Shown: positions 1 to 64,000 of the stretch, piece after piece
How the letters are laid out: each line of letters begins with the position of its first letter
Position numbering within the stretch: position 1 is the first letter of the stretch
NCBI RefSeq assembly: GCF_002157895.1
Contig: NZ_CP021377.1
Coordinates: forward strand, 1,550,001 to 1,614,000
Length of the DNA stretch: 64,000 nt
Source: Oceanisphaera profunda
GTDB taxonomy: Bacteria > Pseudomonadota > Gammaproteobacteria > Enterobacterales > Aeromonadaceae
Reading direction: 5' to 3'
Made by a program: the position numbers and the translations under genes
The notes under the pieces: model-generated
The model's database searches: none
Told to the model about the DNA's origin: nothing
The model's input: the letters and a program-made list of their open reading frames with translations, nothing else

Positions 1-6
1 GAAAGA

Positions 7-324
7 TTAATCGTTGGCTATGGCTTCTTGGCCACACTGCCAACAAAGCTCAAAACTGCCAGCATTGTGCTCTCCACATTGCTGGCAGTACCAAGCCGGT
101 TTATTTTGTTGTTGGTAGTTGAGTAGAATCTGCTGAGCTTGAGCGAGGTGTGAGTGCTTAACCAATAGCGTCACTTCTATGGCATTAGCGGGTAATTCAC
201 CTAAGGCACCGGCTAGTGCTTCCCCTTGCAGTTGCACCTCAATACCCGAGACTTCTAATGCGCCTTTTAACAGGTGCGCTTCTAGGCTGTTGCCCGCCCG
301 ATAAATAGCATGCCACTGACTCAT
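7..324 (-). CDS. DUF2007 protein with C-terminal zinc ribbon
   Basis: A 105-residue protein. The N-terminal ~70 residues fit the DUF2007 (putative signal-transducing, ferredoxin-fold) family, with the usual opening about a quantity that spans or bypasses membranes (YRAGNSLEAHLLKGALE). Residues 79-97 hold two CxxC pairs (CQQCG and CWQCG), which should form a zinc ribbon. The molecular role of this family is not established. The gene is the first one downstream of the CsrB-like RNA on the same strand but lies beyond that RNA's terminator, so it probably needs its own promoter or readthrough. The family call is from recollection of the sequence pattern; the zinc knuckle is seen directly. Confidence 0.75.
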   Translation of the reverse strand: MSQWHAIYRAGNSLEAHLLKGALEVSGIEVQLQGEALAGALGELPANAIEVTLLVKHSHLAQAQQILLNYQQQNKPAWYCQQCGEHNAGSFELCWQCGQEAIAND

Positions 325-393
325 ACTTACTAAACCTTACGTTAGGGTTTATTGATGTTTCGTTCGTCACGCCGCTGAACAACGAATTTAAGG

Positions 394-430
394 CATAGAA
401 AAGGGGGATGACTATCGTCATCCCCCTTTG
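394..430 (-). terminator. Rho-independent terminator of csrB-like RNA
   Basis: A 13-bp perfect stem (AAAGGGGGATGAC, positions 417-429 pairing with 400-412) with a 4-nt loop is followed on the minus strand by TTTTCTAT. It closes the GGA-rich RNA. Confidence 0.85.
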
Positions 431-671
431 GGTTGTCGTATGGCTCAAATCCCTAAACCAATGTTGCTCCCTGCACTCCTTGACATAGTACCTTATCCTT
501 AAGGCATTTCCTCATACCGATCCATCGGCGTGTCCTGTGTCATCCTGACTGCGACTCATCCTGATTCGCATCACTCTCCATCCTAGAGGTGTCCCTTGCC
601 GCTTCCTGCGGAATTCCTTTCGCCTTACTTAGCAAGCCTGTCTTCCTGATGGGCTTCCCTTGCTCCCTGCT
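394..671 (-). ncRNA. csrB: CsrB/RsmB-family sRNA that sequesters CsrA
   Basis: This non-coding stretch reads, on the minus strand, as a string of GGA motifs. I count 18 GGA triplets in about 278 nt (17 outside the terminator), mostly as AGGA, AAGGA or GGGA. This is far above chance and diagnostic of CsrB/CsrC/RsmZ RNAs, whose GGA loops bind CsrA dimers. It has a sigma70 promoter just upstream (positions 678-705) and ends in a strong hairpin terminator. E. coli CsrB is 369 nt and CsrC about 245 nt, so the length fits. The RNA would antagonise CsrA and so act on carbon flux, motility and biofilm. The exact 5' end is inferred from the promoter. I see no second copy in the window. Confidence 0.85.
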
Positions 672-677
672 AAAGTA

Positions 678-705
678 ACTATACAGTGTTTTTTACGCGT
701 CTCAA
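678..705 (-). promoter_or_regulatory. sigma70 promoter of csrB-like RNA
   Basis: Read on the minus strand, TTGAGA (700-705) and TATAGT (678-683) are separated by 16 bp. A start site 7 nt downstream would lie near 671, exactly where the GGA-rich transcript begins. Confidence 0.75.
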
Positions 706-850
706 GTTAAGAATGCGTAGTGCATTTTGCGAATATGTCACTATTTATTTTTAAGTAGTTGTTTTAAATGTGATTAATTTAAAGAGTGAGCTAATACTAC
801 TCACTAAAGCGTTATTGCACCCCGCATATTACGATATAGCGCACAGCAAG

Positions 851-868
851 TCGGGCGGATCTCTTACA
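851..868. promoter_or_regulatory. Probable UvrY/GacA binding site upstream of csrB-like RNA
   Basis: GATCTCTTACA at 858-868 equals one half of the E. coli csrB UvrY site (TGTGAGAGATCTCTTACA); the other half is degenerate here (TCGGGCG). It sits about 180-190 bp upstream of the predicted csrB start. That matches the far-upstream UvrY position known for enterobacterial csrB. It also lies about 80 bp upstream of the divergent sseA. Confidence 0.6.
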
Positions 869-948
869 AGGATTCGCTTGATAAAAATATAGTTCCAACT
901 GAGCGCGTCGCTTAGGATAGAGTTATCGCTTAAACAGGAGTAATTATC

Positions 949-1809
949 ATGACGGCTTCACCATTACCTTCCGCTTTAGTGGACGCGCACTGGCTAGCGG
1001 CACACTTACATGATCCAAATTTAGTGGTGCTGGACGCCAGCTGGCATATGCCCGCCGCCCAACGCTCTGGCGTAAGTGAATGGCGCCAGCAGCGTATTCC
1101 CGGCGCCCGTTTTTTTGATTTTGACCAAGAGATAGCTGATAACAGTAGCTCACTGCCGCACATGCTGCCGAGTGCTGAGCAGTTTTCGCGACAAGTGTCG
1201 GCGCTGGGCATTAGCAATCACCAGCAAATAGTTATCTATGACAGCAGTGGTATTTTTGCTGCCCCCCGAGCTTGGTGGATGTTTAAGGCCATGAGCCACT
1301 CCCAAGTGGCGGTACTGGATGGTGGCTTGCCGAATTGGCTGGCACTCGATTTGCCAGTAGATAACACACCGCCCACAGCAGTGGCTGCTGGTAAATTTGA
1401 AGCCCAGCTACAAGACCACTGGCTTGTTGACGCTAATCAAGTGCAAGCGGCGCTCACGCAACCCAACCAGCAAATTTTAGATGCGCGCAGCCGTGAGCGT
1501 TTTAGCGGCCAAGCGCCCGACCCGCGCCCTGGAGTACGAGCTGGCCATATGCCAGGTGCGGCTTGTTTACCGTTTAGCGAGCTGTTGCAGCAAGGGCAAT
1601 ATTTACCCAAAGACCAATTAGCAGAAAAACTCGCCCCGTTATTAAGCCCTGAGCAAACGCTAATTTGTAGCTGTGGCTCTGGTGTTACCGCCGCCATTAT
1701 TGCACTGGCAGCCTATCTCACCGGCCATCAAAAAATTGCGGTATACGATGGCTCTTGGACCGAATGGGGTGGCTCAGTGCAACTGCCGGTGATGACTGGC
1801 GAAGGGTGA
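949..1809 (+). CDS. sseA: 3-mercaptopyruvate sulfurtransferase
   Basis: Two tandem rhodanese domains (about residues 8-135 and 155-280) in 286 residues, the usual length for SseA. The catalytic Cys242 sits in the loop CGSGVTA, the signature that separates mercaptopyruvate sulfurtransferases from thiosulfate-specific rhodaneses (CRxGx[R/T]). The first domain lacks the cysteine, as expected for the inactive half. It transfers sulfane sulfur from 3-mercaptopyruvate to thiols or cyanide in the cytoplasm. A good ribosome site (AGGAG, 8-9 nt before ATG) supports the start. It is a single-gene unit, divergent from the csrB-like RNA. Confidence 0.92.
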   Translation: MTASPLPSALVDAHWLAAHLHDPNLVVLDASWHMPAAQRSGVSEWRQQRIPGARFFDFDQEIADNSSSLPHMLPSAEQFSRQVSALGISNHQQIVIYDSSGIFAAPRAWWMFKAMSHSQVAVLDGGLPNWLALDLPVDNTPPTAVAAGKFEAQLQDHWLVDANQVQAALTQPNQQILDARSRERFSGQAPDPRPGVRAGHMPGAACLPFSELLQQGQYLPKDQLAEKLAPLLSPEQTLICSCGSGVTAAIIALAAYLTGHQKIAVYDGSWTEWGGSVQLPVMTGEG

Positions 1810-1819
1810 AGGGCAACGC

Positions 1820-1995
1820 CGAGCAGCAAGCGCCCAGCACCAAGCTAAAAAAGAGGGTGTCTATATGTTAGCTCGACGCTTAGCGCTGCTCTTATTTTGT
1901 CTTTGCGAGCGTAGCGCGGCAATCCAGTCTTTTTCTTCCGGCTCTTAGCTTCCAGCTTTTAAGGCCTAGATTGCCGCGTCGCTACGCTCCTCGAA
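1820..1995. repeat. Intergenic inverted repeat, TTGCGAGCGTAGCG type
   Basis: The 307-base gap between sseA and yijD holds no gene. Arms at 1905-1924 (GCGAGCGTAGCGCGGCAATC) and 1969-1989 (GATTGCCGCGTCGCTACGCT) are complementary over about 20 bp and flank a 44-bp spacer, giving a large hairpin. The stretch 1820-1850 also carries a reversed copy of the AGCTNGGTGCTTGGCGC words seen at 5.1 and 57.2 kb. Similar TTGCGAGCG repeats occur in many bacteria; no function is implied. Confidence 0.55.
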
Positions 1996-2059
1996 GACGG
2001 ATTGGACGGTGTTATCTTTTAGCTCGGTGATTAGCGCTGAACTCCCGCCTCATAAACAA

Positions 2060-2092
2060 AAAAAGCCCGCCAAATGGCGGGCTGATAGTTTT
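2060..2092 (-). terminator. Terminator of fabR-yijD
   Basis: Perfect 8-bp stem AGCCCGCC / GGCGGGCT with a 4-nt loop, followed on the minus strand by TTTTTTT. It lies 25 bp past the yijD stop. Confidence 0.9.
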
Positions 2093-2116
2093 TTAAGACT
2101 AGAGTTAAGGCGAGCG

Positions 2117-2503
2117 TTAAGACTTAACGCCGTCTTCTTCTGCTACTGGGCGTGCGGCCACACCCATTTTTAACGCCAACCAAATGACTAATACCAAACT
2201 TACCATCACCGAGAAGAAGTTTGTGCCCATTTCCGGAAATTCGGTACGTAACACGGCTGAGTAAGCAAACACGCCAATTAGAAAAGCGAGCAAGGTACAA
2301 AGTGGAGTGTCACCTTCCATAGGTACGGTGAGGTATTCCCGATAGAGCATACGGGCTGCCAGCACTAGCGCTATGATAGGGAAAATAGAAAACGTTAACT
2401 GGCTTACGCTTAACATCGCCAGTGTGCCATTACCGCACAAGCCAACGAGTAGCGCTAATAAGATAGGTTTGCGACGGATATTCTTAGTTACTGACATGGT
2501 CAT
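2117..2503 (-). CDS. yijD: YijD family inner-membrane protein (DUF1422)
   Basis: 128 residues with four hydrophobic segments (about 12-30, 36-50, 67-84 and 92-112), matching YijD in length and layout. The function is unknown. It follows fabR with a 17-bp gap, the same order as in E. coli, which supports the call and suggests a role linked to membrane lipid composition. The start follows AGGAAGGATGACC. A strong terminator lies just downstream. Confidence 0.85.
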   Translation of the reverse strand: MTMSVTKNIRRKPILLALLVGLCGNGTLAMLSVSQLTFSIFPIIALVLAARMLYREYLTVPMEGDTPLCTLLAFLIGVFAYSAVLRTEFPEMGTNFFSVMVSLVLVIWLALKMGVAARPVAEEDGVKS

Positions 2504-2520
2504 CCTTCCTAATATAGGGC

Positions 2521-3132
2521 CTAAAGCCTCTTTGCTTTATTGTATGCATCTGCGCCCTTGGCAATAATTCGCAGTTGCAAGGTCATACGCTCGGCCAAAG
2601 CCGCACGCTCACTCTCGTTCATATCCAGCGCTTCTGCACCTGCACTAAATACAATGGTGACCATAGCTTGGGCCTGCATTTCCGCATAGCTTCGGCTAGT
2701 CTGTTGTTTCTCTTCTAAATAATCAGTTAATTCAGCAGTAAAGTGTTGGATCTCACGGGCTACGGCTTGACGAAATGCAGCCGAGGTCCCAGAGCGTTCA
2801 CGTAGTAATAACCTAAACACATCGGGACTGCGATCGATAAACTCCATAAAAGTTTTTATCGAGATCTGGATAACACTACCACCATCGGCAATGCGTTGAC
2901 GAGCTTGGCGCATCAACTGCCGTAATGTTAGGCCGCCTTCGTCGACCAAGGTCAACCCCAGCTCTTCCATATCTTTAAAGTGACGGTAAAACGACGTCGG
3001 TGCAAGACCGGCCTCACGCGCCACTTCTCTGAGACTCAGGCTCGAAAAACTGCGCTCGGCACTAAGTTGACTAAAAGCTGCATCAATTAGCGTACGACGG
3101 GTTTTTTCTTTTTGTTGAGCGCGAATACCCAC
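2521..3132 (-). CDS. fabR: FabR, TetR-type repressor of unsaturated fatty acid synthesis
   Basis: 203 residues, TetR family. The helix-turn-helix at about 32-52 ([19 protein letters not shown]) is nearly identical to E. coli FabR, as is the N terminus [13 protein letters not shown]. FabR senses the unsaturated/saturated acyl-thioester pool and represses fabA and fabB. The start codon is GTG (3130-3132), matching the family start. It is slightly shorter than the E. coli protein (215) at the C terminus. It is co-transcribed with yijD. Confidence 0.93.
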
Positions 3133-3502
3133 AACACACCAAAATCTAACCGATTAATGAAGGGATCATACCCCTTTGTCGCGGCCCGGTCAGCTCTGTT
3201 TGGTCAGTTTTTGATTACTCTGACGATGCTCACTCTTTGTGGTTAACATTACGGTTAAAATAAAGGTCCCGATTGAAACACAACCAGCTCAACCTCCAAT
3301 AAAAGTGAATCATGTAAGCTGCCAAAGATCAGACTTGCGAGCTGAGCGATTTATTTTTTACTGAAAAAGCACCGGCAATCGCCTATATTGCCTATCCAAA
3401 CCCCCTCTCCTTTGACAAAAACGCTGCCCAACACTGACGCTGGCGCGATTTTAATTGGGCGGTGTATATACAAAAATTTACAGTCAGCAGGAGCAGCAAG
3501 AC
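3133..3502. other. Intergenic region between fabR and the NSS transporter
   Basis: About 370 bases between divergent genes. I see no ORF with a ribosome site, no clear hairpin and no recognisable FabR palindrome. Promoters for both genes presumably lie here. Confidence 0.4.
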
Positions 3503-4852
3503 GTGGAAAAAAGGGCGCAATTTAGCAGCAAGTTAGGATTCGTGATGGCCGCCGCTGGCTCAGCCATTGGTGTAGGTAATATTTGGGGTTTTCCGACTCA
3601 GGCCGCCAGCAACGGCGGTGGCGCTTTTCTTTTGGTCTACCTGCTGTTTATATTTTTGCTCGGTTACCCCATGTTGGTGGCAGAAATTACTATCGGTCGC
3701 CATGGCCAAGCCAATCCCTTTCGTGCTTTGCAAACACTGACGCGCAATAAAAGCGGCAAGCTATTGGCCGGTTTGGTGGGCTTGGCCGCTATCTTGACGG
3801 TCAGTTTTATTTTTACCTTTTACGCCATCGTCTCTGGTTGGTTTGTCGCCTATGCCCTAGAGCCAGTGGCCGGCCTTATGGGTGCTGACGCAGCGGCCGC
3901 TTGGTTAACGGATTTTTCTACCGCGCGTAATTTAGTGTTTACGCTACTGTTTGCCCTGCTGAGCCTGTATGTGGTGAGCCGCGGACTAGAGCAAGGTATC
4001 GAGAAATGGTCGACACGGCTGATGCCCCTGCTGCTGCTGATGCTAGTGTTGCTTACCGGCTATATGTTATTGCAGCCTGGCGCCAGCGAAGGCTTAAAAG
4101 TGTATTTGGTGCCAGATTTTAATCGCGTACTCAACCGAGATGTGCTGATAAGTGCGCTAGGCCAAAGCTTTTTCTCATTATCCTTAGGCGCTGCGGTGAT
4201 GATGCTTTATGGCTCTTATCTAAATCGCCAAGCCAACATTCCCGCACTGGCGGCACAAGTGACCTTGCTTGATACCGGCGTAGCCTTTATGGCCGGTTTG
4301 CTGATTTTACCCGCCATGTATGTGGCCCAGCATAATGGTGTGACCATCTTCGCCGAAGACGGCAGCTTAATTAGCTCAGACACCTTAGTGTTTTCGGTAC
4401 TGCCGGCCTTATTTAAGACCATGGGCGCGGCGCAATATCCGGTAGCCTTGGCCTTTTTCGTGCTGATGATAGTAGCCGCCCTCACCTCGGCGATTTCTAT
4501 GCTAGAGGCGCCGGTGTCTTTGGTGTTGGAGTCTTCCACATTATCACGCATCAAAGCCACTTGGTTGGTGACTGCTATCTGCACGCTATTTAGTGTGGTG
4601 ATTGTGTTTAACTTTGGCAGCCTGTTTGGCTTGGTGATTACGGTGACCACCCAGTATGCCCAGCCGCTGGTGAGCATGTGTATTACTATTTATGCGGGCT
4701 GGGTGTGGCAGCGCAATGCGGTGTTAACTGAGTTACAGCAGGGTAACCCTGAGCTGGCACAAGGGCTGTTCTGGAAAATCTGGCCTTGGTACGTACGCTT
4801 CGTCTGCCCCGTATTAGTGCTAGTGGTGATAGTGCAGTCGTTTGCAGGTTAA
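3503..4852 (+). CDS. Sodium-dependent transporter, NSS/SNF family
   Basis: About 449 residues with 11 or so membrane segments. TM1 carries the family motif GSAIGVGNIWGFP followed by NGGGAFLLVY, which forms the Na+ and substrate sites of LeuT-like transporters. Substrates of the family are amino acids or related amines; the specific one cannot be read from sequence. I place the start at the GTG at 3503 (VEKRAQFSSKLGF) because AGGAG lies 9 nt upstream; an upstream ATG at 3455 has no good site. It is a single gene bounded by a repeat element downstream. Confidence 0.85.
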   Translation: MEKRAQFSSKLGFVMAAAGSAIGVGNIWGFPTQAASNGGGAFLLVYLLFIFLLGYPMLVAEITIGRHGQANPFRALQTLTRNKSGKLLAGLVGLAAILTVSFIFTFYAIVSGWFVAYALEPVAGLMGADAAAAWLTDFSTARNLVFTLLFALLSLYVVSRGLEQGIEKWSTRLMPLLLLMLVLLTGYMLLQPGASEGLKVYLVPDFNRVLNRDVLISALGQSFFSLSLGAAVMMLYGSYLNRQANIPALAAQVTLLDTGVAFMAGLLILPAMYVAQHNGVTIFAEDGSLISSDTLVFSVLPALFKTMGAAQYPVALAFFVLMIVAALTSAISMLEAPVSLVLESSTLSRIKATWLVTAICTLFSVVIVFNFGSLFGLVITVTTQYAQPLVSMCITIYAGWVWQRNAVLTELQQGNPELAQGLFWKIWPWYVRFVCPVLVLVVIVQSFAG

Positions 4853-4880
4853 CAGACAGCGACAAACATCAAAGCCTAAG

Positions 4881-5078
4881 ATCTATTTTTGCCACGGAAG
4901 AACACGGAACGCACGGAAGAGGTCACGTGCGACAAGGGACTAACATATTTAATGGTAAGGGCTCCCCCTGCTACCGATACAGTGTTTGGCCCTTACCATT
5001 TAAAGGTTTTATCTTGGCTTTATCTTTTTCAGACCTGATCACTATTTTTCTGTGGATTCCGTGGCGAAAGAATCTTTA
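4881..5078. repeat. CACGGAA terminal-inverted-repeat element, copy A
   Basis: The left end (TTTTTGCCACGGAAGAACAC, 4886-4905) carries three CACGGAA words. The right end (TTTTTCTGTGGATTCCGTGG, 5045-5064) is its rough complement. An inner palindrome (TAATGGTAAGGGC ... GCCCTTACCATTTA) lies between them. No ORF is convincing. Related copies occur at 15.2, 43.3, 56.6 and 61.1 kb. The tract 5088-5128 after it carries AGCTAGGTGCTTGGCGCCGG, which recurs near 57.2 kb. Confidence 0.75.
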
Positions 5079-5124
5079 AGTTCTAGTCTTTTTTAGCTAG
5101 GTGCTTGGCGCCGGGCGCTAGGCG

Positions 5125-7209
5125 CTATGTTTTAGCCAACTCCAGCAGGAAGGCGTATTCGCGGGCTAGTTCGTGGTAGGCCTCAAAGCGCCCAGATTTG
5201 CCGCCGTGGCCGGTGTCCATGTCGCAATGCAACAGCAATAAATTGCTGTCGGTTTTGAACTCGCGAAGTTTGGCTACCCACTTGGCGGGCTCCCAATATT
5301 GTACCTGCGAGTCGTGAAAGCCAGTGGTCACCAGCAGGTGCGGGTACGCCTGCGCCTGTACTTGGTCGTAGGGGCTGTAGGATTTAATGTAGTGATAAAA
5401 CTGGGCGTCCGCAGGATTGCCCCACTCATCAAATTCGCCGGTGGTGAGCGGAATTGACTCATCCAACATGGTGGTCACCACATCCACGAAGGGCACCGCT
5501 GCCACTACTCCATGATACAAATGCGGCGCCATATTGATTACGCCCGCCACTAATAAGCCACCGGCACTGCCGCCCGCGGCGTAGACGCGAGCTTTATCGC
5601 CATAACCTTGGCTCACCAGCGCTTGGGTTACATCAATAAAATCATTAAAGCTGTTTTGCTTGCTGAGCAAGCGGCCTTGTTCATACCAATCTCGGCCCAG
5701 CTCTTCACCACCACGCACGTGCGCAATGGCATACACAAAGCCCCGATCCAGTAAGCTTAAGCGCGCCGCACTAAAGTCGGAGTCCATGCTGGCACCGTAG
5801 GCGCCATAGCCGTAGATCAGTAAAGGATTGCCGGTAGCGGCGTCTGGTCGCCCTTGTTTACTAAATAAGTCTGCTCGATACACCAGCGACACTGGCACTT
5901 GGGCGCCATCGCGCGCCGACACCCAAATGCGTTCACTGCGATAGTCGCCACTAATAAACTGCTCCCCTGCATACTCTTGTTTCAGCTCACGACGCTCTTG
6001 AGTATCCATATTGACCTCATACAAGGTCACCGGCTGCGTCATCGAGGAATAGCCATAACGCAGCCAAGGGCTGTCGGCTTCGGCGTTTACATCCAGCCAA
6101 GTGACATAAGTAGGATCGTCAAAACGAATCGCATGCTCGCTTGTTTGCTGGCCGTTAAGTGGGTGGCGATACAATTGGCGCAGCAACGTTAAGCCATGAC
6201 TGCGCTCTTCTAACACCAGCCAATCTTTAAACAGCGTAAAGTCTTCTAACAAGACTTCGGTGCGGGGTGCCAGCAACGTGTGCCATTGAGTCGTATCATC
6301 AGCTATGTTGTCGGTTTGATAGAGGCCGAAGTTAACGCCGTCTTTATTAGAGCGCACATAAAACTGGTTTTGATAATGCTCCACCTCATATTCATGACCG
6401 CGCTGGCGGGCTAAAAATAGCCTGACCGGTGTGGTGGGCTCATGGGCGGAGATTAAACTGACTTCATTGGTAATGGTGCTCCAAGCGCCAATCACTACAT
6501 AATCTGTCGAGCGACTTTTATAAATGCTGATATAAAAGCTCGGATCCGCCTCCTCATATACCAACACGTCTTGGGCTTGCGGCGTGCCCAAGGTATGACG
6601 ATACACCCGATAAGGCAGCAGGGTTTCAGGGTCTTGGTGCACATAAAATAAGGTAAGACTGTCGTTCGCCCACACTAAGTTACCGGAGGTGTGTGCTAAC
6701 ACTTCGTCGTAAAGCTGACCGCTGCTCAACGATTTAAAACGAATTTGATATTCGCGGCGCGACACAAAATCTTCGGCGAAGGCCAGTATTTGCTGATTAG
6801 GGCTCACCGCTAATTGGCCTTGATCGTAATAGGCTTGGCCCTCGGCTCGCTCATTACCGTCTAGCAGCAACTCTACTTGCTCAGGCTGGCCGTCGGCATA
6901 GCGCTCAACCAGCGCATATTCAAACCCGGTTTGATAACGGCTTTGATACCAGTAGCCATTTTTTAGATAGGGCACAGAATTATCATCGGGGCGCAATCTG
7001 GCAATCATTTCTTGATACAGAGTGGCTTGTAGCTCCGCGAGCGGGGCTAATACCTGCTCGGTATGGTGATTTTCTTGCTCAAGATAAGCCAAGACTTCTG
7101 GGCTGGTGCGCTCGTCGTCGCGCAGCCAGTGATAGTGGTCAATGCGGGTATCGTTATGCTGAGTCAGGGTATAAGGAATTTTTCGAGCAAGGGGCGGCGT
7201 TACAGACAC
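5125..7209 (-). CDS. ptrB: Oligopeptidase B (S9A serine peptidase)
   Basis: 694 residues, the usual size. An N-terminal beta-propeller (about 75-400) gates a C-terminal alpha/beta-hydrolase domain. The nucleophile is Ser548 in GGSAGGLL; the Asp is in TGFHDSQVQYWEP and the His in the late GHGGKSGR. The YGYGAYG and HVRGG motifs are typical of S9A. It cleaves short peptides after Arg or Lys in the cytoplasm. The start is a GTG with AAGG 7-8 nt upstream. It stands alone, flanked by repeat tracts. Confidence 0.94.
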   Translation of the reverse strand: MSVTPPLARKIPYTLTQHNDTRIDHYHWLRDDERTSPEVLAYLEQENHHTEQVLAPLAELQATLYQEMIARLRPDDNSVPYLKNGYWYQSRYQTGFEYALVERYADGQPEQVELLLDGNERAEGQAYYDQGQLAVSPNQQILAFAEDFVSRREYQIRFKSLSSGQLYDEVLAHTSGNLVWANDSLTLFYVHQDPETLLPYRVYRHTLGTPQAQDVLVYEEADPSFYISIYKSRSTDYVVIGAWSTITNEVSLISAHEPTTPVRLFLARQRGHEYEVEHYQNQFYVRSNKDGVNFGLYQTDNIADDTTQWHTLLAPRTEVLLEDFTLFKDWLVLEERSHGLTLLRQLYRHPLNGQQTSEHAIRFDDPTYVTWLDVNAEADSPWLRYGYSSMTQPVTLYEVNMDTQERRELKQEYAGEQFISGDYRSERIWVSARDGAQVPVSLVYRADLFSKQGRPDAATGNPLLIYGYGAYGASMDSDFSAARLSLLDRGFVYAIAHVRGGEELGRDWYEQGRLLSKQNSFNDFIDVTQALVSQGYGDKARVYAAGGSAGGLLVAGVINMAPHLYHGVVAAVPFVDVVTTMLDESIPLTTGEFDEWGNPADAQFYHYIKSYSPYDQVQAQAYPHLLVTTGFHDSQVQYWEPAKWVAKLREFKTDSNLLLLHCDMDTGHGGKSGRFEAYHELAREYAFLLELAKT

Positions 7210-7224
7210 ATCAAAACCTTTTTA

Positions 7225-7350
7225 TGAGAATACGGGAGGGGTGAATCATGAGGAGTAAAGGGTGAAGAGGACGACATAACGTAAAGAGCAGACTTCGAAT
7301 CTATAGATGAAGGGTTAGCATCTTATTTTTACACTTCACCCTTCACCCCT
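7225..7350. repeat. GGTGAAG/CTTCACCC inverted repeat tract
   Basis: AGTAAAGGGTGAAGAGG (7255-7271) and ACTTCACCCTTCACCCC (7332-7348) face each other across about 60 bp between ptrB and ydbL. The same GTGAAG/GTGAGG words recur at other gene ends near 15.3, 46.0, 56.6 and 61.4 kb. Confidence 0.5.
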
Positions 7351-7364
7351 AACCTGCGTTTAAG

Positions 7365-7679
7365 CTACTTCTTACGCCAGCTTCCGTCGGCCAGCTGAAT
7401 ATAATCACCCGCTTGGGTGCGCTCAATATTGTATTGGCCGGCACGGCTTTGCACGACGGTGAGACTGGTGCCGGTGCGCTGAGCGATATCTTGATAACTG
7501 GACAAACGCTTACGATTAATGTCGTTAGCCACCGCCGTCACCTCTCCACCGCCGCGCACCACGCCTACTAAGCCATTTAATTGCTCACCCACTAAGCCTT
7601 GCTGCTTAGCCTGCTGTAAGTCGAGTGCCCAAGCTGAAACGCTTAACACTGCCGCAAACATAATGATTAACCACCGCAT
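7365..7679 (-). CDS. ydbL: YdbL family periplasmic protein (DUF1318)
   Basis: About 104 residues with a signal peptide ending near SAWA, followed by a DUF1318 domain (LQQAKQQGLVGEQLNGLVGV). In E. coli YdbL is the periplasmic partner that assists assembly of the YdbH-YnbE lipid-transport bridge. The ATG at 7679 is preferred because AAGGAG is 5 nt upstream; the GTG at 7685 would overlap that site. It is the third gene of ydbH-ynbE-ydbL with a 9-bp gap after ynbE. Confidence 0.88.
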   Translation of the reverse strand: MRWLIIMFAAVLSVSAWALDLQQAKQQGLVGEQLNGLVGVVRGGGEVTAVANDINRKRLSSYQDIAQRTGTSLTVVQSRAGQYNIERTQAGDYIQLADGSWRKK

Positions 7680-7688
7680 AGTCACTCC

Positions 7689-7871
7689 TTAGAACAAGTC
7701 TTTATCTTGTTCAAACAACTGTTCCAGCTCTCTATCAACCCGAACTCTAATCTCATGGTCGACTTTGACGTTCAAATTCACGGTAATGGGCTTGTCTGGC
7801 ACCATTATCTCCACCCGAGGCGTACAAGCGCTCAGTAATAACAGACCGACAATGGCCGTATATTTTCTCAT
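7689..7871 (-). CDS. ynbE: YnbE family outer-membrane lipoprotein
   Basis: 60 residues with lipobox LLSAC (Cys about 16), so lipid-anchored. The rest is a short amphipathic beta/helix segment (VEIMVPDKPITVNLNVKVDHEI) as in YnbE, which is known to pair with the C-terminal edge of YdbH and link it to the outer membrane. Its ATG abuts the ydbH stop (TAAATG), so translation is coupled. Confidence 0.9.
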   Translation of the reverse strand: MRKYTAIVGLLLLSACTPRVEIMVPDKPITVNLNVKVDHEIRVRVDRELEQLFEQDKDLF

Positions 7872-9728
7872 TTACTCGCTCTCCCCCTGAAGGCTGGCCG
7901 GCAGGCGCTCAGTTAAATCCTGAGCAAAACGCAGACTGGCTAGCAACTGTAACAGGTTTTCTTGGTGGTGATAATTGAAGTTAACGGGATGCAGCTTACC
8001 CTTAACGGGCGCTCGGCCTTGCAGGTGACTATTGATCACGGCTTCCCCGGTGCGCGCCATGGAAATGTCGGCACTCAACTTATCGTAGCGTAAGTCGCTC
8101 AACAAACCTAAGGTCAACCCCAGCGAAATATTAGCCTTACCGGTGGCAGCAAGCTGCTCGCCGGCCTGATACGAAATCCAGCCATCCTGACTCTCGGCAC
8201 GCCCGTTTTTCACACTTAAACCTTGATCATAAACAAAGGGCAGTCGCCCTTTAAGACTGCCGCTACCGGTAAGACCATCCACATTGGCATAGCTCAGCAG
8301 CTTCTCGAGTGCGATATCACTAAAGTGCGCCTCACCGCTGGGTTTGGCATTAAGCGCCATCGGCGAGAGTGCGATATGGCCGTCAAACACTTGCGCCGTG
8401 AGCCCTGATAACCAAAGCCCATCCGCTTGCCAGCGCAGCGCACCGTGAATATCAGTAATAGGCACGCCCACATTTAGCCGCGCCGCCGATACCGCTTGCG
8501 GCCCATGACTTCGCAAGCCCTGCGGGCTACGCCAGCTGAGCTTAACCTTAGCCGCCAGCTCTTCCGCCAGCATGTCGCGATACTTAAGCTGGCCTTGGTT
8601 AAGCTCGGCATTCATCAGGATCGGCACCTTGGTATTGAGGAGGTTAGCCGCGCTCAATGACACCCGCAGCTGCCCCGCTTCGGTACTTAACCCCACGGGT
8701 AGTAACAACCAGTCATTTAGCCATGCCCAAGTACTGGCCGCCGACACGCTTTGCCTTGGCACGGTAAGCGCCAAGCCTTGGTCGTAGCGCCAACTGCCGG
8801 TTAATTGCAGGTCATGACTTAAATCTGCGCGCACCTTGCCCTGTAGATGAGTGAGGCTGTCACCTTGGAGTTGCAGGCTGGCCGCCGGTAAACGGCCTTT
8901 TTTCCAATTGCCTTGCTGCCAATTGACGCGGGCTTGCCAAGGTTTATCGAGCGCCAGCTCACCCTGAGGCGTCACAGTAATCTGGTTAAGGGTGAGCTCT
9001 TTCCACGTTAAGCGGGGTATGCTGAGCTGGGAGTTCGGCTGCAGTTGCCAGCCGTTAGCCGCTTGTTTCGCCGCCAGCGCTAACTGCCAATTGCCGGATA
9101 AAGGCGTGGGCAAGGCGCCCGCTACCTTGACCGTTAATGGTTGCTCAGGTTGCCAACCGCCACTTAAGCGCACCGGTTGACGCAAATTTGGCGTAAGTAG
9201 GTGCCCCGGCAACTGCCCTTGCCAGCGCCAACCTTGACGGTCAGGCGTAATATTAAGCTGGACGCTACCGGCCTCAGTCTGCCAGATCACACTCAGCTGC
9301 TGCTGTTGATGGTGCAGCTCGGCGGGCCCGCTAACGCGACCTTCGGCCAGCTGTAAGGTCAGGTTATCTATTTTAAAATCGATGGCAGGTAGCGTCAGCA
9401 GTAGCGATAAAGCATCGTTATTGGCAGGCTCGGCTTCATTATTCAGTCGACTGTGGGAGCAAGTTAAATCCAGACTTAATTCGCGCAAACGGCCCTGCAC
9501 TTGGCCCTCGATTAAGCTTAAGCTCAGCTCGCGGGCGTTTTCTTTAGGGCAAGCCGGTACGCTCGCACGTTTAAGCGTGGCTCTGACTGCTAGCTCCGAG
9601 AGTAAATGGCTCGGCGATGACTTAATAGGTAGCAGCTCAGTAGATAACTGCTCAGCAGGTAAAGACTGTGCCAGCCCCACGTGAGCCGTCAACAATAAGG
9701 CGAGCGCGACGCCGGTGCGGTATATCAT
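7872..9728 (-). CDS. ydbH: YdbH, AsmA-like intermembrane phospholipid transport protein
   Basis: About 618 residues with an N-terminal signal or anchor segment and a long beta-rich body, ending in the dicarboxylate-like/YdbH C-terminal domain (GSLKGRLPFVYDQGLSVKNG, then NINLGL-type strands). With TamB and YhdP, YdbH carries phospholipids from inner to outer membrane. The gene order ydbH-ynbE-ydbL confirms the call. At about 620 residues it is much shorter than E. coli YdbH (879), so the groove would be shorter. The start is uncertain: ATG at 9728 gives a normal signal peptide, but a TTG at 9740 lies nearer an AAGGTGG site. Confidence 0.88.
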   Translation of the reverse strand: MIYRTGVALALLLTAHVGLAQSLPAEQLSTELLPIKSSPSHLLSELAVRATLKRASVPACPKENARELSLSLIEGQVQGRLRELSLDLTCSHSRLNNEAEPANNDALSLLLTLPAIDFKIDNLTLQLAEGRVSGPAELHHQQQQLSVIWQTEAGSVQLNITPDRQGWRWQGQLPGHLLTPNLRQPVRLSGGWQPEQPLTVKVAGALPTPLSGNWQLALAAKQAANGWQLQPNSQLSIPRLTWKELTLNQITVTPQGELALDKPWQARVNWQQGNWKKGRLPAASLQLQGDSLTHLQGKVRADLSHDLQLTGSWRYDQGLALTVPRQSVSAASTWAWLNDWLLLPVGLSTEAGQLRVSLSAANLLNTKVPILMNAELNQGQLKYRDMLAEELAAKVKLSWRSPQGLRSHGPQAVSAARLNVGVPITDIHGALRWQADGLWLSGLTAQVFDGHIALSPMALNAKPSGEAHFSDIALEKLLSYANVDGLTGSGSLKGRLPFVYDQGLSVKNGRAESQDGWISYQAGEQLAATGKANISLGLTLGLLSDLRYDKLSADISMARTGEAVINSHLQGRAPVKGKLHPVNFNYHHQENLLQLLASLRFAQDLTERLPASLQGESE

Positions 9729-9839
9729 GAGATAACTCAAGGGCCACCTTTAGCGAATGGGCGGGTGCTGAAACGCGAACCGAATAAGTCTAAACTGAAC
9801 TCAACCACTGTAAGCAAAACTCATCATAAGGGGAACCCA

Positions 9840-10196
9840 ATGGGTAAACTTGTGTTTTGGCTCATCATTCTGATTGCTGTCGTGGTGCTGGGCCGCCGTC
9901 TAAGGGTTTATTTCTTTAATAATGCCCAAGCTCAGCACAGCGTACGGGTATTAGTGGTCGATAAGCACACTCGCGAATTTATGGGCCAAACTCGCAAGCA
10001 GCAAACCGAGATGCCGGCGCCTAAAGTGAATTATTACGTCACCTTTCGCCCGCTAGCAGGCGCGAGCGAACAAGAGTTTCAGGTTAGCCCGTCACTCTAT
10101 GAGCAACTGTTACCCGCCCAAACCGGCATGTTAGTCTTTCAAGGCAGCCGTTTTATTGCCTTTGAACCCGAGGTCGCTAGCCAGGATAACGACTAA
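9840..10196 (+). CDS. DUF2500 family membrane-anchored protein (YhhM-like)
   Basis: 118 residues: one N-terminal membrane segment (about 3-20), then a soluble DUF2500 domain (VNYYVTFRPLAGASEQEFQVS) and GDxGxLxxQGxRF-like ending (AQTGMLVFQGSRFIAFE). The function is unknown. The start is the ATG after AAGGGGA (9828-9834). Its 3' end overlaps the convergent DUF411 gene by 20 bp. Confidence 0.8.
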   Translation: MGKLVFWLIILIAVVVLGRRLRVYFFNNAQAQHSVRVLVVDKHTREFMGQTRKQQTEMPAPKVNYYVTFRPLAGASEQEFQVSPSLYEQLLPAQTGMLVFQGSRFIAFEPEVASQDND

Positions 10197-10605
10197 ATAC
10201 TTCAGTCTTACCGGCTTTGTCAAAGCTCAGCACCTCGTAAGGGGTGCCCGGAATATCCATACCGGGCGCACTTTGTGGCATACCGGGAATGGTGAGCCCA
10301 CGCACCGCCGGCTTTTGCTCTAATAACTGGCGTACGTCTGCCGCCGGTACATGTCCTTCAATCACATAGCCATCAATCAAAGCCGTATGGCAAGAAGCTA
10401 GTTCTGGCTTTACGCCAGCGCGCTGTTTGATCGGCTCCATATTATCGCGGTCGATAGCCTTCACCTCAAAACCTGACTCTTGCATATGGCTAACCCAGTC
10501 TTCGCAACAACCACAAGTGGGCGATTTATAGACGGTCAGCGATGCCGCTAATACGGGAGCTGCCAGTAACGAAGCCAAGCCGCCATAGACGAGTGTTTTG
10601 AACAT
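10177..10605 (-). CDS. DUF411 periplasmic metal-binding protein
   Basis: About 142 residues with a signal peptide ending near LAAS, then the DUF411 thioredoxin-like core: YKSPTCGCCEDWV near the N terminus, a Cys-His pair (ELASCHTALIDGYVIEGHVPA) and the GLTIPGMPQSAPGM motif. The family binds copper or other soft metals and often sits in metal-resistance loci, though here it stands alone. The ATG at 10605 has AGGAG 10 nt upstream; the upstream extension is not supported. Confidence 0.85.
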   Translation of the reverse strand: MFKTLVYGGLASLLAAPVLAASLTVYKSPTCGCCEDWVSHMQESGFEVKAIDRDNMEPIKQRAGVKPELASCHTALIDGYVIEGHVPAADVRQLLEQKPAVRGLTIPGMPQSAPGMDIPGTPYEVLSFDKAGKTEVFSRYPG

Positions 10606-10755
10606 GTAATTATTACTCCTGATTAAATAAGTGCTGCTGGACGCTAACATAAAACGCTTTCCCGCACCTTACCTTGATGCAAAGCAGTATTTCACACTAC
10701 CACAAAAGCGGTTCCTGTTATCATGGCGCCCTCGTTCGTCTTTCTTGGAGTTATT

Positions 10756-11145
10756 ATGCCTTACGTGGCCATTAAACATGCTCACATGATGTTTGCGATT
10801 ATCAGTATTACTCTCTTTATGTTGCGCGCTTGGCTAGCGGTACCCTCACCGGCTCGTATCAAGAGTAAGTTGCTAAAAATATTACCCCATATTATCGATA
10901 CCCTACTGCTAGCAATGGGTGTTTGGCTGGCGGTATTAAGCAAACAGATCCCGTTCGACAATAGCCCTTGGCTCACCGCTAAGGTCATTGGCTTAGTGCT
11001 CTATATCGTAGTGGGCACCATTGCCATTAAACGCGGTAAGACGCGCAATCAACGTTTAGTAGCGACCGTGGCCTCAATTGCTATTTTCGCCTATATCTAT
11101 GGCGCCGCTGTTAGTAAGTCACCGCTGTCTTGGCTGGCTCTTTAA
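10756..11145 (+). CDS. SirB family integral membrane protein
   Basis: 129 residues with four membrane helices in the SirB2/invasion-regulator fold (KHAHMMFAIISITLFMLRAW; HIIDTLLLAMGVWLAV; LTAKVIGLVLYIVVG; VATVASIAIFAYIYGAA). The biochemical role is unknown. The start follows TTGGAG at 10745-10750. It is followed by a good terminator. Confidence 0.82.
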   Translation: MPYVAIKHAHMMFAIISITLFMLRAWLAVPSPARIKSKLLKILPHIIDTLLLAMGVWLAVLSKQIPFDNSPWLTAKVIGLVLYIVVGTIAIKRGKTRNQRLVATVASIAIFAYIYGAAVSKSPLSWLAL

Positions 11146-11220
11146 ACTGACTATTTAAAATAAGACTGGCGCTATAACAGCTCGCACAGTAAAGAATTCG
11201 CACTAAAATAATCAGGCATG

Positions 11221-11259
11221 AAACCGCACCCCGTCAATTGATGGTGTGCGGTTTTTTTA
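11221..11259 (+). terminator. Terminator after the SirB family gene
   Basis: 8-bp stem AACCGCAC / GTGCGGTT with a 16-nt loop, followed by TTTTT. It lies just before the stop of the convergent M14 peptidase gene. Confidence 0.75.
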
Positions 11260-11264
11260 TGCCC

Positions 11265-12806
11265 TTAGCGCGCCACTGGCTCCAACACCGGAAACACCGG
11301 AAACTCACCCAGCACTAGCCAAGGCCAAGCCGCTTCTTGATATAAGGCATTGGCCGAGCGCGGATCCAACATTAAGGCTGCCAAGGGCGCTAACGGCTGT
11401 GTCATGGGTACTAATAAATCGCCTGGCTGTAAGCTCACCTGAGCGGGCGTAACCTGTACTTGGGCTTGGACTTTTTCTCGCACTCCGGGTCGCGATTTAG
11501 GCTGCACGGTTAAGTCGGTTACCAATAACTGCTCAGCAAGTACGGTGCGCGGTGCGGCCAAGGTAATAAAGTCGATATGATGCCGGCTAAGCCAGACCGC
11601 CATGCGCTCTCGCTCGCGCGTAATGGCATAGGCTGCCGGCAAAGCGACGGGCTCTTGGCTGATAATGGCGTCGTGATTGGCAAAACGGTGCAATTTTTGA
11701 TGACCATCTGCCAAACGTACTAATGGTATCTCAACCTCGGGCAGAACGGGGTTAATACCAAAGCTCACGCCCATGGCCAATATTTGCGCGCCGCTTTCAT
11801 TAGAGTGCCACTGCTGGCGGGCCGCCCGCGAGACCGTCAATAAGGGCTCAGCTTCATCCGCTACCAGCTGTAGCATGGTCAGCATGCTTAAATGTTGCTT
11901 GCGAATACGCTCACCAATGTTACGCGGTGTGGCATAGCGGCCTTCTTTATTGTCTAAGCGGTTTTCCACCAAGATAGATACTCGGCCCTGCAGAGCGGCG
12001 TAGTTACGCAAGTTAGTGATGCCCAAACCACCGCGCGCCACGGTTTGGCCCAACTGCGTAATTTCACCCCGATAACGACTGGCAGGCAAACCAGCCTTTG
12101 TCACTCGCTTAATTAGCTCAGGTAATAAGTGCAGCTCTGTATAGTGACGCAGCCCCGCATCAATATTGGGGTTATTACCCATATCAAACTGCGCTTCTAC
12201 GTCCGTCATCCAGCCTTGTTCTTTGGTTAAGATGCGCTTCCAAATGCCTGACTCATGAGCGTCGTACACCACATCGGGATCAAAGCGTTGCAAGGCGTCC
12301 ACCAATAATTGAGTTTCGTTCGCCTGCAAGGCCACATAATCGATATTGGTGTTGTCTTGATTGGCATTGTATCGCGAGCGCAAATCGCGACCATCAGGAT
12401 TGGCCAGCACCACCAACACTAAATTTAGCCGCGCTAATAAATCCCCATGCTGGCCCGTCGCCAGCTCCTCCGCTAATTGCTGTAGCGCTTCCGCCCCTGC
12501 GGGTTCATTACCGTGTTGTGAACCCAATAGCATAACGGTGGCTTTATCCGGCTCTGCCAACGGCTTAGCTAAGAAGGTCGGCGAGCTGGAAAACAACAGT
12601 GCGGTTATGGGCAAGCCCCCCGCCGAGCGCCCAAGCGAGACCGTTTTTGCCTGCGCGGATGCGAGATCTAACTCTTTTAAGGCCCGAGTAACGGTGTCGC
12701 TACTGGGTAATAGCTGTTTATTTTCTGACGCAACGGGCGTAGCAGCGACAATTTGTGCCCAGCTGATTGCACTATAGAACAGCAGAAAAACCGTAATTTT
12801 TTTCAT
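11265..12806 (-). CDS. M14 family zinc carboxypeptidase, exported
   Basis: 513 residues with a signal peptide (MKKITVFLLFYSAISWA). Residues about 85-300 form an M14 catalytic domain: the zinc motif HGNE (HxxE) in SQHGNEPAGAEAL, then RDLRSRYNANQDNTNID substrate-site residues and the later YDAHESG. It should cleave C-terminal residues from peptides or peptidoglycan stems in the periplasm. The C-terminal ~150 residues are variable. The ATG at 12806 follows AGGGGT; an upstream ATG at 12836 would block the signal peptide. Confidence 0.83.
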   Translation of the reverse strand: MKKITVFLLFYSAISWAQIVAATPVASENKQLLPSSDTVTRALKELDLASAQAKTVSLGRSAGGLPITALLFSSSPTFLAKPLAEPDKATVMLLGSQHGNEPAGAEALQQLAEELATGQHGDLLARLNLVLVVLANPDGRDLRSRYNANQDNTNIDYVALQANETQLLVDALQRFDPDVVYDAHESGIWKRILTKEQGWMTDVEAQFDMGNNPNIDAGLRHYTELHLLPELIKRVTKAGLPASRYRGEITQLGQTVARGGLGITNLRNYAALQGRVSILVENRLDNKEGRYATPRNIGERIRKQHLSMLTMLQLVADEAEPLLTVSRAARQQWHSNESGAQILAMGVSFGINPVLPEVEIPLVRLADGHQKLHRFANHDAIISQEPVALPAAYAITRERERMAVWLSRHHIDFITLAAPRTVLAEQLLVTDLTVQPKSRPGVREKVQAQVQVTPAQVSLQPGDLLVPMTQPLAPLAALMLDPRSANALYQEAAWPWLVLGEFPVFPVLEPVAR

Positions 12807-12925
12807 GATAACCCCTAGAATATTCTTTATCTTCAACTACTTATAGTACAAACCCGCTACTAATAGCCAGCCGTTACCTGCGTCAGGAACAGACCACAAA
12901 AACCCATGTGTATACAAATAGCGAC

Positions 12926-12962
12926 AGTCCTCCCCATAAAAGATGCGACAGAAGTTGTCACA
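12926..12962. promoter_or_regulatory. Possible operator repeats upstream of the WYL regulator
   Basis: GCGACAG occurs at 12922-12928 and again at 12947-12953, followed by the inverted TTGTCAC at 12956-12962. Together they form an interrupted palindrome about 50 bp upstream of the regulator start. WYL regulators often bind such repeats at their own promoter. This is a guess from position. Confidence 0.3.
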
Positions 12963-13006
12963 GGCCAAGACTAAGATAGAATCATACCAAGCAAGAGGGC
13001 ATCACC

Positions 13007-13966
13007 ATGAGTAAGAAGCTATTAAGACAATTGACCCTGGCGCGCTGTGTTCCATACCGTCCGTATAAGCTGACCGCGCGCCAGCTGCAAGAAAAGCTAG
13101 AAGAAGAAGGTATCCAGGTAAGTTTGCGCACTGTACAGCGCGACTTAGAAGAAATGTCCGGCATGGGCCTGTTTGATCTCACCTCCGATGATCGCAGCAA
13201 ACCCCATGGCTGGTGTTTTGAACGCAATGGTTTAAATGATTTTGCTAACTTTATGCCACTGGGCTTAGCCATGGCGCTTAAGACCTGGAACGACCAGGCC
13301 GCCGATTTGCTGCCAGCCAGTGTGCTTAATGAGTTAAACCCTATTATTGATAAAGCTAACCAAGTCATTAAAGACAGCAAAAGTGATTTGGCCAGCCGCT
13401 GGGTAGAAAACGTGATTAGCCTGCCACGGCCATTTGCCGGCAGCCCAGAAATTCGTCGTGCCACCACTATTCGTGATGCGCTGTGGCGTGGTCGTAAGTT
13501 TAGCGCCGAAATTAGACGCGTGATCAAAGGTCGCACCGTATGGTTGCGTTACGAACAGGTGAATCCACTGGGAATCGTCGGTCGTAAAGACGGCACTATG
13601 TTGCTGTGCACCGTCTCGGATATGGACCCTAAAATTTACGGTATTTCCTTTGAACATATCAAAGAAGTAGAGCTGACCAGTCGCCCAGTGACCCAGCCTC
13701 GTGAGTTTAGCGTCAATAAATTGATCCGCGAAAAAGGCTACCACGAAGAAGCCGATACCATTCATTTTGTGGGTCGTATCACCAGCCCGAATCGCGCCAT
13801 TATTGAAACGGCGATTCCCGGCAACAACCCTAGGTTGACCCGTTACGACAAGCAGAGCATGATGGTGGAAACTGAGGTCAAAGATTCGCCAGAATTTCGC
13901 CGCTGGTTAACAGATATGGCAGGAAAAGTTGAGATACTGGCTCCTGAATCCTTGAAAAACAGTTAA
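13007..13966 (+). CDS. HTH and WYL-domain transcriptional regulator
   Basis: 319 residues. Residues 1-60 form a winged helix (TARQLQEKLEEEGIQVSLRTVQRDLEEM). Residues about 160-230 are a WYL domain (NPLGIVGRKDGTMLLC in place of the classic WYL triad) followed by a WCX-like C-terminal extension to about 310. WYL proteins sense nucleotides, DNA ends or cyclic nucleotides and repress DNA-repair or defence genes. The next gene on the strand is an FtsZ paralog, 70 bp away with a terminator between. The start follows AGAGGG. Confidence 0.85.
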   Translation: MSKKLLRQLTLARCVPYRPYKLTARQLQEKLEEEGIQVSLRTVQRDLEEMSGMGLFDLTSDDRSKPHGWCFERNGLNDFANFMPLGLAMALKTWNDQAADLLPASVLNELNPIIDKANQVIKDSKSDLASRWVENVISLPRPFAGSPEIRRATTIRDALWRGRKFSAEIRRVIKGRTVWLRYEQVNPLGIVGRKDGTMLLCTVSDMDPKIYGISFEHIKEVELTSRPVTQPREFSVNKLIREKGYHEEADTIHFVGRITSPNRAIIETAIPGNNPRLTRYDKQSMMVETEVKDSPEFRRWLTDMAGKVEILAPESLKNS

Positions 13967-13993
13967 ACTATTATTTCCAGAACTTATATTCGA

Positions 13994-14022
13994 GGGCTGA
14001 CAGATTCAGCCCTTTTGTTTTT
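13994..14022 (+). terminator. Terminator or attenuator between WYL gene and ftsZ-like gene
   Basis: Perfect 7-bp stem GGGCTGA / TCAGCCC with a 5-nt loop, then TTTTGTTTTT. It lies in the 70-bp gap, so ftsZ-like expression requires readthrough, antitermination or a promoter inside the upstream gene. Confidence 0.8.
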
Positions 14023-14036
14023 CCACGGAGTCCCGG

Positions 14037-15128
14037 ATGAGCGACCACCTGTTTTTTGAACCTGCCGAGCCGGAATGTGATGTCATTAATATAGGCGTTA
14101 TAGGTGTAGGCGGTTGCGGCGGTAACACCGTCAATTTATTAGCGGATAGCACTTTGCCTGACCGCGTGAATATAGTGGCCATGAATACCGACGCCAAAGC
14201 GCTGCAACAGAGCCGCGTGGATGTGTTGCAACTGGGCAAGGTATTAACTCGCGGCCTAGGTGCTGGTGCACAGGCAGAAGTGGGCCGCTTAGCGGCAGAA
14301 GAAAGTATTGATGAAATCCGTGCCCAACTCAGAGGCGCGGATTTATGCTTTATAACGGCCGGTATGGGCGGCGGCACCGGTACAGGTGCGGCGCCCATAG
14401 TAGCTAAAGTGGCCAGAGAGCTAGGCATCATGACGGTTGCTATCGTCACCCGCCCTTTTGGTTTTGAAGGCAAGGTGCGAGCCAAGTCTGCCGACGACGG
14501 CCTAGTTGCGCTATCAGAGCATACAGATGCGCTATTGGTGCTGCCCAACGATTACTTACTTAAAGTATTGGGCTCAAAAACGCCGCTGCTGCAAGCCTTT
14601 ACCGAAAGCAGCAAAGTCATCCAAAATGCCGTTAAAGGCTTGGCCGATATCATAGGTCAAACCGGGCTGATTAATATCGACTTTGCCGACGTGCGCACTA
14701 TTATGCGCCAACAAGGCAAGGCGGTCATGGGCATTGGCATTGGCACCGGCGAAAACAAGGTGCAAGACGCGACCCTACAGGCGCTGAATAATCCTTTGCT
14801 GGAAAGAGTCGAGCTGGAGCGCGCCCGTGGCGTATTGCTTAATGTGGTGGCCTCTGCGGATATCGGCTTGGACGATTTCCAAAAAATCGGTGACTTGGTC
14901 GCAGAGTGCGTCGGTGAATTTGCCACTGTGGTATCGGGCATCACCTTAGATCCCAGTCTCACTGACAGCATTCAGGTGACCATGATAGCTACCGGTATTC
15001 AACCACCGCAAGCCACCATAGCGCCCACGCAACAGCCTAAGCCTGAAGCCACTGACACGGCCATTGCTCAAGACGCCATGCCCGAAGGGCTAGATATTCC
15101 GGCTTTCTTGCGCCAACGCCAGCAGTAA
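14037..15128 (+). CDS. FtsZ paralog (tubulin-superfamily GTPase)
   Basis: 363 residues with complete FtsZ landmarks: GGCGGN (26-30), NTDA (50-53), GLGAGA (73-78), the tubulin signature GGGTGTG (111-117), the T7 loop NIDFADV with Asp215 and Asp218, and a C-terminal tail LDIPAFLRQ (352-360). That tail in FtsZ binds FtsA, ZipA and ZapD. It should bind GTP and polymerise. Overall it diverges strongly from dcw-cluster FtsZ. The linker is only about 30 residues and no ftsA or ftsQ is adjacent, so it is a second FtsZ rather than the housekeeping one. The start follows GGAG. Confidence 0.85.
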   Translation: MSDHLFFEPAEPECDVINIGVIGVGGCGGNTVNLLADSTLPDRVNIVAMNTDAKALQQSRVDVLQLGKVLTRGLGAGAQAEVGRLAAEESIDEIRAQLRGADLCFITAGMGGGTGTGAAPIVAKVARELGIMTVAIVTRPFGFEGKVRAKSADDGLVALSEHTDALLVLPNDYLLKVLGSKTPLLQAFTESSKVIQNAVKGLADIIGQTGLINIDFADVRTIMRQQGKAVMGIGIGTGENKVQDATLQALNNPLLERVELERARGVLLNVVASADIGLDDFQKIGDLVAECVGEFATVVSGITLDPSLTDSIQVTMIATGIQPPQATIAPTQQPKPEATDTAIAQDAMPEGLDIPAFLRQRQQ

Positions 15129-15153
15129 GCTCACAGGGTCAATTAAGCGCAAC

Positions 15154-15190
15154 CGTAAAAAGCCGATGCTCAGCATCGGCTTTTTTATTT
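15154..15190 (+). terminator. Terminator after ftsZ-like gene
   Basis: Long self-complementary stem AAAAGCCGATGCT / AGCATCGGCTTTT followed by TTTTATTT. Confidence 0.9.
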
Positions 15191-15226
15191 TAAGAAGAGC
15201 CTTAAATTTAACCCTCCAAAGTGAAA

Positions 15227-15275
15227 GAGCTATTTTTGCCACGGAACCCACAGAAACCACGGACGAAGAGCAGAG
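15227..15275. repeat. CACGGAA element, single end (copy B)
   Basis: GAGCTATTTTTGCCACGGAA then CCCACAGAAACCACGGACGA matches one end of the inverted-repeat family. No matching right end is seen before the CTTCACGCCTCAC tract at 15318-15335, so this looks like a solo end. Confidence 0.6.
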
Positions 15276-15362
15276 CCTCAAAATTTTATTTTATAAGGTC
15301 TGAGCTATATTTTCCCCTTCACGCCTCACGTCTTACCCCTAACGATATAAAATTCAGGCATG

Positions 15363-15389
15363 AAAAAGGGCAAGCTTGATGGCTTGCCC
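15363..15389 (-). terminator. Terminator on the minus strand below the nuclease gene
   Basis: 8-bp stem GGGCAAGC / GCTTGCCC with a 6-nt loop, followed by TTTTTCATG on the minus strand. Confidence 0.8.
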
Positions 15390-15480
15390 GTCTTGAAGGA
15401 TACTCGTTGACTATTCGTGTCACCAACACGAATAACGAGACTTCGAAAGCAATCTTGGGTCTCGGCGCTATTACATAACG
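15363..15480 (-). ncRNA. Possible structured RNA or long 3' UTR
   Basis: The 462-base gap 15129-15590 holds a terminator, repeat copy B and then three adjacent hairpins read best on the minus strand. They are GAGAC...GTCTC (15437-15463), CGTT-ATTCGTGT...ACACGAAT-AACG (15405-15437) and GGGCAAGC...GCTTGCCC (15368-15389), the last followed by TTTTT. It could be a small RNA of about 110 nt or the 3' end of the upstream nuclease transcript. I do not recognise an RNA family and see no clear promoter. Confidence 0.35.
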
Positions 15481-15590
15481 CGGACCGTTAATATCCTAGC
15501 ATTTCGCTTTCAATATTTGAGATAGCTAACATTATTACCGCTTGGCGGGCAAAAAGCGTGAACTAACTCACAAACCCTAAAGCGCCATCT

Positions 15591-16714
15591 TTAGCGCTCC
15601 AAGTCTACCCAAACAATGCGATGATCTGAGCTAGCACGGCGCTCGGGCCAGCCCTGCTTATTCCAGAATAGCTCTGCATTGGCTTTATTCGGTGCCGGCC
15701 AATACACACCGCTGGCCGTGGCGCGTAACCCTTGGCTGGGCAAGACATAGTCGAGGCGCAGCCCTTGGCTCTGGGTCCAATATTTAGGGGAGCCGATGCG
15801 GGGTTGGCGTAATTTAAGCGCAAAGCCGCCGCGTGCCGCAGGTCGTAATGGGCCCAGTGCCACCGCTCGATTAAGTCGCGGCTCGTGCAACAAGCCTTGT
15901 ATCGCACTTTGATAACCATCACCGTCCACCGGATCGGCGTTTAAATCCCCTAAGATCACAAAGTCGCTACCCGCAGCTAATCCGCCTTGCCCCCGACATC
16001 GTCGTATAAATACTCGCTCAGCTGCGGCCTAATGTAATCATGCCACAACCGCAGTTCATCATGATTACGACAGCTATTACGTCGCTCAGGCCCTTCATCT
16101 ATGGGCGGCGCGGGGTGACTGGCCAGCAGATGCAAGATACGACCATTCGGCAAGCGCACTGGCAGGTCGAGATGATTTTTAGAAGACAGCGGCAATATGT
16201 CTAAGACCTGTTTTCGGTAATAACTGCCCTGTGGCGTGTGCGGTAATTTAGCATCGGGCATATCACGCCATAAAAAGTGACGAAAACTGCGCATTTGCTC
16301 AAACAGTAACGGAAAACGCGATAATACCGCCATGGCATACTGACCATGAAAGGCGCCAAACCCTAAGCCATCCGTCGGTAAGCTTGGCGCTACCTGCTCT
16401 TCGCCACTTAAATTAACCGGCGCCAAAATTCCGGTATTGGTCGGTACCAAATAACGATAGGGATAATCGATACCTTGCTCGCCCACCGCTACATAATCTT
16501 GGCAAAACTGCGTTAAATGCGTATCAAGTGGTGCCGCACCATCATGGTCAAATTCATTTAACAGCACTATATCTGGGCGAATATGCTGCAAAATATGCGC
16601 GATATTCCGCGCTTGGGGCAGCCCTTTTGCTAACTCAGCCGCCAATCGCCCGGGCTTACCCCTGTCGAGTGCGACGTTAAATGTCGCGACGCGGATTTTT
16701 TGTGGCGACTTCAT
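15591..16714 (-). pseudogene. Endonuclease/exonuclease/phosphatase family protein, frameshifted
   Basis: Two adjacent reading frames make one EEP-family protein of about 375 residues. The first (15977-16714) has the N-terminal ATFNVALDRG and the metal-binding LLNEFDHDG. The second (15591-15959) has the catalytic GDLNADPVDG, LRLDYVLPS and the final SDHRIVW. They meet at a run of five Gs near 15991-15995. Six Gs would restore an unbroken ...DDVGGQGGLAAGSDFVILGD. All catalytic motifs survive on either side. This is either a recent lesion, a phase-variable tract or a sequencing error. No signal peptide is evident. The substrate is unknown. Confidence 0.75.
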
Positions 16715-16786
16715 AAGCGCAACTTGCCTTTATGGTTCAAACTGTCATTATTCGATCATCAAATGCTGTTTTCAAGGATGAAAATA

Positions 16787-17125
16787 ATGTTCAACAGTAT
16801 ACTGTTAATTGCAGTGACGTTATTCGCCCTGCTTTACGTATTGCGCCGACGCCAAGAAAGCTTTCGGATCCGTTTGCAAGACGCAGAAGTTAAGGTGATC
16901 AGCGGCCAGCCGCCGCAAGCACTGTTGCTGCTTTGTCGGCAACTGACAAAAGACCTACGCACCGTTAAAGGCAGCATTCGTGGCCTAAAAAAAGGTGAAC
17001 ATATTGTACTGATTTGTTCGCATAGTATTCCTATCGTCTATCGGCGAGATATTTATTTATTTTGGCAACAACAGCCACGATCAGTCAAAACACGCCTTAG
17101 CGATCTGCCCGTTCCGCTCAAATAA
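16787..17125 (+). CDS. DUF3634 family small membrane protein
   Basis: 112 residues: one N-terminal membrane helix (MFNSILLIAVTLFALLYVL), an Arg-rich juxtamembrane stretch and a soluble domain with the feature RLQDAEVKVISGQPPQ typical of DUF3634. The function is unknown. I choose the ATG at 16787 because AAGGA lies 8-9 nt upstream; the ATG at 16778 overlaps that site. It is divergent from the EEP-family gene. Confidence 0.72.
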   Translation: MFNSILLIAVTLFALLYVLRRRQESFRIRLQDAEVKVISGQPPQALLLLCRQLTKDLRTVKGSIRGLKKGEHIVLICSHSIPIVYRRDIYLFWQQQPRSVKTRLSDLPVPLK

Positions 17126-17206
17126 TAGCCTGTTGATGCTAATGTTCTTGACCTGAGCTTCATTTCCCGCTTTGCTGAATACATTATTAATACTCGAGGT
17201 TAACTG

Positions 17207-17881
17207 ATGAAATTATATCCCCTATTACTTTGTGCGCTTTTAGCCGCCTGCTCTAGTCAAACGCCTTCGGAGCAAACTAAAACAACCAGCAAACCGAGTA
17301 GCCAAAGCACTACTAATCAAGCACCAGAAAAAGTCACGCCTAAAGGCGAGTTTGCTAGCATTGATATCTCTAAATCACAGCAAGCTATGGATGCGATTAC
17401 CAGCGGTAATGGCGAAATGATTAATACTATTTTAAAAACGCCTAATGATTATGCGCCGCCGGTCTTGTATTTAATTTCCGCCATTATGTTCGATAACGAA
17501 TATCAAGATCAGGCCACCTTTTGGTTTTATGCGGCACAATTGCGTGCCCGCAGTGATGCAAATAAATCCGGTGATGAAACAGCGCACGCGGCCGTTAGTC
17601 AGCTCAACCAGCGCTTTGGCGCTAAGATCACCCCTTATTCCATGAGCAATCCCGAGCGCTTAAAGGGCATCGTTAGCCAAGTACTGGCATGGGACGCCGA
17701 ACAAACCCGTAATTACGATGCACGCTGGGTAGCTCTGCAGAGTAAAGATGTGCTCACCGAGAGCACGATTGATTTTGCACCTAAGCAAAAATGGCAAGAA
17801 ATTGATGTGCTTACCCGCAACCAGTTTCGCCAAGGTTTAGAACAAGCATTAACTAAAATAGCGCAGCCCGCTGCCGGCTAA
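17207..17881 (+). CDS. Uncharacterised lipoprotein
   Basis: 224 residues with a lipoprotein signal (MKLYPLLLCALLAAC, Cys15), then a Ser/Thr/Gln-rich linker to about residue 50 and a helical domain. Parts such as PPVLYLISAIMFDNEYQDQATFWFYAAQLRARSD look like a single TPR-like or Sel1-like helix pair. I do not recognise the family. The Ser after the Cys suggests outer-membrane sorting. It has its own gap upstream and a weak hairpin (17916-17939) downstream. Confidence 0.7.
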   Translation: MKLYPLLLCALLAACSSQTPSEQTKTTSKPSSQSTTNQAPEKVTPKGEFASIDISKSQQAMDAITSGNGEMINTILKTPNDYAPPVLYLISAIMFDNEYQDQATFWFYAAQLRARSDANKSGDETAHAAVSQLNQRFGAKITPYSMSNPERLKGIVSQVLAWDAEQTRNYDARWVALQSKDVLTESTIDFAPKQKWQEIDVLTRNQFRQGLEQALTKIAQPAAG

Positions 17882-18069
17882 ATAAGTTATTAGCACCCGA
17901 TTTACCACAAACATCCCGGCCTTGGTCGGGATGTTTGCGTTTAAGCGACACGTTTAAGACAAATGCCGCACCTATCACAGGCCTACACACAAACTTAAGC
18001 ATTTGCTTAAATAAAAACTGGACTCAGGGTAAAATAAGCCATTCATTACTTAATTGGAGATCCTCCGCT

Positions 18070-18747
18070 ATGAGTCAAGTAAACCCTAGTCCCATTAAAG
18101 TATGGGATTGGTCGATTCGGGTTTTTCACTGGAGCTTACCCGTACTGCTGTTCTTACTTTGGCGCTCGGCAGGTGACGACATGGATCAGCATATGCTGCT
18201 CGCCCAGATGCTGCTCACCTTACTAATGTATCGTATTATCTGGGGCTTTATAGGCACGCCTTATGCGCGTTTTAGCCATTTTATTTATCACCCCAAACAC
18301 ATCTTTCGATACTTTCTCGCCAGTGCTAAGCCCAACAAGCCTATTTATCTAAGCCATAACCCGGTGGGCGGCATTATGGTATTGGTAATTTTAGCCACCT
18401 TGTTGTTTCAGCTGACCACAGGGTTATTTGCCAGTGACGATATTTTTTATAATGGCCCGCTCTATATGTATGCCTCAGGCGCCACCACTAAGCTGATGAC
18501 CTTTTTACACAAAAAATGGTTTTATTGGGGCATCTTATTAATCGTAGGCATGCATATTTTGGCCATCGTTATGTACCGATTGCGCGGCGAGGGTTTAGTA
18601 AAAGCCATGGTGACAGGTCATAAACGAGTCGCAGTGGAGCGCGTGGCCGATAAGCTGACCATTCATGCATCTTTTCCTTGGCTGCGCTTTGTAGTGGCGC
18701 TCGCGCTGGCAGTGCTACCGGCGTGGATGTTGTTTTATTATTTGTAA
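18070..18747 (+). CDS. Cytochrome b/b6-type diheme membrane subunit
   Basis: 225 residues with four or five membrane helices and paired histidines in VFHWSLPV (helix 1), about HFIYHPKH, and MHILAIVMY, as in the Ni/Fe-hydrogenase cytochrome b / DUF4405-like family. It opens with KVWDWSIRVFHWS, the hallmark of that family. It probably transfers electrons between quinone and a periplasmic partner. No hydrogenase genes are nearby; YceI, a b561 and a cytochrome c lie just beyond on the other strand. The start follows TGGAGA. Confidence 0.85.
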   Translation: MSQVNPSPIKVWDWSIRVFHWSLPVLLFLLWRSAGDDMDQHMLLAQMLLTLLMYRIIWGFIGTPYARFSHFIYHPKHIFRYFLASAKPNKPIYLSHNPVGGIMVLVILATLLFQLTTGLFASDDIFYNGPLYMYASGATTKLMTFLHKKWFYWGILLIVGMHILAIVMYRLRGEGLVKAMVTGHKRVAVERVADKLTIHASFPWLRFVVALALAVLPAWMLFYYL

Positions 18748-18769
18748 GCTTGTCGTGAAGTGTAAGAAA

Positions 18770-18797
18770 AAAAATGCCGAATCATAAGATTCGGCAC
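18770..18797 (-). terminator. Terminator of yceJ-yceI
   Basis: 9-bp stem TGCCGAATC / GATTCGGCA with a 4-nt loop, followed on the minus strand by TTTTTTTT. It also faces the end of the convergent cytochrome b gene. Confidence 0.9.
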
Positions 18798-18830
18798 AAT
18801 TTACTGCTCACGTTTACGCCTTACTGGGTG

Positions 18831-19406
18831 TTACTGCTTCACGCCCTCAAGGATAAATTCCAGCTCCATGGTGGCAGCAGCAGGTCCTAGGTCATAGTTA
18901 ATGCCAAAGTCACTGGGCTTTAAGGTCATTTCACCCTCAAAGCCACGACGATAGCCGCCCCAAGGATCTTTACCGGCGCCCACTTCTTCGATCTCAAACT
19001 CCACCTGCTTGGTCACACCGTGCAAGGTTAAGTCGCCCTTCACCTTATATTCACCCTCGTCATCGTCTTTAGTAACGCTGGTGCTCTTAAAGCTGGCTTC
19101 AGGAAACTTCTTCACGTTTAAGAAGTCTTCGCTGCGCACGTGGCGATCACGCTCCGCATGGTTACTGTCGACGCTGCTGGTGTTGATGGTTACTTCCACG
19201 CTGTTATTAGCCACATCGTCTTCATCAAACACGAAGCTGCCTTTAAAGTCGTTAAAGCGCCCAACTACCCAGCTATAACCGAGATGGTCAATCTTAAAAT
19301 TGATGGAGGCATGCATGCCCTTGGTGTCTACCACATAGGTTTCGGCGGCGGCATAAGTCTGGCTTGTAACCAGCAACATGGCGGCAGCAATCAGTGTTCT
19401 CTTCAT
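18831..19406 (-). CDS. yceI: YceI family periplasmic lipid-binding protein
   Basis: 191 residues with a signal peptide (to about TYAAA) and the full YceI lipocalin-like barrel: VDTKGMHASINFKIDHLGYS, GRFNDFKGSFVFDEDD, the RDRHVRSEDFLNVKKFPEASF block and GDLTLHGVTKQVEFEIE. Members bind isoprenoid quinone-like or long-chain amphiphiles. It follows the b561 gene with a 30-bp gap, as in E. coli yceJ-yceI. The start has AAGGAG 7 nt upstream. Confidence 0.93.
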   Translation of the reverse strand: MKRTLIAAAMLLVTSQTYAAAETYVVDTKGMHASINFKIDHLGYSWVVGRFNDFKGSFVFDEDDVANNSVEVTINTSSVDSNHAERDRHVRSEDFLNVKKFPEASFKSTSVTKDDDEGEYKVKGDLTLHGVTKQVEFEIEEVGAGKDPWGGYRRGFEGEMTLKPSDFGINYDLGPAAATMELEFILEGVKQ

Positions 19407-19436
19407 CTTTATTCTCCTTGAATAGCGTTATGCCAA

Positions 19437-19958
19437 TTACAGCATGCGCTTGAGGGTGACATCTTTATCTAAGAAATGGTGTTTCAGTGCAGCCAAGCCG
19501 TGCAGCGCAGATAAGCCAATTAAGGCCCACGCACAATATTCGTGTATCAGACCGGCTACGTCTTCTTGATTAGGAAAAGCGGTGATCAATACCGGAATAT
19601 CAAACCAGCCAAAAAAGGAGGCCGGTCTGTCGTCGGCGGTGGCGATTAAATAGCCACTGATAAACATGCCAAACATCAATCCATAAAGCAGCCCTACAGT
19701 GGCACCTGCTACTCGCCGCTCCCACCACTTATGGCTAGGCAAAGCGGCCGGATGCTGGCTTGAAAAGCGTACCACTAACCGTAGCATTACTAACAGCAGT
19801 AGCAAGAAGCCGACGCTCTTATGCCAAAACGGCAATATTTGATACAGAGAGTCATAATAACTCAGGCTGCGCATCCATAAGCCCACCGCGAATAGGCCGA
19901 TAATGAGTAGTGCTGTAAGCCAATGCAACATACGCATTGGCACTGAATATTTCAGCAT
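19437..19958 (-). CDS. yceJ: Cytochrome b561 family protein (YceJ)
   Basis: 173 residues, four membrane helices, with heme-ligand histidines in RMLHWLTALLI, FWHKSVGFLLL and SALHGLAALKHHF. The DKDVTLKRML ending is typical of bacterial b561. It moves electrons from quinol, presumably with YceI as carrier. It forms an operon with yceI. The start has GAGG upstream. Confidence 0.9.
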   Translation of the reverse strand: MLKYSVPMRMLHWLTALLIIGLFAVGLWMRSLSYYDSLYQILPFWHKSVGFLLLLLVMLRLVVRFSSQHPAALPSHKWWERRVAGATVGLLYGLMFGMFISGYLIATADDRPASFFGWFDIPVLITAFPNQEDVAGLIHEYCAWALIGLSALHGLAALKHHFLDKDVTLKRML

Positions 19959-20123
19959 TTGAATTAACCTCTATGACTCAGGATACACATCATTATCGCG
20001 CTTTTATCGGCTTTAGATGCAAAGCACCTTTGTTTTTATCACTTATATTTAAATACCGCTAACAGCAGCCGCATTCTTTATGACGGATCACGACTTTTAA
20101 ATATATGCATTTTAAATACCTAA

Positions 20124-20152
20124 TAAAAAGGAGCCCTAAGGCTCCTTTTTAG
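20124..20152 (-). terminator. Terminator after cytochrome c gene
   Basis: Stem AAAAAGGAGCC / GGCTCCTTTTT with a 4-nt loop and T-rich sequence on both strands, 30 bp past the cytochrome c stop. Confidence 0.88.
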
Positions 20153-20182
20153 TCAGAACAAACGCTGCTTAATCGCACTTAC

Positions 20183-20644
20183 TTAGTCTGCACGATAATC
20201 ATCGTGACAGGCTTTACAGCTTTTCAGTACTTTAACGATGGCAGGGCCGGCAGCTTTCTTATCGAAACCCTCTTCACCCGTTACCGCAATCAGCTCTTGC
20301 AGTGCGCCACCAAAAGCTTTGCCTTTATCGCCAAAGCCGTCCATATCTTCCCAAGCCGCAGGCAGCATGTTGCTGTCTTTAACGCCTTGAGTAGCAGGCA
20401 CATAGGTTTCGCCCAGTAACTTGGCCACATTGCCCATGTTTAATGCGCGTTCGCGCACCACTTCCGGATCAAATTCAATGTCACCCTTGGCCGTGGCACC
20501 CAGCACAGTGGCTTGAGCGCTCATCACTTGATAAATAGACTGGCGATATTTAACCAGATCATCTGGCTTAAATAACTCGGCTTGGGCGAGTACAGAAGTA
20601 GCGAATACACCACCGACCATTAACAACGCGACTTTTTTCAGCAT
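20183..20644 (-). CDS. Cytochrome c' / c-556 type protein
   Basis: About 153 residues: signal peptide (MLKKVALLMVGGVFATSVLAQ), a four-helix bundle, and a single C-terminal heme site CKACH followed by DDYR, as in cytochrome c'. It starts after cleavage with KPDDLVKYRQ, where the Arg is typical. It is a periplasmic electron carrier or NO-binding protein. Two tandem ATGs exist; the second (20644) has AGGAG at 6 nt. Its neighbours are other electron-transfer proteins. Confidence 0.88.
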   Translation of the reverse strand: MLKKVALLMVGGVFATSVLAQAELFKPDDLVKYRQSIYQVMSAQATVLGATAKGDIEFDPEVVRERALNMGNVAKLLGETYVPATQGVKDSNMLPAAWEDMDGFGDKGKAFGGALQELIAVTGEEGFDKKAAGPAIVKVLKSCKACHDDYRAD

Positions 20645-20757
20645 CATTTGCTCCTAATTTTAATTATTTTTAATTCGTAAATCAGATTACGTTTATTAGC
20701 GTATTACGATAAACCATCAAATAGGGCAAAGCCACCCATAAAAACCAAGGCTGTGGC

Positions 20758-21282
20758 TTAGGGCAACTGTTTTACCCAAATTAACTGCTTTGTCGCAAAG
20801 CCGAGTGCTTTTGCTTTGGCGACAAAGTGCTCTTTTAATGCGGGGCTAATCTCAGGCGTGCGCGACAGCAGCCATAAATAGTCGTGGTTATAGCCGGAAA
20901 TAAAGGCGTATTGGTAGTCCTCGTCTAACTCAAATACTAGGTAAGAGCTATAAAAAGGCCCAAAGAAGGACACCTTAAGATGCGCTTCATCAACGCCATT
21001 CACGAAGTAAGCCTTACCCTCTGCCTCTTTTTGTTCGCCACTTTTGGCGTCCACACCGCGGTTAAGCACTCGTATGCCGCCGTCATCCCGCAACTTGTAC
21101 TCAGCGGACACTTGCTCAAGCCCGCGCTCAAAGGAATGATCCAAACGGGCAATCTCATACCAAGTGCCTAAGTAACGGTCGGCATCAAAGTTTTTTACTG
21201 GCGTCACGCCCTCGGGCATACCCGTACAGCCAGATAATACCACCGCCAGCAAGCCCAGCACCCATCCGTGTAAACAACGCAT
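20758..21282 (-). CDS. blc: Outer-membrane lipoprotein Blc (bacterial lipocalin)
   Basis: 174 residues with lipobox LSGC and the lipocalin signature DADRYLGTWYEIARLDHSFERG. The later strands (YLVFELDEDYQYAFISGYNHDYLWLLSRTP) match Blc closely. It binds lysophospholipids at the outer membrane. The ATG at 21282 follows AAGGAGG by 5 nt; the GTG one codon earlier is less likely. Confidence 0.93.
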   Translation of the reverse strand: MRCLHGWVLGLLAVVLSGCTGMPEGVTPVKNFDADRYLGTWYEIARLDHSFERGLEQVSAEYKLRDDGGIRVLNRGVDAKSGEQKEAEGKAYFVNGVDEAHLKVSFFGPFYSSYLVFELDEDYQYAFISGYNHDYLWLLSRTPEISPALKEHFVAKAKALGFATKQLIWVKQLP

Positions 21283-21490
21283 CACTACCTCCTTTATTGG
21301 TCAGCCTTTCGCTTTATGGTGCCGAGCCTCAGCCCTATAATTTAGTACAGCTGACTAAGAACTTACCAAAAAAATCACGGTCTTGGCTAAATTGGATTAG
21401 GTTAAGAGGAGTAAGTTAAATAGGAGTGGGTTATAGGTGGCTACCGATTTCAGCCACCGGCCTTACTGCTCATCACCATAAGGATGCCTT

Positions 21491-22438
21491 ATGACTGACC
21501 GAAGTCCGCACTCGCATCATCACGCCATCCCCGCTCAAAATCACAGTAAGCGGCTGTGGTGGGCATTGGGCTTAACCAGTACCTTTTTAATTATTGAAGT
21601 GATTGGTGGCCTGCTTACCCAAAGTTTGGCCTTATTATCTGATGCGGCGCATATGTTTACCGATACCGCAGCGCTGGCCATTGCCCTTGCAGCTATTCAA
21701 GTTGCCAAGCGCCCTGCCGATCAAAAACGTACCTTTGGTTATCATAGGTTCGAGATTTTAGCGGCGGCCTTTAATGCCTTACTGCTGTTTGGAGTGGCAT
21801 TTTATATTGTGTATGAAGCTTGGTTGCGTATTCAACAACCTGCAGAAGTGCAATCGGCGGGCATGCTGGCCATTGCCGTTGTGGGGTTAGGCATTAATTT
21901 GCTGGCCATGTATTTATTGGTAGGCGGTCAAAAAGAAAGCTTAAATATAAAAGGCGCTTATCTAGAAGTGCTGAGTGATGCGCTGGGATCCGTGGGCGTC
22001 ATCATAGGTGCTTTGGTGATTATGGTGACGGGTTGGCAGTGGGTGGACTCGGTGATTGCGGTGGCCATTGGTTTTTGGGTGCTGCCACGTACTTGGATTT
22101 TACTGCGCGATAGCCTGCATATTTTGCTGGAAGGCGTGCCCGCTAATGTAGATTTAGACCAGATTAATGCCGATTTAAGCCGGCTTGACGGCGTGCAAGA
22201 AGTACATGACTTGCATGTGTGGGCGCTAACCAGTGGCAAAGCGAGCTTAACGGCACACTTGGTGATACCAGAGTTAGATCTTCAGCAAGTATTGCAGGCC
22301 GCGCGAGAGCTCTTGGCCCATGAACATCAATTGCATCATGTCACATTGCAATGTGAGCGCGAGCCTTGTGACATGGCCGATAAGGATACTCATCAGTTCT
22401 TACAAAGTACCCAGCGCCAAGACTTTCATCAGCATTAA
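21491..22438 (+). CDS. zitB: Cation diffusion facilitator, ZitB/CzcD type
   Basis: 315 residues with six membrane helices and the CDF zinc sites: HMFTDTAAL (helix 2 HxxxD) and SDALGSVGV (helix 5). The N terminus is His-rich (SPHSHHHAIPAQNHS) and the cytoplasmic C-terminal domain carries HDLHVW and a His-rich end. It exports Zn2+ (or Cd2+) in exchange for protons. It is a single gene with AAGGA upstream of the start. Confidence 0.9.
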   Translation: MTDRSPHSHHHAIPAQNHSKRLWWALGLTSTFLIIEVIGGLLTQSLALLSDAAHMFTDTAALAIALAAIQVAKRPADQKRTFGYHRFEILAAAFNALLLFGVAFYIVYEAWLRIQQPAEVQSAGMLAIAVVGLGINLLAMYLLVGGQKESLNIKGAYLEVLSDALGSVGVIIGALVIMVTGWQWVDSVIAVAIGFWVLPRTWILLRDSLHILLEGVPANVDLDQINADLSRLDGVQEVHDLHVWALTSGKASLTAHLVIPELDLQQVLQAARELLAHEHQLHHVTLQCEREPCDMADKDTHQFLQSTQRQDFHQH

Positions 22439-22490
22439 CGGCATTAAAACCGAGTGCCAAGCCGCGCAGCCTGCCTGCTACGGCTTGTTG

Positions 22491-23039
22491 CTACGATTTA
22501 GTACAGCTAGCCAGTAATTTGACGAAAAAATCGCTGCCTTTGCGCCGCGCAAACTCCACATTACGCTCAGGGATAGTATGCGGATTTGGATAGTCGGCCA
22601 GCACCTGCTCCATGCTGGCTTCACGGATCAGGTGCAGCGTGGGGTAAGGCGAGCGATTAGTATAATTGGCCGCATCGTCTTGAGGTTCACCTTCGAAGCA
22701 ATAGTCTGGGTGAAAACTGGCCAGCTGATATTTACCCTCGTAGCCTTGCTCTAGCAGCATATCTTCTGCCAAATCGACTAAGTCTAAATACGCATAAAAG
22801 CCTTCAAAACCCCGCGGTAAAATTACTAAAGTAGTTTCTACTGCCGGCTGCTCGTCGAGCAAAGCACACTCGGCTAATAGCGCCGGCAACACCGCTTTCG
22901 GTTTATGCTCTTCAACCACTGCATAGCGAATGCTGGCGCGTTCCACCTCTCGGCGGGCAAAGGGGCAGAGATTAAACTTCATAATGACCTGCTTCACCCA
23001 GTGCTCGGTGTGTGCTAGGTACTGCTCTTGTTCTGACAT
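22491..23039 (-). CDS. DUF1415 domain protein
   Basis: 182 residues, full DUF1415: WVKQVIMKFNLCPFARREVE at the N terminus, LVILPRGFEGFYAYLDLVDLAE in the middle, ASFHPDYCFEGEPQDDAANYTNRSPYP and LHLIREASME. The conserved Cys and His suggest an enzyme or metal protein, but no activity is known. It precedes two other small genes on the same strand with short gaps. Confidence 0.85.
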   Translation of the reverse strand: MSEQEQYLAHTEHWVKQVIMKFNLCPFARREVERASIRYAVVEEHKPKAVLPALLAECALLDEQPAVETTLVILPRGFEGFYAYLDLVDLAEDMLLEQGYEGKYQLASFHPDYCFEGEPQDDAANYTNRSPYPTLHLIREASMEQVLADYPNPHTIPERNVEFARRKGSDFFVKLLASCTKS

Positions 23040-23072
23040 GATTGAGTGCTCTTTTAAATATCCAATGGCAGG

Positions 23073-23504
23073 CTATTGATACCGTTTGCCATTGTGTTTC
23101 AGCCAGCCGCCTGGGTGACGTCCTTTAGGGTCGTGATGAGTCCAGTGCACCACACCGCCTTTGTTATTCCATTCATACTCGCCGTAAAACGCCACCGTAT
23201 CGCCTACTTTCAGGGTGTCGATCCGTGGTGCCAAATCAATATTATGAGCAATAAGCAAAGTTTGACCGCTCGGCAAGGCCAGCAAAAATCGCTGATGGCG
23301 GGAGCCCTTATTGTCATCCTTTAGCAGACGAACTACTCGGCCGCGGCCCTCGACTTGCACATCGCTCTGCCGGTTTTGATAGGCTAGCAGCAGTGGATCG
23401 TGGGCGGCTTGCGTCGTCGATAACAAAGTAAAAAGCGGCGAATTTTGACTCAGGCCGCCGATCAGGCCGAAGCCTACTAGCAGAGTAATCAGGATTTTTT
23501 TCAT
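23073..23504 (-). CDS. DUF3465 domain protein, exported
   Basis: About 143 residues with a signal-anchor (MKKILITLLVGFGLIGGL) and a DUF3465 OB-like domain ending in GGVVHWTHHDPKGRHPGGWLKH. The HWTHHDP and HPGG residues are the family signature. The function is unknown. I use the ATG at 23504 (GAGG upstream); the longer ORF start at 23618 would overlap the upstream DUF3047 gene and lacks a site. Confidence 0.82.
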   Translation of the reverse strand: MKKILITLLVGFGLIGGLSQNSPLFTLLSTTQAAHDPLLLAYQNRQSDVQVEGRGRVVRLLKDDNKGSRHQRFLLALPSGQTLLIAHNIDLAPRIDTLKVGDTVAFYGEYEWNNKGGVVHWTHHDPKGRHPGGWLKHNGKRYQ

Positions 23505-23550
23505 CGGTGTTGCAACCTCATTACTTTCAATCTCGTCACTGGGGGTAGTG

Positions 23551-24225
23551 TTAGTCGCGGGTAAAAACCAGACTCGTATAATAACCGATAGCACTGCTCT
23601 TGCTGTTATCGGCGTCACTCATAATGGCGACGGCTTCAAGATAACGAAAGTCTTTGCCGAACAGCCGCCGCAAATCCGCCTTAATATTGCGTTTTTCATT
23701 GACCCAGCCATCACCATCTTGGCGATTACGCAGCGCCCACATCATCGCCTTATCGCCGGCGAAGGGATTCTCCCAAGCCTGCCCCACCTCCGCCTGCTGC
23801 GCCCAAACGTAGCTGATAGCCTTGCTGCTCAGTCGGGTCCAGCCGTCGCGAACTACCACATAGACTCGCACCGAGAAATCATCCCCCGCCTTATCGCGCT
23901 CATTGGCTACAGTCGGAAATTGCTCTACTCGCCAGCGCCAGCTGAGCCAAGGAGTCGCATCCAGATCGATCCGTTGCTCATAGAAAAGACCCGACGCCGC
24001 CGCTCGGCTACTGGCCCGTATCACTTGCTGCTGCAGTTGGGGATCAAGCACCAGCCGATATTCGGTATCGCCGGCAAAGCTTTTGGGCTCCCAGCCCAGC
24101 ATGACCGCCGGAGAAAACGCCAAGGCGAAGACCGGAGCAGATAACGCCCAGAACAAGCAGCCCAAAATAGCTGTATATAAGGTGGCTGTATATAAAGTGG
24201 CTGCACATAAGGTACGAGTAAGCAT
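23551..24225 (-). CDS. DUF3047 domain protein, exported
   Basis: 224 residues with a long signal region, then DUF3047 from about 37 to 224 (GWEPKSFAGDTEYRLV, WLSWRWRVE, DFSVRVYVVV, AISYVWA, NIKADLRRLFG, AVAIMSDADNS). The family is a beta-sandwich of unknown function found in periplasmic proteins. The signal peptide contains three 15-bp tandem repeats encoding ATLYT-like units. The downstream DUF3465 gene follows in 46 bp, so they may be co-transcribed. Confidence 0.84.
   Translation of the reverse strand: MLTRTLCAATLYTATLYTAILGCLFWALSAPVFALAFSPAVMLGWEPKSFAGDTEYRLVLDPQLQQQVIRASSRAAASGLFYEQRIDLDATPWLSWRWRVEQFPTVANERDKAGDDFSVRVYVVVRDGWTRLSSKAISYVWAQQAEVGQAWENPFAGDKAMMWALRNRQDGDGWVNEKRNIKADLRRLFGKDFRYLEAVAIMSDADNSKSSAIGYYTSLVFTRD
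24170..24214. repeat. Three 15-bp tandem repeats in the DUF3047 signal peptide
   Basis: GCTGTATATAAGGTG (24170-24184), GCTGTATATAAAGTG (24185-24199) and GCTGCACATAAGGTA (24200-24214) are direct repeats in frame. They encode repeated A-T-L-Y-T units before the hydrophobic core. Fifteen is a multiple of three, so slippage would change length without breaking the frame. Confidence 0.8.
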
Positions 24226-24329
24226 AATGGCATCCTAAACCGTGAATCTTTAGTCAGTATAGGCATCCGCATTAGGATACCTTGCTTAACTTCGACTAAA
24301 AAACACCGGGGGCCAGCACGCGAACGGCC

Positions 24330-26135
24330 TCATTCTGGTGCCTGCTGTTGCCGTTGAATATGCCACAACTGCGCATACCGCCCTTGTTTGGCTAACAGCA
24401 CTTCATGATTACCTTGCTCCACGATGCGACCGTGGTCCATCACTAAAATATGGTCTGCATCAACCACCGTCGACAAACGGTGGGCAATCACTAGACTGGT
24501 TTGCCCACGCGATACCTCGGCAATGGCCTGCAGTATGCTTTGCTCTGAGCGACTGTCGAGGGACGAGGTGGCTTCATCAAATACCAAGATAGCGGGCCGC
24601 TTCAGAATGGTGCGCGCGATCGCTACCCGCTGTTTTTCACCGCCACTGAGTTTAAGGCCGCGCTCACCCACTAGCGTGTTGGCGCCTTGTGGCAAACGCG
24701 CAATAAAGTCCGCTAAATGAGCCAAGCGAATGGCTTCCATTACTTCTTCGTCGGTAGCGCTAATGCGGCCATAGCGAATATTGTCAAAAATGGAGGCGTT
24801 AAATAGCACCGTATCTTGCGGCACTATGCCAATGGCTTGGCGTAATGAGCCTTGGGTGACGTGGCGAATATCTTGACCATCAATTAAGATGCTACCGTTG
24901 TTTACGTCATAAAAACGAAACAGTAATTTTACCAGCGTCGACTTGCCCGAGCCACTGGCCCCCACTACCGCCACCTTTTGCTGAGCGCGCACGCTAAAGC
25001 TCACTTGCTGCAAAATAGTCCGCTCTGGCCCATAACCAAAGCTCACATCTTTAAACTCAATGGCACCTTGGCTAATGGCCAGCTCAGTAGCCTGCGGCGC
25101 ATCATTAATAGTGGGATCTCGGCGTAACAAGGCGAACATGCGCTCCACATTGGCCATGGAGCTTTTCATTTCTCGATACACAAAGCCTAAGAAATTAAGC
25201 GGCATAAATAGCTGCATCATAAAGGCATTAATTAATACAAAATCACCCAGCGTCATGGTGCCGGCCACCACATTTTTTCCAGCCAAGATCATCATGATGG
25301 TCATGGCCACGGCAATAATCAGCGCCTGACCGCCATTAAGCGCAAACAAGCTTAAGCGGTTATTACGCCGCGCCACTTCCCACTGGGCAAGATCCGTATC
25401 GTAGCGCTCGGCTTCATAACGCTCGTTAGTAAAATATTTTACGGTTTCAAAGTTAAGCAGGCTGTCTACGGCGCGGGTATTGCTTTGCGAGTCGGCAAGA
25501 TTGGCCGCCCGCACATAACCGGTGCGCCAATCGGTGGCCACCACCGACCAGCCGATATACAAGACCACGGCCACAAAGGTCACCAGCGCAAACCAGATGG
25601 AATAATTAACCAGCAACACGCCAATCACTAAGGCAATTTCAAACAGCGTCGGCACTATGTTAAACACCATAAAACGCAGCAAGAAACTGACGCCCGACAC
25701 GCCCCGTTCTACGTCGCGAGACAAACCGCCGGTATTACGATTAAGGTGAAAATCCAGCTCTAAACGGTGTAAATGTTTAAACACCGCCAGCCCAATGCGG
25801 CGCATGGCGCGTTCGGTAACGCGGCCAAACAGCGCATCGCGGATCTCTCCTAGCAACACGTTAGCCAAGCGCATTACGCCATAGGCCAGCAATAATCCTA
25901 AGGGTAAGACCAATATTTTAGCCACGCCTTCGCTGGCCACGCCTTTATCCATAGCATCGACAATATGCTTAAGAATAAACGGCAGGCCCACACTGGCGAC
26001 TTTGGCAGCCACTAAACAGGCCAGCGCCAGCACAATACGCAACCGATACTCTAATAAATAGGGCAACAAGGTGCGCAAAGTTTGCCAATTAAACTGAGTG
26101 TCATCCGCCTCGGGATTAAAAGAGCCGTGTCGCAT
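24330..26135 (-). CDS. ABC exporter of the ATM1/HMT1 type (fused permease and ATPase)
   Basis: 601 residues: a six-helix membrane domain (about 30-320) with the ATM1 hallmarks ETVKYFTNERYEAERYD and YREMKSSMANVERMF, then a nucleotide-binding domain with Walker A GASGSGKST, signature LSGGEKQR and Walker B ILVFDEATSSLD. Homologs export glutathione or sulfur species or metal-thiol conjugates; one gene per homodimer. It is divergent from zntB. Confidence 0.9.
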   Translation of the reverse strand: MRHGSFNPEADDTQFNWQTLRTLLPYLLEYRLRIVLALACLVAAKVASVGLPFILKHIVDAMDKGVASEGVAKILVLPLGLLLAYGVMRLANVLLGEIRDALFGRVTERAMRRIGLAVFKHLHRLELDFHLNRNTGGLSRDVERGVSGVSFLLRFMVFNIVPTLFEIALVIGVLLVNYSIWFALVTFVAVVLYIGWSVVATDWRTGYVRAANLADSQSNTRAVDSLLNFETVKYFTNERYEAERYDTDLAQWEVARRNNRLSLFALNGGQALIIAVAMTIMMILAGKNVVAGTMTLGDFVLINAFMMQLFMPLNFLGFVYREMKSSMANVERMFALLRRDPTINDAPQATELAISQGAIEFKDVSFGYGPERTILQQVSFSVRAQQKVAVVGASGSGKSTLVKLLFRFYDVNNGSILIDGQDIRHVTQGSLRQAIGIVPQDTVLFNASIFDNIRYGRISATDEEVMEAIRLAHLADFIARLPQGANTLVGERGLKLSGGEKQRVAIARTILKRPAILVFDEATSSLDSRSEQSILQAIAEVSRGQTSLVIAHRLSTVVDADHILVMDHGRIVEQGNHEVLLAKQGRYAQLWHIQRQQQAPE

Positions 26136-26260
26136 AAATCTGCCTGAGTAAAAGAATCATCATAGGCTGATGATACCTCGTCCAGCCCCACAGAGTGGCA
26201 TGCTTCAGTTGAAACCACTTTAGTGTAAGCTGAGATATCAGCGTGATAAAAGGACAAACC

Positions 26261-27226
26261 ATGGAACGGGTGCCAGAGAACACCATCTATAGCCTACAGT
26301 TGGACGGCCATGGCGGCATGCAGCATTTGGCTGCAGGCGCAGAGTTACTCACAGAGTCCCCCGCTTGGGTGCACCTAGACTACGGGCAGCCACAAGCCCA
26401 ACAATGGTTGCAACAGACTAGCTTGCTCAGCGAGAGCGCCCGCGAGGCCTTGCTCGGCCAAAGTAATAGACCCAAGCTGATACGCCAGGGCGAAAGTTTG
26501 TTGCTGATTTTGCGCGGTATCAACCATAACGAGCACAACCGACCAGAAGAAATGGTGGCGCTGCGGATCTTTATTAGCCCGCAGTTGATTATTAGCAGCC
26601 GATGTCGGCCATTGTTATCGGAAAGAGATGTTTTTGAGCAATTCGCCACCCAAGATGGCCCCGTGAGCCCCAGCGATTGGCTGGTGGAAATATGCGATGC
26701 CCTGACCGATCGCGCCGGAGAGTTTGTCGAAACGCTACACGATAGAATATTGAGCCTCGAAGAATCGGTGCTCGAAAATACCATGCCCGCCAGTGGTCAG
26801 CTGGGCCGTATCCGCAAGCAGCTGATTATGATCCGCCGTTATCTTTCTCCCCAGCGGGACTTGGTAGCACGCTTGGCCAGCGAGAAGATAAGTTGGTTAA
26901 ATGACGACGATCGCCGCCGTTTACTGGATATTGCCGACCGACTGCGTCGCTGGCTGGACGACTTAGACGCAGGGGTGGCGCGTACTGCCGTGTTGGCCGA
27001 CGAGGTCAACAACATCATGGCCGCCGCCACCAACCGCCGCGCCTATCAAATGTCGATTATGGCGCTGTTGTTTTTGCCTGCCAGCTTTCTCACCGGCTTA
27101 TTTGGCATTAACTTAGCCGGTATGCCCGGCGCCGACAATCCGCTGGCCTTTTGGACTTTTTGTGGCGTATTAACCGGCTTAGCTTTGCTGTTGGCCATAT
27201 GGCTAAAGCTCAGGAGCTGGTGGTAG
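26261..27226 (+). CDS. zntB: Zinc transporter ZntB (CorA superfamily)
   Basis: 321 residues: a large cytoplasmic N-terminal domain, a long stalk helix (LIMIRRYLSPQRDLVARLASE), and two C-terminal membrane helices. The pore motif is FGINLAGMPG, i.e. the GIN loop of ZntB instead of the GMN of magnesium-transporting CorA. It mediates proton-coupled Zn2+ uptake or efflux. The ATG at 26261 follows AAAGGA; the GTG at 26243 is upstream of that site. Confidence 0.9.
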   Translation: MERVPENTIYSLQLDGHGGMQHLAAGAELLTESPAWVHLDYGQPQAQQWLQQTSLLSESAREALLGQSNRPKLIRQGESLLLILRGINHNEHNRPEEMVALRIFISPQLIISSRCRPLLSERDVFEQFATQDGPVSPSDWLVEICDALTDRAGEFVETLHDRILSLEESVLENTMPASGQLGRIRKQLIMIRRYLSPQRDLVARLASEKISWLNDDDRRRLLDIADRLRRWLDDLDAGVARTAVLADEVNNIMAAATNRRAYQMSIMALLFLPASFLTGLFGINLAGMPGADNPLAFWTFCGVLTGLALLLAIWLKLRSWW

Positions 27227-27740
27227 GGGCATGATATTTATCCATTTGCAGATACATACCATAAGGACTAAATGAGTAGCCAACCACTCAGGTAGCACAC
27301 CATACGTTAACAAAACGCCAAGCAGTGACCGACTACGAACGACAGGCTCAATCTACATAAAAAACCATCCAAAAATTTCAGGATTTTTATAACGATATGA
27401 GTATAAAAGTGTTAGCTAGGTTAAATGTTTGTAAAATTACATTGGTCTGAACCAACCGATTCAACTAGCATGGGCGAAAACTCATGGCTTGTATCGGATT
27501 TATATCGAGAGCAAGGCTGTGCTGAGCCATGTGAATAGCATGATGTAATGAATGACGACGTCGATCTGACAATTGGGTAACAAGGCCTGCCATTCCGCGC
27601 TTATCTCGGTTAAAGGCGAGTCATATTTTGCCTTGAGAGTAGTGCTATTAGCGAACATGAGGGAGCTCCCTCAGCTGTTGATCAAGGTCTATTTAGGCTG
27701 CCATTTTTTATCGTATGAATATGATCAGGAGATAACTGTT
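27227..27740. other. Intergenic region upstream of gabD
   Basis: About 510 bases with no convincing gene. An ORF in frame with gabD extends to 27573 but has no ribosome site and no family similarity. A short palindrome TGAGGGAGCTCCCTCA (27658-27673) lies 70 bp before gabD and could be regulatory. I see no promoter I would defend. Confidence 0.35.
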
Positions 27741-29189
27741 ATGAATACCCTCAGCAATCCGGCTTTGTTTCGCCAGTCATGCTATATCAACGGCCAGTGG
27801 GTGGATGGAGAGCAAAGTCTTACCGTTACCAATCCGGTCGATCAGTCAGTGTTGGGTACTGTACCCAGCCTGACAGAAGCACAGGTGAACGACACCATAG
27901 AGCAAGCCCATGAGGCTATGGCCGGTTGGAGTGCCCTCACCGCCAAAGAAAGATCCAAGATTCTTTATCGCTGGTTTACATTAATTGAAGCGAACGTCGA
28001 CGATTTAGGCACCATAATGACGCTAGAGCAGGGTAAACCGCTGCAAGAAGCTAAAGGAGAAATCCGCTATGCCGCTTCTTTCATCGAGTGGTTCGCCGAG
28101 GAAGGCAAGCGCGTTTACGGTGAAACCATCCCGCAAACCGTAAGCACCAATCGCCTGTCTACCATCACCCAGCCAATCGGCGTGTGTAGCGCCATTACGC
28201 CTTGGAATTTCCCAGCAGCCATGATCACTCGTAAGGCCGGCCCTGCACTGGCGGCGGGTTGCAGCATTATTATTAAGCCGGCCTCAGAAACGCCCTTTAG
28301 CGCACTGGCACTGGCAGAGCTGGCAGCACAAGCGGGCATTCCCGCTGGCATCTTTAACGTGATCACCGGCGACGCCCGTACCTTGGGTGTACCCTTGACC
28401 CAGCATCCATTAATCAGCAAGTTTTCTTTCACCGGCTCCACCCAAGTGGGCCGCACCCTGTATGAACAGTGCGCGTCCACCATCAAGAAAACCTCACTGG
28501 AGCTCGGCGGCAACGCGCCCTTTATCGTGTTTGATGATGCGGATATCGACAAAGCGGTGGCCAGCGCCATGCTGTCTAAATTTCGCAACGGTGGCCAGAC
28601 TTGTGTGTGCGCTAACCGCTTCTATATCCATGACGCTGTTTATGACGAATTTCTCGAAAAATTTACCGCTCAAGTCGCTAAGCTGTGTGTCGGTAATGGC
28701 CTAGACCAGAATACCGATATTGGCCCCATGATCACCCGTCGTGCCATAGATAGCATGCAATTGCTACTCGACGACGCGCTGGCTAAAGGTGCACGTCAGC
28801 TGGTGCTGGGTAATGAAGTCGAAGAACAAGGGAATTACATCAATCCTAAGATTTTAGTGGATGTGAACGATTCCATGGACATAGTGCACGAAGAAATTTT
28901 CGGCCCTATTGCCACCCTAATCCGCTTTCAAGACGAAGAAGACGTACTCACTCAGGCCAACAACACCATCTTTGGCTTGGCGGCTTACTTCTTCTCGCAG
29001 GATATAAGCCGAGTTTATCGTGTGGCAGAAAAGCTGGAAAGCGGCATGGTTGGCATCAATACCGGCATGATCTCCAACGAAGTGGCGCCATTTGGTGGGG
29101 TTAAGCAATCGGGTTTGGGTAAGGAAGGTTCCCATTATGGAATCGAAGACTACCTGACCGTAAAATACCTGTGCGTTGATATCGCCTGA
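27741..29189 (+). CDS. gabD: NADP(+)-dependent succinate-semialdehyde dehydrogenase
   Basis: 482 residues, matching GabD in length. Aldehyde dehydrogenase motifs are complete: TPWNFPAAMITRKAGPALAA, FTGSTQVGR, the glutamate loop LELGGNAPF, the catalytic Cys in GGQTCVCANRF, EEIFGPI and EVAPFGGVKQSG. It oxidises succinate semialdehyde to succinate in GABA or polyamine breakdown. The start follows AGGAGA at 27727-27732. No gabT or gabP is adjacent. Confidence 0.9.
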   Translation: MNTLSNPALFRQSCYINGQWVDGEQSLTVTNPVDQSVLGTVPSLTEAQVNDTIEQAHEAMAGWSALTAKERSKILYRWFTLIEANVDDLGTIMTLEQGKPLQEAKGEIRYAASFIEWFAEEGKRVYGETIPQTVSTNRLSTITQPIGVCSAITPWNFPAAMITRKAGPALAAGCSIIIKPASETPFSALALAELAAQAGIPAGIFNVITGDARTLGVPLTQHPLISKFSFTGSTQVGRTLYEQCASTIKKTSLELGGNAPFIVFDDADIDKAVASAMLSKFRNGGQTCVCANRFYIHDAVYDEFLEKFTAQVAKLCVGNGLDQNTDIGPMITRRAIDSMQLLLDDALAKGARQLVLGNEVEEQGNYINPKILVDVNDSMDIVHEEIFGPIATLIRFQDEEDVLTQANNTIFGLAAYFFSQDISRVYRVAEKLESGMVGINTGMISNEVAPFGGVKQSGLGKEGSHYGIEDYLTVKYLCVDIA

Positions 29190-29306
29190 TCTAATAGGAA
29201 ATAATGCGGTTGGGCGCCAGCAAAAACTTCCTACAAGATGAGGGGTGATACCAATCGTATTAATTGTTTGGTCAGCCTAACAGCTGGATTTAATGTGATG
29301 GTTTTT

Positions 29307-29428
29307 TGTAGTGTGCCCACCTTGTTGGTAGGTAAAGAGTATCGGCACGGTTTGGGTTTTGTTATTAAAACCATCCTGCTTCGCAGGACCACCGAAGTCA
29401 TCTTCACTGAAGATGCGGGTGGCCTACA
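29307..29428. repeat. TGTAGG...CTACA hairpin repeat, copy 1
   Basis: The 360-base gap 29190-29549 holds no gene. From TGTAG (29307) to CTACA (29428) it matches the copy at 56.8 kb through TCGGCACGGTTTNGGTTTTN and the CCGAAGTC...CTTNANNGAAGA block. Inner hairpins CCTGCTTCGCAGG here and CCAGCGGAGCTGG there are compensatory. Confidence 0.65.
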
Positions 29429-29549
29429 ACACACGCTTTTTGTAGAAGCCTACTTTAGTTAGCTATCCCTCAACTCTCCGTGGACGGATTGGTATACTCG
29501 CCAAATTTTGTCCACCTCCCAATTTGTCCAACTCCCAAAAGGAGGCCCG

Positions 29550-30494
29550 TCATTTTTTATTTACCTTTATCGATTCAGTCTGCGCTTGGTGGGGTAATCG
29601 TTGTGCCAGATATGGCTCTAAATTTTCGATGAAAACGCGCAAGTTAGCGCTGTTTTTGATACTGCGCGAATATACCGCATAAACATCGGCCACTTGCTGC
29701 CACTCGGGTAGCACTTGTACCAGTTGCCCTTGCTCCAATTCGTGCTGCACGCTCCACAGCGAGCGCAGCAGTATACCCTCCCCGTTCACACACCATTGTT
29801 TGGCTACATCGCCATTATTCACGCTCAAGCGACTGTTCGGTGACACTGTGAGCACTTCACCGGCTCGGGACACTTTCCAAGAGGCAGGAGCCTGATTACG
29901 CTCGCGAATGGTAATGCAAGTATGCTGCTGCTCCAGCTCCCGCGGATGTTCGGGCCAGCCGTGCTGTTCTAAGTAAGCAGGGGCGGCACAAAATATCCGG
30001 ATATTTTCGCCAAGGTGGCGTGCTATATATTGTTCGGGAATGGCCCCTCCGATGCAGATATCCAGATCCATGTTTTCACTAATGATATCTACCGCGCGGT
30101 CCGCCAGCGTCAGATCGATATCCAACAGCGGATAGTCGGCGCGCAACGACAAAATAAACGGATTGAGATATTCGCTACCAAATCCGGTGCTGCAACTGAT
30201 GCGCAGCACACCGCGGATCTCTTCTCGCGAGGCTCTCAGCTCACCGGTCATGGTCTCTATGCCCTGCAATAACTGCTCACCGGTGCGCAGCACTATTTCC
30301 CCTTCTGGCGTTAAGCTAATAGCCCGTGCCGAACGAAAAAAAAGCGCCACGTTGACGTTTTTTTCCAGCAGCTTGATGCGCTTAGAGATATAGGCGGGAG
30401 ATACCTGCAGCTGATCTGCGGCCCGAGCAAAACTCATTAGTCGAGCGGCGGTTACAAATACCTTAATGTCTTCCAGCGCGGGCAACTTATCCAT
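29550..30494 (-). CDS. dmlR: LysR-family regulator of D-malate metabolism (DmlR-like)
   Basis: 314 residues: N-terminal winged helix (FARAADQLQVSPAYISKRIKLLEK, about 22-45) and a LysR substrate-binding domain. It is divergent from dmlA across about 100 bp, as DmlR is in E. coli, where it activates dmlA when D-malate is present. The ligand-binding pocket cannot be judged by eye. The intergenic space carries facing ATTTGTAA and TTACAAAT next to the two starts. Confidence 0.82.
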   Translation of the reverse strand: MDKLPALEDIKVFVTAARLMSFARAADQLQVSPAYISKRIKLLEKNVNVALFFRSARAISLTPEGEIVLRTGEQLLQGIETMTGELRASREEIRGVLRISCSTGFGSEYLNPFILSLRADYPLLDIDLTLADRAVDIISENMDLDICIGGAIPEQYIARHLGENIRIFCAAPAYLEQHGWPEHPRELEQQHTCITIRERNQAPASWKVSRAGEVLTVSPNSRLSVNNGDVAKQWCVNGEGILLRSLWSVQHELEQGQLVQVLPEWQQVADVYAVYSRSIKNSANLRVFIENLEPYLAQRLPHQAQTESIKVNKK

Positions 30495-30596
30495 AATTTG
30501 TAAACTCAGAGATTACACTTTGTGACTACACCTTATCAGAGGCTGGCATAAACTAGGTGTCTAAGTTCTCACTTCACACAACCTGAGGTTACAAAT

Positions 30597-31664
30597 ATGT
30601 CACAGTTTAATATCGCAGTAATTCCCGGTGACGGTATCGGCAAGGAAGTCATCCCCGAAGGTTTAAAAGTGCTGCAAGCCGCCGCAGAAAAACACGGCAT
30701 TGAGCTGAGTTTCACGCATTTTGATTGGTCCTGCGAAACCTATCATAAAACCGGCCGCATGATGCCAGAAGACGGCTTGGAGCAGCTCAAGGCGTTCGAC
30801 TCTATTTTTCTCGGTGCGGTGGGCTTTCCTGGCGTACCGGATCACATTTCTCTGTGGGGCTTGCTGTTACCCATTCGCCGCGCCTTTAATCAATACGTTA
30901 ACTTGCGCCCAGTGCGTTTGTTCGAAGGCTTACAGTCGCCACTAGCCAACAAGAAGCCCGGCGATATCGACTTTTACGTGGTGCGCGAAAACGTAGAGGG
31001 CGAGTACTCGGCGATCGGCGGCATTCAATACGAAGGCACAGATGACGAAGTGGTGTTACAACAGAGCGTGTTTACCCGCAAGGGTACCGACCGCATCTTG
31101 AAGTATGCTTTTGAACTGGCCCAGACTCGTGACAAAAAGCACGTGAGTTCCGCCACTAAATCCAATGGTCTGTTCCACTCTATGCCTTACTGGGACAGCC
31201 GCGTGGCCGCCATGGCTGAACATTATCCAGAAGTGAAAGTTGATCAATTCCATATTGATATCTTCACTGCTAACTTGGTAAGAATGCCCGAGTTTTACGA
31301 TGTCATTGTTGGCTCTAACCTATTCGGCGATATTTTGTCGGACCTAGGCCCTGCCTGCACCGGCACCATAGCGATTGCGCCCTCGGCTAACATCAACCCA
31401 GAGAAAGATCTGCCCTCCATGTTCGAGCCCGTACACGGCTCGGCTCCGGATATCGCCGGTCAAAACATTGCTAATCCTATTGGTACTATCTGGGCCGCGG
31501 CTATGATGATGCAGCACTTAGGCCATCCTGAAATGCACGACACTATTATGACCGCCATAGAAACCGCCATTCGCGAAGGCCATGCGCTCACCCGCGACAT
31601 GGGTGGCTCGGCCAACACTCAACAGCTGGGCCAAGCCATTACTGACCTAATACTGTCACATTAA
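30597..31664 (+). CDS. dmlA: D-malate dehydrogenase / tartrate dehydrogenase (decarboxylating)
   Basis: 355 residues, isocitrate/isopropylmalate dehydrogenase fold: N-terminal VIPGDGIGKEVIPEG, the substrate-binding LRPVRLFEG and VRENVEGEYSAIGG, DIFTANLVRMPEFYDVIV, NLFGDILSD and EPVHGSAPDIAG. It oxidises D-malate to pyruvate and CO2 with NAD+ and also accepts tartrate. The start follows GAGG. A terminator lies 80 bp downstream. Confidence 0.92.
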   Translation: MSQFNIAVIPGDGIGKEVIPEGLKVLQAAAEKHGIELSFTHFDWSCETYHKTGRMMPEDGLEQLKAFDSIFLGAVGFPGVPDHISLWGLLLPIRRAFNQYVNLRPVRLFEGLQSPLANKKPGDIDFYVVRENVEGEYSAIGGIQYEGTDDEVVLQQSVFTRKGTDRILKYAFELAQTRDKKHVSSATKSNGLFHSMPYWDSRVAAMAEHYPEVKVDQFHIDIFTANLVRMPEFYDVIVGSNLFGDILSDLGPACTGTIAIAPSANINPEKDLPSMFEPVHGSAPDIAGQNIANPIGTIWAAAMMMQHLGHPEMHDTIMTAIETAIREGHALTRDMGGSANTQQLGQAITDLILSH

Positions 31665-31742
31665 GTCAGTTGCAGTAATGAGCGCCGCCGTACACAGCTG
31701 GGATGATCTCATATAGACGGTTAAGCTGGTAACAGCACAAGG

Positions 31743-31779
31743 CCCGAGCAAGCTTTTATCGGCTGCTCGGGTCTATTCT
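31743..31779 (+). terminator. Terminator after dmlA
   Basis: Stem CCCGAGCA / TGCTCGGG with a 13-nt loop, followed by TCTATTCTGT, a weak T tract. Confidence 0.6.
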
Positions 31780-31811
31780 GTATTAACGGCTCAATATGTA
31801 AGGAAACATCC

Positions 31812-32354
31812 ATGAAGAAACTGTTGCCGACGGCCCTATGTAGCTTATTCCTATGCCAGCCATCGCTGGCAGCCGAGCCAGATACCGCCGCCTTATATGA
31901 CCATCAGCTGCCGCGACTGCATTCCAGTGAAATGCTCGATATGCGCCCATTTGCTGGCCACCCTATGTTAGTGATTAATACCGCCAGCTTTTGCGGTTTT
32001 ACCGGTCAGTTTGAAGGGCTGGAAGCCCTGCACCAGCGCTACAAAGAGCAGGGTTTAAAAGTGGTGGGTTTTCCCTCTAACGACTTTAAGCAAGAAGCCA
32101 AGGATGAAGCTGAAGCGGCCGAAGTCTGTTTCGTCAATTTTGGCGTGACCTTCGATATGGCCCAGCCCATTAAAGTGCGCGGCCAAGATGCACACCCTAT
32201 TTTTAAAGAGATTACTCGCCAAAGTGGCAAGGCGCCCCGCTGGAATTTTTATAAGTTTGTACTGAATAAACAAGGCCAAGTGACAGCGGTATTCTCTAGC
32301 CTCACCAAGCCGGACGATCCTAAGCTGCAAGCCGCGATTGAAGCCGTATTGTGA
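31812..32354 (+). CDS. Periplasmic glutathione peroxidase family protein
   Basis: 180 residues with a signal peptide (to about SLAAEP) and a thioredoxin-fold GPx domain. The peroxidatic Cys is in NTASFCGFTGQFEGLE and the Trp-Asn pair is in RWNFYKFVLN. The usual Gln motif FPCNQF reads FPSNDF here, so the catalytic Gln is Asp and the second Cys is Ser. Activity is probably thiol-dependent peroxide reduction in the periplasm. The start follows AAGGA. Confidence 0.88.
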   Translation: MKKLLPTALCSLFLCQPSLAAEPDTAALYDHQLPRLHSSEMLDMRPFAGHPMLVINTASFCGFTGQFEGLEALHQRYKEQGLKVVGFPSNDFKQEAKDEAEAAEVCFVNFGVTFDMAQPIKVRGQDAHPIFKEITRQSGKAPRWNFYKFVLNKQGQVTAVFSSLTKPDDPKLQAAIEAVL

Positions 32355-32532
32355 GGCGTGAGGCAGAAGTACAGCGCCGAGCGTCCAGCTAAACAAAACA
32401 ACAGTGGCACCAAGTTCGGCACGGTGTACGAATGTAGTCGCGTGCTTTAGCCGCGAAAACCTGCTTCTGATGTAACAAGCTAACCCGTGAGCGTGAGGCA
32501 AAATTTTACAGGGTACGTTAAACGTGTTCATA

Positions 32533-32563
32533 AAAAACGGCGCCCAATTGGACGCCGTTTTGC
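32533..32563 (-). terminator. Terminator between gpx and the TerC/CBS gene
   Basis: Stem AAAACGGCG / CGCCGTTTT closing through CCCAATTGGA. On the minus strand it is followed by TTTTTT, so it mainly serves the TerC gene; it may work both ways. Confidence 0.8.
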
Positions 32564-32586
32564 TAATACTCAGTATTAATCAAAAG

Positions 32587-34128
32587 CTATGAGCTGGCGC
32601 TAACAAGCGGCGAAATCCGCACTTGGGCAATGCGAAACTCATCGATTTCCACGACTTCAAATCGTAAGTCTTCGTAGACAAATATCGCACCTTCAATCGG
32701 CAGCTGGCCACTCCACGCCAATAACATGCCGGCCAAGGTGGCATAGTCATCGTCTGGATCCACCAGCCCGCGGCGAGACAATACCTGCTCTAAATAATGC
32801 AGATCCGTACTGCCCTTCACCAACCAGCCCTGCTCTTCTACCACCACTTCTGGGTCTTCATCTTCATCGAGAAACTCACCCACTATGGCTTCTAGCACAT
32901 CATGGGGCGTGACTAAGCCTTGAATGGTACCAAACTCATCGTTAACCAATACCAGATTGCCGCGAGCTTCACGCAGCACGTTTAGTAAGCGGATCACGCT
33001 GATGCTGTCCGGCACTATGATGGAGTCGTTGCCCTCAGCCAACTCGGCGAGAGTTTTACCTTCTTTTAGGCCGGCCATTAAGTCTTTAGCCCGCACCACG
33101 CCTAATAAGGTATCTAGCTCGCCGTCACATACCGGAAACTGACTATGAGAAGAAGCCATAAGCTCCGCCAACACCTCTTCGCGACTATCACCAATATCCA
33201 GCCAGGCTATTTCAGAGCGGGGCGTCATTATGGTGCGGGTGGATCGCTCAGCCAGCGATAACACGCCGCTGATCATATTGCGCTCTTCTTCGGCAAAACC
33301 CGGCTCTTGGTTGGTATTTGACGAGTGCTCTGTGTGCTCTTCTGCTGCTAGCTTGCCGCCCATCAGATTAAAAATCGCCATGGTGGTGCGTTCACGCAAC
33401 GGTAGGCGCGCTGCTTCTTTGGTAACATTGCGCTTAGCTAATTGATTTAAAAACTCGATTAAAATCGAGAAGCCGATAGCCGCATATAAATAGCCCTTTG
33501 GAATATGATAACCAAAGGCTTCTGCCACTAAGCTAAAGCCGATCATCAACAAGAAGCTCAAGCACAGCACCACCACAGTAGGGTGCGCATTCACAAAGTC
33601 GGTTAACGACTTAGATGCCGCCAGCATCACCACCATGGCGATAATCACCGCCGTCATCATGACCGCTAAGTTGTCGACCATGCCGACTGCGGTAATAATG
33701 GAGTCGAGCGAGAATACCGCATCCAGCACTAATATCTGGGCAATCACCACGCCAAAGCCCGCGTATACGCCGCTGGCGCTATCTTCGTGAGTGGAGCCTT
33801 CTAGCCGCTCATGCAGCTCAGTGGTGGCTTTAAAGATCAAGAATAAACCACCGCCCAGCAAAATAAGGTCTCGACCGGAGAAACTTAAGCTCCCCCAGGT
33901 GAGCACAGGCGCGGTGAGCGTCACCAGCCAAGACACCACGCTCAATAAGCCTAAGCGCATGATCAGTGCCAGCGATAAGCCGATAATACGGGCTTTGTCG
34001 CGCTGATGGGGCGGCAGTTTTTTCACCAAGATGGCAATAAAGACTAGGTTGTCGATACCCAGTACAATTTCCAACACTATCAGTGTCAGTAAACCCACCC
34101 ACAATGACGGATCCATTAAAAATTCCAT
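32587..34128 (-). CDS. TerC family membrane protein with CBS and CorC domains (YoaE/YegH type)
   Basis: 513 residues: seven TerC-type helices over about 1-235 with acidic membrane motifs ([14 protein letters not shown] and [14 protein letters not shown]). Two CBS domains follow (about 300-420; [15 protein letters not shown] and [16 protein letters not shown]), then a C-terminal CorC/HlyC transporter-associated domain (about 430-510). The closest known set is E. coli YoaE, YegH and YgdQ. TerC relatives are implicated in Mn2+ export or loading of secreted metalloproteins; the role of this subgroup is not settled. The start follows AGAGG. Confidence 0.88.
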
Positions 34129-34548
34129 GATTAACCTCTTAACAACTGTTGGTTGAACAACTAACGAATAGCGTCAGTTATGCCGACACCGTTAGAGGTA
34201 TCAGAACGATAGATAAATTTAAAAGCAGTGACGCATGCCCAAGGCAGCAGCAAATGGCGGGAATATAAAAAGGTAATAGTGTGGTGCAAGCAACTTCGCG
34301 AGCAATCCATAGGGTACACCGGTGTTTGGCCGGACCTCTTGGTTAAAATGAACGCATATCATAAGCACAAAAACGAGGCTGGCAAGACTATTTAATATTT
34401 TCAGCCACAGACTTCAGGTAAATAAGGCGCATTATGAGCGTCTTTATTGCGCACGCTTTGCCAACGGATGTTTAGCCGGTGTGCACAAGGTAAGATAGCG
34501 AGTTATTGTTAACGGCGCTGCAATGATATTTTTATGGAGAGAAACGGG
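34129..34548. other. Intergenic region before the pxp/FtsZ-like locus
   Basis: About 420 bases with no gene. At 34352-34376 the words CGCATATCATAAGCACAAAA and ACG match a string that also ends the pxpC remnants at 34995 and 36188. Part of a further decayed unit therefore reaches upstream of the visible remnants. Confidence 0.5.
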
Positions 34549-34965
34549 ATGGCAAAATTATTGCTAAATGCAGATCTGGGGGAGAGCTTCGGCGCTTGGC
34601 AATTGGGCCAAGATGAAGCCGTGCTGCCCCTTATTGATTTGGCCAATATCGCCTGCGGCTTTCATGCCTCAGACCCCGATACCATGCGCCGCACCGTGCG
34701 CTTAGCTCACGATCATCAAGTAAAAATTGGCGCCCATCCGGCCTATCCAGATTTAGTCGGCTTTGGTCGTCGTGGTGACGCTTACAAACTGGCGGCAGGT
34801 GATCAGTTACTTTTTTCAAATACGGCGACAGAAAAAATACCACTTGAACGCACGCTACCCGCTTACGCCTTACCTGACTATAAGGCCGATCCTCTCTTGG
34901 ACTTGATCCCGAGCACTCAGCTTCGTTTCTTTGACGATAAAAGCGTGATCGCCTCTTTTACCTAA
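34549..34965 (+). pseudogene. Truncated pxpA fused in frame to a fragment of pxpC
   Basis: 138 codons from ATG 34549. Codons 1-75 (to FGRR, ending 34773) match the intact PxpA at 37283-37507, with few differences in DNA. Codons 76-138 ([14 protein letters not shown] ... [15 protein letters not shown]) match residues about 144-210 of PxpC. After the stop the same frame continues PWQLDPQSDR, again PxpC. So about two thirds of pxpA, all of pxpB and the first part of pxpC are gone. The pxpC slice is clearly diverged from the resident copy. A ribosome site (GGAG) is present, but the product cannot be an active oxoprolinase subunit. Confidence 0.85.
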
Positions 34966-35140
34966 CCTTGGCAGCTTGATCCGCAATCAGACCGCATATC
35001 CTAAGTGCAAAAACGGGACTAGCAAAAAAACCGGCGTCGTTCCTTTATCCGGCCAGCATCCCATAACCCAATTCGGCCTCGCATCCATCTCCTTCGGCGG
35101 ACGACCGCCACATATTAAGACTCAAAATGAGCTGTTTTTC

Positions 35141-35171
35141 TTGACGGTTTAATCTCTCACAAGGCTATTAT
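35141..35171 (+). promoter_or_regulatory. Possible promoter of FtsZ-like gene 1
   Basis: TTGACG (35141-35146) and TATTAT (35166-35171) are 19 bp apart, two longer than ideal. Both boxes are conserved in unit 2 (36330-36335 and 36355-36360) with the same spacing, while bases between them vary. Confidence 0.4.
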
Positions 35172-35260
35172 TGCATCTTGTGTTCGAAACGGGGTGATAT
35201 CGTCGCTCAACCCTTCTAGAGGTAGGCCGACATTACTGCCTATTTCACAAGGAGCATTCC

Positions 35261-35980
35261 ATGCAAGAACAAGCGTTATTCAGCACCGACGGGGATGAGT
35301 ACATCATCCTACTGACAAACCCCCATCACATTTCTTTGGCTCCCCTGGCACTGAACGGGATCCAGCAGTGGGACAGCCTGCAGGCGGAAGGCCTGACCGA
35401 CACCATGATCGATGAAAGCCCCGTGGTCATCCTGCTGGAACCGAGCGAAGCGGAGCTTTCTCGCCTAGCCCGAGCAAACAGGCGGGGATTTTGGCTGGCG
35501 GTGCAGCCCTTCGACAGCTCCGCCGCACAACGGGCAGCGCTGAACGAACGAGTCGACCACCTAGTGCTGGCCCACAGAGACCAATTCAAACTGCTGGTAC
35601 GGGACCTGACCGAGCTGCTCACCCGAGCGGGGCTGATCGTAACCGATCTCAACGATATCCGCACCGTATTGGATTCGGGCCAAGGCATTTCCCACTATCA
35701 CAGCGGCACCAGTTTGCCCCGCCTCGACACCGGCAATATGGGAAGCTATCTAAGCGACACCTTCGATCACCACTTCCCACACGACCGGCTCAGCGCCCTT
35801 GGCGTACTGACTATAAATCTCACGGTCACCACTATGGAGGATTTTTCTGTGTACATGGACTATTTCATCTTCCTCAATAAAACCATCCGTGGTCAGCTCG
35901 CCCCCACTAGCCGCAGCGCACATTCGGGAGAGCTTATGCGTGTTGGCTTCTTTGTGGTGCAGGAAGCCAAACGACCATAG
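35261..35980 (+). CDS. FtsZ/tubulin-like protein lacking the GTP-binding motifs, copy 1
   Basis: 239 residues, no family recognised by name. By eye it aligns with the FtsZ paralog at 14037 from strand 3 onward. SPVVILLEP (53-61) takes the place of the strand before the GTP loop; [12 protein letters not shown] (74-85) matches [29 protein letters not shown] (94-112) matches LSEHTDALLVLPNDYLLKV. GLIVTDLNDIRTVL (124-137) matches the T7 segment GLINIDFADVRTIM, and GVL...DF...D (181-200) matches GVL...DDF...D. Absent are GGxGGN, GLGAGA, GGGTGTG and about 20 residues of the central helix. Asp129 and Asp132 stand where the catalytic T7 aspartates are. Strong site AAGGAG 6 nt before ATG. Codons CGA, AGG, CGG and GGG are more frequent than in neighbours. 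Confidence 0.6.
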   Translation: MQEQALFSTDGDEYIILLTNPHHISLAPLALNGIQQWDSLQAEGLTDTMIDESPVVILLEPSEAELSRLARANRRGFWLAVQPFDSSAAQRAALNERVDHLVLAHRDQFKLLVRDLTELLTRAGLIVTDLNDIRTVLDSGQGISHYHSGTSLPRLDTGNMGSYLSDTFDHHFPHDRLSALGVLTINLTVTTMEDFSVYMDYFIFLNKTIRGQLAPTSRSAHSGELMRVGFFVVQEAKRP

Positions 35981-36104
35981 CCCGAGCCCAAGATTGCGCC
36001 CAGGGCTGAGCTCAAGACTGACCCAGACGTCGAATAATCACCGCTATATCTCGATCAACCCTCGTTCCTCAGTCGAGCGGGAAAGTAACGTATTATCGGC
36101 AGCC

Positions 36105-36199
36105 CGGGCGCTCAGTTTCGTTTCTTTGACGATAAAAGCGTGATCGCCGCTTTTAGCTAACCTTGGCAGCTTGATCCGCAATCAGACCGCATATCATAA
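36105..36199 (+). pseudogene. pxpC remnant before FtsZ-like gene 2
   Basis: The frame from 36110 reads [16 protein letters not shown], stop, PWQLDPQSDRIS, stop. This matches PxpC residues about 196-223 with the same internal stop as the upstream remnant. It lies 50 bp after unrelated sequence and opens duplication unit 2. Confidence 0.8.
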
Positions 36200-36329
36200 G
36201 CACAAAAACGGGACTGGAAACAAAAAACCGGTGTCGTTCTTTTATCCGGCCATCATCCAACACTGCCTCGCATCCATCTCTTTCCGCGGGCGATCTCCAC
36301 ATTAAAAGACTCAAAGTGAGCTGTTTTTT

Positions 36330-36360
36330 TTGACGACTTAACCACTCATAAGGCTATTAT
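36330..36360 (+). promoter_or_regulatory. Possible promoter of FtsZ-like gene 2
   Basis: TTGACG and TATTAT with the same 19-bp spacing as in unit 1. Conservation between the copies is the main argument. Confidence 0.4.
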
Positions 36361-36449
36361 TGCATCTTGTGTTCGAAACAGGGTGATATCGTCGCTCAAC
36401 CCTTCTAGAGGTAGGCCGACATTACGGCCCATTTTACAAGGAGCATTCC

Positions 36450-37169
36450 ATGCAAGAACAAGCGTTATTCAGCACCGACGGGGATGAGTACATCATCCTA
36501 CTGACAAACCCCCATCACATTGCTTTGGCTCCCCTAGCACTGAACGGGATCCAGCAGTGGGACAGCCTGCAGGCGGAAGGCCTGACCGACGCCATGATCG
36601 ATGAAAGCCCCGTGGTCATCCTGCTGGAACCGAGCGAAGCGGAGCTTTCTCGCCTAGCCCGAGCAAACAGGCGGGGATTTTGGCTGGCGGTGCTGCCCTT
36701 CGACAGTTCCGCCGCACAACGGGCAGCGCTGACCGAACGAGTCGACCACCTAGTGCTGGCCCACCGAGACCAATTCAAACTGCTGGTACGGGACCTGACC
36801 GAGCTGATCACCCGAAAGGGGCTGATCGCCACCGATCTCTACGATATCCGCACCGTATTGAATTCGGGCCAAGGCATTTCCCACTATCACAGCGGCACCA
36901 GTTTGCCCTGCCTCGACACCGGCAATATAGGAAGCTATATGAGCGACACCTTCGATCACTACTTCCCACACAACCGCCTAGCCGTGCTTAGTGTACTGAC
37001 TATAGATCTCATGACCTTCACTTGGGATGATTTTTCCGCGTACGGGGACTACTTCATCTACCTTAATAAAAGCATCCATGGTTACCTCGCCCCTACTACC
37101 CGCAACGCACATTCGGGAGAGCTTATGCGTGTTGGCTGCTTTGTGGTGCAGGAAGCCAAACGACCATAG
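36450..37169 (+). CDS. FtsZ/tubulin-like protein lacking the GTP-binding motifs, copy 2
   Basis: 239 residues, about 87% identical to copy 1 (32 differences counted by eye). Only 4 of these fall in residues 1-118; 28 fall in 119-239, and the last residues are again identical. The T7-like segment reads [14 protein letters not shown], keeping both aspartates. [10 protein letters not shown] (192-201) resembles LDDFQKIGDL of the FtsZ paralog even more than copy 1 does. Same strong AAGGAG site. Retention of an open frame and of the aspartates through such divergence suggests selection rather than decay. It lies directly upstream of intact pxpA, which has its own ribosome site. Confidence 0.6.
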
Positions 37170-37282
37170 CTCGAGCCCAAATTGAACCCAAGGCTGATGG
37201 CACGCCTCACCCAACCTCAGTGTGTGAGCGAGGCGTACGCGCTAACATAAGTACCATCATTTATCGTGAAGGAAAAAGCCAG

Positions 37283-38044
37283 ATGGGAATATTATTGCTA
37301 AATGCAGATATGGGTGAGAGTTTTGGCGCTTGGCAATTAGGCCAAGATGAAGCCGTGTTGCCCTTTATTGATTTGGCCAATATCGCCTGCGGCTTTCATG
37401 CCTCAGACCCCGATACCATGCGCCGCACCGTGCGCTTAGCTCTCGCTCATCAAGTAAAAATTGGCGCCCATCCGGCCTATCCAGACTTAGTCGGCTTTGG
37501 TCGTCGTTCATTAGCCTGCTCGCCCGCTGAAATAGAAAACATGGTGCTCTATCAACTCGGTGCACTGGACGGCCTGTGTCGTGCCGAGGGCACCCAAGTC
37601 AGCTACGTTAAGCCCCACGGCGCTTTGTATAACGACATGATGCGCGAGCCAGAAAAACTGGCAGCGGTAATGCAAGCGGTAGCCCGTTATGATGCGAGCT
37701 TGCCACTGATGCTGATGGCCAAAGCGGATAATCAAACAGCCCTCGATTTGGCTCAGTCTTTTGGTTTACAGCTGTGGTTTGAAGCCTTTGCGGATCGTGC
37801 CTACGACAACGCGGGCTTTTTAGTGTCGCGCCAGCTGCCCGATGCCGTGCTTAGCTCACAGGAGCAAATTGTCGAGCAAGCCAGACGTCTCATTATGGCG
37901 GAGCCGTTAATCGCCCATGACGGTAGCGCCCTGCGGTTAACGGCCGATACCTTATGTGTGCACGGTGACAACCCTGAGTCCATCGCCGCAGTAAGCGCTA
38001 TTCGCCACTTGTTGGAAAACCTAAAGCTGGATGGCCTAGTTTGA
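37283..38044 (+). CDS. pxpA: 5-oxoprolinase subunit A (LamB/YcsF family)
   Basis: 253 residues, the usual size. Family motifs are intact: [64 protein letters not shown] and TLCVHGDNP. With PxpBC it cleaves 5-oxo-L-proline to glutamate at the cost of ATP, clearing a damage product of glutamine and glutathione. The ATG at 37283 follows AAGGA by 9-10 nt. The first 225 nt are duplicated in the remnant at 34549. It overlaps pxpB. Confidence 0.92.
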
Positions 38045-38808
38045 GCAACAATGTGAATAACAGCTTGAATACAAGCGTGAATAAGAACGTGAGTCCGTTG
38101 CCTCACCTCGAAAACGCCGGCATGGACGCTTGGCTGGTGCGACTATTCGATGCCATAGACGAGCGCAATATGGGCTGGATTACCGCTTTGGTCAGTGCGT
38201 GCAAGCAAGCTTTTGGCGAACTGCTGGTAGATATAGTGCCTTCTTATACGACGGTCTTGGTGCAGTTTGACGCTTTGCAGTTAGATCATGCACAGGCGCG
38301 GCGCTTATTGCAGCAAGTGTTGCGTGGGCTGGCGCCCGATCTGCACGCTGACGACGACACCGCCATTATCGAGCTGCCGGTTTGGTATCACTTAAGCGTT
38401 GGCCCAGAGCTGGCGCGTTTAAGCCAACACACGGGACTGGAAATCCCCGCCTTAATTAAGCTGCACAGCCAGCCTGTGTATCGAGTATTTGCGCTGGGCT
38501 TTGCACCCGGCTTTGCTTTTATGGGCACCCTGCCCGCCCAGCTTGAGTTGCCACGATTAACACAACCAAGAGCGCAAGTGCCTGCCGGCAGTGTGGCCAT
38601 TGCTGGCCGCCAAACTGCCGCCTATCCCAACGCCTCGCCGGGTGGTTGGAATTTACTTGGCCGTACGCCGACTCAATTATTTGATTTACAAAGGCCCAGC
38701 TTAAGCCTGCTACAAGTGGGTAATAAGGTGCGCTTTGTACCTATCACAAAAGCGCAGTTTGAGCGTTTGGGCGGCGATAGCACGCCTATGGCCAAGGAAG
38801 CCTATTAA
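38041..38808 (+). CDS. pxpB: 5-oxoprolinase subunit B (KipI-like)
   Basis: 255 residues if the TTG at 38041, overlapping the pxpA stop, is used. Carboxyltransferase subdomain motifs are clear: [69 protein letters not shown] and VRFVP. The N-terminal ~14 residues ([15 protein letters not shown]) are low-complexity and unlike other PxpB, so a GTG a few codons later may be the true start. It acts with PxpC. The pxpC start overlaps its stop. Confidence 0.9.
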
Positions 38809-39770
38809 TGCAGGGTTTACTAACCGTCATCAAGCCTGGACCTTTAAGCACCTTGCAAGATGCAGGACGCGTTGGCGTGCGCCACTTAGGCATTAGCCAA
38901 GGTGGGCCGGCGGATCTGCAAGCTTGGGGCTGGGCTAATTGGCTGCTGGGTAATAACTGGGGTAGCCCCACATTAGAAATCACCTTAGGCGGACTCACCC
39001 TAGTCGCCGAACAAAGATGCCACTTGGCCTTGTGTGGCGCAGATATGCAGCCCCAGGTTAATGGCCAACCCTTGACCAATAACCAAGCTTTTACGCTCGC
39101 CGCCGGCGACGAGCTCCAACTCGGCATGGCCAAGTGTGGCGTACGCGCTTATTTAGCCGTAGCTGGTGGCTTTATCGCAAAACCCGTTCTAGGCAGCGTG
39201 GCCTGTGTGATGCGTGACCAACTCGGTGGCCATCTCGGTGATGGCAGCAAATTAGCGGTCGGCGACACGCTCGCTTTTGCTAGCAGTGCTTTTTCTAGTA
39301 GCCATGTAGCCGATTTTATACCTCGGCGCCAGCTCCCCGTAGGCGCGCTACCTCATTACGAGCAAGCAGCCACACTGATGATGATCCCCGGCGCCCAGTT
39401 TCGATTCTTTGATGATCTCAGCCTGATCCAAGCCTTTAATCAGCCTTGGCGCGTGGATCCTCGATCGGATCGTATGGGGATCCGCCTGCAAGGCCCAATG
39501 CTGCACTGCAACATTGGAAGCTTGATCTCAGAGGGTCTCACGTTGGGTGCGGTACAGGTGCCACCTAGCGGCCAGCCCATTATCTTGCTTAACGACCGCC
39601 AAACTATTGGCGGCTATCCGCGCTTGGGCACGCTGACGCCGTTAGCCTGTGCACGATTAGCTCAATGCCAACCGGGCCAAAAAGTGCGACTAGGCACATG
39701 CACAGCAAGCCAAGCGCAAGCACAATATCGGGAATTTAGGGCGACGCTAAAGGGCAGCCATGCGCTTTAA
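38808..39770 (+). CDS. pxpC: 5-oxoprolinase subunit C (KipA-like, biotin-dependent carboxylase-type)
   Basis: 320 residues with family blocks TVIKPGPLSTLQDAGRVGVRHLGISQGGPAD, YLAVAGGF, IPGAQFRFFDD, QPWRVDPRSDRMGIRLQGP, LISEGLTLGAVQVPPSGQPIILLNDRQTIGGYPRLG. It starts on TAATG with pxpB. Residues about 144-223 are the slice found, diverged, in the two upstream remnants. Confidence 0.92.
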   Translation: MQGLLTVIKPGPLSTLQDAGRVGVRHLGISQGGPADLQAWGWANWLLGNNWGSPTLEITLGGLTLVAEQRCHLALCGADMQPQVNGQPLTNNQAFTLAAGDELQLGMAKCGVRAYLAVAGGFIAKPVLGSVACVMRDQLGGHLGDGSKLAVGDTLAFASSAFSSSHVADFIPRRQLPVGALPHYEQAATLMMIPGAQFRFFDDLSLIQAFNQPWRVDPRSDRMGIRLQGPMLHCNIGSLISEGLTLGAVQVPPSGQPIILLNDRQTIGGYPRLGTLTPLACARLAQCQPGQKVRLGTCTASQAQAQYREFRATLKGSHAL

Positions 39771-39880
39771 GTTGCACCTAAGATAGTTATAACTCTAAGC
39801 ACACGCTTATTTATCAAGGGTAGATGTTTTTCTTTGACGTACCGCATAAGGCGCAGCGCGTATCGCTTTGTTTTAGCGAT

Positions 39881-39921
39881 CAAAAAAGCCCGCCCCACAT
39901 TCTGACATGGGGCGGGCTTTG
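39881..39921 (-). terminator. Terminator between pxpC and tmm
   Basis: Stem AAAGCCCGCCCCA / TGGGGCGGGCTTT with an 11-nt loop, followed on the minus strand by TTTTGATC. It serves tmm and may also stop pxp transcription. Confidence 0.85.
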
Positions 39922-39947
39922 GGATGACACCACAGCTCAAGCTATGC

Positions 39948-41330
39948 TTAGTCGATTTTATCTAGCGTATTACTCTCAATAAAATCCAATGACATAAAGC
40001 TTTCTAGCGAGTCATCCTTAATTGCTAACCAAGGAGCAGGCAACTGAGTTGCCAAAGTGCCCGTCACGGTAGAAGTATAAGACTTCTCTCTGAATGCCAT
40101 GATGTTTTCTTCTTTGTCCTGCAGCCACTGCTTAAATAACTCACCCTGCTCTTCCACCGCAAAATCGGGATAGTCGGTGGGGCCGAGCAGGTCACGAATA
40201 TAGCTGGCCTGAAAATCAATCGAGTCATGACAGCCGCTTAACTGCTCATGGCGAGCTAACCAAGTCTGCATATCTTGCTGGCGGGCATCTGCTTCTGGCA
40301 AGGCTATTTGACCCAGTATCACATCGCGCGCATACCAAGCTTGAGCGTCAAACATGTTAAAGGTGTAGTACTGATCCTGCATGCCTAAATAAATTAATTT
40401 AGGGTTAGGCTGGAAGAAAATACCTTTATACAAATTATCCGGATACAGACAGTTATGGGTCTGTAAGCGCAGCTCATCAGGCATAAACGGAAAGTGGAAC
40501 AAATAACCGGTGCACATCACTATCGAATCAAACTGTTTGCTGGTGCCATCGGCAAAATGGCCGATATCACCTTCAAGGTGAGTCAGCAGCGGTCGCTCTG
40601 CCATGCCTTCTGGCCAATCAAATCCGATAGGGTTAGAGCGATAACTAATGGTGACCGACTTAGCGCCGTACTTAAAGCACTGGGAGCCGATGTCTTCTGC
40701 CGAGTAGCTGGCGCCCACTAGCAATACGTTCTGGTTTTCATATTCCAGCGCATCTCTAAAGTCGTGGGCATGTAGCACTCGGCCAGGGAACTGCTCTAAG
40801 CCTTCAAAGTACGGCATATTTGGCGTAGAGAAATGACCGGTGGCCACCACCACATAATCAAACTCATTGGTTTCTTGCTCACCAGTTTTATGATTCATGA
40901 CGGTAACAGTAAACATTTTGCTGCTTTCGTCATAAGTCACCCAACGTACGGGACACTCGAAACGGATGTACTTAAAAATGGCGGCTTTGTCGATTCGACC
41001 CATAATGTAGTCTTTAAGCACGGCACGCGGCGGGTAGGAAGGAATGGCCTGACCAAAATGCTCATCAAAAGAGTAATCTGCAAACTCTAAGCATTCTTTG
41101 GGACCGTTCGACCATAAATACCGGTACATGCTGCCATGAACTGGCTCGCCATTTTTATCTAAACCCGTACGCCACGTGTAATTCCACATGCCGCCAATAT
41201 CATTTTGTTTTTCATAACAGACGACTTCCGGCAGGTTTTGTACCCCAGCCTGGCGTGCCGCCTCAAACGCTCTTAACTGCGCCAAACCACTCGGGCCTGC
41301 GCCTAGTATCGCTATTTTCTGCTGCTTCAA
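39948..41330 (-). CDS. tmm: Trimethylamine monooxygenase (flavin-containing)
   Basis: 460 residues. FAD site GAGPSG (about 10-15), the FMO fingerprint FPGRVLHAHDFR, NADPH site GASYSAED and the ATGHFSTP motif are present. The run MWNYTWRTGLDKNGEPVHGS and MYRYLWSNGPKECLEF is characteristic of bacterial Tmm, which oxidises trimethylamine to its N-oxide. That fits a marine life style. No transporter or TMAO demethylase gene is adjacent. The start has AGGAG upstream. Confidence 0.88.
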   Translation of the reverse strand: MKQQKIAILGAGPSGLAQLRAFEAARQAGVQNLPEVVCYEKQNDIGGMWNYTWRTGLDKNGEPVHGSMYRYLWSNGPKECLEFADYSFDEHFGQAIPSYPPRAVLKDYIMGRIDKAAIFKYIRFECPVRWVTYDESSKMFTVTVMNHKTGEQETNEFDYVVVATGHFSTPNMPYFEGLEQFPGRVLHAHDFRDALEYENQNVLLVGASYSAEDIGSQCFKYGAKSVTISYRSNPIGFDWPEGMAERPLLTHLEGDIGHFADGTSKQFDSIVMCTGYLFHFPFMPDELRLQTHNCLYPDNLYKGIFFQPNPKLIYLGMQDQYYTFNMFDAQAWYARDVILGQIALPEADARQQDMQTWLARHEQLSGCHDSIDFQASYIRDLLGPTDYPDFAVEEQGELFKQWLQDKEENIMAFREKSYTSTVTGTLATQLPAPWLAIKDDSLESFMSLDFIESNTLDKID

Positions 41331-41671
41331 GATAATCTCCTTTAATGCAATAACCTTACCATACTAAAGGAATTACCTGTTGATTTACAAACAAAAAAGG
41401 AAATTTGCGCTAAAAGTAGCCAGATGAACCAGTTTATTTTAGCAACAAATGTTCACAACCCGCCTCCTAGCAGACGAATAAAGTGTGCGATAATTAGCCT
41501 AGTATTAGCAGAAAACTCTGCAAAGGTAAGTGTTTGCTTACATAATTAATGACTGCACGTGAGCAGCGGCTTTAGGTGGTTTTTCATTGCCCTAAACAGG
41601 CGCCAGCGCTTATCTTTAATATCACAGATTGCTTATACTTAATTCCACTTTGCATTCGCTACGTAGACGCC
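41331..41671. other. Intergenic region between tmm and the first PLD gene
   Basis: About 340 bases, AT-rich, holding the promoters of two divergent genes. I see no hairpin, repeat or small ORF that I can support. Confidence 0.35.
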
Positions 41672-43225
41672 ATGACTCATTACTTTGCCAAGTTTTTATT
41701 GCTCTGTACTCGGCTTACGGGCTTCCCAAGACCGGTCTGCGCGCCGATCCCCGCCCCTTTTGAGCCCAGAGAAAGCAAATATACCCGACTCGGCCAAGGC
41801 ATTATTAACGAGGCAGAAGATCATCAAGGGTCGTCGGGCTTTTACTTACTGAGCAATGGCTTAGATGCATTTGTGACGCGCCTATCGTTAATGGAAGCCG
41901 CCGATCAGACCCTAGACGTGCAGTATTATCTGTTTCACAAAGACGCCACTTCTAAGCTGTTTACCCATTATCTGGTGCGCGCCGCCGATCGGGGTGTGAG
42001 AGTACGTCTCTTACTCGACGACTTTGGCCATTACGGTCAAGAGCGTTTGTTGCGCGCGCTGGTTGAGCATCCTAATATTTCGATTCGCTTATTTAATCCC
42101 TTTGCTAATCGCAAGCTGCCCTATTTAGACTTTTTAACGCGCTTTTCCAAAGTGCAGCGACGCATGCACAACAAATCGTTTATTGCCGATACCCAAGCCG
42201 CCATTATTGGTGGCCGTAATATCGGCAACACCTATTTTTCTGCCGATGAGTACACCAACTTTACCGACTTAGATGTGCTGGGAGTGGGCCAATTCGCCAC
42301 CGAGGTGAGTACTGTGTTCGACTTATATTGGCAGCACAGCCTAGCGGTGCCGGTGCAGGATCTGCAGCGCAGAACCATTAAGCTGTCTTTAGCGGGTGTA
42401 CGCCGAAAATTAGCGGTCCGCCGTCACAATAAAATTAACCGTGCGTATTTAGCGCGCTTGGCAGATTTAGAGCTGGTGGAGCAGCTAAAAAAAGGCGAAT
42501 TGAAGTTTTATTGGGCCAAGTCACAACTGGTATATGACCATCCGGATAAATTGCTCAATGACTGCACCGATACGCGCGGCCATTTAGCACCAACCTTAGA
42601 TTGCCTTTGGCAAGAGGTCACCACAGAGGCGCTGCTGGTCTCGCCCTATTTCATTCCTGGGGACAATGGCGTGGCCACCTTTGCCAGTTGGGTCGCGGCA
42701 GGCGCCAAGGTCACAGTCTTAACCAACTCGCTCGCAGCCAACGACGTACCACTGGTCCACGCCAGTTATGCGCGCTATCGCCCAGCGCTGCTTAACGCCG
42801 GCGTGCAGTTATGGGAGCTACAGCCCGACAGTAAAAAAGCCAGAAAAAGCAGACGTTCTCGCGGCTTACCCAGCTCTTCTAAAGCCAGTTTACATGCCAA
42901 AACCATGATTTTTGACCGTAAAATCCTGTTTGTCGGTTCGCTGAATCTGGATCCTCGCTCCCTTAACCTCAACACCGAAATAGGCGTTTTGATCCACAGT
43001 AGCGAGATAGCGGAATTTGCCAGTGAGATTTTTTTAGCTGAGCTGCCTGAGCACGCCTGGCAGGTAGAAACAAATAAACAAGAGGGATCTCGCCATCAAT
43101 TGCAGTGGAGTGATAAGTCCAATCCTGAGGCCATAACGCACTATCAAGCCGAGCCACAAGCCAGCCGCTGGAGCCGTTTTAGGGCTTGGTTATTTGGTCA
43201 TCTACCATTGGAGTCCTTGCTTTGA
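41672..43225 (+). CDS. Phospholipase D family protein (ClsC/YmdC-like), paralog 1
   Basis: 517 residues with two HKD motifs: HNKSFIADTQAAIIGGRN (about 174-191) and HAKTMIFDRKILFVGSLN (about 407-424). Each is followed by the NxDPRS or GNTYF residues of cardiolipin synthase-like enzymes. It may make cardiolipin or hydrolyse phospholipids. The N terminus is hydrophobic with Cys14 but a poor lipobox. The ATG at 41672 has no strong site. It shares its order of motifs with paralog 2 at 44393. Confidence 0.85.
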   Translation: MTHYFAKFLLLCTRLTGFPRPVCAPIPAPFEPRESKYTRLGQGIINEAEDHQGSSGFYLLSNGLDAFVTRLSLMEAADQTLDVQYYLFHKDATSKLFTHYLVRAADRGVRVRLLLDDFGHYGQERLLRALVEHPNISIRLFNPFANRKLPYLDFLTRFSKVQRRMHNKSFIADTQAAIIGGRNIGNTYFSADEYTNFTDLDVLGVGQFATEVSTVFDLYWQHSLAVPVQDLQRRTIKLSLAGVRRKLAVRRHNKINRAYLARLADLELVEQLKKGELKFYWAKSQLVYDHPDKLLNDCTDTRGHLAPTLDCLWQEVTTEALLVSPYFIPGDNGVATFASWVAAGAKVTVLTNSLAANDVPLVHASYARYRPALLNAGVQLWELQPDSKKARKSRRSRGLPSSSKASLHAKTMIFDRKILFVGSLNLDPRSLNLNTEIGVLIHSSEIAEFASEIFLAELPEHAWQVETNKQEGSRHQLQWSDKSNPEAITHYQAEPQASRWSRFRAWLFGHLPLESLL

Positions 43226-43252
43226 AGGACAGAGGTACGCTAAAGGCGAATG

Positions 43253-43489
43253 ATTTTTTGCCACGGAAGAATACGGAACGCACGGACGCAGATCTAATTC
43301 AAACGCGCCAAGTAATAAAACCTATTTATTATAAAGGACTAAGTTCGACGCTCGGTATTTTCTTGAACTGACTGCTAAAGCGTTAAGCTACAAGAACGTC
43401 CTAAATATGAGCACAGGCTGTTTGGACCTTAAACATCTTTCCGAACTGACCTCTATTTTTCCGTGTTCCTCCGTGGGTGCCGTGGCAAT
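43253..43489. repeat. CACGGAA terminal-inverted-repeat element, copy C
   Basis: The 324-base gap 43226-43549 is mostly this element. The left end is TTTTTGCCACGGAAGAATAC, then GGAACGCACGGACG. The right end (43454-43487) is CTATTTTTCCGTGTTCCTCC then GTGGGTGCCGTGGCAA. The ends are complementary over about 30 bp. The inner 170 bp have no clear ORF. Confidence 0.75.
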
Positions 43490-43549
43490 AATAGGTTGTG
43501 TGCCTGCTCTTAACTGACGGCTTACCGCTGCCGCAGGGCTTCATTCGAC

Positions 43550-44110
43550 CTAAACCTTATCGCCTAGCATACGGCGCAGTGTGCCGTCTTTATCAATCAG
43601 GTGGTGCTTGAACGCGCCCAAGATATGCAGCACCACAGCCAAAATCAGCAGGTAGCCCAAGATACCGTGTGCCGCGAGCATAAGCTCAGCCAGTGGCCCA
43701 TTCAGCGGGATCACTTTACTTAAATTGGCCGGATCTGGATTTCTCGCAACCAGCTGCAAGCCAAAGAAAGCCACGCCATTGCCCCCTAATGCGGACATTA
43801 AAAAGCCGAACACTGGCATCAGTAATACGCCGACTAACAGTAAATAATGTACGCTGCGGGCGAGGACACGCTCAACATGCGAGTAGGTACTGACCGGCTC
43901 AGGCCAACCGTTTTTCAGGCGGCGGACAGCTTGCACCAGCACAATCAGAAAGATCAGCTGACCAAAAGATTTATGCCAAGGATACAGGCTGTATATTTCT
44001 GCCTCGGCCATGATCACGCCTACCGCAAGCATCACCATGACCATGATCGCTAACAGCCAGTGTAAGAAAATGGTGGTGCGACTCAGTTTCGTTTTAGTAT
44101 CAACATTCAT
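43550..44110 (-). CDS. Cytochrome b561 (CybB type)
   Basis: 186 residues, four membrane helices with heme-ligating histidines in FLHWLLAIM, YPWHKSFGQL, VHYLLLVG and HILGAFKHHLIDKDGTLRRML. It is a quinol-linked electron carrier of the inner membrane, distinct from the yceJ paralog at 19.4 kb. The ATG at 44110 follows GGGGAG by 7 nt; the upstream extension lacks a site. It lies on the opposite strand between the two PLD paralogs. Confidence 0.87.
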   Translation of the reverse strand: MNVDTKTKLSRTTIFLHWLLAIMVMVMLAVGVIMAEAEIYSLYPWHKSFGQLIFLIVLVQAVRRLKNGWPEPVSTYSHVERVLARSVHYLLLVGVLLMPVFGFLMSALGGNGVAFFGLQLVARNPDPANLSKVIPLNGPLAELMLAAHGILGYLLILAVVLHILGAFKHHLIDKDGTLRRMLGDKV

Positions 44111-44392
44111 TTGTATGCTCCCCACTTGCGATACGGATTTTAGCTATGCCGATGCTTATCGTCTCGAAGGTGGCATCGGGATGCTAAAAGTTGTATTCAG
44201 CATAAGAGCAATCTCTGAGAGCGGCAGTGCACCGTTTTGAGTGTTGACGCTGGAACAATAAATAGCGAGTCGCTTGCCAACTCTCTGGGGTACCGCCCTT
44301 TTACAAGCCCCAAATTGGGTGCACATTAGCAGTGTTATCCCTGTAAGCTGGCTATACTTGAAATCATTCTCTTAGCCAGTTAGACACGCCTT

Positions 44393-45973
44393 ATGAAAGC
44401 TTCTCTTGCCCTTATCTCTCTTAGTTTAGTACTGCTGCTAAGTACTGCACTCACTGGCTGTAGTCTGCAAGCGCAGGGATACAGCCCTGCCACCTTTGCG
44501 CTCAGCAACACACAAAATACGCGCCTTGGCCAAGGGGTTGCCAAAGAAGCATTGCGCCATGAGGCTCCCTCTGGATTTCACTTACTGGGTAATGGCTTGG
44601 ATGCCTTCGTCACACGTTTGCTGTTAATAGAAGCGGCGGAGCAGACTTTGGATGTGCAATATTACTTGTATCACGACGATGCTACCGCCAAGTTATTTAC
44701 CCACTATTTGTTGCGCGCAGCGGATCGCGGCGTAAGAGTGCGCATGCTCTTGGATGATTTTGGTCACGATGGCCAAGAAAAACTGTTCAGCGCGCTGATC
44801 CAGCATCCTAATATTTCCATTCGACTATTTAACCCCTTCTCCAACCGCGCCATGCCTTATATCGACTTTATATTCCGCTTCTCGCGGGTCAATCGGCGCA
44901 TGCACAATAAGTCGTTTATTGCCGATAATCAGGCGGCTGTGATTGGCGGCCGTAATATCGGTAACACCTATTTTGCCGCCGACGAATACGTTAATTTTGC
45001 GGATCTGGACGTATTGGGCGTGGGCAAGTTTGCTCAGGAAGTTTCAGGGGCTTTCGATCAGTATTGGAATCATAAGTTATCAATTCCGATCCAGCAGTTG
45101 GAACGCACCGCCCACCCGTTAGCCTTACCAGCAATACGCAAACAATTAGCAGACACCAGCAAAAATCAGCGCAGCCTCGCTTATCTAGCGCGCTTAGAGT
45201 CTTTGCAATTGGTAGAAGAGCTAAAGCACGGCGAGCTTAAGTTGCACTGGGCAGAGTACAGCCTTATTTTTGATGATCCCGACAAAATTCTGAATTCAAC
45301 CAAAGATGATACCGGCCATATGGCACCGGCCCTTATCGCCTTGCTGGACAAGGCACATAGCGAAGCCTTAATCGTGTCTCCCTACTTTATTCCTGAAGAT
45401 GAAGGGGTGAAAAATTTTGCCAACTGGGTGAAGTCTGGCGCTAAAATAACCATTCTCACCAACTCACTGGCCGCCAATGACGTGCCTTTAGTGCACTCCG
45501 GCTACGCCAGTTATCGCAAGTCGTTGATCGAAGCGGGAGTGGAATTATGGGAGCTGCAACCCACGGCTAAAATAAAGATAAAGGGTCAGCGGGATCGCAG
45601 CCTGTCCGGTTCATCTAAAGCCAGCCTGCACGCCAAAACCATGATTTTTGACCGAGATACGCTGTTCGTGGGCTCCATGAATATGGATCCGCGTTCCATT
45701 AACTTGAATACCGAAATTGGTGTGTTGATTTATAGCGAAAAGCTGGCGGATTTCGCTAGTGAGGCGTTCTTAGAAGAGTTACCCGCTCATGCATGGCGCT
45801 TGGATTTGACGACCGCCGAGCGTTGGTGGGGCCAATCAGAGCAGCTAATTTGGTTGGATGAGTCGACCACGCCTGCCACTATTATCAGTCGCGATAGCGA
45901 GCCCGAAGCCGGCCGCTGGATACGCTTAAAAGCGTGGTTCTTTGGCTATCTGCCGTTGGACTCAATGCTTTAG
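44393..45973 (+). CDS. Phospholipase D family lipoprotein, paralog 2
   Basis: 526 residues with lipobox LTGC (Cys23), then two HKD motifs: HNKSFIADNQAAVIGGRN and HAKTMIFDRDTLFVGSMN with NMDPRS. It is closely similar to the 41672 protein along its whole length (for example RLLLIEAAEQTLDVQYYLYH against RLSLMEAADQTLDVQYYLFH). The pair arose by duplication. The lipid anchor suggests a periplasmic role in phospholipid turnover or cardiolipin synthesis. Confidence 0.86.
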   Translation: MKASLALISLSLVLLLSTALTGCSLQAQGYSPATFALSNTQNTRLGQGVAKEALRHEAPSGFHLLGNGLDAFVTRLLLIEAAEQTLDVQYYLYHDDATAKLFTHYLLRAADRGVRVRMLLDDFGHDGQEKLFSALIQHPNISIRLFNPFSNRAMPYIDFIFRFSRVNRRMHNKSFIADNQAAVIGGRNIGNTYFAADEYVNFADLDVLGVGKFAQEVSGAFDQYWNHKLSIPIQQLERTAHPLALPAIRKQLADTSKNQRSLAYLARLESLQLVEELKHGELKLHWAEYSLIFDDPDKILNSTKDDTGHMAPALIALLDKAHSEALIVSPYFIPEDEGVKNFANWVKSGAKITILTNSLAANDVPLVHSGYASYRKSLIEAGVELWELQPTAKIKIKGQRDRSLSGSSKASLHAKTMIFDRDTLFVGSMNMDPRSINLNTEIGVLIYSEKLADFASEAFLEELPAHAWRLDLTTAERWWGQSEQLIWLDESTTPATIISRDSEPEAGRWIRLKAWFFGYLPLDSML

Positions 45974-46091
45974 CGCCGGTGAAGAGTGAGGGATAAAGCG
46001 GGAGGAGTGAAGTGAAAAAGAGGGGGTAAGGCGCAAAAAAAGCCCGAGCTCAACTACATCCCACGCTTTACGCCTCACCCCTTACAAGAAT

Positions 46092-46493
46092 TTAACTAAA
46101 CCGGCGTGACTTACGATTCACTTCGTCGATTTGGCTGTTCAAGGTACAAAAGTCATAGAGAAAACCGACCAAGAATAGGCCGCCGGTGAAAAACCAAATA
46201 ATAGCCGTCACCCACTTGCCCATATACAGACGATGCGCTCCAAAGATGCCGAGAAAAGTCATCAGCACCCACGTAATATTATAATCGGTGGGCCCTTTGG
46301 CGTAGCGATCATCCGCATCTCTGTCCATGCTCGGGATCAGGAATAAATCCACAATCCAGCCGATAAAAAACAGACCCAGCGTAAAAAAGTACAGCACGCC
46401 ACTAATGGGGCGACCATAATAAAAACGGTGAGCACCCATAAAGCCAAAAATCCACAGGACGTAGCCGATCACCTTGCTGTGTGTATTATTCAT
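46092..46493 (-). CDS. TM2 domain protein
   Basis: 133 residues: two TM2 domain-like pairs of helices (about 8-45 with GFMGAHRFYYGRPISGVLYF, and 73-110 with GIFGAHRLYMGKWVTAIIWF). The G-x-HR-[FL]-Y motif is the family hallmark. The function in bacteria is unknown. It is a single gene between PLD paralog 2 and the thiamine operon terminator. Confidence 0.85.
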   Translation of the reverse strand: MNNTHSKVIGYVLWIFGFMGAHRFYYGRPISGVLYFFTLGLFFIGWIVDLFLIPSMDRDADDRYAKGPTDYNITWVLMTFLGIFGAHRLYMGKWVTAIIWFFTGGLFLVGFLYDFCTLNSQIDEVNRKSRRFS

Positions 46494-46675
46494 AGTGGTC
46501 TAATTCCCTGAGTTTTTTGTGGTTCGCTAATCACTAGCTTAAGCGCTTATCTTAACGGCTGCCAAGGCACGACACCATATTTACCATAGACACAGCCACA
46601 TCCTACGTCTAAACCTGACTGAGCCAAGTATAAAATGGTGACACCAGTAGCTAGCGTCAGCGTTATCGTGGGCAC

Positions 46676-46706
46676 AAAAAAAACCTGCCGCAGCAGGTTT
46701 TTTTTA
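46676..46706 (-). terminator. Terminator of the thi operon
   Basis: Stem AAAAAACCTGC / GCAGGTTTTTT with a 4-nt loop and T runs on both strands, about 65 bp past thiG. Confidence 0.88.
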
Positions 46707-46768
46707 ATCTTCACCCTAAGGTCAGTACTAACAGACTTTAGTCTTAATAATGCTGTCGCTGAAAAATC

Positions 46769-47536
46769 TTATTTTTGAGCAAAGTCAGTCAATGGGCTGG
46801 TGGCCTGTGCGTATTGGCTCTTGCTCGCCAAACCGGCCAAGTAAGCGTGGCGACCAGACTCTACCGCCAGTTTAAAGGCTAGTGCCATGGTAATCGGATC
46901 GCGCGCCCTAGCAATGGCGGTATTCACCAACACGGCATCGGCACCCAACTCCATGGCATAAGCCGCATGGCTTGGCGCACCGATTCCCGCATCTATAATG
47001 ACTGGAACGTTAGATTGTTCAATTATGATTTGCAGAAAATCGTGAGTCACTAAGCCTTTATTGGTGCCAATCGGCGCAGCTAATGGCATAACGGCGGCAC
47101 AACCCACTTCTTCTAAGCGCTTACACAATAAAGGATCGGCACTGCAATAAGGCAATACAATAAAGCCTTCTTTGACCAAGATTTCGGCCGCTTTAAGCGT
47201 TTCAATCGGGTCAGGCAGCAAATACTTTGGGTCTGGGTGTACTTCTAATTTCAACCAATTAGTGCCCAGCGCTTCACGAGCCAGACGCGCCGCAAATAGC
47301 GCCTCTTCTACCGTGTGCGCACCGGCAGTGTTCGGCAGCAAATGTACACCCAGCTCTAATAACGGCGGTAATATATCGTCGCTGTGATTAACCAAGTCAA
47401 CGCGATTCATTGCCATGGTGACCATCTCTGAGCCCCCCGCAAAAAACGTATCTTTCATTTGTTGAGGGTTAGCAAATTTACCGGTTCCGGTAAAAAGACG
47501 AGAATTAAAGGTTTTATTGGCAATGACAAGACTCAT
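46769..47536 (-). CDS. thiG: Thiazole synthase ThiG
   Basis: 255 residues, full length. Motifs [91 protein letters not shown]. The Schiff-base Lys is in the LKLEV strand. It joins deoxyxylulose phosphate, dehydroglycine and ThiS-thiocarboxylate into the thiazole. It is the last gene of the operon; no thiH or thiO follows. Confidence 0.95.
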
Positions 47537-47537
47537 G

Positions 47538-47738
47538 TTAGCCTCCGGCTATGGCGTGAAATAAAGTAATTTTATCGTTTTCATTGATGATTTGTTCGGA
47601 CCACTGGCCGCGCGCCACCACTGCTTGGTTAAGCGCCACCGCTACACCGGGCTTGTGTTGATCAAGCTCCAGTAATAACTCGGCAAGGGTAATGCCCTCG
47701 GTCAGCATCATGCTTTTATCATTCAGTGTTATTTGCAT
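47538..47738 (-). CDS. thiS: Sulfur carrier ThiS
   Basis: 66 residues, ubiquitin-like fold, ending in the essential Gly-Gly (HAIAGG). ThiF adenylates this end and it then carries sulfur to ThiG. The start overlaps the thiF stop (TAATG) and its stop is 1 nt from the thiG start, so the three are translationally coupled. Confidence 0.95.
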
Positions 47739-48493
47739 TATTTCTCTCCCTTAAGCCCACATACCGGACACGCGGGATCCTTCGGCACCCGCAAGCCGTG
47801 CCAACTATGATTTTTGGCATCAAACAGTTTCAACTCGCCCCAAGGTACTTGGCCTGTACCGGTAAAAAACTTAATGGCTTCCAGCGCCTGTAACATACCG
47901 ATAGTGCCCACTACTGGACCAATTACCCCAGAGTTGCTGCAGTTCAGTTGTTCGCCAATATCGGTGCCATAAAGGCAGCGATAACAGCCATGGTCGCGCT
48001 TAGGATCCAGCGCCAGCAATTGGCCTTCAAAGCGAATCGCCGCCCCCACTAGCAAGGGCTTACCCACCTGATAGCAAGCAGCATTCAGCTGCTGGCGGAT
48101 CAAAATATTGTCGGTGCAATCCAACACCAAGTCGACTTCAGACACAAAGCCCGGCAGGCTTTGCTCATCCATCTTTTGATGGATGGCGATCACTTCCACT
48201 TCTGGATTGAGCTTTTGTAACTTAAGCCGCGCGGTTTCAGCCTTACTTTGCTTCAGGCTGTCCATGTCATACAGCGTTTGGCGCTGTAGGTTGCTGACGT
48301 CGATGTGATCAAAGTCAGCCAACCACAAGGTGCCCACGCCCGCAGCGGCCAAATATTGCACCGCCGGCGAGCCTAAACCGCCTAGCCCAACTACTAATAT
48401 GGAGGCCTGCTTCAGCTGCAGCTGACCTTGTTCGCCCACTTCTTCTAGCAACAAGTGCCGACTATAACGCATAAATTCGTCGTCGCTAAGCAT
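47738..48493 (-). CDS. thiF: ThiS adenylyltransferase ThiF
   Basis: About 251 residues, E1-like: nucleotide loop VVGLGGLGSPAVQYLAAAGVG, metal site and two CxxC zinc pairs (CYRC and CPVC near the C terminus), plus DCTDN. It adenylates the ThiS tail. The second in-frame ATG (48493, MLSDDEF) is preferred because GGAG is 7 nt upstream. The first six codons are duplicated in a 29-codon ORF just upstream. Confidence 0.94.
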   Translation of the reverse strand: MLSDDEFMRYSRHLLLEEVGEQGQLQLKQASILVVGLGGLGSPAVQYLAAAGVGTLWLADFDHIDVSNLQRQTLYDMDSLKQSKAETARLKLQKLNPEVEVIAIHQKMDEQSLPGFVSEVDLVLDCTDNILIRQQLNAACYQVGKPLLVGAAIRFEGQLLALDPKRDHGCYRCLYGTDIGEQLNCSNSGVIGPVVGTIGMLQALEAIKFFTGTGQVPWGELKLFDAKNHSWHGLRVPKDPACPVCGLKGEK

Positions 48494-48575
48494 AGTCATG
48501 CTCCACCAAGGTCAGCAAAGTACAGGTCGCAGTTTGCGGGCTATAAACGTCCGTTAATTCGTCGTCGCTGAGCAT
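48486..48575 (-). CDS. 29-codon ORF duplicating the thiF start
   Basis: ATG at 48575 lies 1 nt after the thiDE stop and 5 nt after GGAGGG, a better site than thiF's own. It reads MLSDDELTDVYSPQTATC then TLLTLVEHDYA and stops inside the thiF start codon region. Its first six residues equal those of thiF, and the DNA matches at about 19 of 21 positions, so it is a tandem copy of the thiF start. Whether the peptide matters or only couples translation is unknown. Confidence 0.5.
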   Translation of the reverse strand: MLSDDELTDVYSPQTATCTLLTLVEHDYA

Positions 48576-48576
48576 A

Positions 48577-52114
<3,538 letters not shown>

Positions 52115-52166
52115 TCAGGAGTGTTGATGAAGAACTTAGCAGAGGAGGTAAAACGCCAAATTCTCA

Positions 52167-52254
52167 CTTGCTTCCCTTACGCAGGTATTAGCCTGATCAG
52201 GTTCAACGGATCCCACTTACTGTGGTCTCAGCCCATATAGAGCACTCCGACAAG
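52167..52254 (-). promoter_or_regulatory. TPP riboswitch (THI element)
   Basis: On the minus strand it runs CTTGTCGGAGTGC, GGGCTGAGA, GGGATCCGTTGAACCTGATC, AGGCTAATACCTGCG and GGGAAGCAAG. All conserved THI-box blocks are present, and the outer CTTG/CAAG closes P1. It lies in the leader of thiC and would turn off thi expression when thiamine pyrophosphate is plentiful, probably by masking the thiC start, since no terminator hairpin is evident below it. Confidence 0.95.
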
Positions 52255-52327
52255 ATAGTGGTCAGTAAAGCAGATCTCGATTACAAAAGCAAAGCTGCGA
52301 GAAGGTGAACTCAGTACGTCCTTACAC

Positions 52328-52397
52328 TGTAGGGTCGAATTCATTCGACCGATCTTAAGTACGCGGTGATTTCTGGTCGAATAAATTCGACCCTACA
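52328..52397. repeat. GTCGAATTNATTCGAC hairpin element
   Basis: 70 bp with 23-bp terminal inverted repeats (one mismatch). Left TGTAGGGTCGAATTCATTCG, right CGAATAAATTCGACCCTACA. Each arm is itself a palindrome, so the element can fold as a cruciform with two small hairpins. It sits between the riboswitch promoter region and menA. Its outer TGTAGG/CTACA ends match the repeats at 29.3 and 56.8 kb. Confidence 0.7.
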
Positions 52398-52413
52398 AAG
52401 AATGGTGTTCCAT

Positions 52414-53322
52414 TTAGATACTTGCCCCTCCAAAAGCCAACCCCAGCGCTAACAGGCTGCAAAACAGCAAGGTTCCTTGAGCAGTGAGCGCTAATGCCTG
52501 ATTTAAAACACTGCCTTGTTGAGTGAGTACCAGCCGCAAAGCTTTGCACAATGGCCATAGCGCCAACAAGCTTAAAAAGCCCACTCCGGTCATGATTTGC
52601 GCGCCGGTTAATAACGCTCCGCTCAAAATAAGCAGCTGATAAACTCGTGCCTGCACTAGGCCTAGCCGTAATGCCAAGGTACGTTTCCCCGCGATTAAGT
52701 CTGAGTCTAGGTCGCGGATATTATTAATATTCAGCACCGCCACCGACAATAAGCCTGAAGTTAGCGCCGCCCATATTGGCGTTGTCGTAAGCTCGACGGT
52801 ACGGGTGAGCGGCTGCATTAAATAATACGTCCCCAGCACGGCGACCGGACCAAAAAAGATGAACACGGCGATGTCGCCCAAGCCTAAATAACCATAAGGT
52901 CGGCGGCCCAAGGTATAACCCAAGGCGGCGAGTAACGCTAAAACGCCCAACACCATAAAGCCCAGCCAAGCCGCCAAATCAGTACCCAACGCACTCCACA
53001 GCAACAGCAACCCCGACCCCATCGCCAATAACGCCGCTTTAATGATCGCAAGCCGTAATTGTCGGGCCGAGATGCTCCCCGATGCCAATGCACGCACGGG
53101 TCCTGAACGATTATCGGAGTCGGTGCCACGCACACCGTCACCATAGTCATTAGCTAAATTCGACACCACTTGTAGCAACAAGGCAGTGATCAGCGAAAGC
53201 CACAATACCACACCATTAAAATGCCCCGCCCCCGCCGCGCTACCGGCACCGAGCAATATGGCGGCTAACGCTAGCGGTAAAGTTTTAAGTCTGATGGCTA
53301 ATAGCCAAGCGGAGAAAGGCAT
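52414..53322 (-). CDS. menA: 1,4-dihydroxy-2-naphthoate polyprenyltransferase MenA
   Basis: 302 residues, UbiA family, about nine membrane helices. First Asp-rich motif NLANDYGDGVRGTDSDNR and second LNINNIRDLDSDLIAGKRTLA. It prenylates DHNA in the inner membrane to give demethylmenaquinone. The ATG at 53322 is used. It is divergent from menC, so two menaquinone genes share the intergenic region. Confidence 0.94.
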   Translation of the reverse strand: MPFSAWLLAIRLKTLPLALAAILLGAGSAAGAGHFNGVVLWLSLITALLLQVVSNLANDYGDGVRGTDSDNRSGPVRALASGSISARQLRLAIIKAALLAMGSGLLLLWSALGTDLAAWLGFMVLGVLALLAALGYTLGRRPYGYLGLGDIAVFIFFGPVAVLGTYYLMQPLTRTVELTTTPIWAALTSGLLSVAVLNINNIRDLDSDLIAGKRTLALRLGLVQARVYQLLILSGALLTGAQIMTGVGFLSLLALWPLCKALRLVLTQQGSVLNQALALTAQGTLLFCSLLALGLAFGGASI

Positions 53323-53512
53323 CACGTTACTTAATCAACAATATGGAGTGTCATGATAGGTAAATAGCTATCGGCTTACTGTGACCCGTATCCAGATGCT
53401 TAAGCCGCAGGCTGGCCAGCCTGCTGATCACATGTTACTTTCATGTGAAAGTAAATACGCACTGCTAAGCATTAAGCTAATAACAACGCCAACACTAAGA
53501 AGCTGAGAACCT

Positions 53513-54469
53513 ATGCACATTAACCTCTATCGCTATCGATTGCCGTTGACCATGCCGCTCACCATTAATGGCGCCACCATCGCCCAGCGTGAGGGTTTTT
53601 ATGTGGAAATTGCGGGCCATTGGGGCGAAATTTCACCTCTGCCTAATCACTTATCTAATGGACAAGCCGACAGCGATGTAAGCTTAGAGCAAGACTTGCA
53701 GGCGGCCGTTGATCGTTTGCGCCACGGGTTGGCTCATGAGGCCAGATTGCCGGCGGTACAGTTTGGCCTAGATTGCGCACTGGCTAAGGTCAGCTCGGCA
53801 CCTTTAACTGTTGAGCAGGCACCCATCTCTGTGCCGCTATTAGAAGGCCCCAGAGATCCGCTGGTGCGCGCTTGGCGTTGCCGACGAGTCCACCCTAAGC
53901 GTGCTTGGCTTACCCTTACCGGCGATGTGCAATACGACGCCGGTTTAGTACGCGAGCTTTGCCTGTTAGCGCCCACGGTACGCTTAGTGCTGGACGCCGC
54001 AGGACGCTTAGATAAAGAACAAATCGCAGGGTTATGGCAGCGCATAGATGGTAGCCGTATCGACTGGCTACTGGATCCTGCCGCCGACTTACCAACCGCG
54101 AAAGCCTTAGCCGAACAATACTCAATGCCAGTGGCGCTCGACCTCGCCCGCTACTCCGATTTTACCTCAGCAACGGCTCCCAACTTAGCCAATGCAGAGC
54201 TCGCGTTCGCTCAGGCGATGATCATTAGGCCCGCGCAGTTGGGCGGACTTGCCCACAATCAGCAGCTGGCCGCGCAAGCTCGCGACTTAGGTTTAGAAGT
54301 TATGCTGGGCGACAGCTTACAAAGTGGCCTAGGTCAGCATCAATTAGCCCATTTATCTCATCACTGGCTGCCGGGTGCGGCGCTGGCATTAGGTCGCTGC
54401 CGCTACCTGCTGGACTCTGGTATTAATAAACAAGGACAGCCTGCTATCGCTGGACTCACGCCGCTCTAA
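53513..54469 (+). CDS. menC: o-Succinylbenzoate synthase MenC
   Basis: 318 residues, enolase-superfamily (MLE subgroup). The catalytic lysine region reads KRAWLTLTGD, where the usual KxKxG is degenerate. The metal-binding acids are in RLVLDAAGRLD, LLDPAADL and LARYSD, and the late Lys/Met-Leu-Gly-Asp is MLGDSLQSGLG. It dehydrates SHCHC in menaquinone synthesis. It is as close to the short E. coli-type MenC as I can judge. The start follows a weak GAG. Confidence 0.85.
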   Translation: MHINLYRYRLPLTMPLTINGATIAQREGFYVEIAGHWGEISPLPNHLSNGQADSDVSLEQDLQAAVDRLRHGLAHEARLPAVQFGLDCALAKVSSAPLTVEQAPISVPLLEGPRDPLVRAWRCRRVHPKRAWLTLTGDVQYDAGLVRELCLLAPTVRLVLDAAGRLDKEQIAGLWQRIDGSRIDWLLDPAADLPTAKALAEQYSMPVALDLARYSDFTSATAPNLANAELAFAQAMIIRPAQLGGLAHNQQLAAQARDLGLEVMLGDSLQSGLGQHQLAHLSHHWLPGAALALGRCRYLLDSGINKQGQPAIAGLTPL

Positions 54470-54552
54470 CCCTGCCCTTACGCTTAAGCACTGCTTGGCA
54501 TATGAGGGGTAAATCCGTATAGTCAGCTGCATATTTCGACAGGTTTCTATAT

Positions 54553-56523
54553 ATGTTTCAAAATAACCCCCTATTAGCTCAGCTAAAGCAACAAATGCGC
54601 GATGACCTTGATGTTAAAGAAGGTATGGTTAAAGGTACCTCTAAAGGTTTTGGCTTTTTAGAAGTCAGCGAGAAAGAAAGCTACTTTATTCCACCACCAC
54701 ACATGAAAAAAGTCATGCATGGCGATCACATTACCGCCATCTTGCGTACCGAAAACGATCGGCAACTGGTTGAACCAGAGACCCTCATTGAAGCCGGTGT
54801 CACTACTTTTGTCGCCCGCGTTAAGTGGTTCCGCGATCGCTTAAATCTGGTGCCCGACCATCCGCTAATGAACGAAGCCATTAAAGCCCGTGCCGTTAAA
54901 GGCATTAACGAAAAAAGCTTAAAAGAAGGCGATTGGGTATTAGGCGAACTGACCTCACACCCGCTCAAAGGCAATGGCTTTTTCGCCAACGTTATCGAAG
55001 TGATCGCCGGCGTTGACGACCCGAACGCGCCGTGGTGGGTAGTATTGGCCCGCAACAAATTGACTAAATACGCACCAGAAGACAACAAAGATTGGCAGCA
55101 AGTGCCCGATACGCTGACTCGTCGCGATCTTACCGATGTGCCTTTCTTCACTATCGACGCCGAATCGACGTTGGATATGGATGATGCCTTGAGCATCACT
55201 AAGCTCGATAATGGCTGGGAACTACTGGTCGCCATCGCCGATCCTACCGCCTATGTGCCCCATAACAGCGTAATGGACAAAGTGGCCGCCGAACGCGCCT
55301 TTACCGCTTATATGCCTGGCCGCAACATTCCTATGCTGCCGCGTACCTTGTCTGATGAGCTGTGCTCATTACAAGAAGGCGTTGAACGCCCGGTGATCTG
55401 CGCACGTTTGTTTATCGACAATGACGGTAAAGTAGACGAAAAAGCCGAATTTTTCGCCGCCACTATGCGCTCTCATGCTCGCCTGAGCTACGACAACGTG
55501 TCTAATTGGATTGACGAAATTGGTGATTGGCAGCCGGCTAATGACATTATTGCCGAGCAAATACGCCAAATGAAGGCGTTCACGCTGACCCGTGCCGCTT
55601 GGCGCACCCAGCACGCCATCATCTTTAAAGATCGCCCAGATTTTCGCTTCGCACTCGATGCAGACAGCAACGTGACAGATATCTTGGTAGATTATCGTCG
55701 TATCGCCAACCAAATGGTTGAAGAGTCGATGATTGCCGCCAACTTGGCCTGTGGTAACTGGCTAAACGAGCGCATAGGTACAGGTATTTTTAACGTGCAC
55801 TTGGGTTTTGATAGCGAGAAAATGGAAGGCTTAGTGGAGCTGCTTGCCGCTCACGAGTCACCCTTTGCGCCAGAAACACTCAGCACGCTGGAAGGTTTCT
55901 GTGCCCTGCGTCGTTGGGTAGATGCGCGCGAAACCTCTTATCTGGACAGCCGCACTCGTCGTTACCAGTCGTTTGCCGCCATGAGCCCAGTACCAGGCCC
56001 GCACTTTGGTTTAGGCTTAACGGCTTACGCTACCTGGACCTCGCCGATTCGTAAATATGGCGACATCGTCAACCATCGCTTAATTAAGGCGATTTTGTCT
56101 GAACAAGCCCACGAGGCTTTCATCCCGAGCGAAGAGCTAGCAACGCATTTGTCGGATCAGCGTCGTATGCATCGCCGTGCCGAGCGCGATATCGCCGACT
56201 GGCTGTACGTGCGTTACTTAAAGCCAGCTGTGGCCGAAGGTAAAGTATTTGATGCAGACATCGTCGATGTAGGTCGTGGTGGTGTGAGATTACGCCTGCA
56301 AGAGAACGGTGCTGGGGTATTTATGCCTTCATCACTGATCTGTTCGAATCGCGATCGCTTAGAATGCAGCTGGGACGATGGCCGCGTCTACTTAGACAAG
56401 GCCACCTTGTACGAGCTAGGCCAAACGGTGCAGATCATCATCACCGAAGCCATCGAAGACACCCGCTCTTTGATAGCCAAGCCTGCTCAGCCTATTTCAC
56501 CGGTGGCGCCACAAGCGCAGTAA
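54553..56523 (+). CDS. rnb: Exoribonuclease II (RNase II)
   Basis: 656 residues: two N-terminal cold-shock domains (about 20-170), the RNB catalytic domain (about 190-530) with DAESTLDMDDALSI holding the metal-binding aspartates and ARLSYDNVSNW, TSPIRKYGDIVNHRL, and a C-terminal S1 domain (about 560-645). It degrades unstructured RNA 3' to 5'. It is a single gene with a terminator 20 bp downstream. Confidence 0.95.
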   Translation: MFQNNPLLAQLKQQMRDDLDVKEGMVKGTSKGFGFLEVSEKESYFIPPPHMKKVMHGDHITAILRTENDRQLVEPETLIEAGVTTFVARVKWFRDRLNLVPDHPLMNEAIKARAVKGINEKSLKEGDWVLGELTSHPLKGNGFFANVIEVIAGVDDPNAPWWVVLARNKLTKYAPEDNKDWQQVPDTLTRRDLTDVPFFTIDAESTLDMDDALSITKLDNGWELLVAIADPTAYVPHNSVMDKVAAERAFTAYMPGRNIPMLPRTLSDELCSLQEGVERPVICARLFIDNDGKVDEKAEFFAATMRSHARLSYDNVSNWIDEIGDWQPANDIIAEQIRQMKAFTLTRAAWRTQHAIIFKDRPDFRFALDADSNVTDILVDYRRIANQMVEESMIAANLACGNWLNERIGTGIFNVHLGFDSEKMEGLVELLAAHESPFAPETLSTLEGFCALRRWVDARETSYLDSRTRRYQSFAAMSPVPGPHFGLGLTAYATWTSPIRKYGDIVNHRLIKAILSEQAHEAFIPSEELATHLSDQRRMHRRAERDIADWLYVRYLKPAVAEGKVFDADIVDVGRGGVRLRLQENGAGVFMPSSLICSNRDRLECSWDDGRVYLDKATLYELGQTVQIIITEAIEDTRSLIAKPAQPISPVAPQAQ

Positions 56524-56549
56524 ATCGCTGATAGTTATAGCAAGATTGC

Positions 56550-56580
56550 CAAAAGGCCTGCATCCGCAGGCTTTTTTTTG
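56550..56580 (+). terminator. Terminator of rnb
   Basis: Stem GCCTGC / GCAGGC with a 4-nt loop, followed by TTTTTTTTG. Confidence 0.88.
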
Positions 56581-56585
56581 TCTGT

Positions 56586-57206
56586 GAGGGGTGAGACGTA
56601 AAGAGTGAAGCGGACGAGATAAGTTACAAACATTCAAACCTAGAGCTATCTTAGCCACGGAATACACGGAAAAACACGGACGAAAAGCAATAAAGCTGTA
56701 AATGATGAAGAGGAAAAGACTTAACGGTTCCTGATTACCCACAAAGATCAGCCATATATCAGTGAGTTCAGTATCAATGAATTCAATAAGTTACAGGGAC
56801 ATGCCGGTCTCATCTCTTGTAGGTGCCAATTTATTCGGCACGGTTTTGGTTTTATTCTTAAACCTCACAAACAGCCAGCGGAGCTGGCCAGCCGAAGTCC
56901 TCTTTATTAAAGAGACGGGCTGCTACAAGTGCTAGACCCTTGGTCTTGAAGCCAACGGGGCAGTGAGAAAAACAAACCGAAACAGGGTGCATTATGGCTG
57001 AGGATCATACGTAATCAGGTAACGGTTAACCTTCAGATACAGCACTCTTTCTGCAGTCTTAGCGTTCTCTTTACAAAATAATTTTTCGCTCTTATCTCAG
57101 TTTAATTTTTCCGTGGCTTCCGTGTATTCCGTGGCAAAAAATTCTTTAGTGTTTGTCTTTTAGCTGGGTGCTGGGTGCTTGGCGCCGGGCGCTGCGCTCC
57201 TCGTCC
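56586..57206. repeat. CACGGAA element, copy D, with flanking GTGAGG and GGTGCTTGG tracts
   Basis: The 797-base gap between rnb and cysP has no gene. The element runs about 56646-57142: left AGCCACGGAATACACGGAAA, then AACACGGACG; right TTTTTCCGTGGCTTCCGTGT, then ATTCCGTGGC, complementary over about 35 bp. It is twice the length of copies A and E because another repeat (56817-56928) sits inside. A GTGAGGGGTGAGACG tract precedes it (56586) and GGTGCTTGGCGCCGGGCGCT follows (57174). Confidence 0.75.
56817..56928. repeat. TGTAGG...CTACA hairpin repeat, copy 2, nested in element D
   Basis: Opens TTGTAGGTGCCAATTTATTC, an arm built like the 52.3-kb element with a different core, then GGCACGGTTTTGGTTTTATT shared with copy 1. 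It contains the hairpin CCAGCGGAGCTGG and closes GGGCTGCTACAA. Confidence 0.65.
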
Positions 57207-57320
57207 ATTATACTCGCCCCTGCTTATGTATAACCAAAAGGAATATGAAACAGCTTATCAATCACTTCTGGATCTATTAGTATGGGTGCATATCAATCTT
57301 TCATGTTTCTGGAGTGTGTC

Positions 57321-58325
57321 ATGCGTAAATCACTGATTGCGACCCTGCTACTAACGGCTGGCTTAAGCGCTGCTGTTCCTGTGCAGGCTAAAGAGCTACT
57401 GAACAGTAGCTACGACATTGCTCGCGAATTATTCGCCGAAATTAACCCGGCTTTCGTTGCACACTGGGAAAAAGAAACCGGTGAGAAGCTGACCATCAAG
57501 CAAACTCACGCCGGTTCTTCCAGCCAAGCACAGGCGATTTTACAAGGCTTGCGCGCCGACGTAGTCACCTACAACCAGGTAACTGACGTGGATGTGCTGT
57601 ATGAAAAAGGCAAACTGATCCCAGAAGATTGGAAAGCCCGCCTGCCTAACGACAGCTCACCTTATGTATCGACCATGGCGTTTTTGGTGCGTAAAGATAA
57701 CCCAAAAAATATCAAAGACTGGAGCGATTTAACTCGCGAAGACGTTAAATTGGTATTTCCGAATCCTAAAACTTCAGGCAACGGCCGTTACACTTACTTA
57801 GCCGCCTGGGGCGCCGCCGAGAAACAGTTTGATGGCGACCAAGATAAAATTCGTGAGCATATGGGCAAGCTGATTAACCAAGTTGCGGTATTTGATACTG
57901 GCGGCCGTGGTGCCACCACTACTTTTATCGACCGCGGTATTGGTGATGTGCTGATCACGTTTGAATCGGAAGTAAACAACATTCGCGACTTGTATGCCGC
58001 TGACGGTTATCAAGTGATAGTGCCGTCGGTAGACGTGTTGGCTGAATTTCCTGTCACTTGGATTGACCGTAACGTAAAGCGTAATAAGACCGAGAAAGAA
58101 GCCAAGGCCTATTTAGAATTCTTGTATAGCCCAGATGCCCAGCGCATTTTGGCTAAGCACTACTATCGCGTAAACGATAAAGCCGTTGCCGCTGAAGTGG
58201 CCGATAAGTTCCCAGAAACCGAGCTGTTTAAAGTAGAAGACGTATTTGGCAGCTGGGAACAAGCCATGAAAGATCACTTTGCTAACGGCGGCACCTTAGA
58301 CCAGTTACAGGCAAAGGGACGCTAA
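57321..58325 (+). CDS. cysP: Sulfate/thiosulfate ABC transporter substrate-binding protein
   Basis: 334 residues with a signal peptide (to about PVQAK). It is a family II binding protein with the sulfate-binding stretches [53 protein letters not shown] and [14 protein letters not shown] cannot separate CysP from Sbp by eye, but position at the head of cysTWA favours CysP. The ATG at 57321 follows GGAG; the ORF start at 57282 is not supported. Confidence 0.88.
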
Positions 58326-58328
58326 GCC

Positions 58329-59171
58329 ATGGCGGCGCTGTTGGGCTCATCTAAGCGAGTGTTACCCGGCTTTACCTTAAGCCTGGGCACTAGCATGCTG
58401 TTTGTCAGTTTGATTATCTTGTTACCGCTTACCGGCTTGGTAATGAACACCAGCCAAATGGGTTGGTCGCAATACTGGCAAGTGATTAGTGATCCCCGAG
58501 TGGTGGCCACCTATAAGGTCACCGCCAGCGCCGCTGCTGCAGCCAGCTTGTTTAACATGGTATTTGGCCTATTAATGGCCTGGATTTTAACGCGTTATCG
58601 TTTTCCTGGCCGTGCCTTGCTGGACGGCCTAATGGACCTGCCCTTCGCCCTGCCTACCGCGGTGGCTGGCCTCACCTTGGCCTCGTTGTTTGCGACTAAC
58701 GGTTGGTATGGCGAATGGTTGGCGGATTTCGGCATTAAGGTGTCTTACACCTGGATGGGCATAGTGATTGCCATGGTTTTTACCAGCGTGCCCTTTGTGG
58801 TGCGCACGGTACAGCCGGTGTTAGAAGACTTAGGCCCAGAGTACGAAGAAGCCGCCGCCACTTTAGGCGCGACGCCTTGGCAGGCTTTTAGCCGAGTAGT
58901 ATTGCCCGAGTTAAAGCCGGCGTTAATTACCGGCACCGCGCTGTCTTTTACCCGCAGTTTGGGTGAGTTTGGTGCCGTGATTTTTATTGCCGGCAACATG
59001 GCTTGGCAAACCGAAATTACTGCTTTGATGATTTTCATCAAGATCCAAGAATTTGATTTGGCGGGTGCCAGTGCTATCGCCAGCGTGATCTTGCTGGCCT
59101 CGTTCGTACTGCTGTTCTTGATTAACGGCATTCAAAGTCGCTTTATGCGCCGCGTACGAGGTAATAGCTAA
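58329..59171 (+). CDS. cysT: Sulfate ABC transporter permease CysT (CysU)
   Basis: 280 residues, six membrane helices, with the EAA loop EEAAATLGATPWQAFSRVVLPELK. It starts 3 bp after cysP and overlaps the cysW start by 1 nt (TAATG). It pairs with CysW. Confidence 0.92.
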   Translation: MAALLGSSKRVLPGFTLSLGTSMLFVSLIILLPLTGLVMNTSQMGWSQYWQVISDPRVVATYKVTASAAAAASLFNMVFGLLMAWILTRYRFPGRALLDGLMDLPFALPTAVAGLTLASLFATNGWYGEWLADFGIKVSYTWMGIVIAMVFTSVPFVVRTVQPVLEDLGPEYEEAAATLGATPWQAFSRVVLPELKPALITGTALSFTRSLGEFGAVIFIAGNMAWQTEITALMIFIKIQEFDLAGASAIASVILLASFVLLFLINGIQSRFMRRVRGNS

Positions 59172-60010
59172 TGGAACAATCCTTAACTTTAGCCACAACC
59201 CGCCCTTGGGGCCGTTGGTTCTTGATTGGCACCGGCACTGTGCTCACCATTCTCTTATTGGTGGTACCACTGCTGGCCATTATCGCCGGTGCTTTTGCCG
59301 CCGGTGTGGGTGGCGTCATTGAAAACTTAAATGAACCGGACATGCTGCATGCCATTGGCTTAACGCTGATGGTCGCCGCCTTAACAGTGCCCATTAATTT
59401 AGTGTTTGGCACTCTGCTGGCTTGGTTGGTGACGCGCTTTAACTTTCGCGGCCGCCAATTATTGCTCACCTTAATGGACGTGCCCTTTGCGGTATCGCCA
59501 GTAGTGGCGGGTTTATTATATCTGTTGATGTATGGCGTCAATGGCCCAGTGGGCGGCTGGTTCGACGGTTACGATATGCAGCTGATGTTTGCTTGGCCCG
59601 GTATCGTAATGGTGACGGTATTTGTAACTTGTCCTTTTATGGTGCGCGAACTGGTGCCTTTAATGAGCAGCCAAGGCACGGATTCGGAAGAAGCGGCCGT
59701 CTTACTCGGCGCCAGTGGCTGGCAGTTGTTTCGCAAAATTACCTTGCCAAATATTCGCTGGGCGCTGATTTACGGGGTGATTTTAACCAATGCCCGCGCC
59801 GTGGGTGAGTTTGGCGCCGTATCAGTAGTGGCGGGCGGTATTCGTGGCGAAACCAATACCCTGTCGTTGCACGTGGAGTTATTGCATCAAGACTACAACG
59901 CAGTCGGCGCTTTTACTGCCGCCGCCCTGCTTACCTTGATGGCAATCTTCACCTTATTAATTAAATCTTATCTTGAGTGGCGCTTACACAGCGCCGCAGC
60001 ACAGGAGTAG
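59171..60010 (+). CDS. cysW: Sulfate ABC transporter permease CysW
   Basis: 279 residues, six membrane helices, EAA loop EEAAVLLGASGWQLFRKITLPNIR and GVILTNARAVGEFGAVSVVAGG, typical of CysW. Second membrane half of the sulfate channel. It is followed by cysA after 6 bp. Confidence 0.92.
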   Translation: MEQSLTLATTRPWGRWFLIGTGTVLTILLLVVPLLAIIAGAFAAGVGGVIENLNEPDMLHAIGLTLMVAALTVPINLVFGTLLAWLVTRFNFRGRQLLLTLMDVPFAVSPVVAGLLYLLMYGVNGPVGGWFDGYDMQLMFAWPGIVMVTVFVTCPFMVRELVPLMSSQGTDSEEAAVLLGASGWQLFRKITLPNIRWALIYGVILTNARAVGEFGAVSVVAGGIRGETNTLSLHVELLHQDYNAVGAFTAAALLTLMAIFTLLIKSYLEWRLHSAAAQE

Positions 60011-60016
60011 CACCGC

Positions 60017-61108
60017 ATGAGCATTCATATTGAAGGTATTAATAAATCCTTTGGCAAAACTCAGGTGCTGCACGATATTAATCTGGATTTGCCGAGCGGC
60101 CAATTAGTCGGCTTATTAGGCCCTTCCGGCTCCGGCAAGACCACCTTGCTGCGTATTATTGCCGGTTTGGAGCACGCCAACAGCGGGCGCATTAGTTTTA
60201 ACGGCAATGATGTGACCGACTTGCATGCCCGCGACCGCCAAGTGGGGTTTGTATTTCAAAACTACGCGCTGTTTCGCCATATGACGGTATTCGAGAACAT
60301 CGCTTTTGGTTTGAGCATCTTGCCCAAGGCCCAGCGCCCCAGTAAAAAAGATATCAAACAGAAAGTGGATCAGCTGTTAGAAATGATCCAGCTGTCGCAG
60401 GTGGCCCAGCGCTTTCCCGCTCAATTGTCTGGTGGCCAACGTCAGCGCGTAGCCTTCGCGCGTTCACTGGCGGTAGAGCCTCGGGTGTTACTGCTTGATG
60501 AACCCTTTGGTGCGCTGGACGCGCAGGTACGTAAAGAGCTGCGCCGCTGGTTGCGCCGACTCCATGACGAGCTGCACTTCACCAGCGTATTCGTAACCCA
60601 CGACCAAGAAGAAGCCATGGATGTGTCGGACCAAGTGGTGGTAATGAGCCAAGGCAAGGTTGAACAGATAGGCACGCCCGATGCGATTTGGGAAGAACCC
60701 GCCAGCCGCTTCGTGCTGGAATTCTTAGGTGAAGTGAACAAGATAGATGGCGAGCTCAATGGCAGCCGCTTTAAGGTAGGCCATTATCCGCTGCAATTAC
60801 CAATTGCTAGCCATAAACAAGGCTCAGCCAGCTGGTATTTACGGCCCCATGAAATTAGCCTAAGCACTGAGGTTAACGCCCAACATCCGTTGCCGGTATT
60901 AGTCACAGACGTGAATGCCCGCGGCAGTTTAGTGCAACTCGAATTAGAGCCCAAAGACTGGCCGGGCCAGCTGATGGAAGCGCAATTACCTCATCAGCAC
61001 CTGATTGGCGTGAAGCGCGGCCAAACCTTATATCTGGGCAGCCAAGGCGGCCGCCTCTATGCGGGCGAGCAGCAAGTGACCGATAGCAGCTTGGCACTTA
61101 CTGCTTGA
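60017..61108 (+). CDS. cysA: Sulfate ABC transporter ATPase CysA
   Basis: 363 residues: Walker [11 protein letters not shown]-loop FQNYALFRH, signature LSGGQRQR, Walker [14 protein letters not shown]-loop [12 protein letters not shown], then a TOBE-like C-terminal domain (about 240-350). It drives sulfate or thiosulfate import. Last gene of cysPTWA, with cysM convergent 280 bp away beyond a repeat element. Confidence 0.94.
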
Positions 61109-61145
61109 ACCTCAGCTTTCAGCCGTAAGATAAACAGAGATTAAA

Positions 61146-61345
61146 GACTTATCTGCAACGGAATCCACAGAAGAACACGGAAAAATAGTGATCAAATCTG
61201 AAAGTGATTTTTTATGGTAAGAGCCAACCTTAAGTTCATCAAAGGGCGAGCCCTTACCCGTTAAATATTTTTGGTTCTTGTTACTTGTCGATTTTATCCC
61301 ATGTTAATTTTTCCGTGCGTTCCGTGTTCTTCCGTTGCCAAATAG
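61146..61345. repeat. CACGGAA terminal-inverted-repeat element, copy E
   Basis: Left GCAACGGAATCCACAGAAGA, then ACACGGAAAAATAGTGATCA; right TTTTTCCGTGCGTTCCGTGT, then TCTTCCGTTGCC. Both ends carry the same change (CAACGG and CCGTTG for CCACGG and CCGTGG), a compensatory pair that keeps the ends complementary. The left end matches the reversed right end of copy A (GGAATCCACAGAA...AAAATAGTGATCA), so E lies inverted relative to A. Confidence 0.78.
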
Positions 61346-61385
61346 ATCTAGATTATTTGTTTTGCTTATCTCTCCCCTTTACTCT

Positions 61386-62285
61386 TTACCCTTCACTACT
61401 GCCAAACACCCCTGATGATAAATAGCGGTCACCGCGGTCGCAGATGATGGCCACGATAATGGCGTTGTCATGCTGTTCAGCCAGTTTTAGCGCGCCGGCA
61501 ACTGCACCGCCGGAGCTAACGCCGCAGAAGATACCTTCTTCGCGCGCTAAGCGCAGCATGGTGGCTACTGCCTCATCTTCGCTAATATCTAACACCTGAT
61601 CGACACGGCTTTGCTCAAAGATGCCCGGCAAATACGCCTCGGGCCAACGGCGGATACCCGGAATACTGCTGCCTTCGCAAGGCTGTAAGCCGACGATTTG
61701 TACGTCTGAATTTTGCTGCTTTAAGTACTGAGACACACCCATAATAGTACCAGTGGTGCCCATGCTGGACACAAAATGCGTCAGCGTGCCCGCCGTTTGC
61801 TGCCAGATTTCTGGGCCCGTTGTTAAAAAGTGCGCCTGCGGGTTATCCGGATTATTAAACTGATCTAAGATCACGCCTTTGCCGTCGGCGGCCATCTTAT
61901 CGGCCAAGTCGCGCGCACCTTCCATGCCTGCTTGCTTACTCACCAAAATCAGCTCGGCACCGTAGGCCAACATAGCCGCCTTGCGCTCTTCGGTGGCGTT
62001 GTCAGGCATGATTAAGATCATGCGGTAGCCCTTAATGGCCGCCGCCATAGCCAGCGCAATGCCGGTATTGCCACTGGTGGACTCAATCAGCGTGTCACCG
62101 GGTTTAATATCCCCGCGGGCTTCAGCTTGGCTGATCATATTCAATGCGGGTCTGTCTTTTACCGAGCCTGCTGGGTTATTGCCCTCCAGCTTCACTAACA
62201 CTTGGCTATTGGTATGGCTGGCCATGCGCTGCAAGCGTACCAGCGGCGTGTTGCCAACAAAGTCCTCTATGGTCGGAAATTGCAT
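61386..62285 (-). CDS. cysM: Cysteine synthase B (CysM)
   Basis: 299 residues, PLP fold type II. PLP-binding Lys in NPAGSVKDRPALNM, the Asn loop ESTSGNTGIALAMAAA, GTTGTIMGVSQYL and the GVSSGGAVAGAL end. CysM uses O-acetylserine with thiosulfate or sulfide, which fits the neighbouring sulfate/thiosulfate importer. The length matches CysM (about 300) rather than CysK (about 320). Confidence 0.93.
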   Translation of the reverse strand: MQFPTIEDFVGNTPLVRLQRMASHTNSQVLVKLEGNNPAGSVKDRPALNMISQAEARGDIKPGDTLIESTSGNTGIALAMAAAIKGYRMILIMPDNATEERKAAMLAYGAELILVSKQAGMEGARDLADKMAADGKGVILDQFNNPDNPQAHFLTTGPEIWQQTAGTLTHFVSSMGTTGTIMGVSQYLKQQNSDVQIVGLQPCEGSSIPGIRRWPEAYLPGIFEQSRVDQVLDISEDEAVATMLRLAREEGIFCGVSSGGAVAGALKLAEQHDNAIIVAIICDRGDRYLSSGVFGSSEG

Positions 62286-62413
62286 TGTTAATCCTTGAAA
62301 GCGATGCGTTTATGCCATTTTACCCGATGCAGCCACGGGTCTCGAATGCTTATTCTCGCAGCTGTTATGACTTGCTTGATAAAACCGATATTTAGCGAGA
62401 GCTTACCGCATAG

Positions 62414-63025
62414 CTAGCGCATGATCAGCCGAATGCCTAAGGCCATCATAATAATACCGGACAGTCGATTCATCATCACAGACGCACGTTTTTGACCCTG
62501 TAAGCCGCGTTTTAATTGCTGCCCAAGTAAACCGTAAGCGCCATTACACAGGGTAGCGGTCAAGGTAAACACCCCGCCTAATGCCAGTAATTGCATGGGT
62601 ACGGAGCCCGAATCAGGACGAATAAACTGCGGCAGAAAGGCCAGAAAAAACAGTATCACTTTAGGATTGAGCAAGCCGATCATTAAGCCGCGATAAAAAA
62701 TTTGCCGCCGGTTGCCGCTACTTTGTGCCTGCGGCAGATGAAACGTGGCAGCTGTGCGCAAGCTCATCCAACCCAAATAGACCAAGTAGGCTGCGCCAAG
62801 ATATTTAATTACGCTAAAGATAATGGCTGATTGCATGATCAGCGCCGAAAGTCCTACCACGGCTAATAAGGTGTGCCCGAGATAAGATAACCCTAAGCCA
62901 AGTGCTGCCCACAAGCCTGCATAGCGCCGCTCACTAAAGGCTTGCGATAGCACAAAGAATATATCTGGACCCGGTGTTAAGTTTAACGCCAAGCAAGCGG
63001 GAATAAAGAGCAACCAAGGATCCAT
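62414..63025 (-). CDS. LysE/RhtB family amino acid exporter
   Basis: 203 residues, six membrane helices, with the family start ALNLTPGPDIFFVLSQA and GLLNPKVILFFLAFLPQF. Exports amino acids such as threonine, homoserine or lysine; the substrate is not predictable. Single gene, divergent from the patZ-like gene. Confidence 0.9.
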   Translation of the reverse strand: MDPWLLFIPACLALNLTPGPDIFFVLSQAFSERRYAGLWAALGLGLSYLGHTLLAVVGLSALIMQSAIIFSVIKYLGAAYLVYLGWMSLRTAATFHLPQAQSSGNRRQIFYRGLMIGLLNPKVILFFLAFLPQFIRPDSGSVPMQLLALGGVFTLTATLCNGAYGLLGQQLKRGLQGQKRASVMMNRLSGIIMMALGIRLIMR

Positions 63026-63208
63026 CTTATACCTCTCAAGTTCACGCCTTTAACAGCAAGCACAGGCCAAATCTCAGTTAATATGCTACAAACCTTAAGC
63101 TCAGCCTGTAATGACATAGTTATTTATGTTGTTATTTATATCGTCATACTCGCTAGGTAGATAACCGCCTTACCTCACTTATATTATCCATACCACAAGG
63201 AACTCCCC

Positions 63209-64000
63209 ATGCCGCAGCAAGGACTCGATGCTCTGTTTCGCCCCGCTAGCATAGCCGTGATTGGTGCTTCACATCGAGATAATGGTGCTGGCAAGTTGGT
63301 GATGAAAAATTTACTAGCGGGTAATTTCAGCGGTCCCATTATGCCGGTCAACCCTAAGTATGAAGCGGTGGCTGGGGTGATGGCATATCCTGATATTCCT
63401 AGCCTGCCGCGCACCCCTGACTTAGCAATTGTCTGTACACCCGCAGCCCACAACGTCGCGATTATCGAGCAATTAGGCCTTAAAGGCTGTCGAGCGGTGA
63501 TTATTCTTGCTGCCGGCACCTCGCCCGAGCAACTCACGCAAATGAAAGACAGCGCCCGCCTCCATAAGATGCGTCTGTTAGGACCCAATAGTATGGGGGT
63601 TATCTTGCCCCATTTAGGCCTCAACGCCAGCTTTGCCCCCTTTCCTGCCAAAGCCGGCCGCATTGCTTTCGTCTCACAATCGGCGGCCGTGTGCTCGACG
63701 ATACTTGATTGGGCTCGTCATAACGAGGTGGGGTTTTCACACTTTATTTCTTTGGGTGATGCCTGTGATATCAATTTTGCCCAACTATTGGATTATTTAG
63801 CTCGGGATCGCCACACCAGCTCTATCTTGCTCTATATGGATGCCGTGCAAGACGCCCGCGCTTTTATGTCAGCGGCCAGAACCGCATCGCGTAATAAAGC
63901 CGTATTAGTGGTCAAAAGCGGCAAGACGCAACTCGGCGCCCAGCTTGGTTATTTACACTCCGGGGGCAATGTGGGCATGGACGCCGCCTACGATGCGGCA
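63209..64000 (+). CDS. Acetyl-CoA synthetase-like protein, PatZ/YfiQ type (partial)
   Basis: 264 codons before the window ends. It opens LDALFRPASIAVIGASHRDN, the CoA-binding Rossmann domain of ADP-forming acyl-CoA synthetases, and continues with VNPKYEAVAGVMAYPDIPSLP, LGPNSMGVILPHLGLNASFAP and the GRIAFVSQSAAVC block. In proteobacteria this arrangement, with AHNVAIIEQLGLKGCRAVIIL, is usually the N-terminal half of the protein lysine acetyltransferase PatZ (Pka), which ends in a GNAT domain not seen here. Without that half a plain ADP-forming acetyl-CoA ligase remains possible. Start after AAGGA. Confidence 0.78.
   Translation, partial: MPQQGLDALFRPASIAVIGASHRDNGAGKLVMKNLLAGNFSGPIMPVNPKYEAVAGVMAYPDIPSLPRTPDLAIVCTPAAHNVAIIEQLGLKGCRAVIILAAGTSPEQLTQMKDSARLHKMRLLGPNSMGVILPHLGLNASFAPFPAKAGRIAFVSQSAAVCSTILDWARHNEVGFSHFISLGDACDINFAQLLDYLARDRHTSSILLYMDAVQDARAFMSAARTASRNKAVLVVKSGKTQLGAQLGYLHSGGNVGMDAAYDAA

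Follow-up and report, generated by a model that had tools for sequence, protein, structure and literature searches.

The GTP site is the usual feature by which a protein is assigned to the FtsZ/tubulin superfamily and assessed. The domains of FtsZ are reported to fold independently, and its T7 loop to complete the active site of the neighbouring subunit (PMC7327170). Division can also be controlled through WYL proteins: one of them, activated by single-stranded DNA, is described as inducing a division inhibitor (PMC4211646), control of the same kind appears in a preprint (PMC12340889), and WYL proteins are further presented as regulators of defence genes (PMC9122601). Our literature search found no description of a GTPase-less FtsZ family.

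We analyzed two tandem genes in a 64,000-nt stretch of the Oceanisphaera profunda genome, called here the window; coordinates given without a locus prefix refer to this whole stretch and not to the feature. An earlier reading of the letters alone (the sequence-only reading) had proposed that both genes are FtsZ/tubulin relatives stripped of the GTP site, of a layout known from no described family, and our literature search agrees with it on the latter point. Judged by sequence comparison, both 239-aa proteins are relatives of FtsZ. With their homologs they form a new variant within the FtsZ superfamily, named half-FtsZ below: a family of rare, fast-evolving, accessory and GTPase-less FtsZ relatives. 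Our preferred reading, which we hold tentatively and at somewhat less than an even chance, is that half-FtsZ would be a damage- or phage-responsive division modulator, its T7 face binding the GTP end of FtsZ; this proposal is drawn from sequence and gene context.

Anatomy of half-FtsZ and homology to FtsZ

Gene 1 (P0002, 239 aa) lies at 35261..35980 and gene 2 (P0003, 239 aa) at 36450..37169, both on the + strand. Both frames are intact, and the two copies share 87% amino acid and 92.8% nucleotide identity. The leader of gene 1 (34965..35260, + strand) carries AAGGAG directly 5' of the ATG; the leader of gene 2 (36154-36449) resembles it and also contains AAGGAG. Promoter-like sites are not above chance between 34960 and 37300 (1 found, 1.4 expected). 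Multiple alignment with FtsZ shows that the order S4, S5, S6, shortened H7, T7, H8 and C-terminal domain is retained, the strands, helices and loops bearing what we take to be their usual FtsZ names, and that H6 and the start of H7 are gone. Gene 1 thus reads S4-S6, short H7, T7 loop and FtsZ C-terminal domain, with T1, T3 and T4 gone, and in gene 2 the T7 aspartates are D129 and D132. The motif pairings drawn earlier with the FtsZ paralog of the window (14037-15128) were recovered in the same order by this alignment, and the loss of about 20 residues of helix 7 was found again as 21 alignment columns absent before or within H7.

Taken alone, the window proteins give weak signals. Neither Pfam nor PHROGs returned any match for them; the top match in the PDB was FtsZ at a weak E = 0.095; and TIGR00065 matched them weakly (E = 0.035 and 0.29; 13.4 and 10.4 bits), far below its equivalog cut-off of 295 bits. 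An FtsZ HMM scored them singly at 16.8 and 15.3 bits, against maxima of 4.2 and 1.9 among 500 residue shuffles per protein. Homology is settled by the profiles of their relatives. Five members aligned with 16 FtsZ by hhalign gave a probability of 98.2% (score 103.5, 178 columns), while 200 column shuffles gave at most a score of 24.5 and a probability of 2.7%, and the kinship that the sequence-only reading had proposed, with a profile search as its check, is thereby upheld. The same comparison with the three closest sequences alone gave 97.5, but restricted to 57 columns around T7. Chance resemblance to FtsZ was rejected on these column shuffles and on the residue shuffles of the HMM scores, and spurious frames were rejected on the presence of relatives in 8 other genomes.

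Profile searches gave the same result on a larger scale. A profile of five short members, free of FtsZ, matched 339 of the 394 genomes of the order sample at E <= 0.01, with matches extending up to E = 0.009, and 74 of the 75 genomes of the window's family at E <= 0.1, housekeeping FtsZ lying between 3e-9 and 6e-7. With all 11 members, 74 of these 75 genomes matched at E <= 1e-4 (housekeeping FtsZ 3e-13 to 8e-10). Nearly all of the matches listed, a few short members aside, are FtsZ-sized frames. As a lone query, P0004 still found matches at E <= 0.05 in 314 of the 394 genomes of the order sample, its best FtsZ match being at 5e-6. Among the first seven members, five matched TIGR00065 (best 3.4e-4); Pfam found no FtsZ domain in these seven, which counts against the preferred reading. 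P0007 and P0008 did not rise above their shuffles with the FtsZ HMM and P0005 did so slightly (6.0 vs 3.5 bits); the result for P0007 and P0008 is a further point against that reading. With the family HMM these two reached 22.5 and 20.6 bits, their 1000 shuffles going no higher than 6.9 and 10.0; the P0008 match spans 39 residues around T7.

The glycine motifs T1 (GGxGGN), T3 and T4 are absent from all 11 member rows and present in 16/16 FtsZ, as the sequence-only reading had it for the window pair. The GTPase domain PF00091 is matched by none of the 11 members at E <= 1, and for this reason we do not file half-FtsZ as FtsZ. The C-terminal domain FtsZ_C (PF12327) is matched through Pfam by 3/11 members (best 8.4e-8, the L098 member being above cut-off); in the window proteins it was found by profile-profile and HMM comparison, not by Pfam. 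The two T7 aspartates are the sole invariant residues across the 11 members, a conservation favoured by the fact that members were found partly via T7 similarity; the FtsZ asparagine next to them is retained in a single member (1/11). A T7 face kept after loss of the pocket motifs, as first seen in the window, is thus a property of the whole family. The claimed absence of the first Rossmann strand is less clean family-wide: one relative (L098:8893-9681) has a remnant that resembles, by eye, FtsZ strand 1 and T1, and a low-confidence model places a strand-like segment at residues 15-18 of a window protein. For L099, motif scoring used a row cut back to the FtsZ-like portion; the excluded front part holds one GGGGN string (residues 52-56), before a strand-1-like segment and outside the T1 place.

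Structure prediction, which the sequence-only reading had named as a check, gave models of low confidence, which counts against the preferred reading. The family-only model of P0003 (pLDDT 42) had an uninformative fold. An AlphaFold2 model of the relative from Oceanimonas (pLDDT 51, pTM 0.54) showed the FtsZ element order, its alignment including the window paralog and two viral-contig FtsZ. Searched with Foldseek, this low-confidence, FtsZ-seeded model had only FtsZ among its best 50 of 829 matches (best E 4.9e-8, TM-score 0.42). Because FtsZ was in the alignment, we count this agreement as support, not proof, of an FtsZ fold.

Distribution and neighbourhoods of the family

Half-FtsZ comprises 11 genes in 9 genomes of two families of one order, with proteins of 206-290 aa: 8 short-member genes in 6 of the 75 genomes of the window's family and 3 in 3 of the 121 genomes of the second family (f9). 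The order sample of 394 genomes yielded short members in 3 of them at E <= 1e-13, a fourth match being an FtsZ-sized frame. The class sample held no further short member in its 124 genomes; 102 of them matched at E <= 1e-3, and the listed matches outside the window pair are all frames of at least 292 aa. The relative in Oceanimonas sp. CHS3-5 (G058) is 43% identical and has the same genomic position; its sequence finishes with the C-terminal peptide of FtsZ. Mobile origins were considered and rejected: the plasmid collection gave no match with P0003, P0004, P0006, P0008 or L098, the phage collection none with P0003, P0006 or L098, and the viral contigs none with P0004 or alignment A4.

One lineage carries a putative DNA-binding domain. 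At L099:8803-9675 this FtsK-gamma-like domain is fused in front of half-FtsZ, with a WYL gene just downstream; it is termed only FtsK-gamma-like because it scores slightly under the Pfam cut-off (28.4 vs 30.6).

To characterize the context of the family we examined the genes around its members. In 5 of the 9 member-bearing genomes, half-FtsZ has a Pfam WYL gene no more than about 5.5 kb away, against 0.08 expected (P = 4e-9; 3e-7 without G285, which is related to G601), this distance having been chosen after the data were seen and the genomes holding 0-4 WYL genes each. None was found near the members of G053 (L037), G058, G064 and the window pair, which counts against the preferred reading. 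Two genomes of different families, G049 (L040) and G601 (L098), present two GmrSD_N genes followed by half-FtsZ, with the WYL gene at the other end of the cluster. The WYL gene of G567 (L099) stands about 0.7 kb from half-FtsZ, that of G060 (L036) is accompanied by a type III methyltransferase and helicases, and G285 (L097) has kept its WYL gene, with half-FtsZ frameshifted in front and the GmrSD genes absent. The two members of G064 (L096, L039), about 14 kb apart, share an island that also holds type I restriction, CARF, dynamin-like and integrase genes. In total, defence-type genes adjoin members in 4 of the 9 genomes, with restriction islands in two (G060, G064), and no defence gene was recognised around the members of G053, G058 and the window pair. 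PADLOC models gave no family for P0003 itself at E <= 0.001; matches were obtained for the 9 neighbours taken from L036, L039 and L040.

Three further observations concern these loci. The regions L098:3139-9681 and L040:8532-14092 form a common cluster of WYL, two GmrSD_N and half-FtsZ genes, a candidate defence module. At L097:9049-9844 the first portion of half-FtsZ is in a different frame from that of the L098 gene, and no GmrSD genes stand beside it; the locus may be the L098 cluster in decay. A 233-aa protein upstream of half-FtsZ at L037:10804-11505 has no Pfam match.

The defence-type genes close to members in 4/9 genomes would also suit a decoy or bait, in which the synergy-loop face of FtsZ soaks up phage or host division inhibitors (T7 Gp0.4, SulA-like), or in which the resulting complex is sensed by a defence protein acting as partner. 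In PMC13423816 the synergy-loop surface is the predicted binding site of Gp0.4, which is likened there to SulA and MciZ, and the complex of Gp0.4 with FtsZ is also reported to trigger CapRel-Ebc immunity. Fast protein evolution points the same way: between L098 and L097 the dN/dS of half-FtsZ is 0.69 (NG86), 1.05 (LWL85) and 0.63 (YN00), a range of 0.63-1.05, against 0.12, 0.13 and 0.10 by the same methods (0.10-0.13) for the neighbouring WYL gene. However, the L097 gene of this pair is frameshifted upstream, so that part of the change may be decay, and a decoy has no obvious need for both catalytic aspartates. We regard a decoy role as unlikely.

The window locus: origin, decay and the full-length paralog

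The half-FtsZ pair of the window stands between a terC-like gene and three genes similar to pxpA, pxpB and pxpC, names which we take to apply to these neighbours. The three pxp-like genes (37283..39770, + strand, the start being taken at 37283) are possibly co-transcribed. Remnants of such genes surround the pair: at 34549..35001 (+ strand) a pxpA-like start (91%, residues 1-76) is joined to pxpC-like sequence (46%, residues 141-224), and between the two half-FtsZ genes, at 36104..36196 (+ strand), lies a pxpC-like fragment (68% over 31 residues). These remnants point to gain followed by tandem duplication as the probable origin of the segment. Comparison of 22 pxpA loci showed a plain terC-pxpA junction at 10, half-FtsZ at 2 (window and Oceanimonas), and 10 loci not showing the junction. 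In the nearest genome by pxpA (G059), half-FtsZ is absent both at the site and elsewhere, which counts against the preferred reading. As a separate observation, the pxpA- and pxpC-like remnants between 34549 and 36196 suggest that the whole unit was duplicated and lost more than once.

Substitution rates give a mixed picture. The dN/dS between P0002 and P0003 is about 1.0, again a point against the preferred reading, and that between P0003 and the Oceanimonas protein is about 0.42, with dS near saturation. The dN/dS values, those of L098/L097 included, show half-FtsZ to be a fast-evolving protein, and selection on the window pair may be relaxed or diversifying. With no WYL neighbour, a recent gain and a dN/dS of about 1, the window copies may be decaying. 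At the extreme, the window genes would be relics without function, left by a gene that was gained and duplicated not long ago, and open by chance; the ratio between the copies, the surrounding pxp-like remnants, the absence from the nearest genome and the plain junction at 10 other pxpA loci, with the gene carried there by the window and Oceanimonas only, would all fit. Yet the two frames are unbroken, the AAGGAG leaders of both are intact, D129 and D132 are retained, and the ratio of about 0.42 against the Oceanimonas relative, read with its near-saturated dS, also speaks against relics. We consider relics fairly unlikely.

The window contains, in addition, a full-length FtsZ paralog with a GTPase domain (14037..15128, + strand), which begins 70 bp after a gene for an HTH regulator of WYL/WCX type (13007..13966, + strand). 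The WCX domain of this regulator is just over cut-off and its WYL domain is not matched by Pfam; the protein is homologous to WYL proteins encoded at related loci. The regulator-paralog pair was also present in 8/8 further genomes of the genus examined (of 22), hence in 9/9 with the window. Such a regulator was found at none of 56 housekeeping ftsZ loci (53 distinct places, about 3.3 kb), each taken as the match with about 1.5 kb of flank on both sides. This constant pairing, with about 20 kb between the paralog and the half-FtsZ pair, would suit a half-FtsZ that partners the paralog and not housekeeping FtsZ, in a separate regulated filament system. The profiles argue otherwise: that of the 11 members fits the housekeeping FtsZ of the family (3e-13 to 8e-10) better than the paralog (1e-7 to 2e-5), and the matches listed for G064, G285, G601 and G567 are the half-FtsZ genes plus one FtsZ. 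We hold this partnership to be highly improbable. No word of 9-13 bases is common to the leaders of the half-FtsZ pair and the region of the regulator and paralog.

Proposed role and comparison with described systems

Under the preferred reading of a division modulator, half-FtsZ could neither bind GTP nor polymerise. Its T7 face would dock on the GTP-bearing face of FtsZ or of an FtsZ paralog; once docked, it would block further subunit addition and might trigger hydrolysis, acting as a division inhibitor built from FtsZ. In the relatives it would probably be induced by the WYL regulator sensing DNA damage or phage DNA. The window genes, beside the pxpABC-like genes and with no adjacent WYL gene, may already be drifting. 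A bolder version, which we find rather doubtful, sees a defence- or damage-linked module: FtsZ pared down to its T7 face, placed under a WYL regulator (probably sensing single-stranded DNA) and beside GmrSD or restriction genes, would arrest FtsZ or trap phage division inhibitors during the destruction of invading DNA. A family that has shed the GTP site in nature and conserved only the T7 aspartates would show that one half of the FtsZ active site is useful by itself; half-FtsZ would be a ready-made genetic probe of filament ends, and cell-division control would be linked to bacterial immunity.

The association of a WYL gene with phage defence genes is shared with BrxR-type regulators (PMC9122601), in connection with which GmrSD is also named; the descriptions consulted mention no FtsZ-like component, unlike the half-FtsZ loci. 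The proposed scheme resembles the DriD-DidA checkpoint of Caulobacter, which likewise links a WYL regulator to a division modulator, but here FtsZ itself would be recycled as the effector, whereas DidA is described as a small membrane protein acting on FtsW/I/N and is no FtsZ relative (PMC4211646). Compared with FtsZ (TIGR00065; PF00091 and PF12327), half-FtsZ has the same T7 aspartates, the S4-S10 order and the C-terminal domain, with the C-terminal peptide as well in Oceanimonas; it differs by its size (206-290 aa), by the absence of the T1, T3 and T4 loops, H6 and the start of H7, and by having no PF00091. FtsZl1 and FtsZl2 (Makarova and Koonin 2010, PMC2875224) are likewise extra FtsZ-superfamily genes beside a normal FtsZ, but according to that account they retain the core that binds the nucleotide, and their C-terminal parts are unrelated, the reverse of half-FtsZ. 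The closest in proposed role are SulA, MciZ and T7 Gp0.4, presented in PMC13423816 as blocking FtsZ assembly at the protofilament interface: these are other proteins that bind the T7 face, whereas half-FtsZ is derived from FtsZ and bears the T7 face itself.
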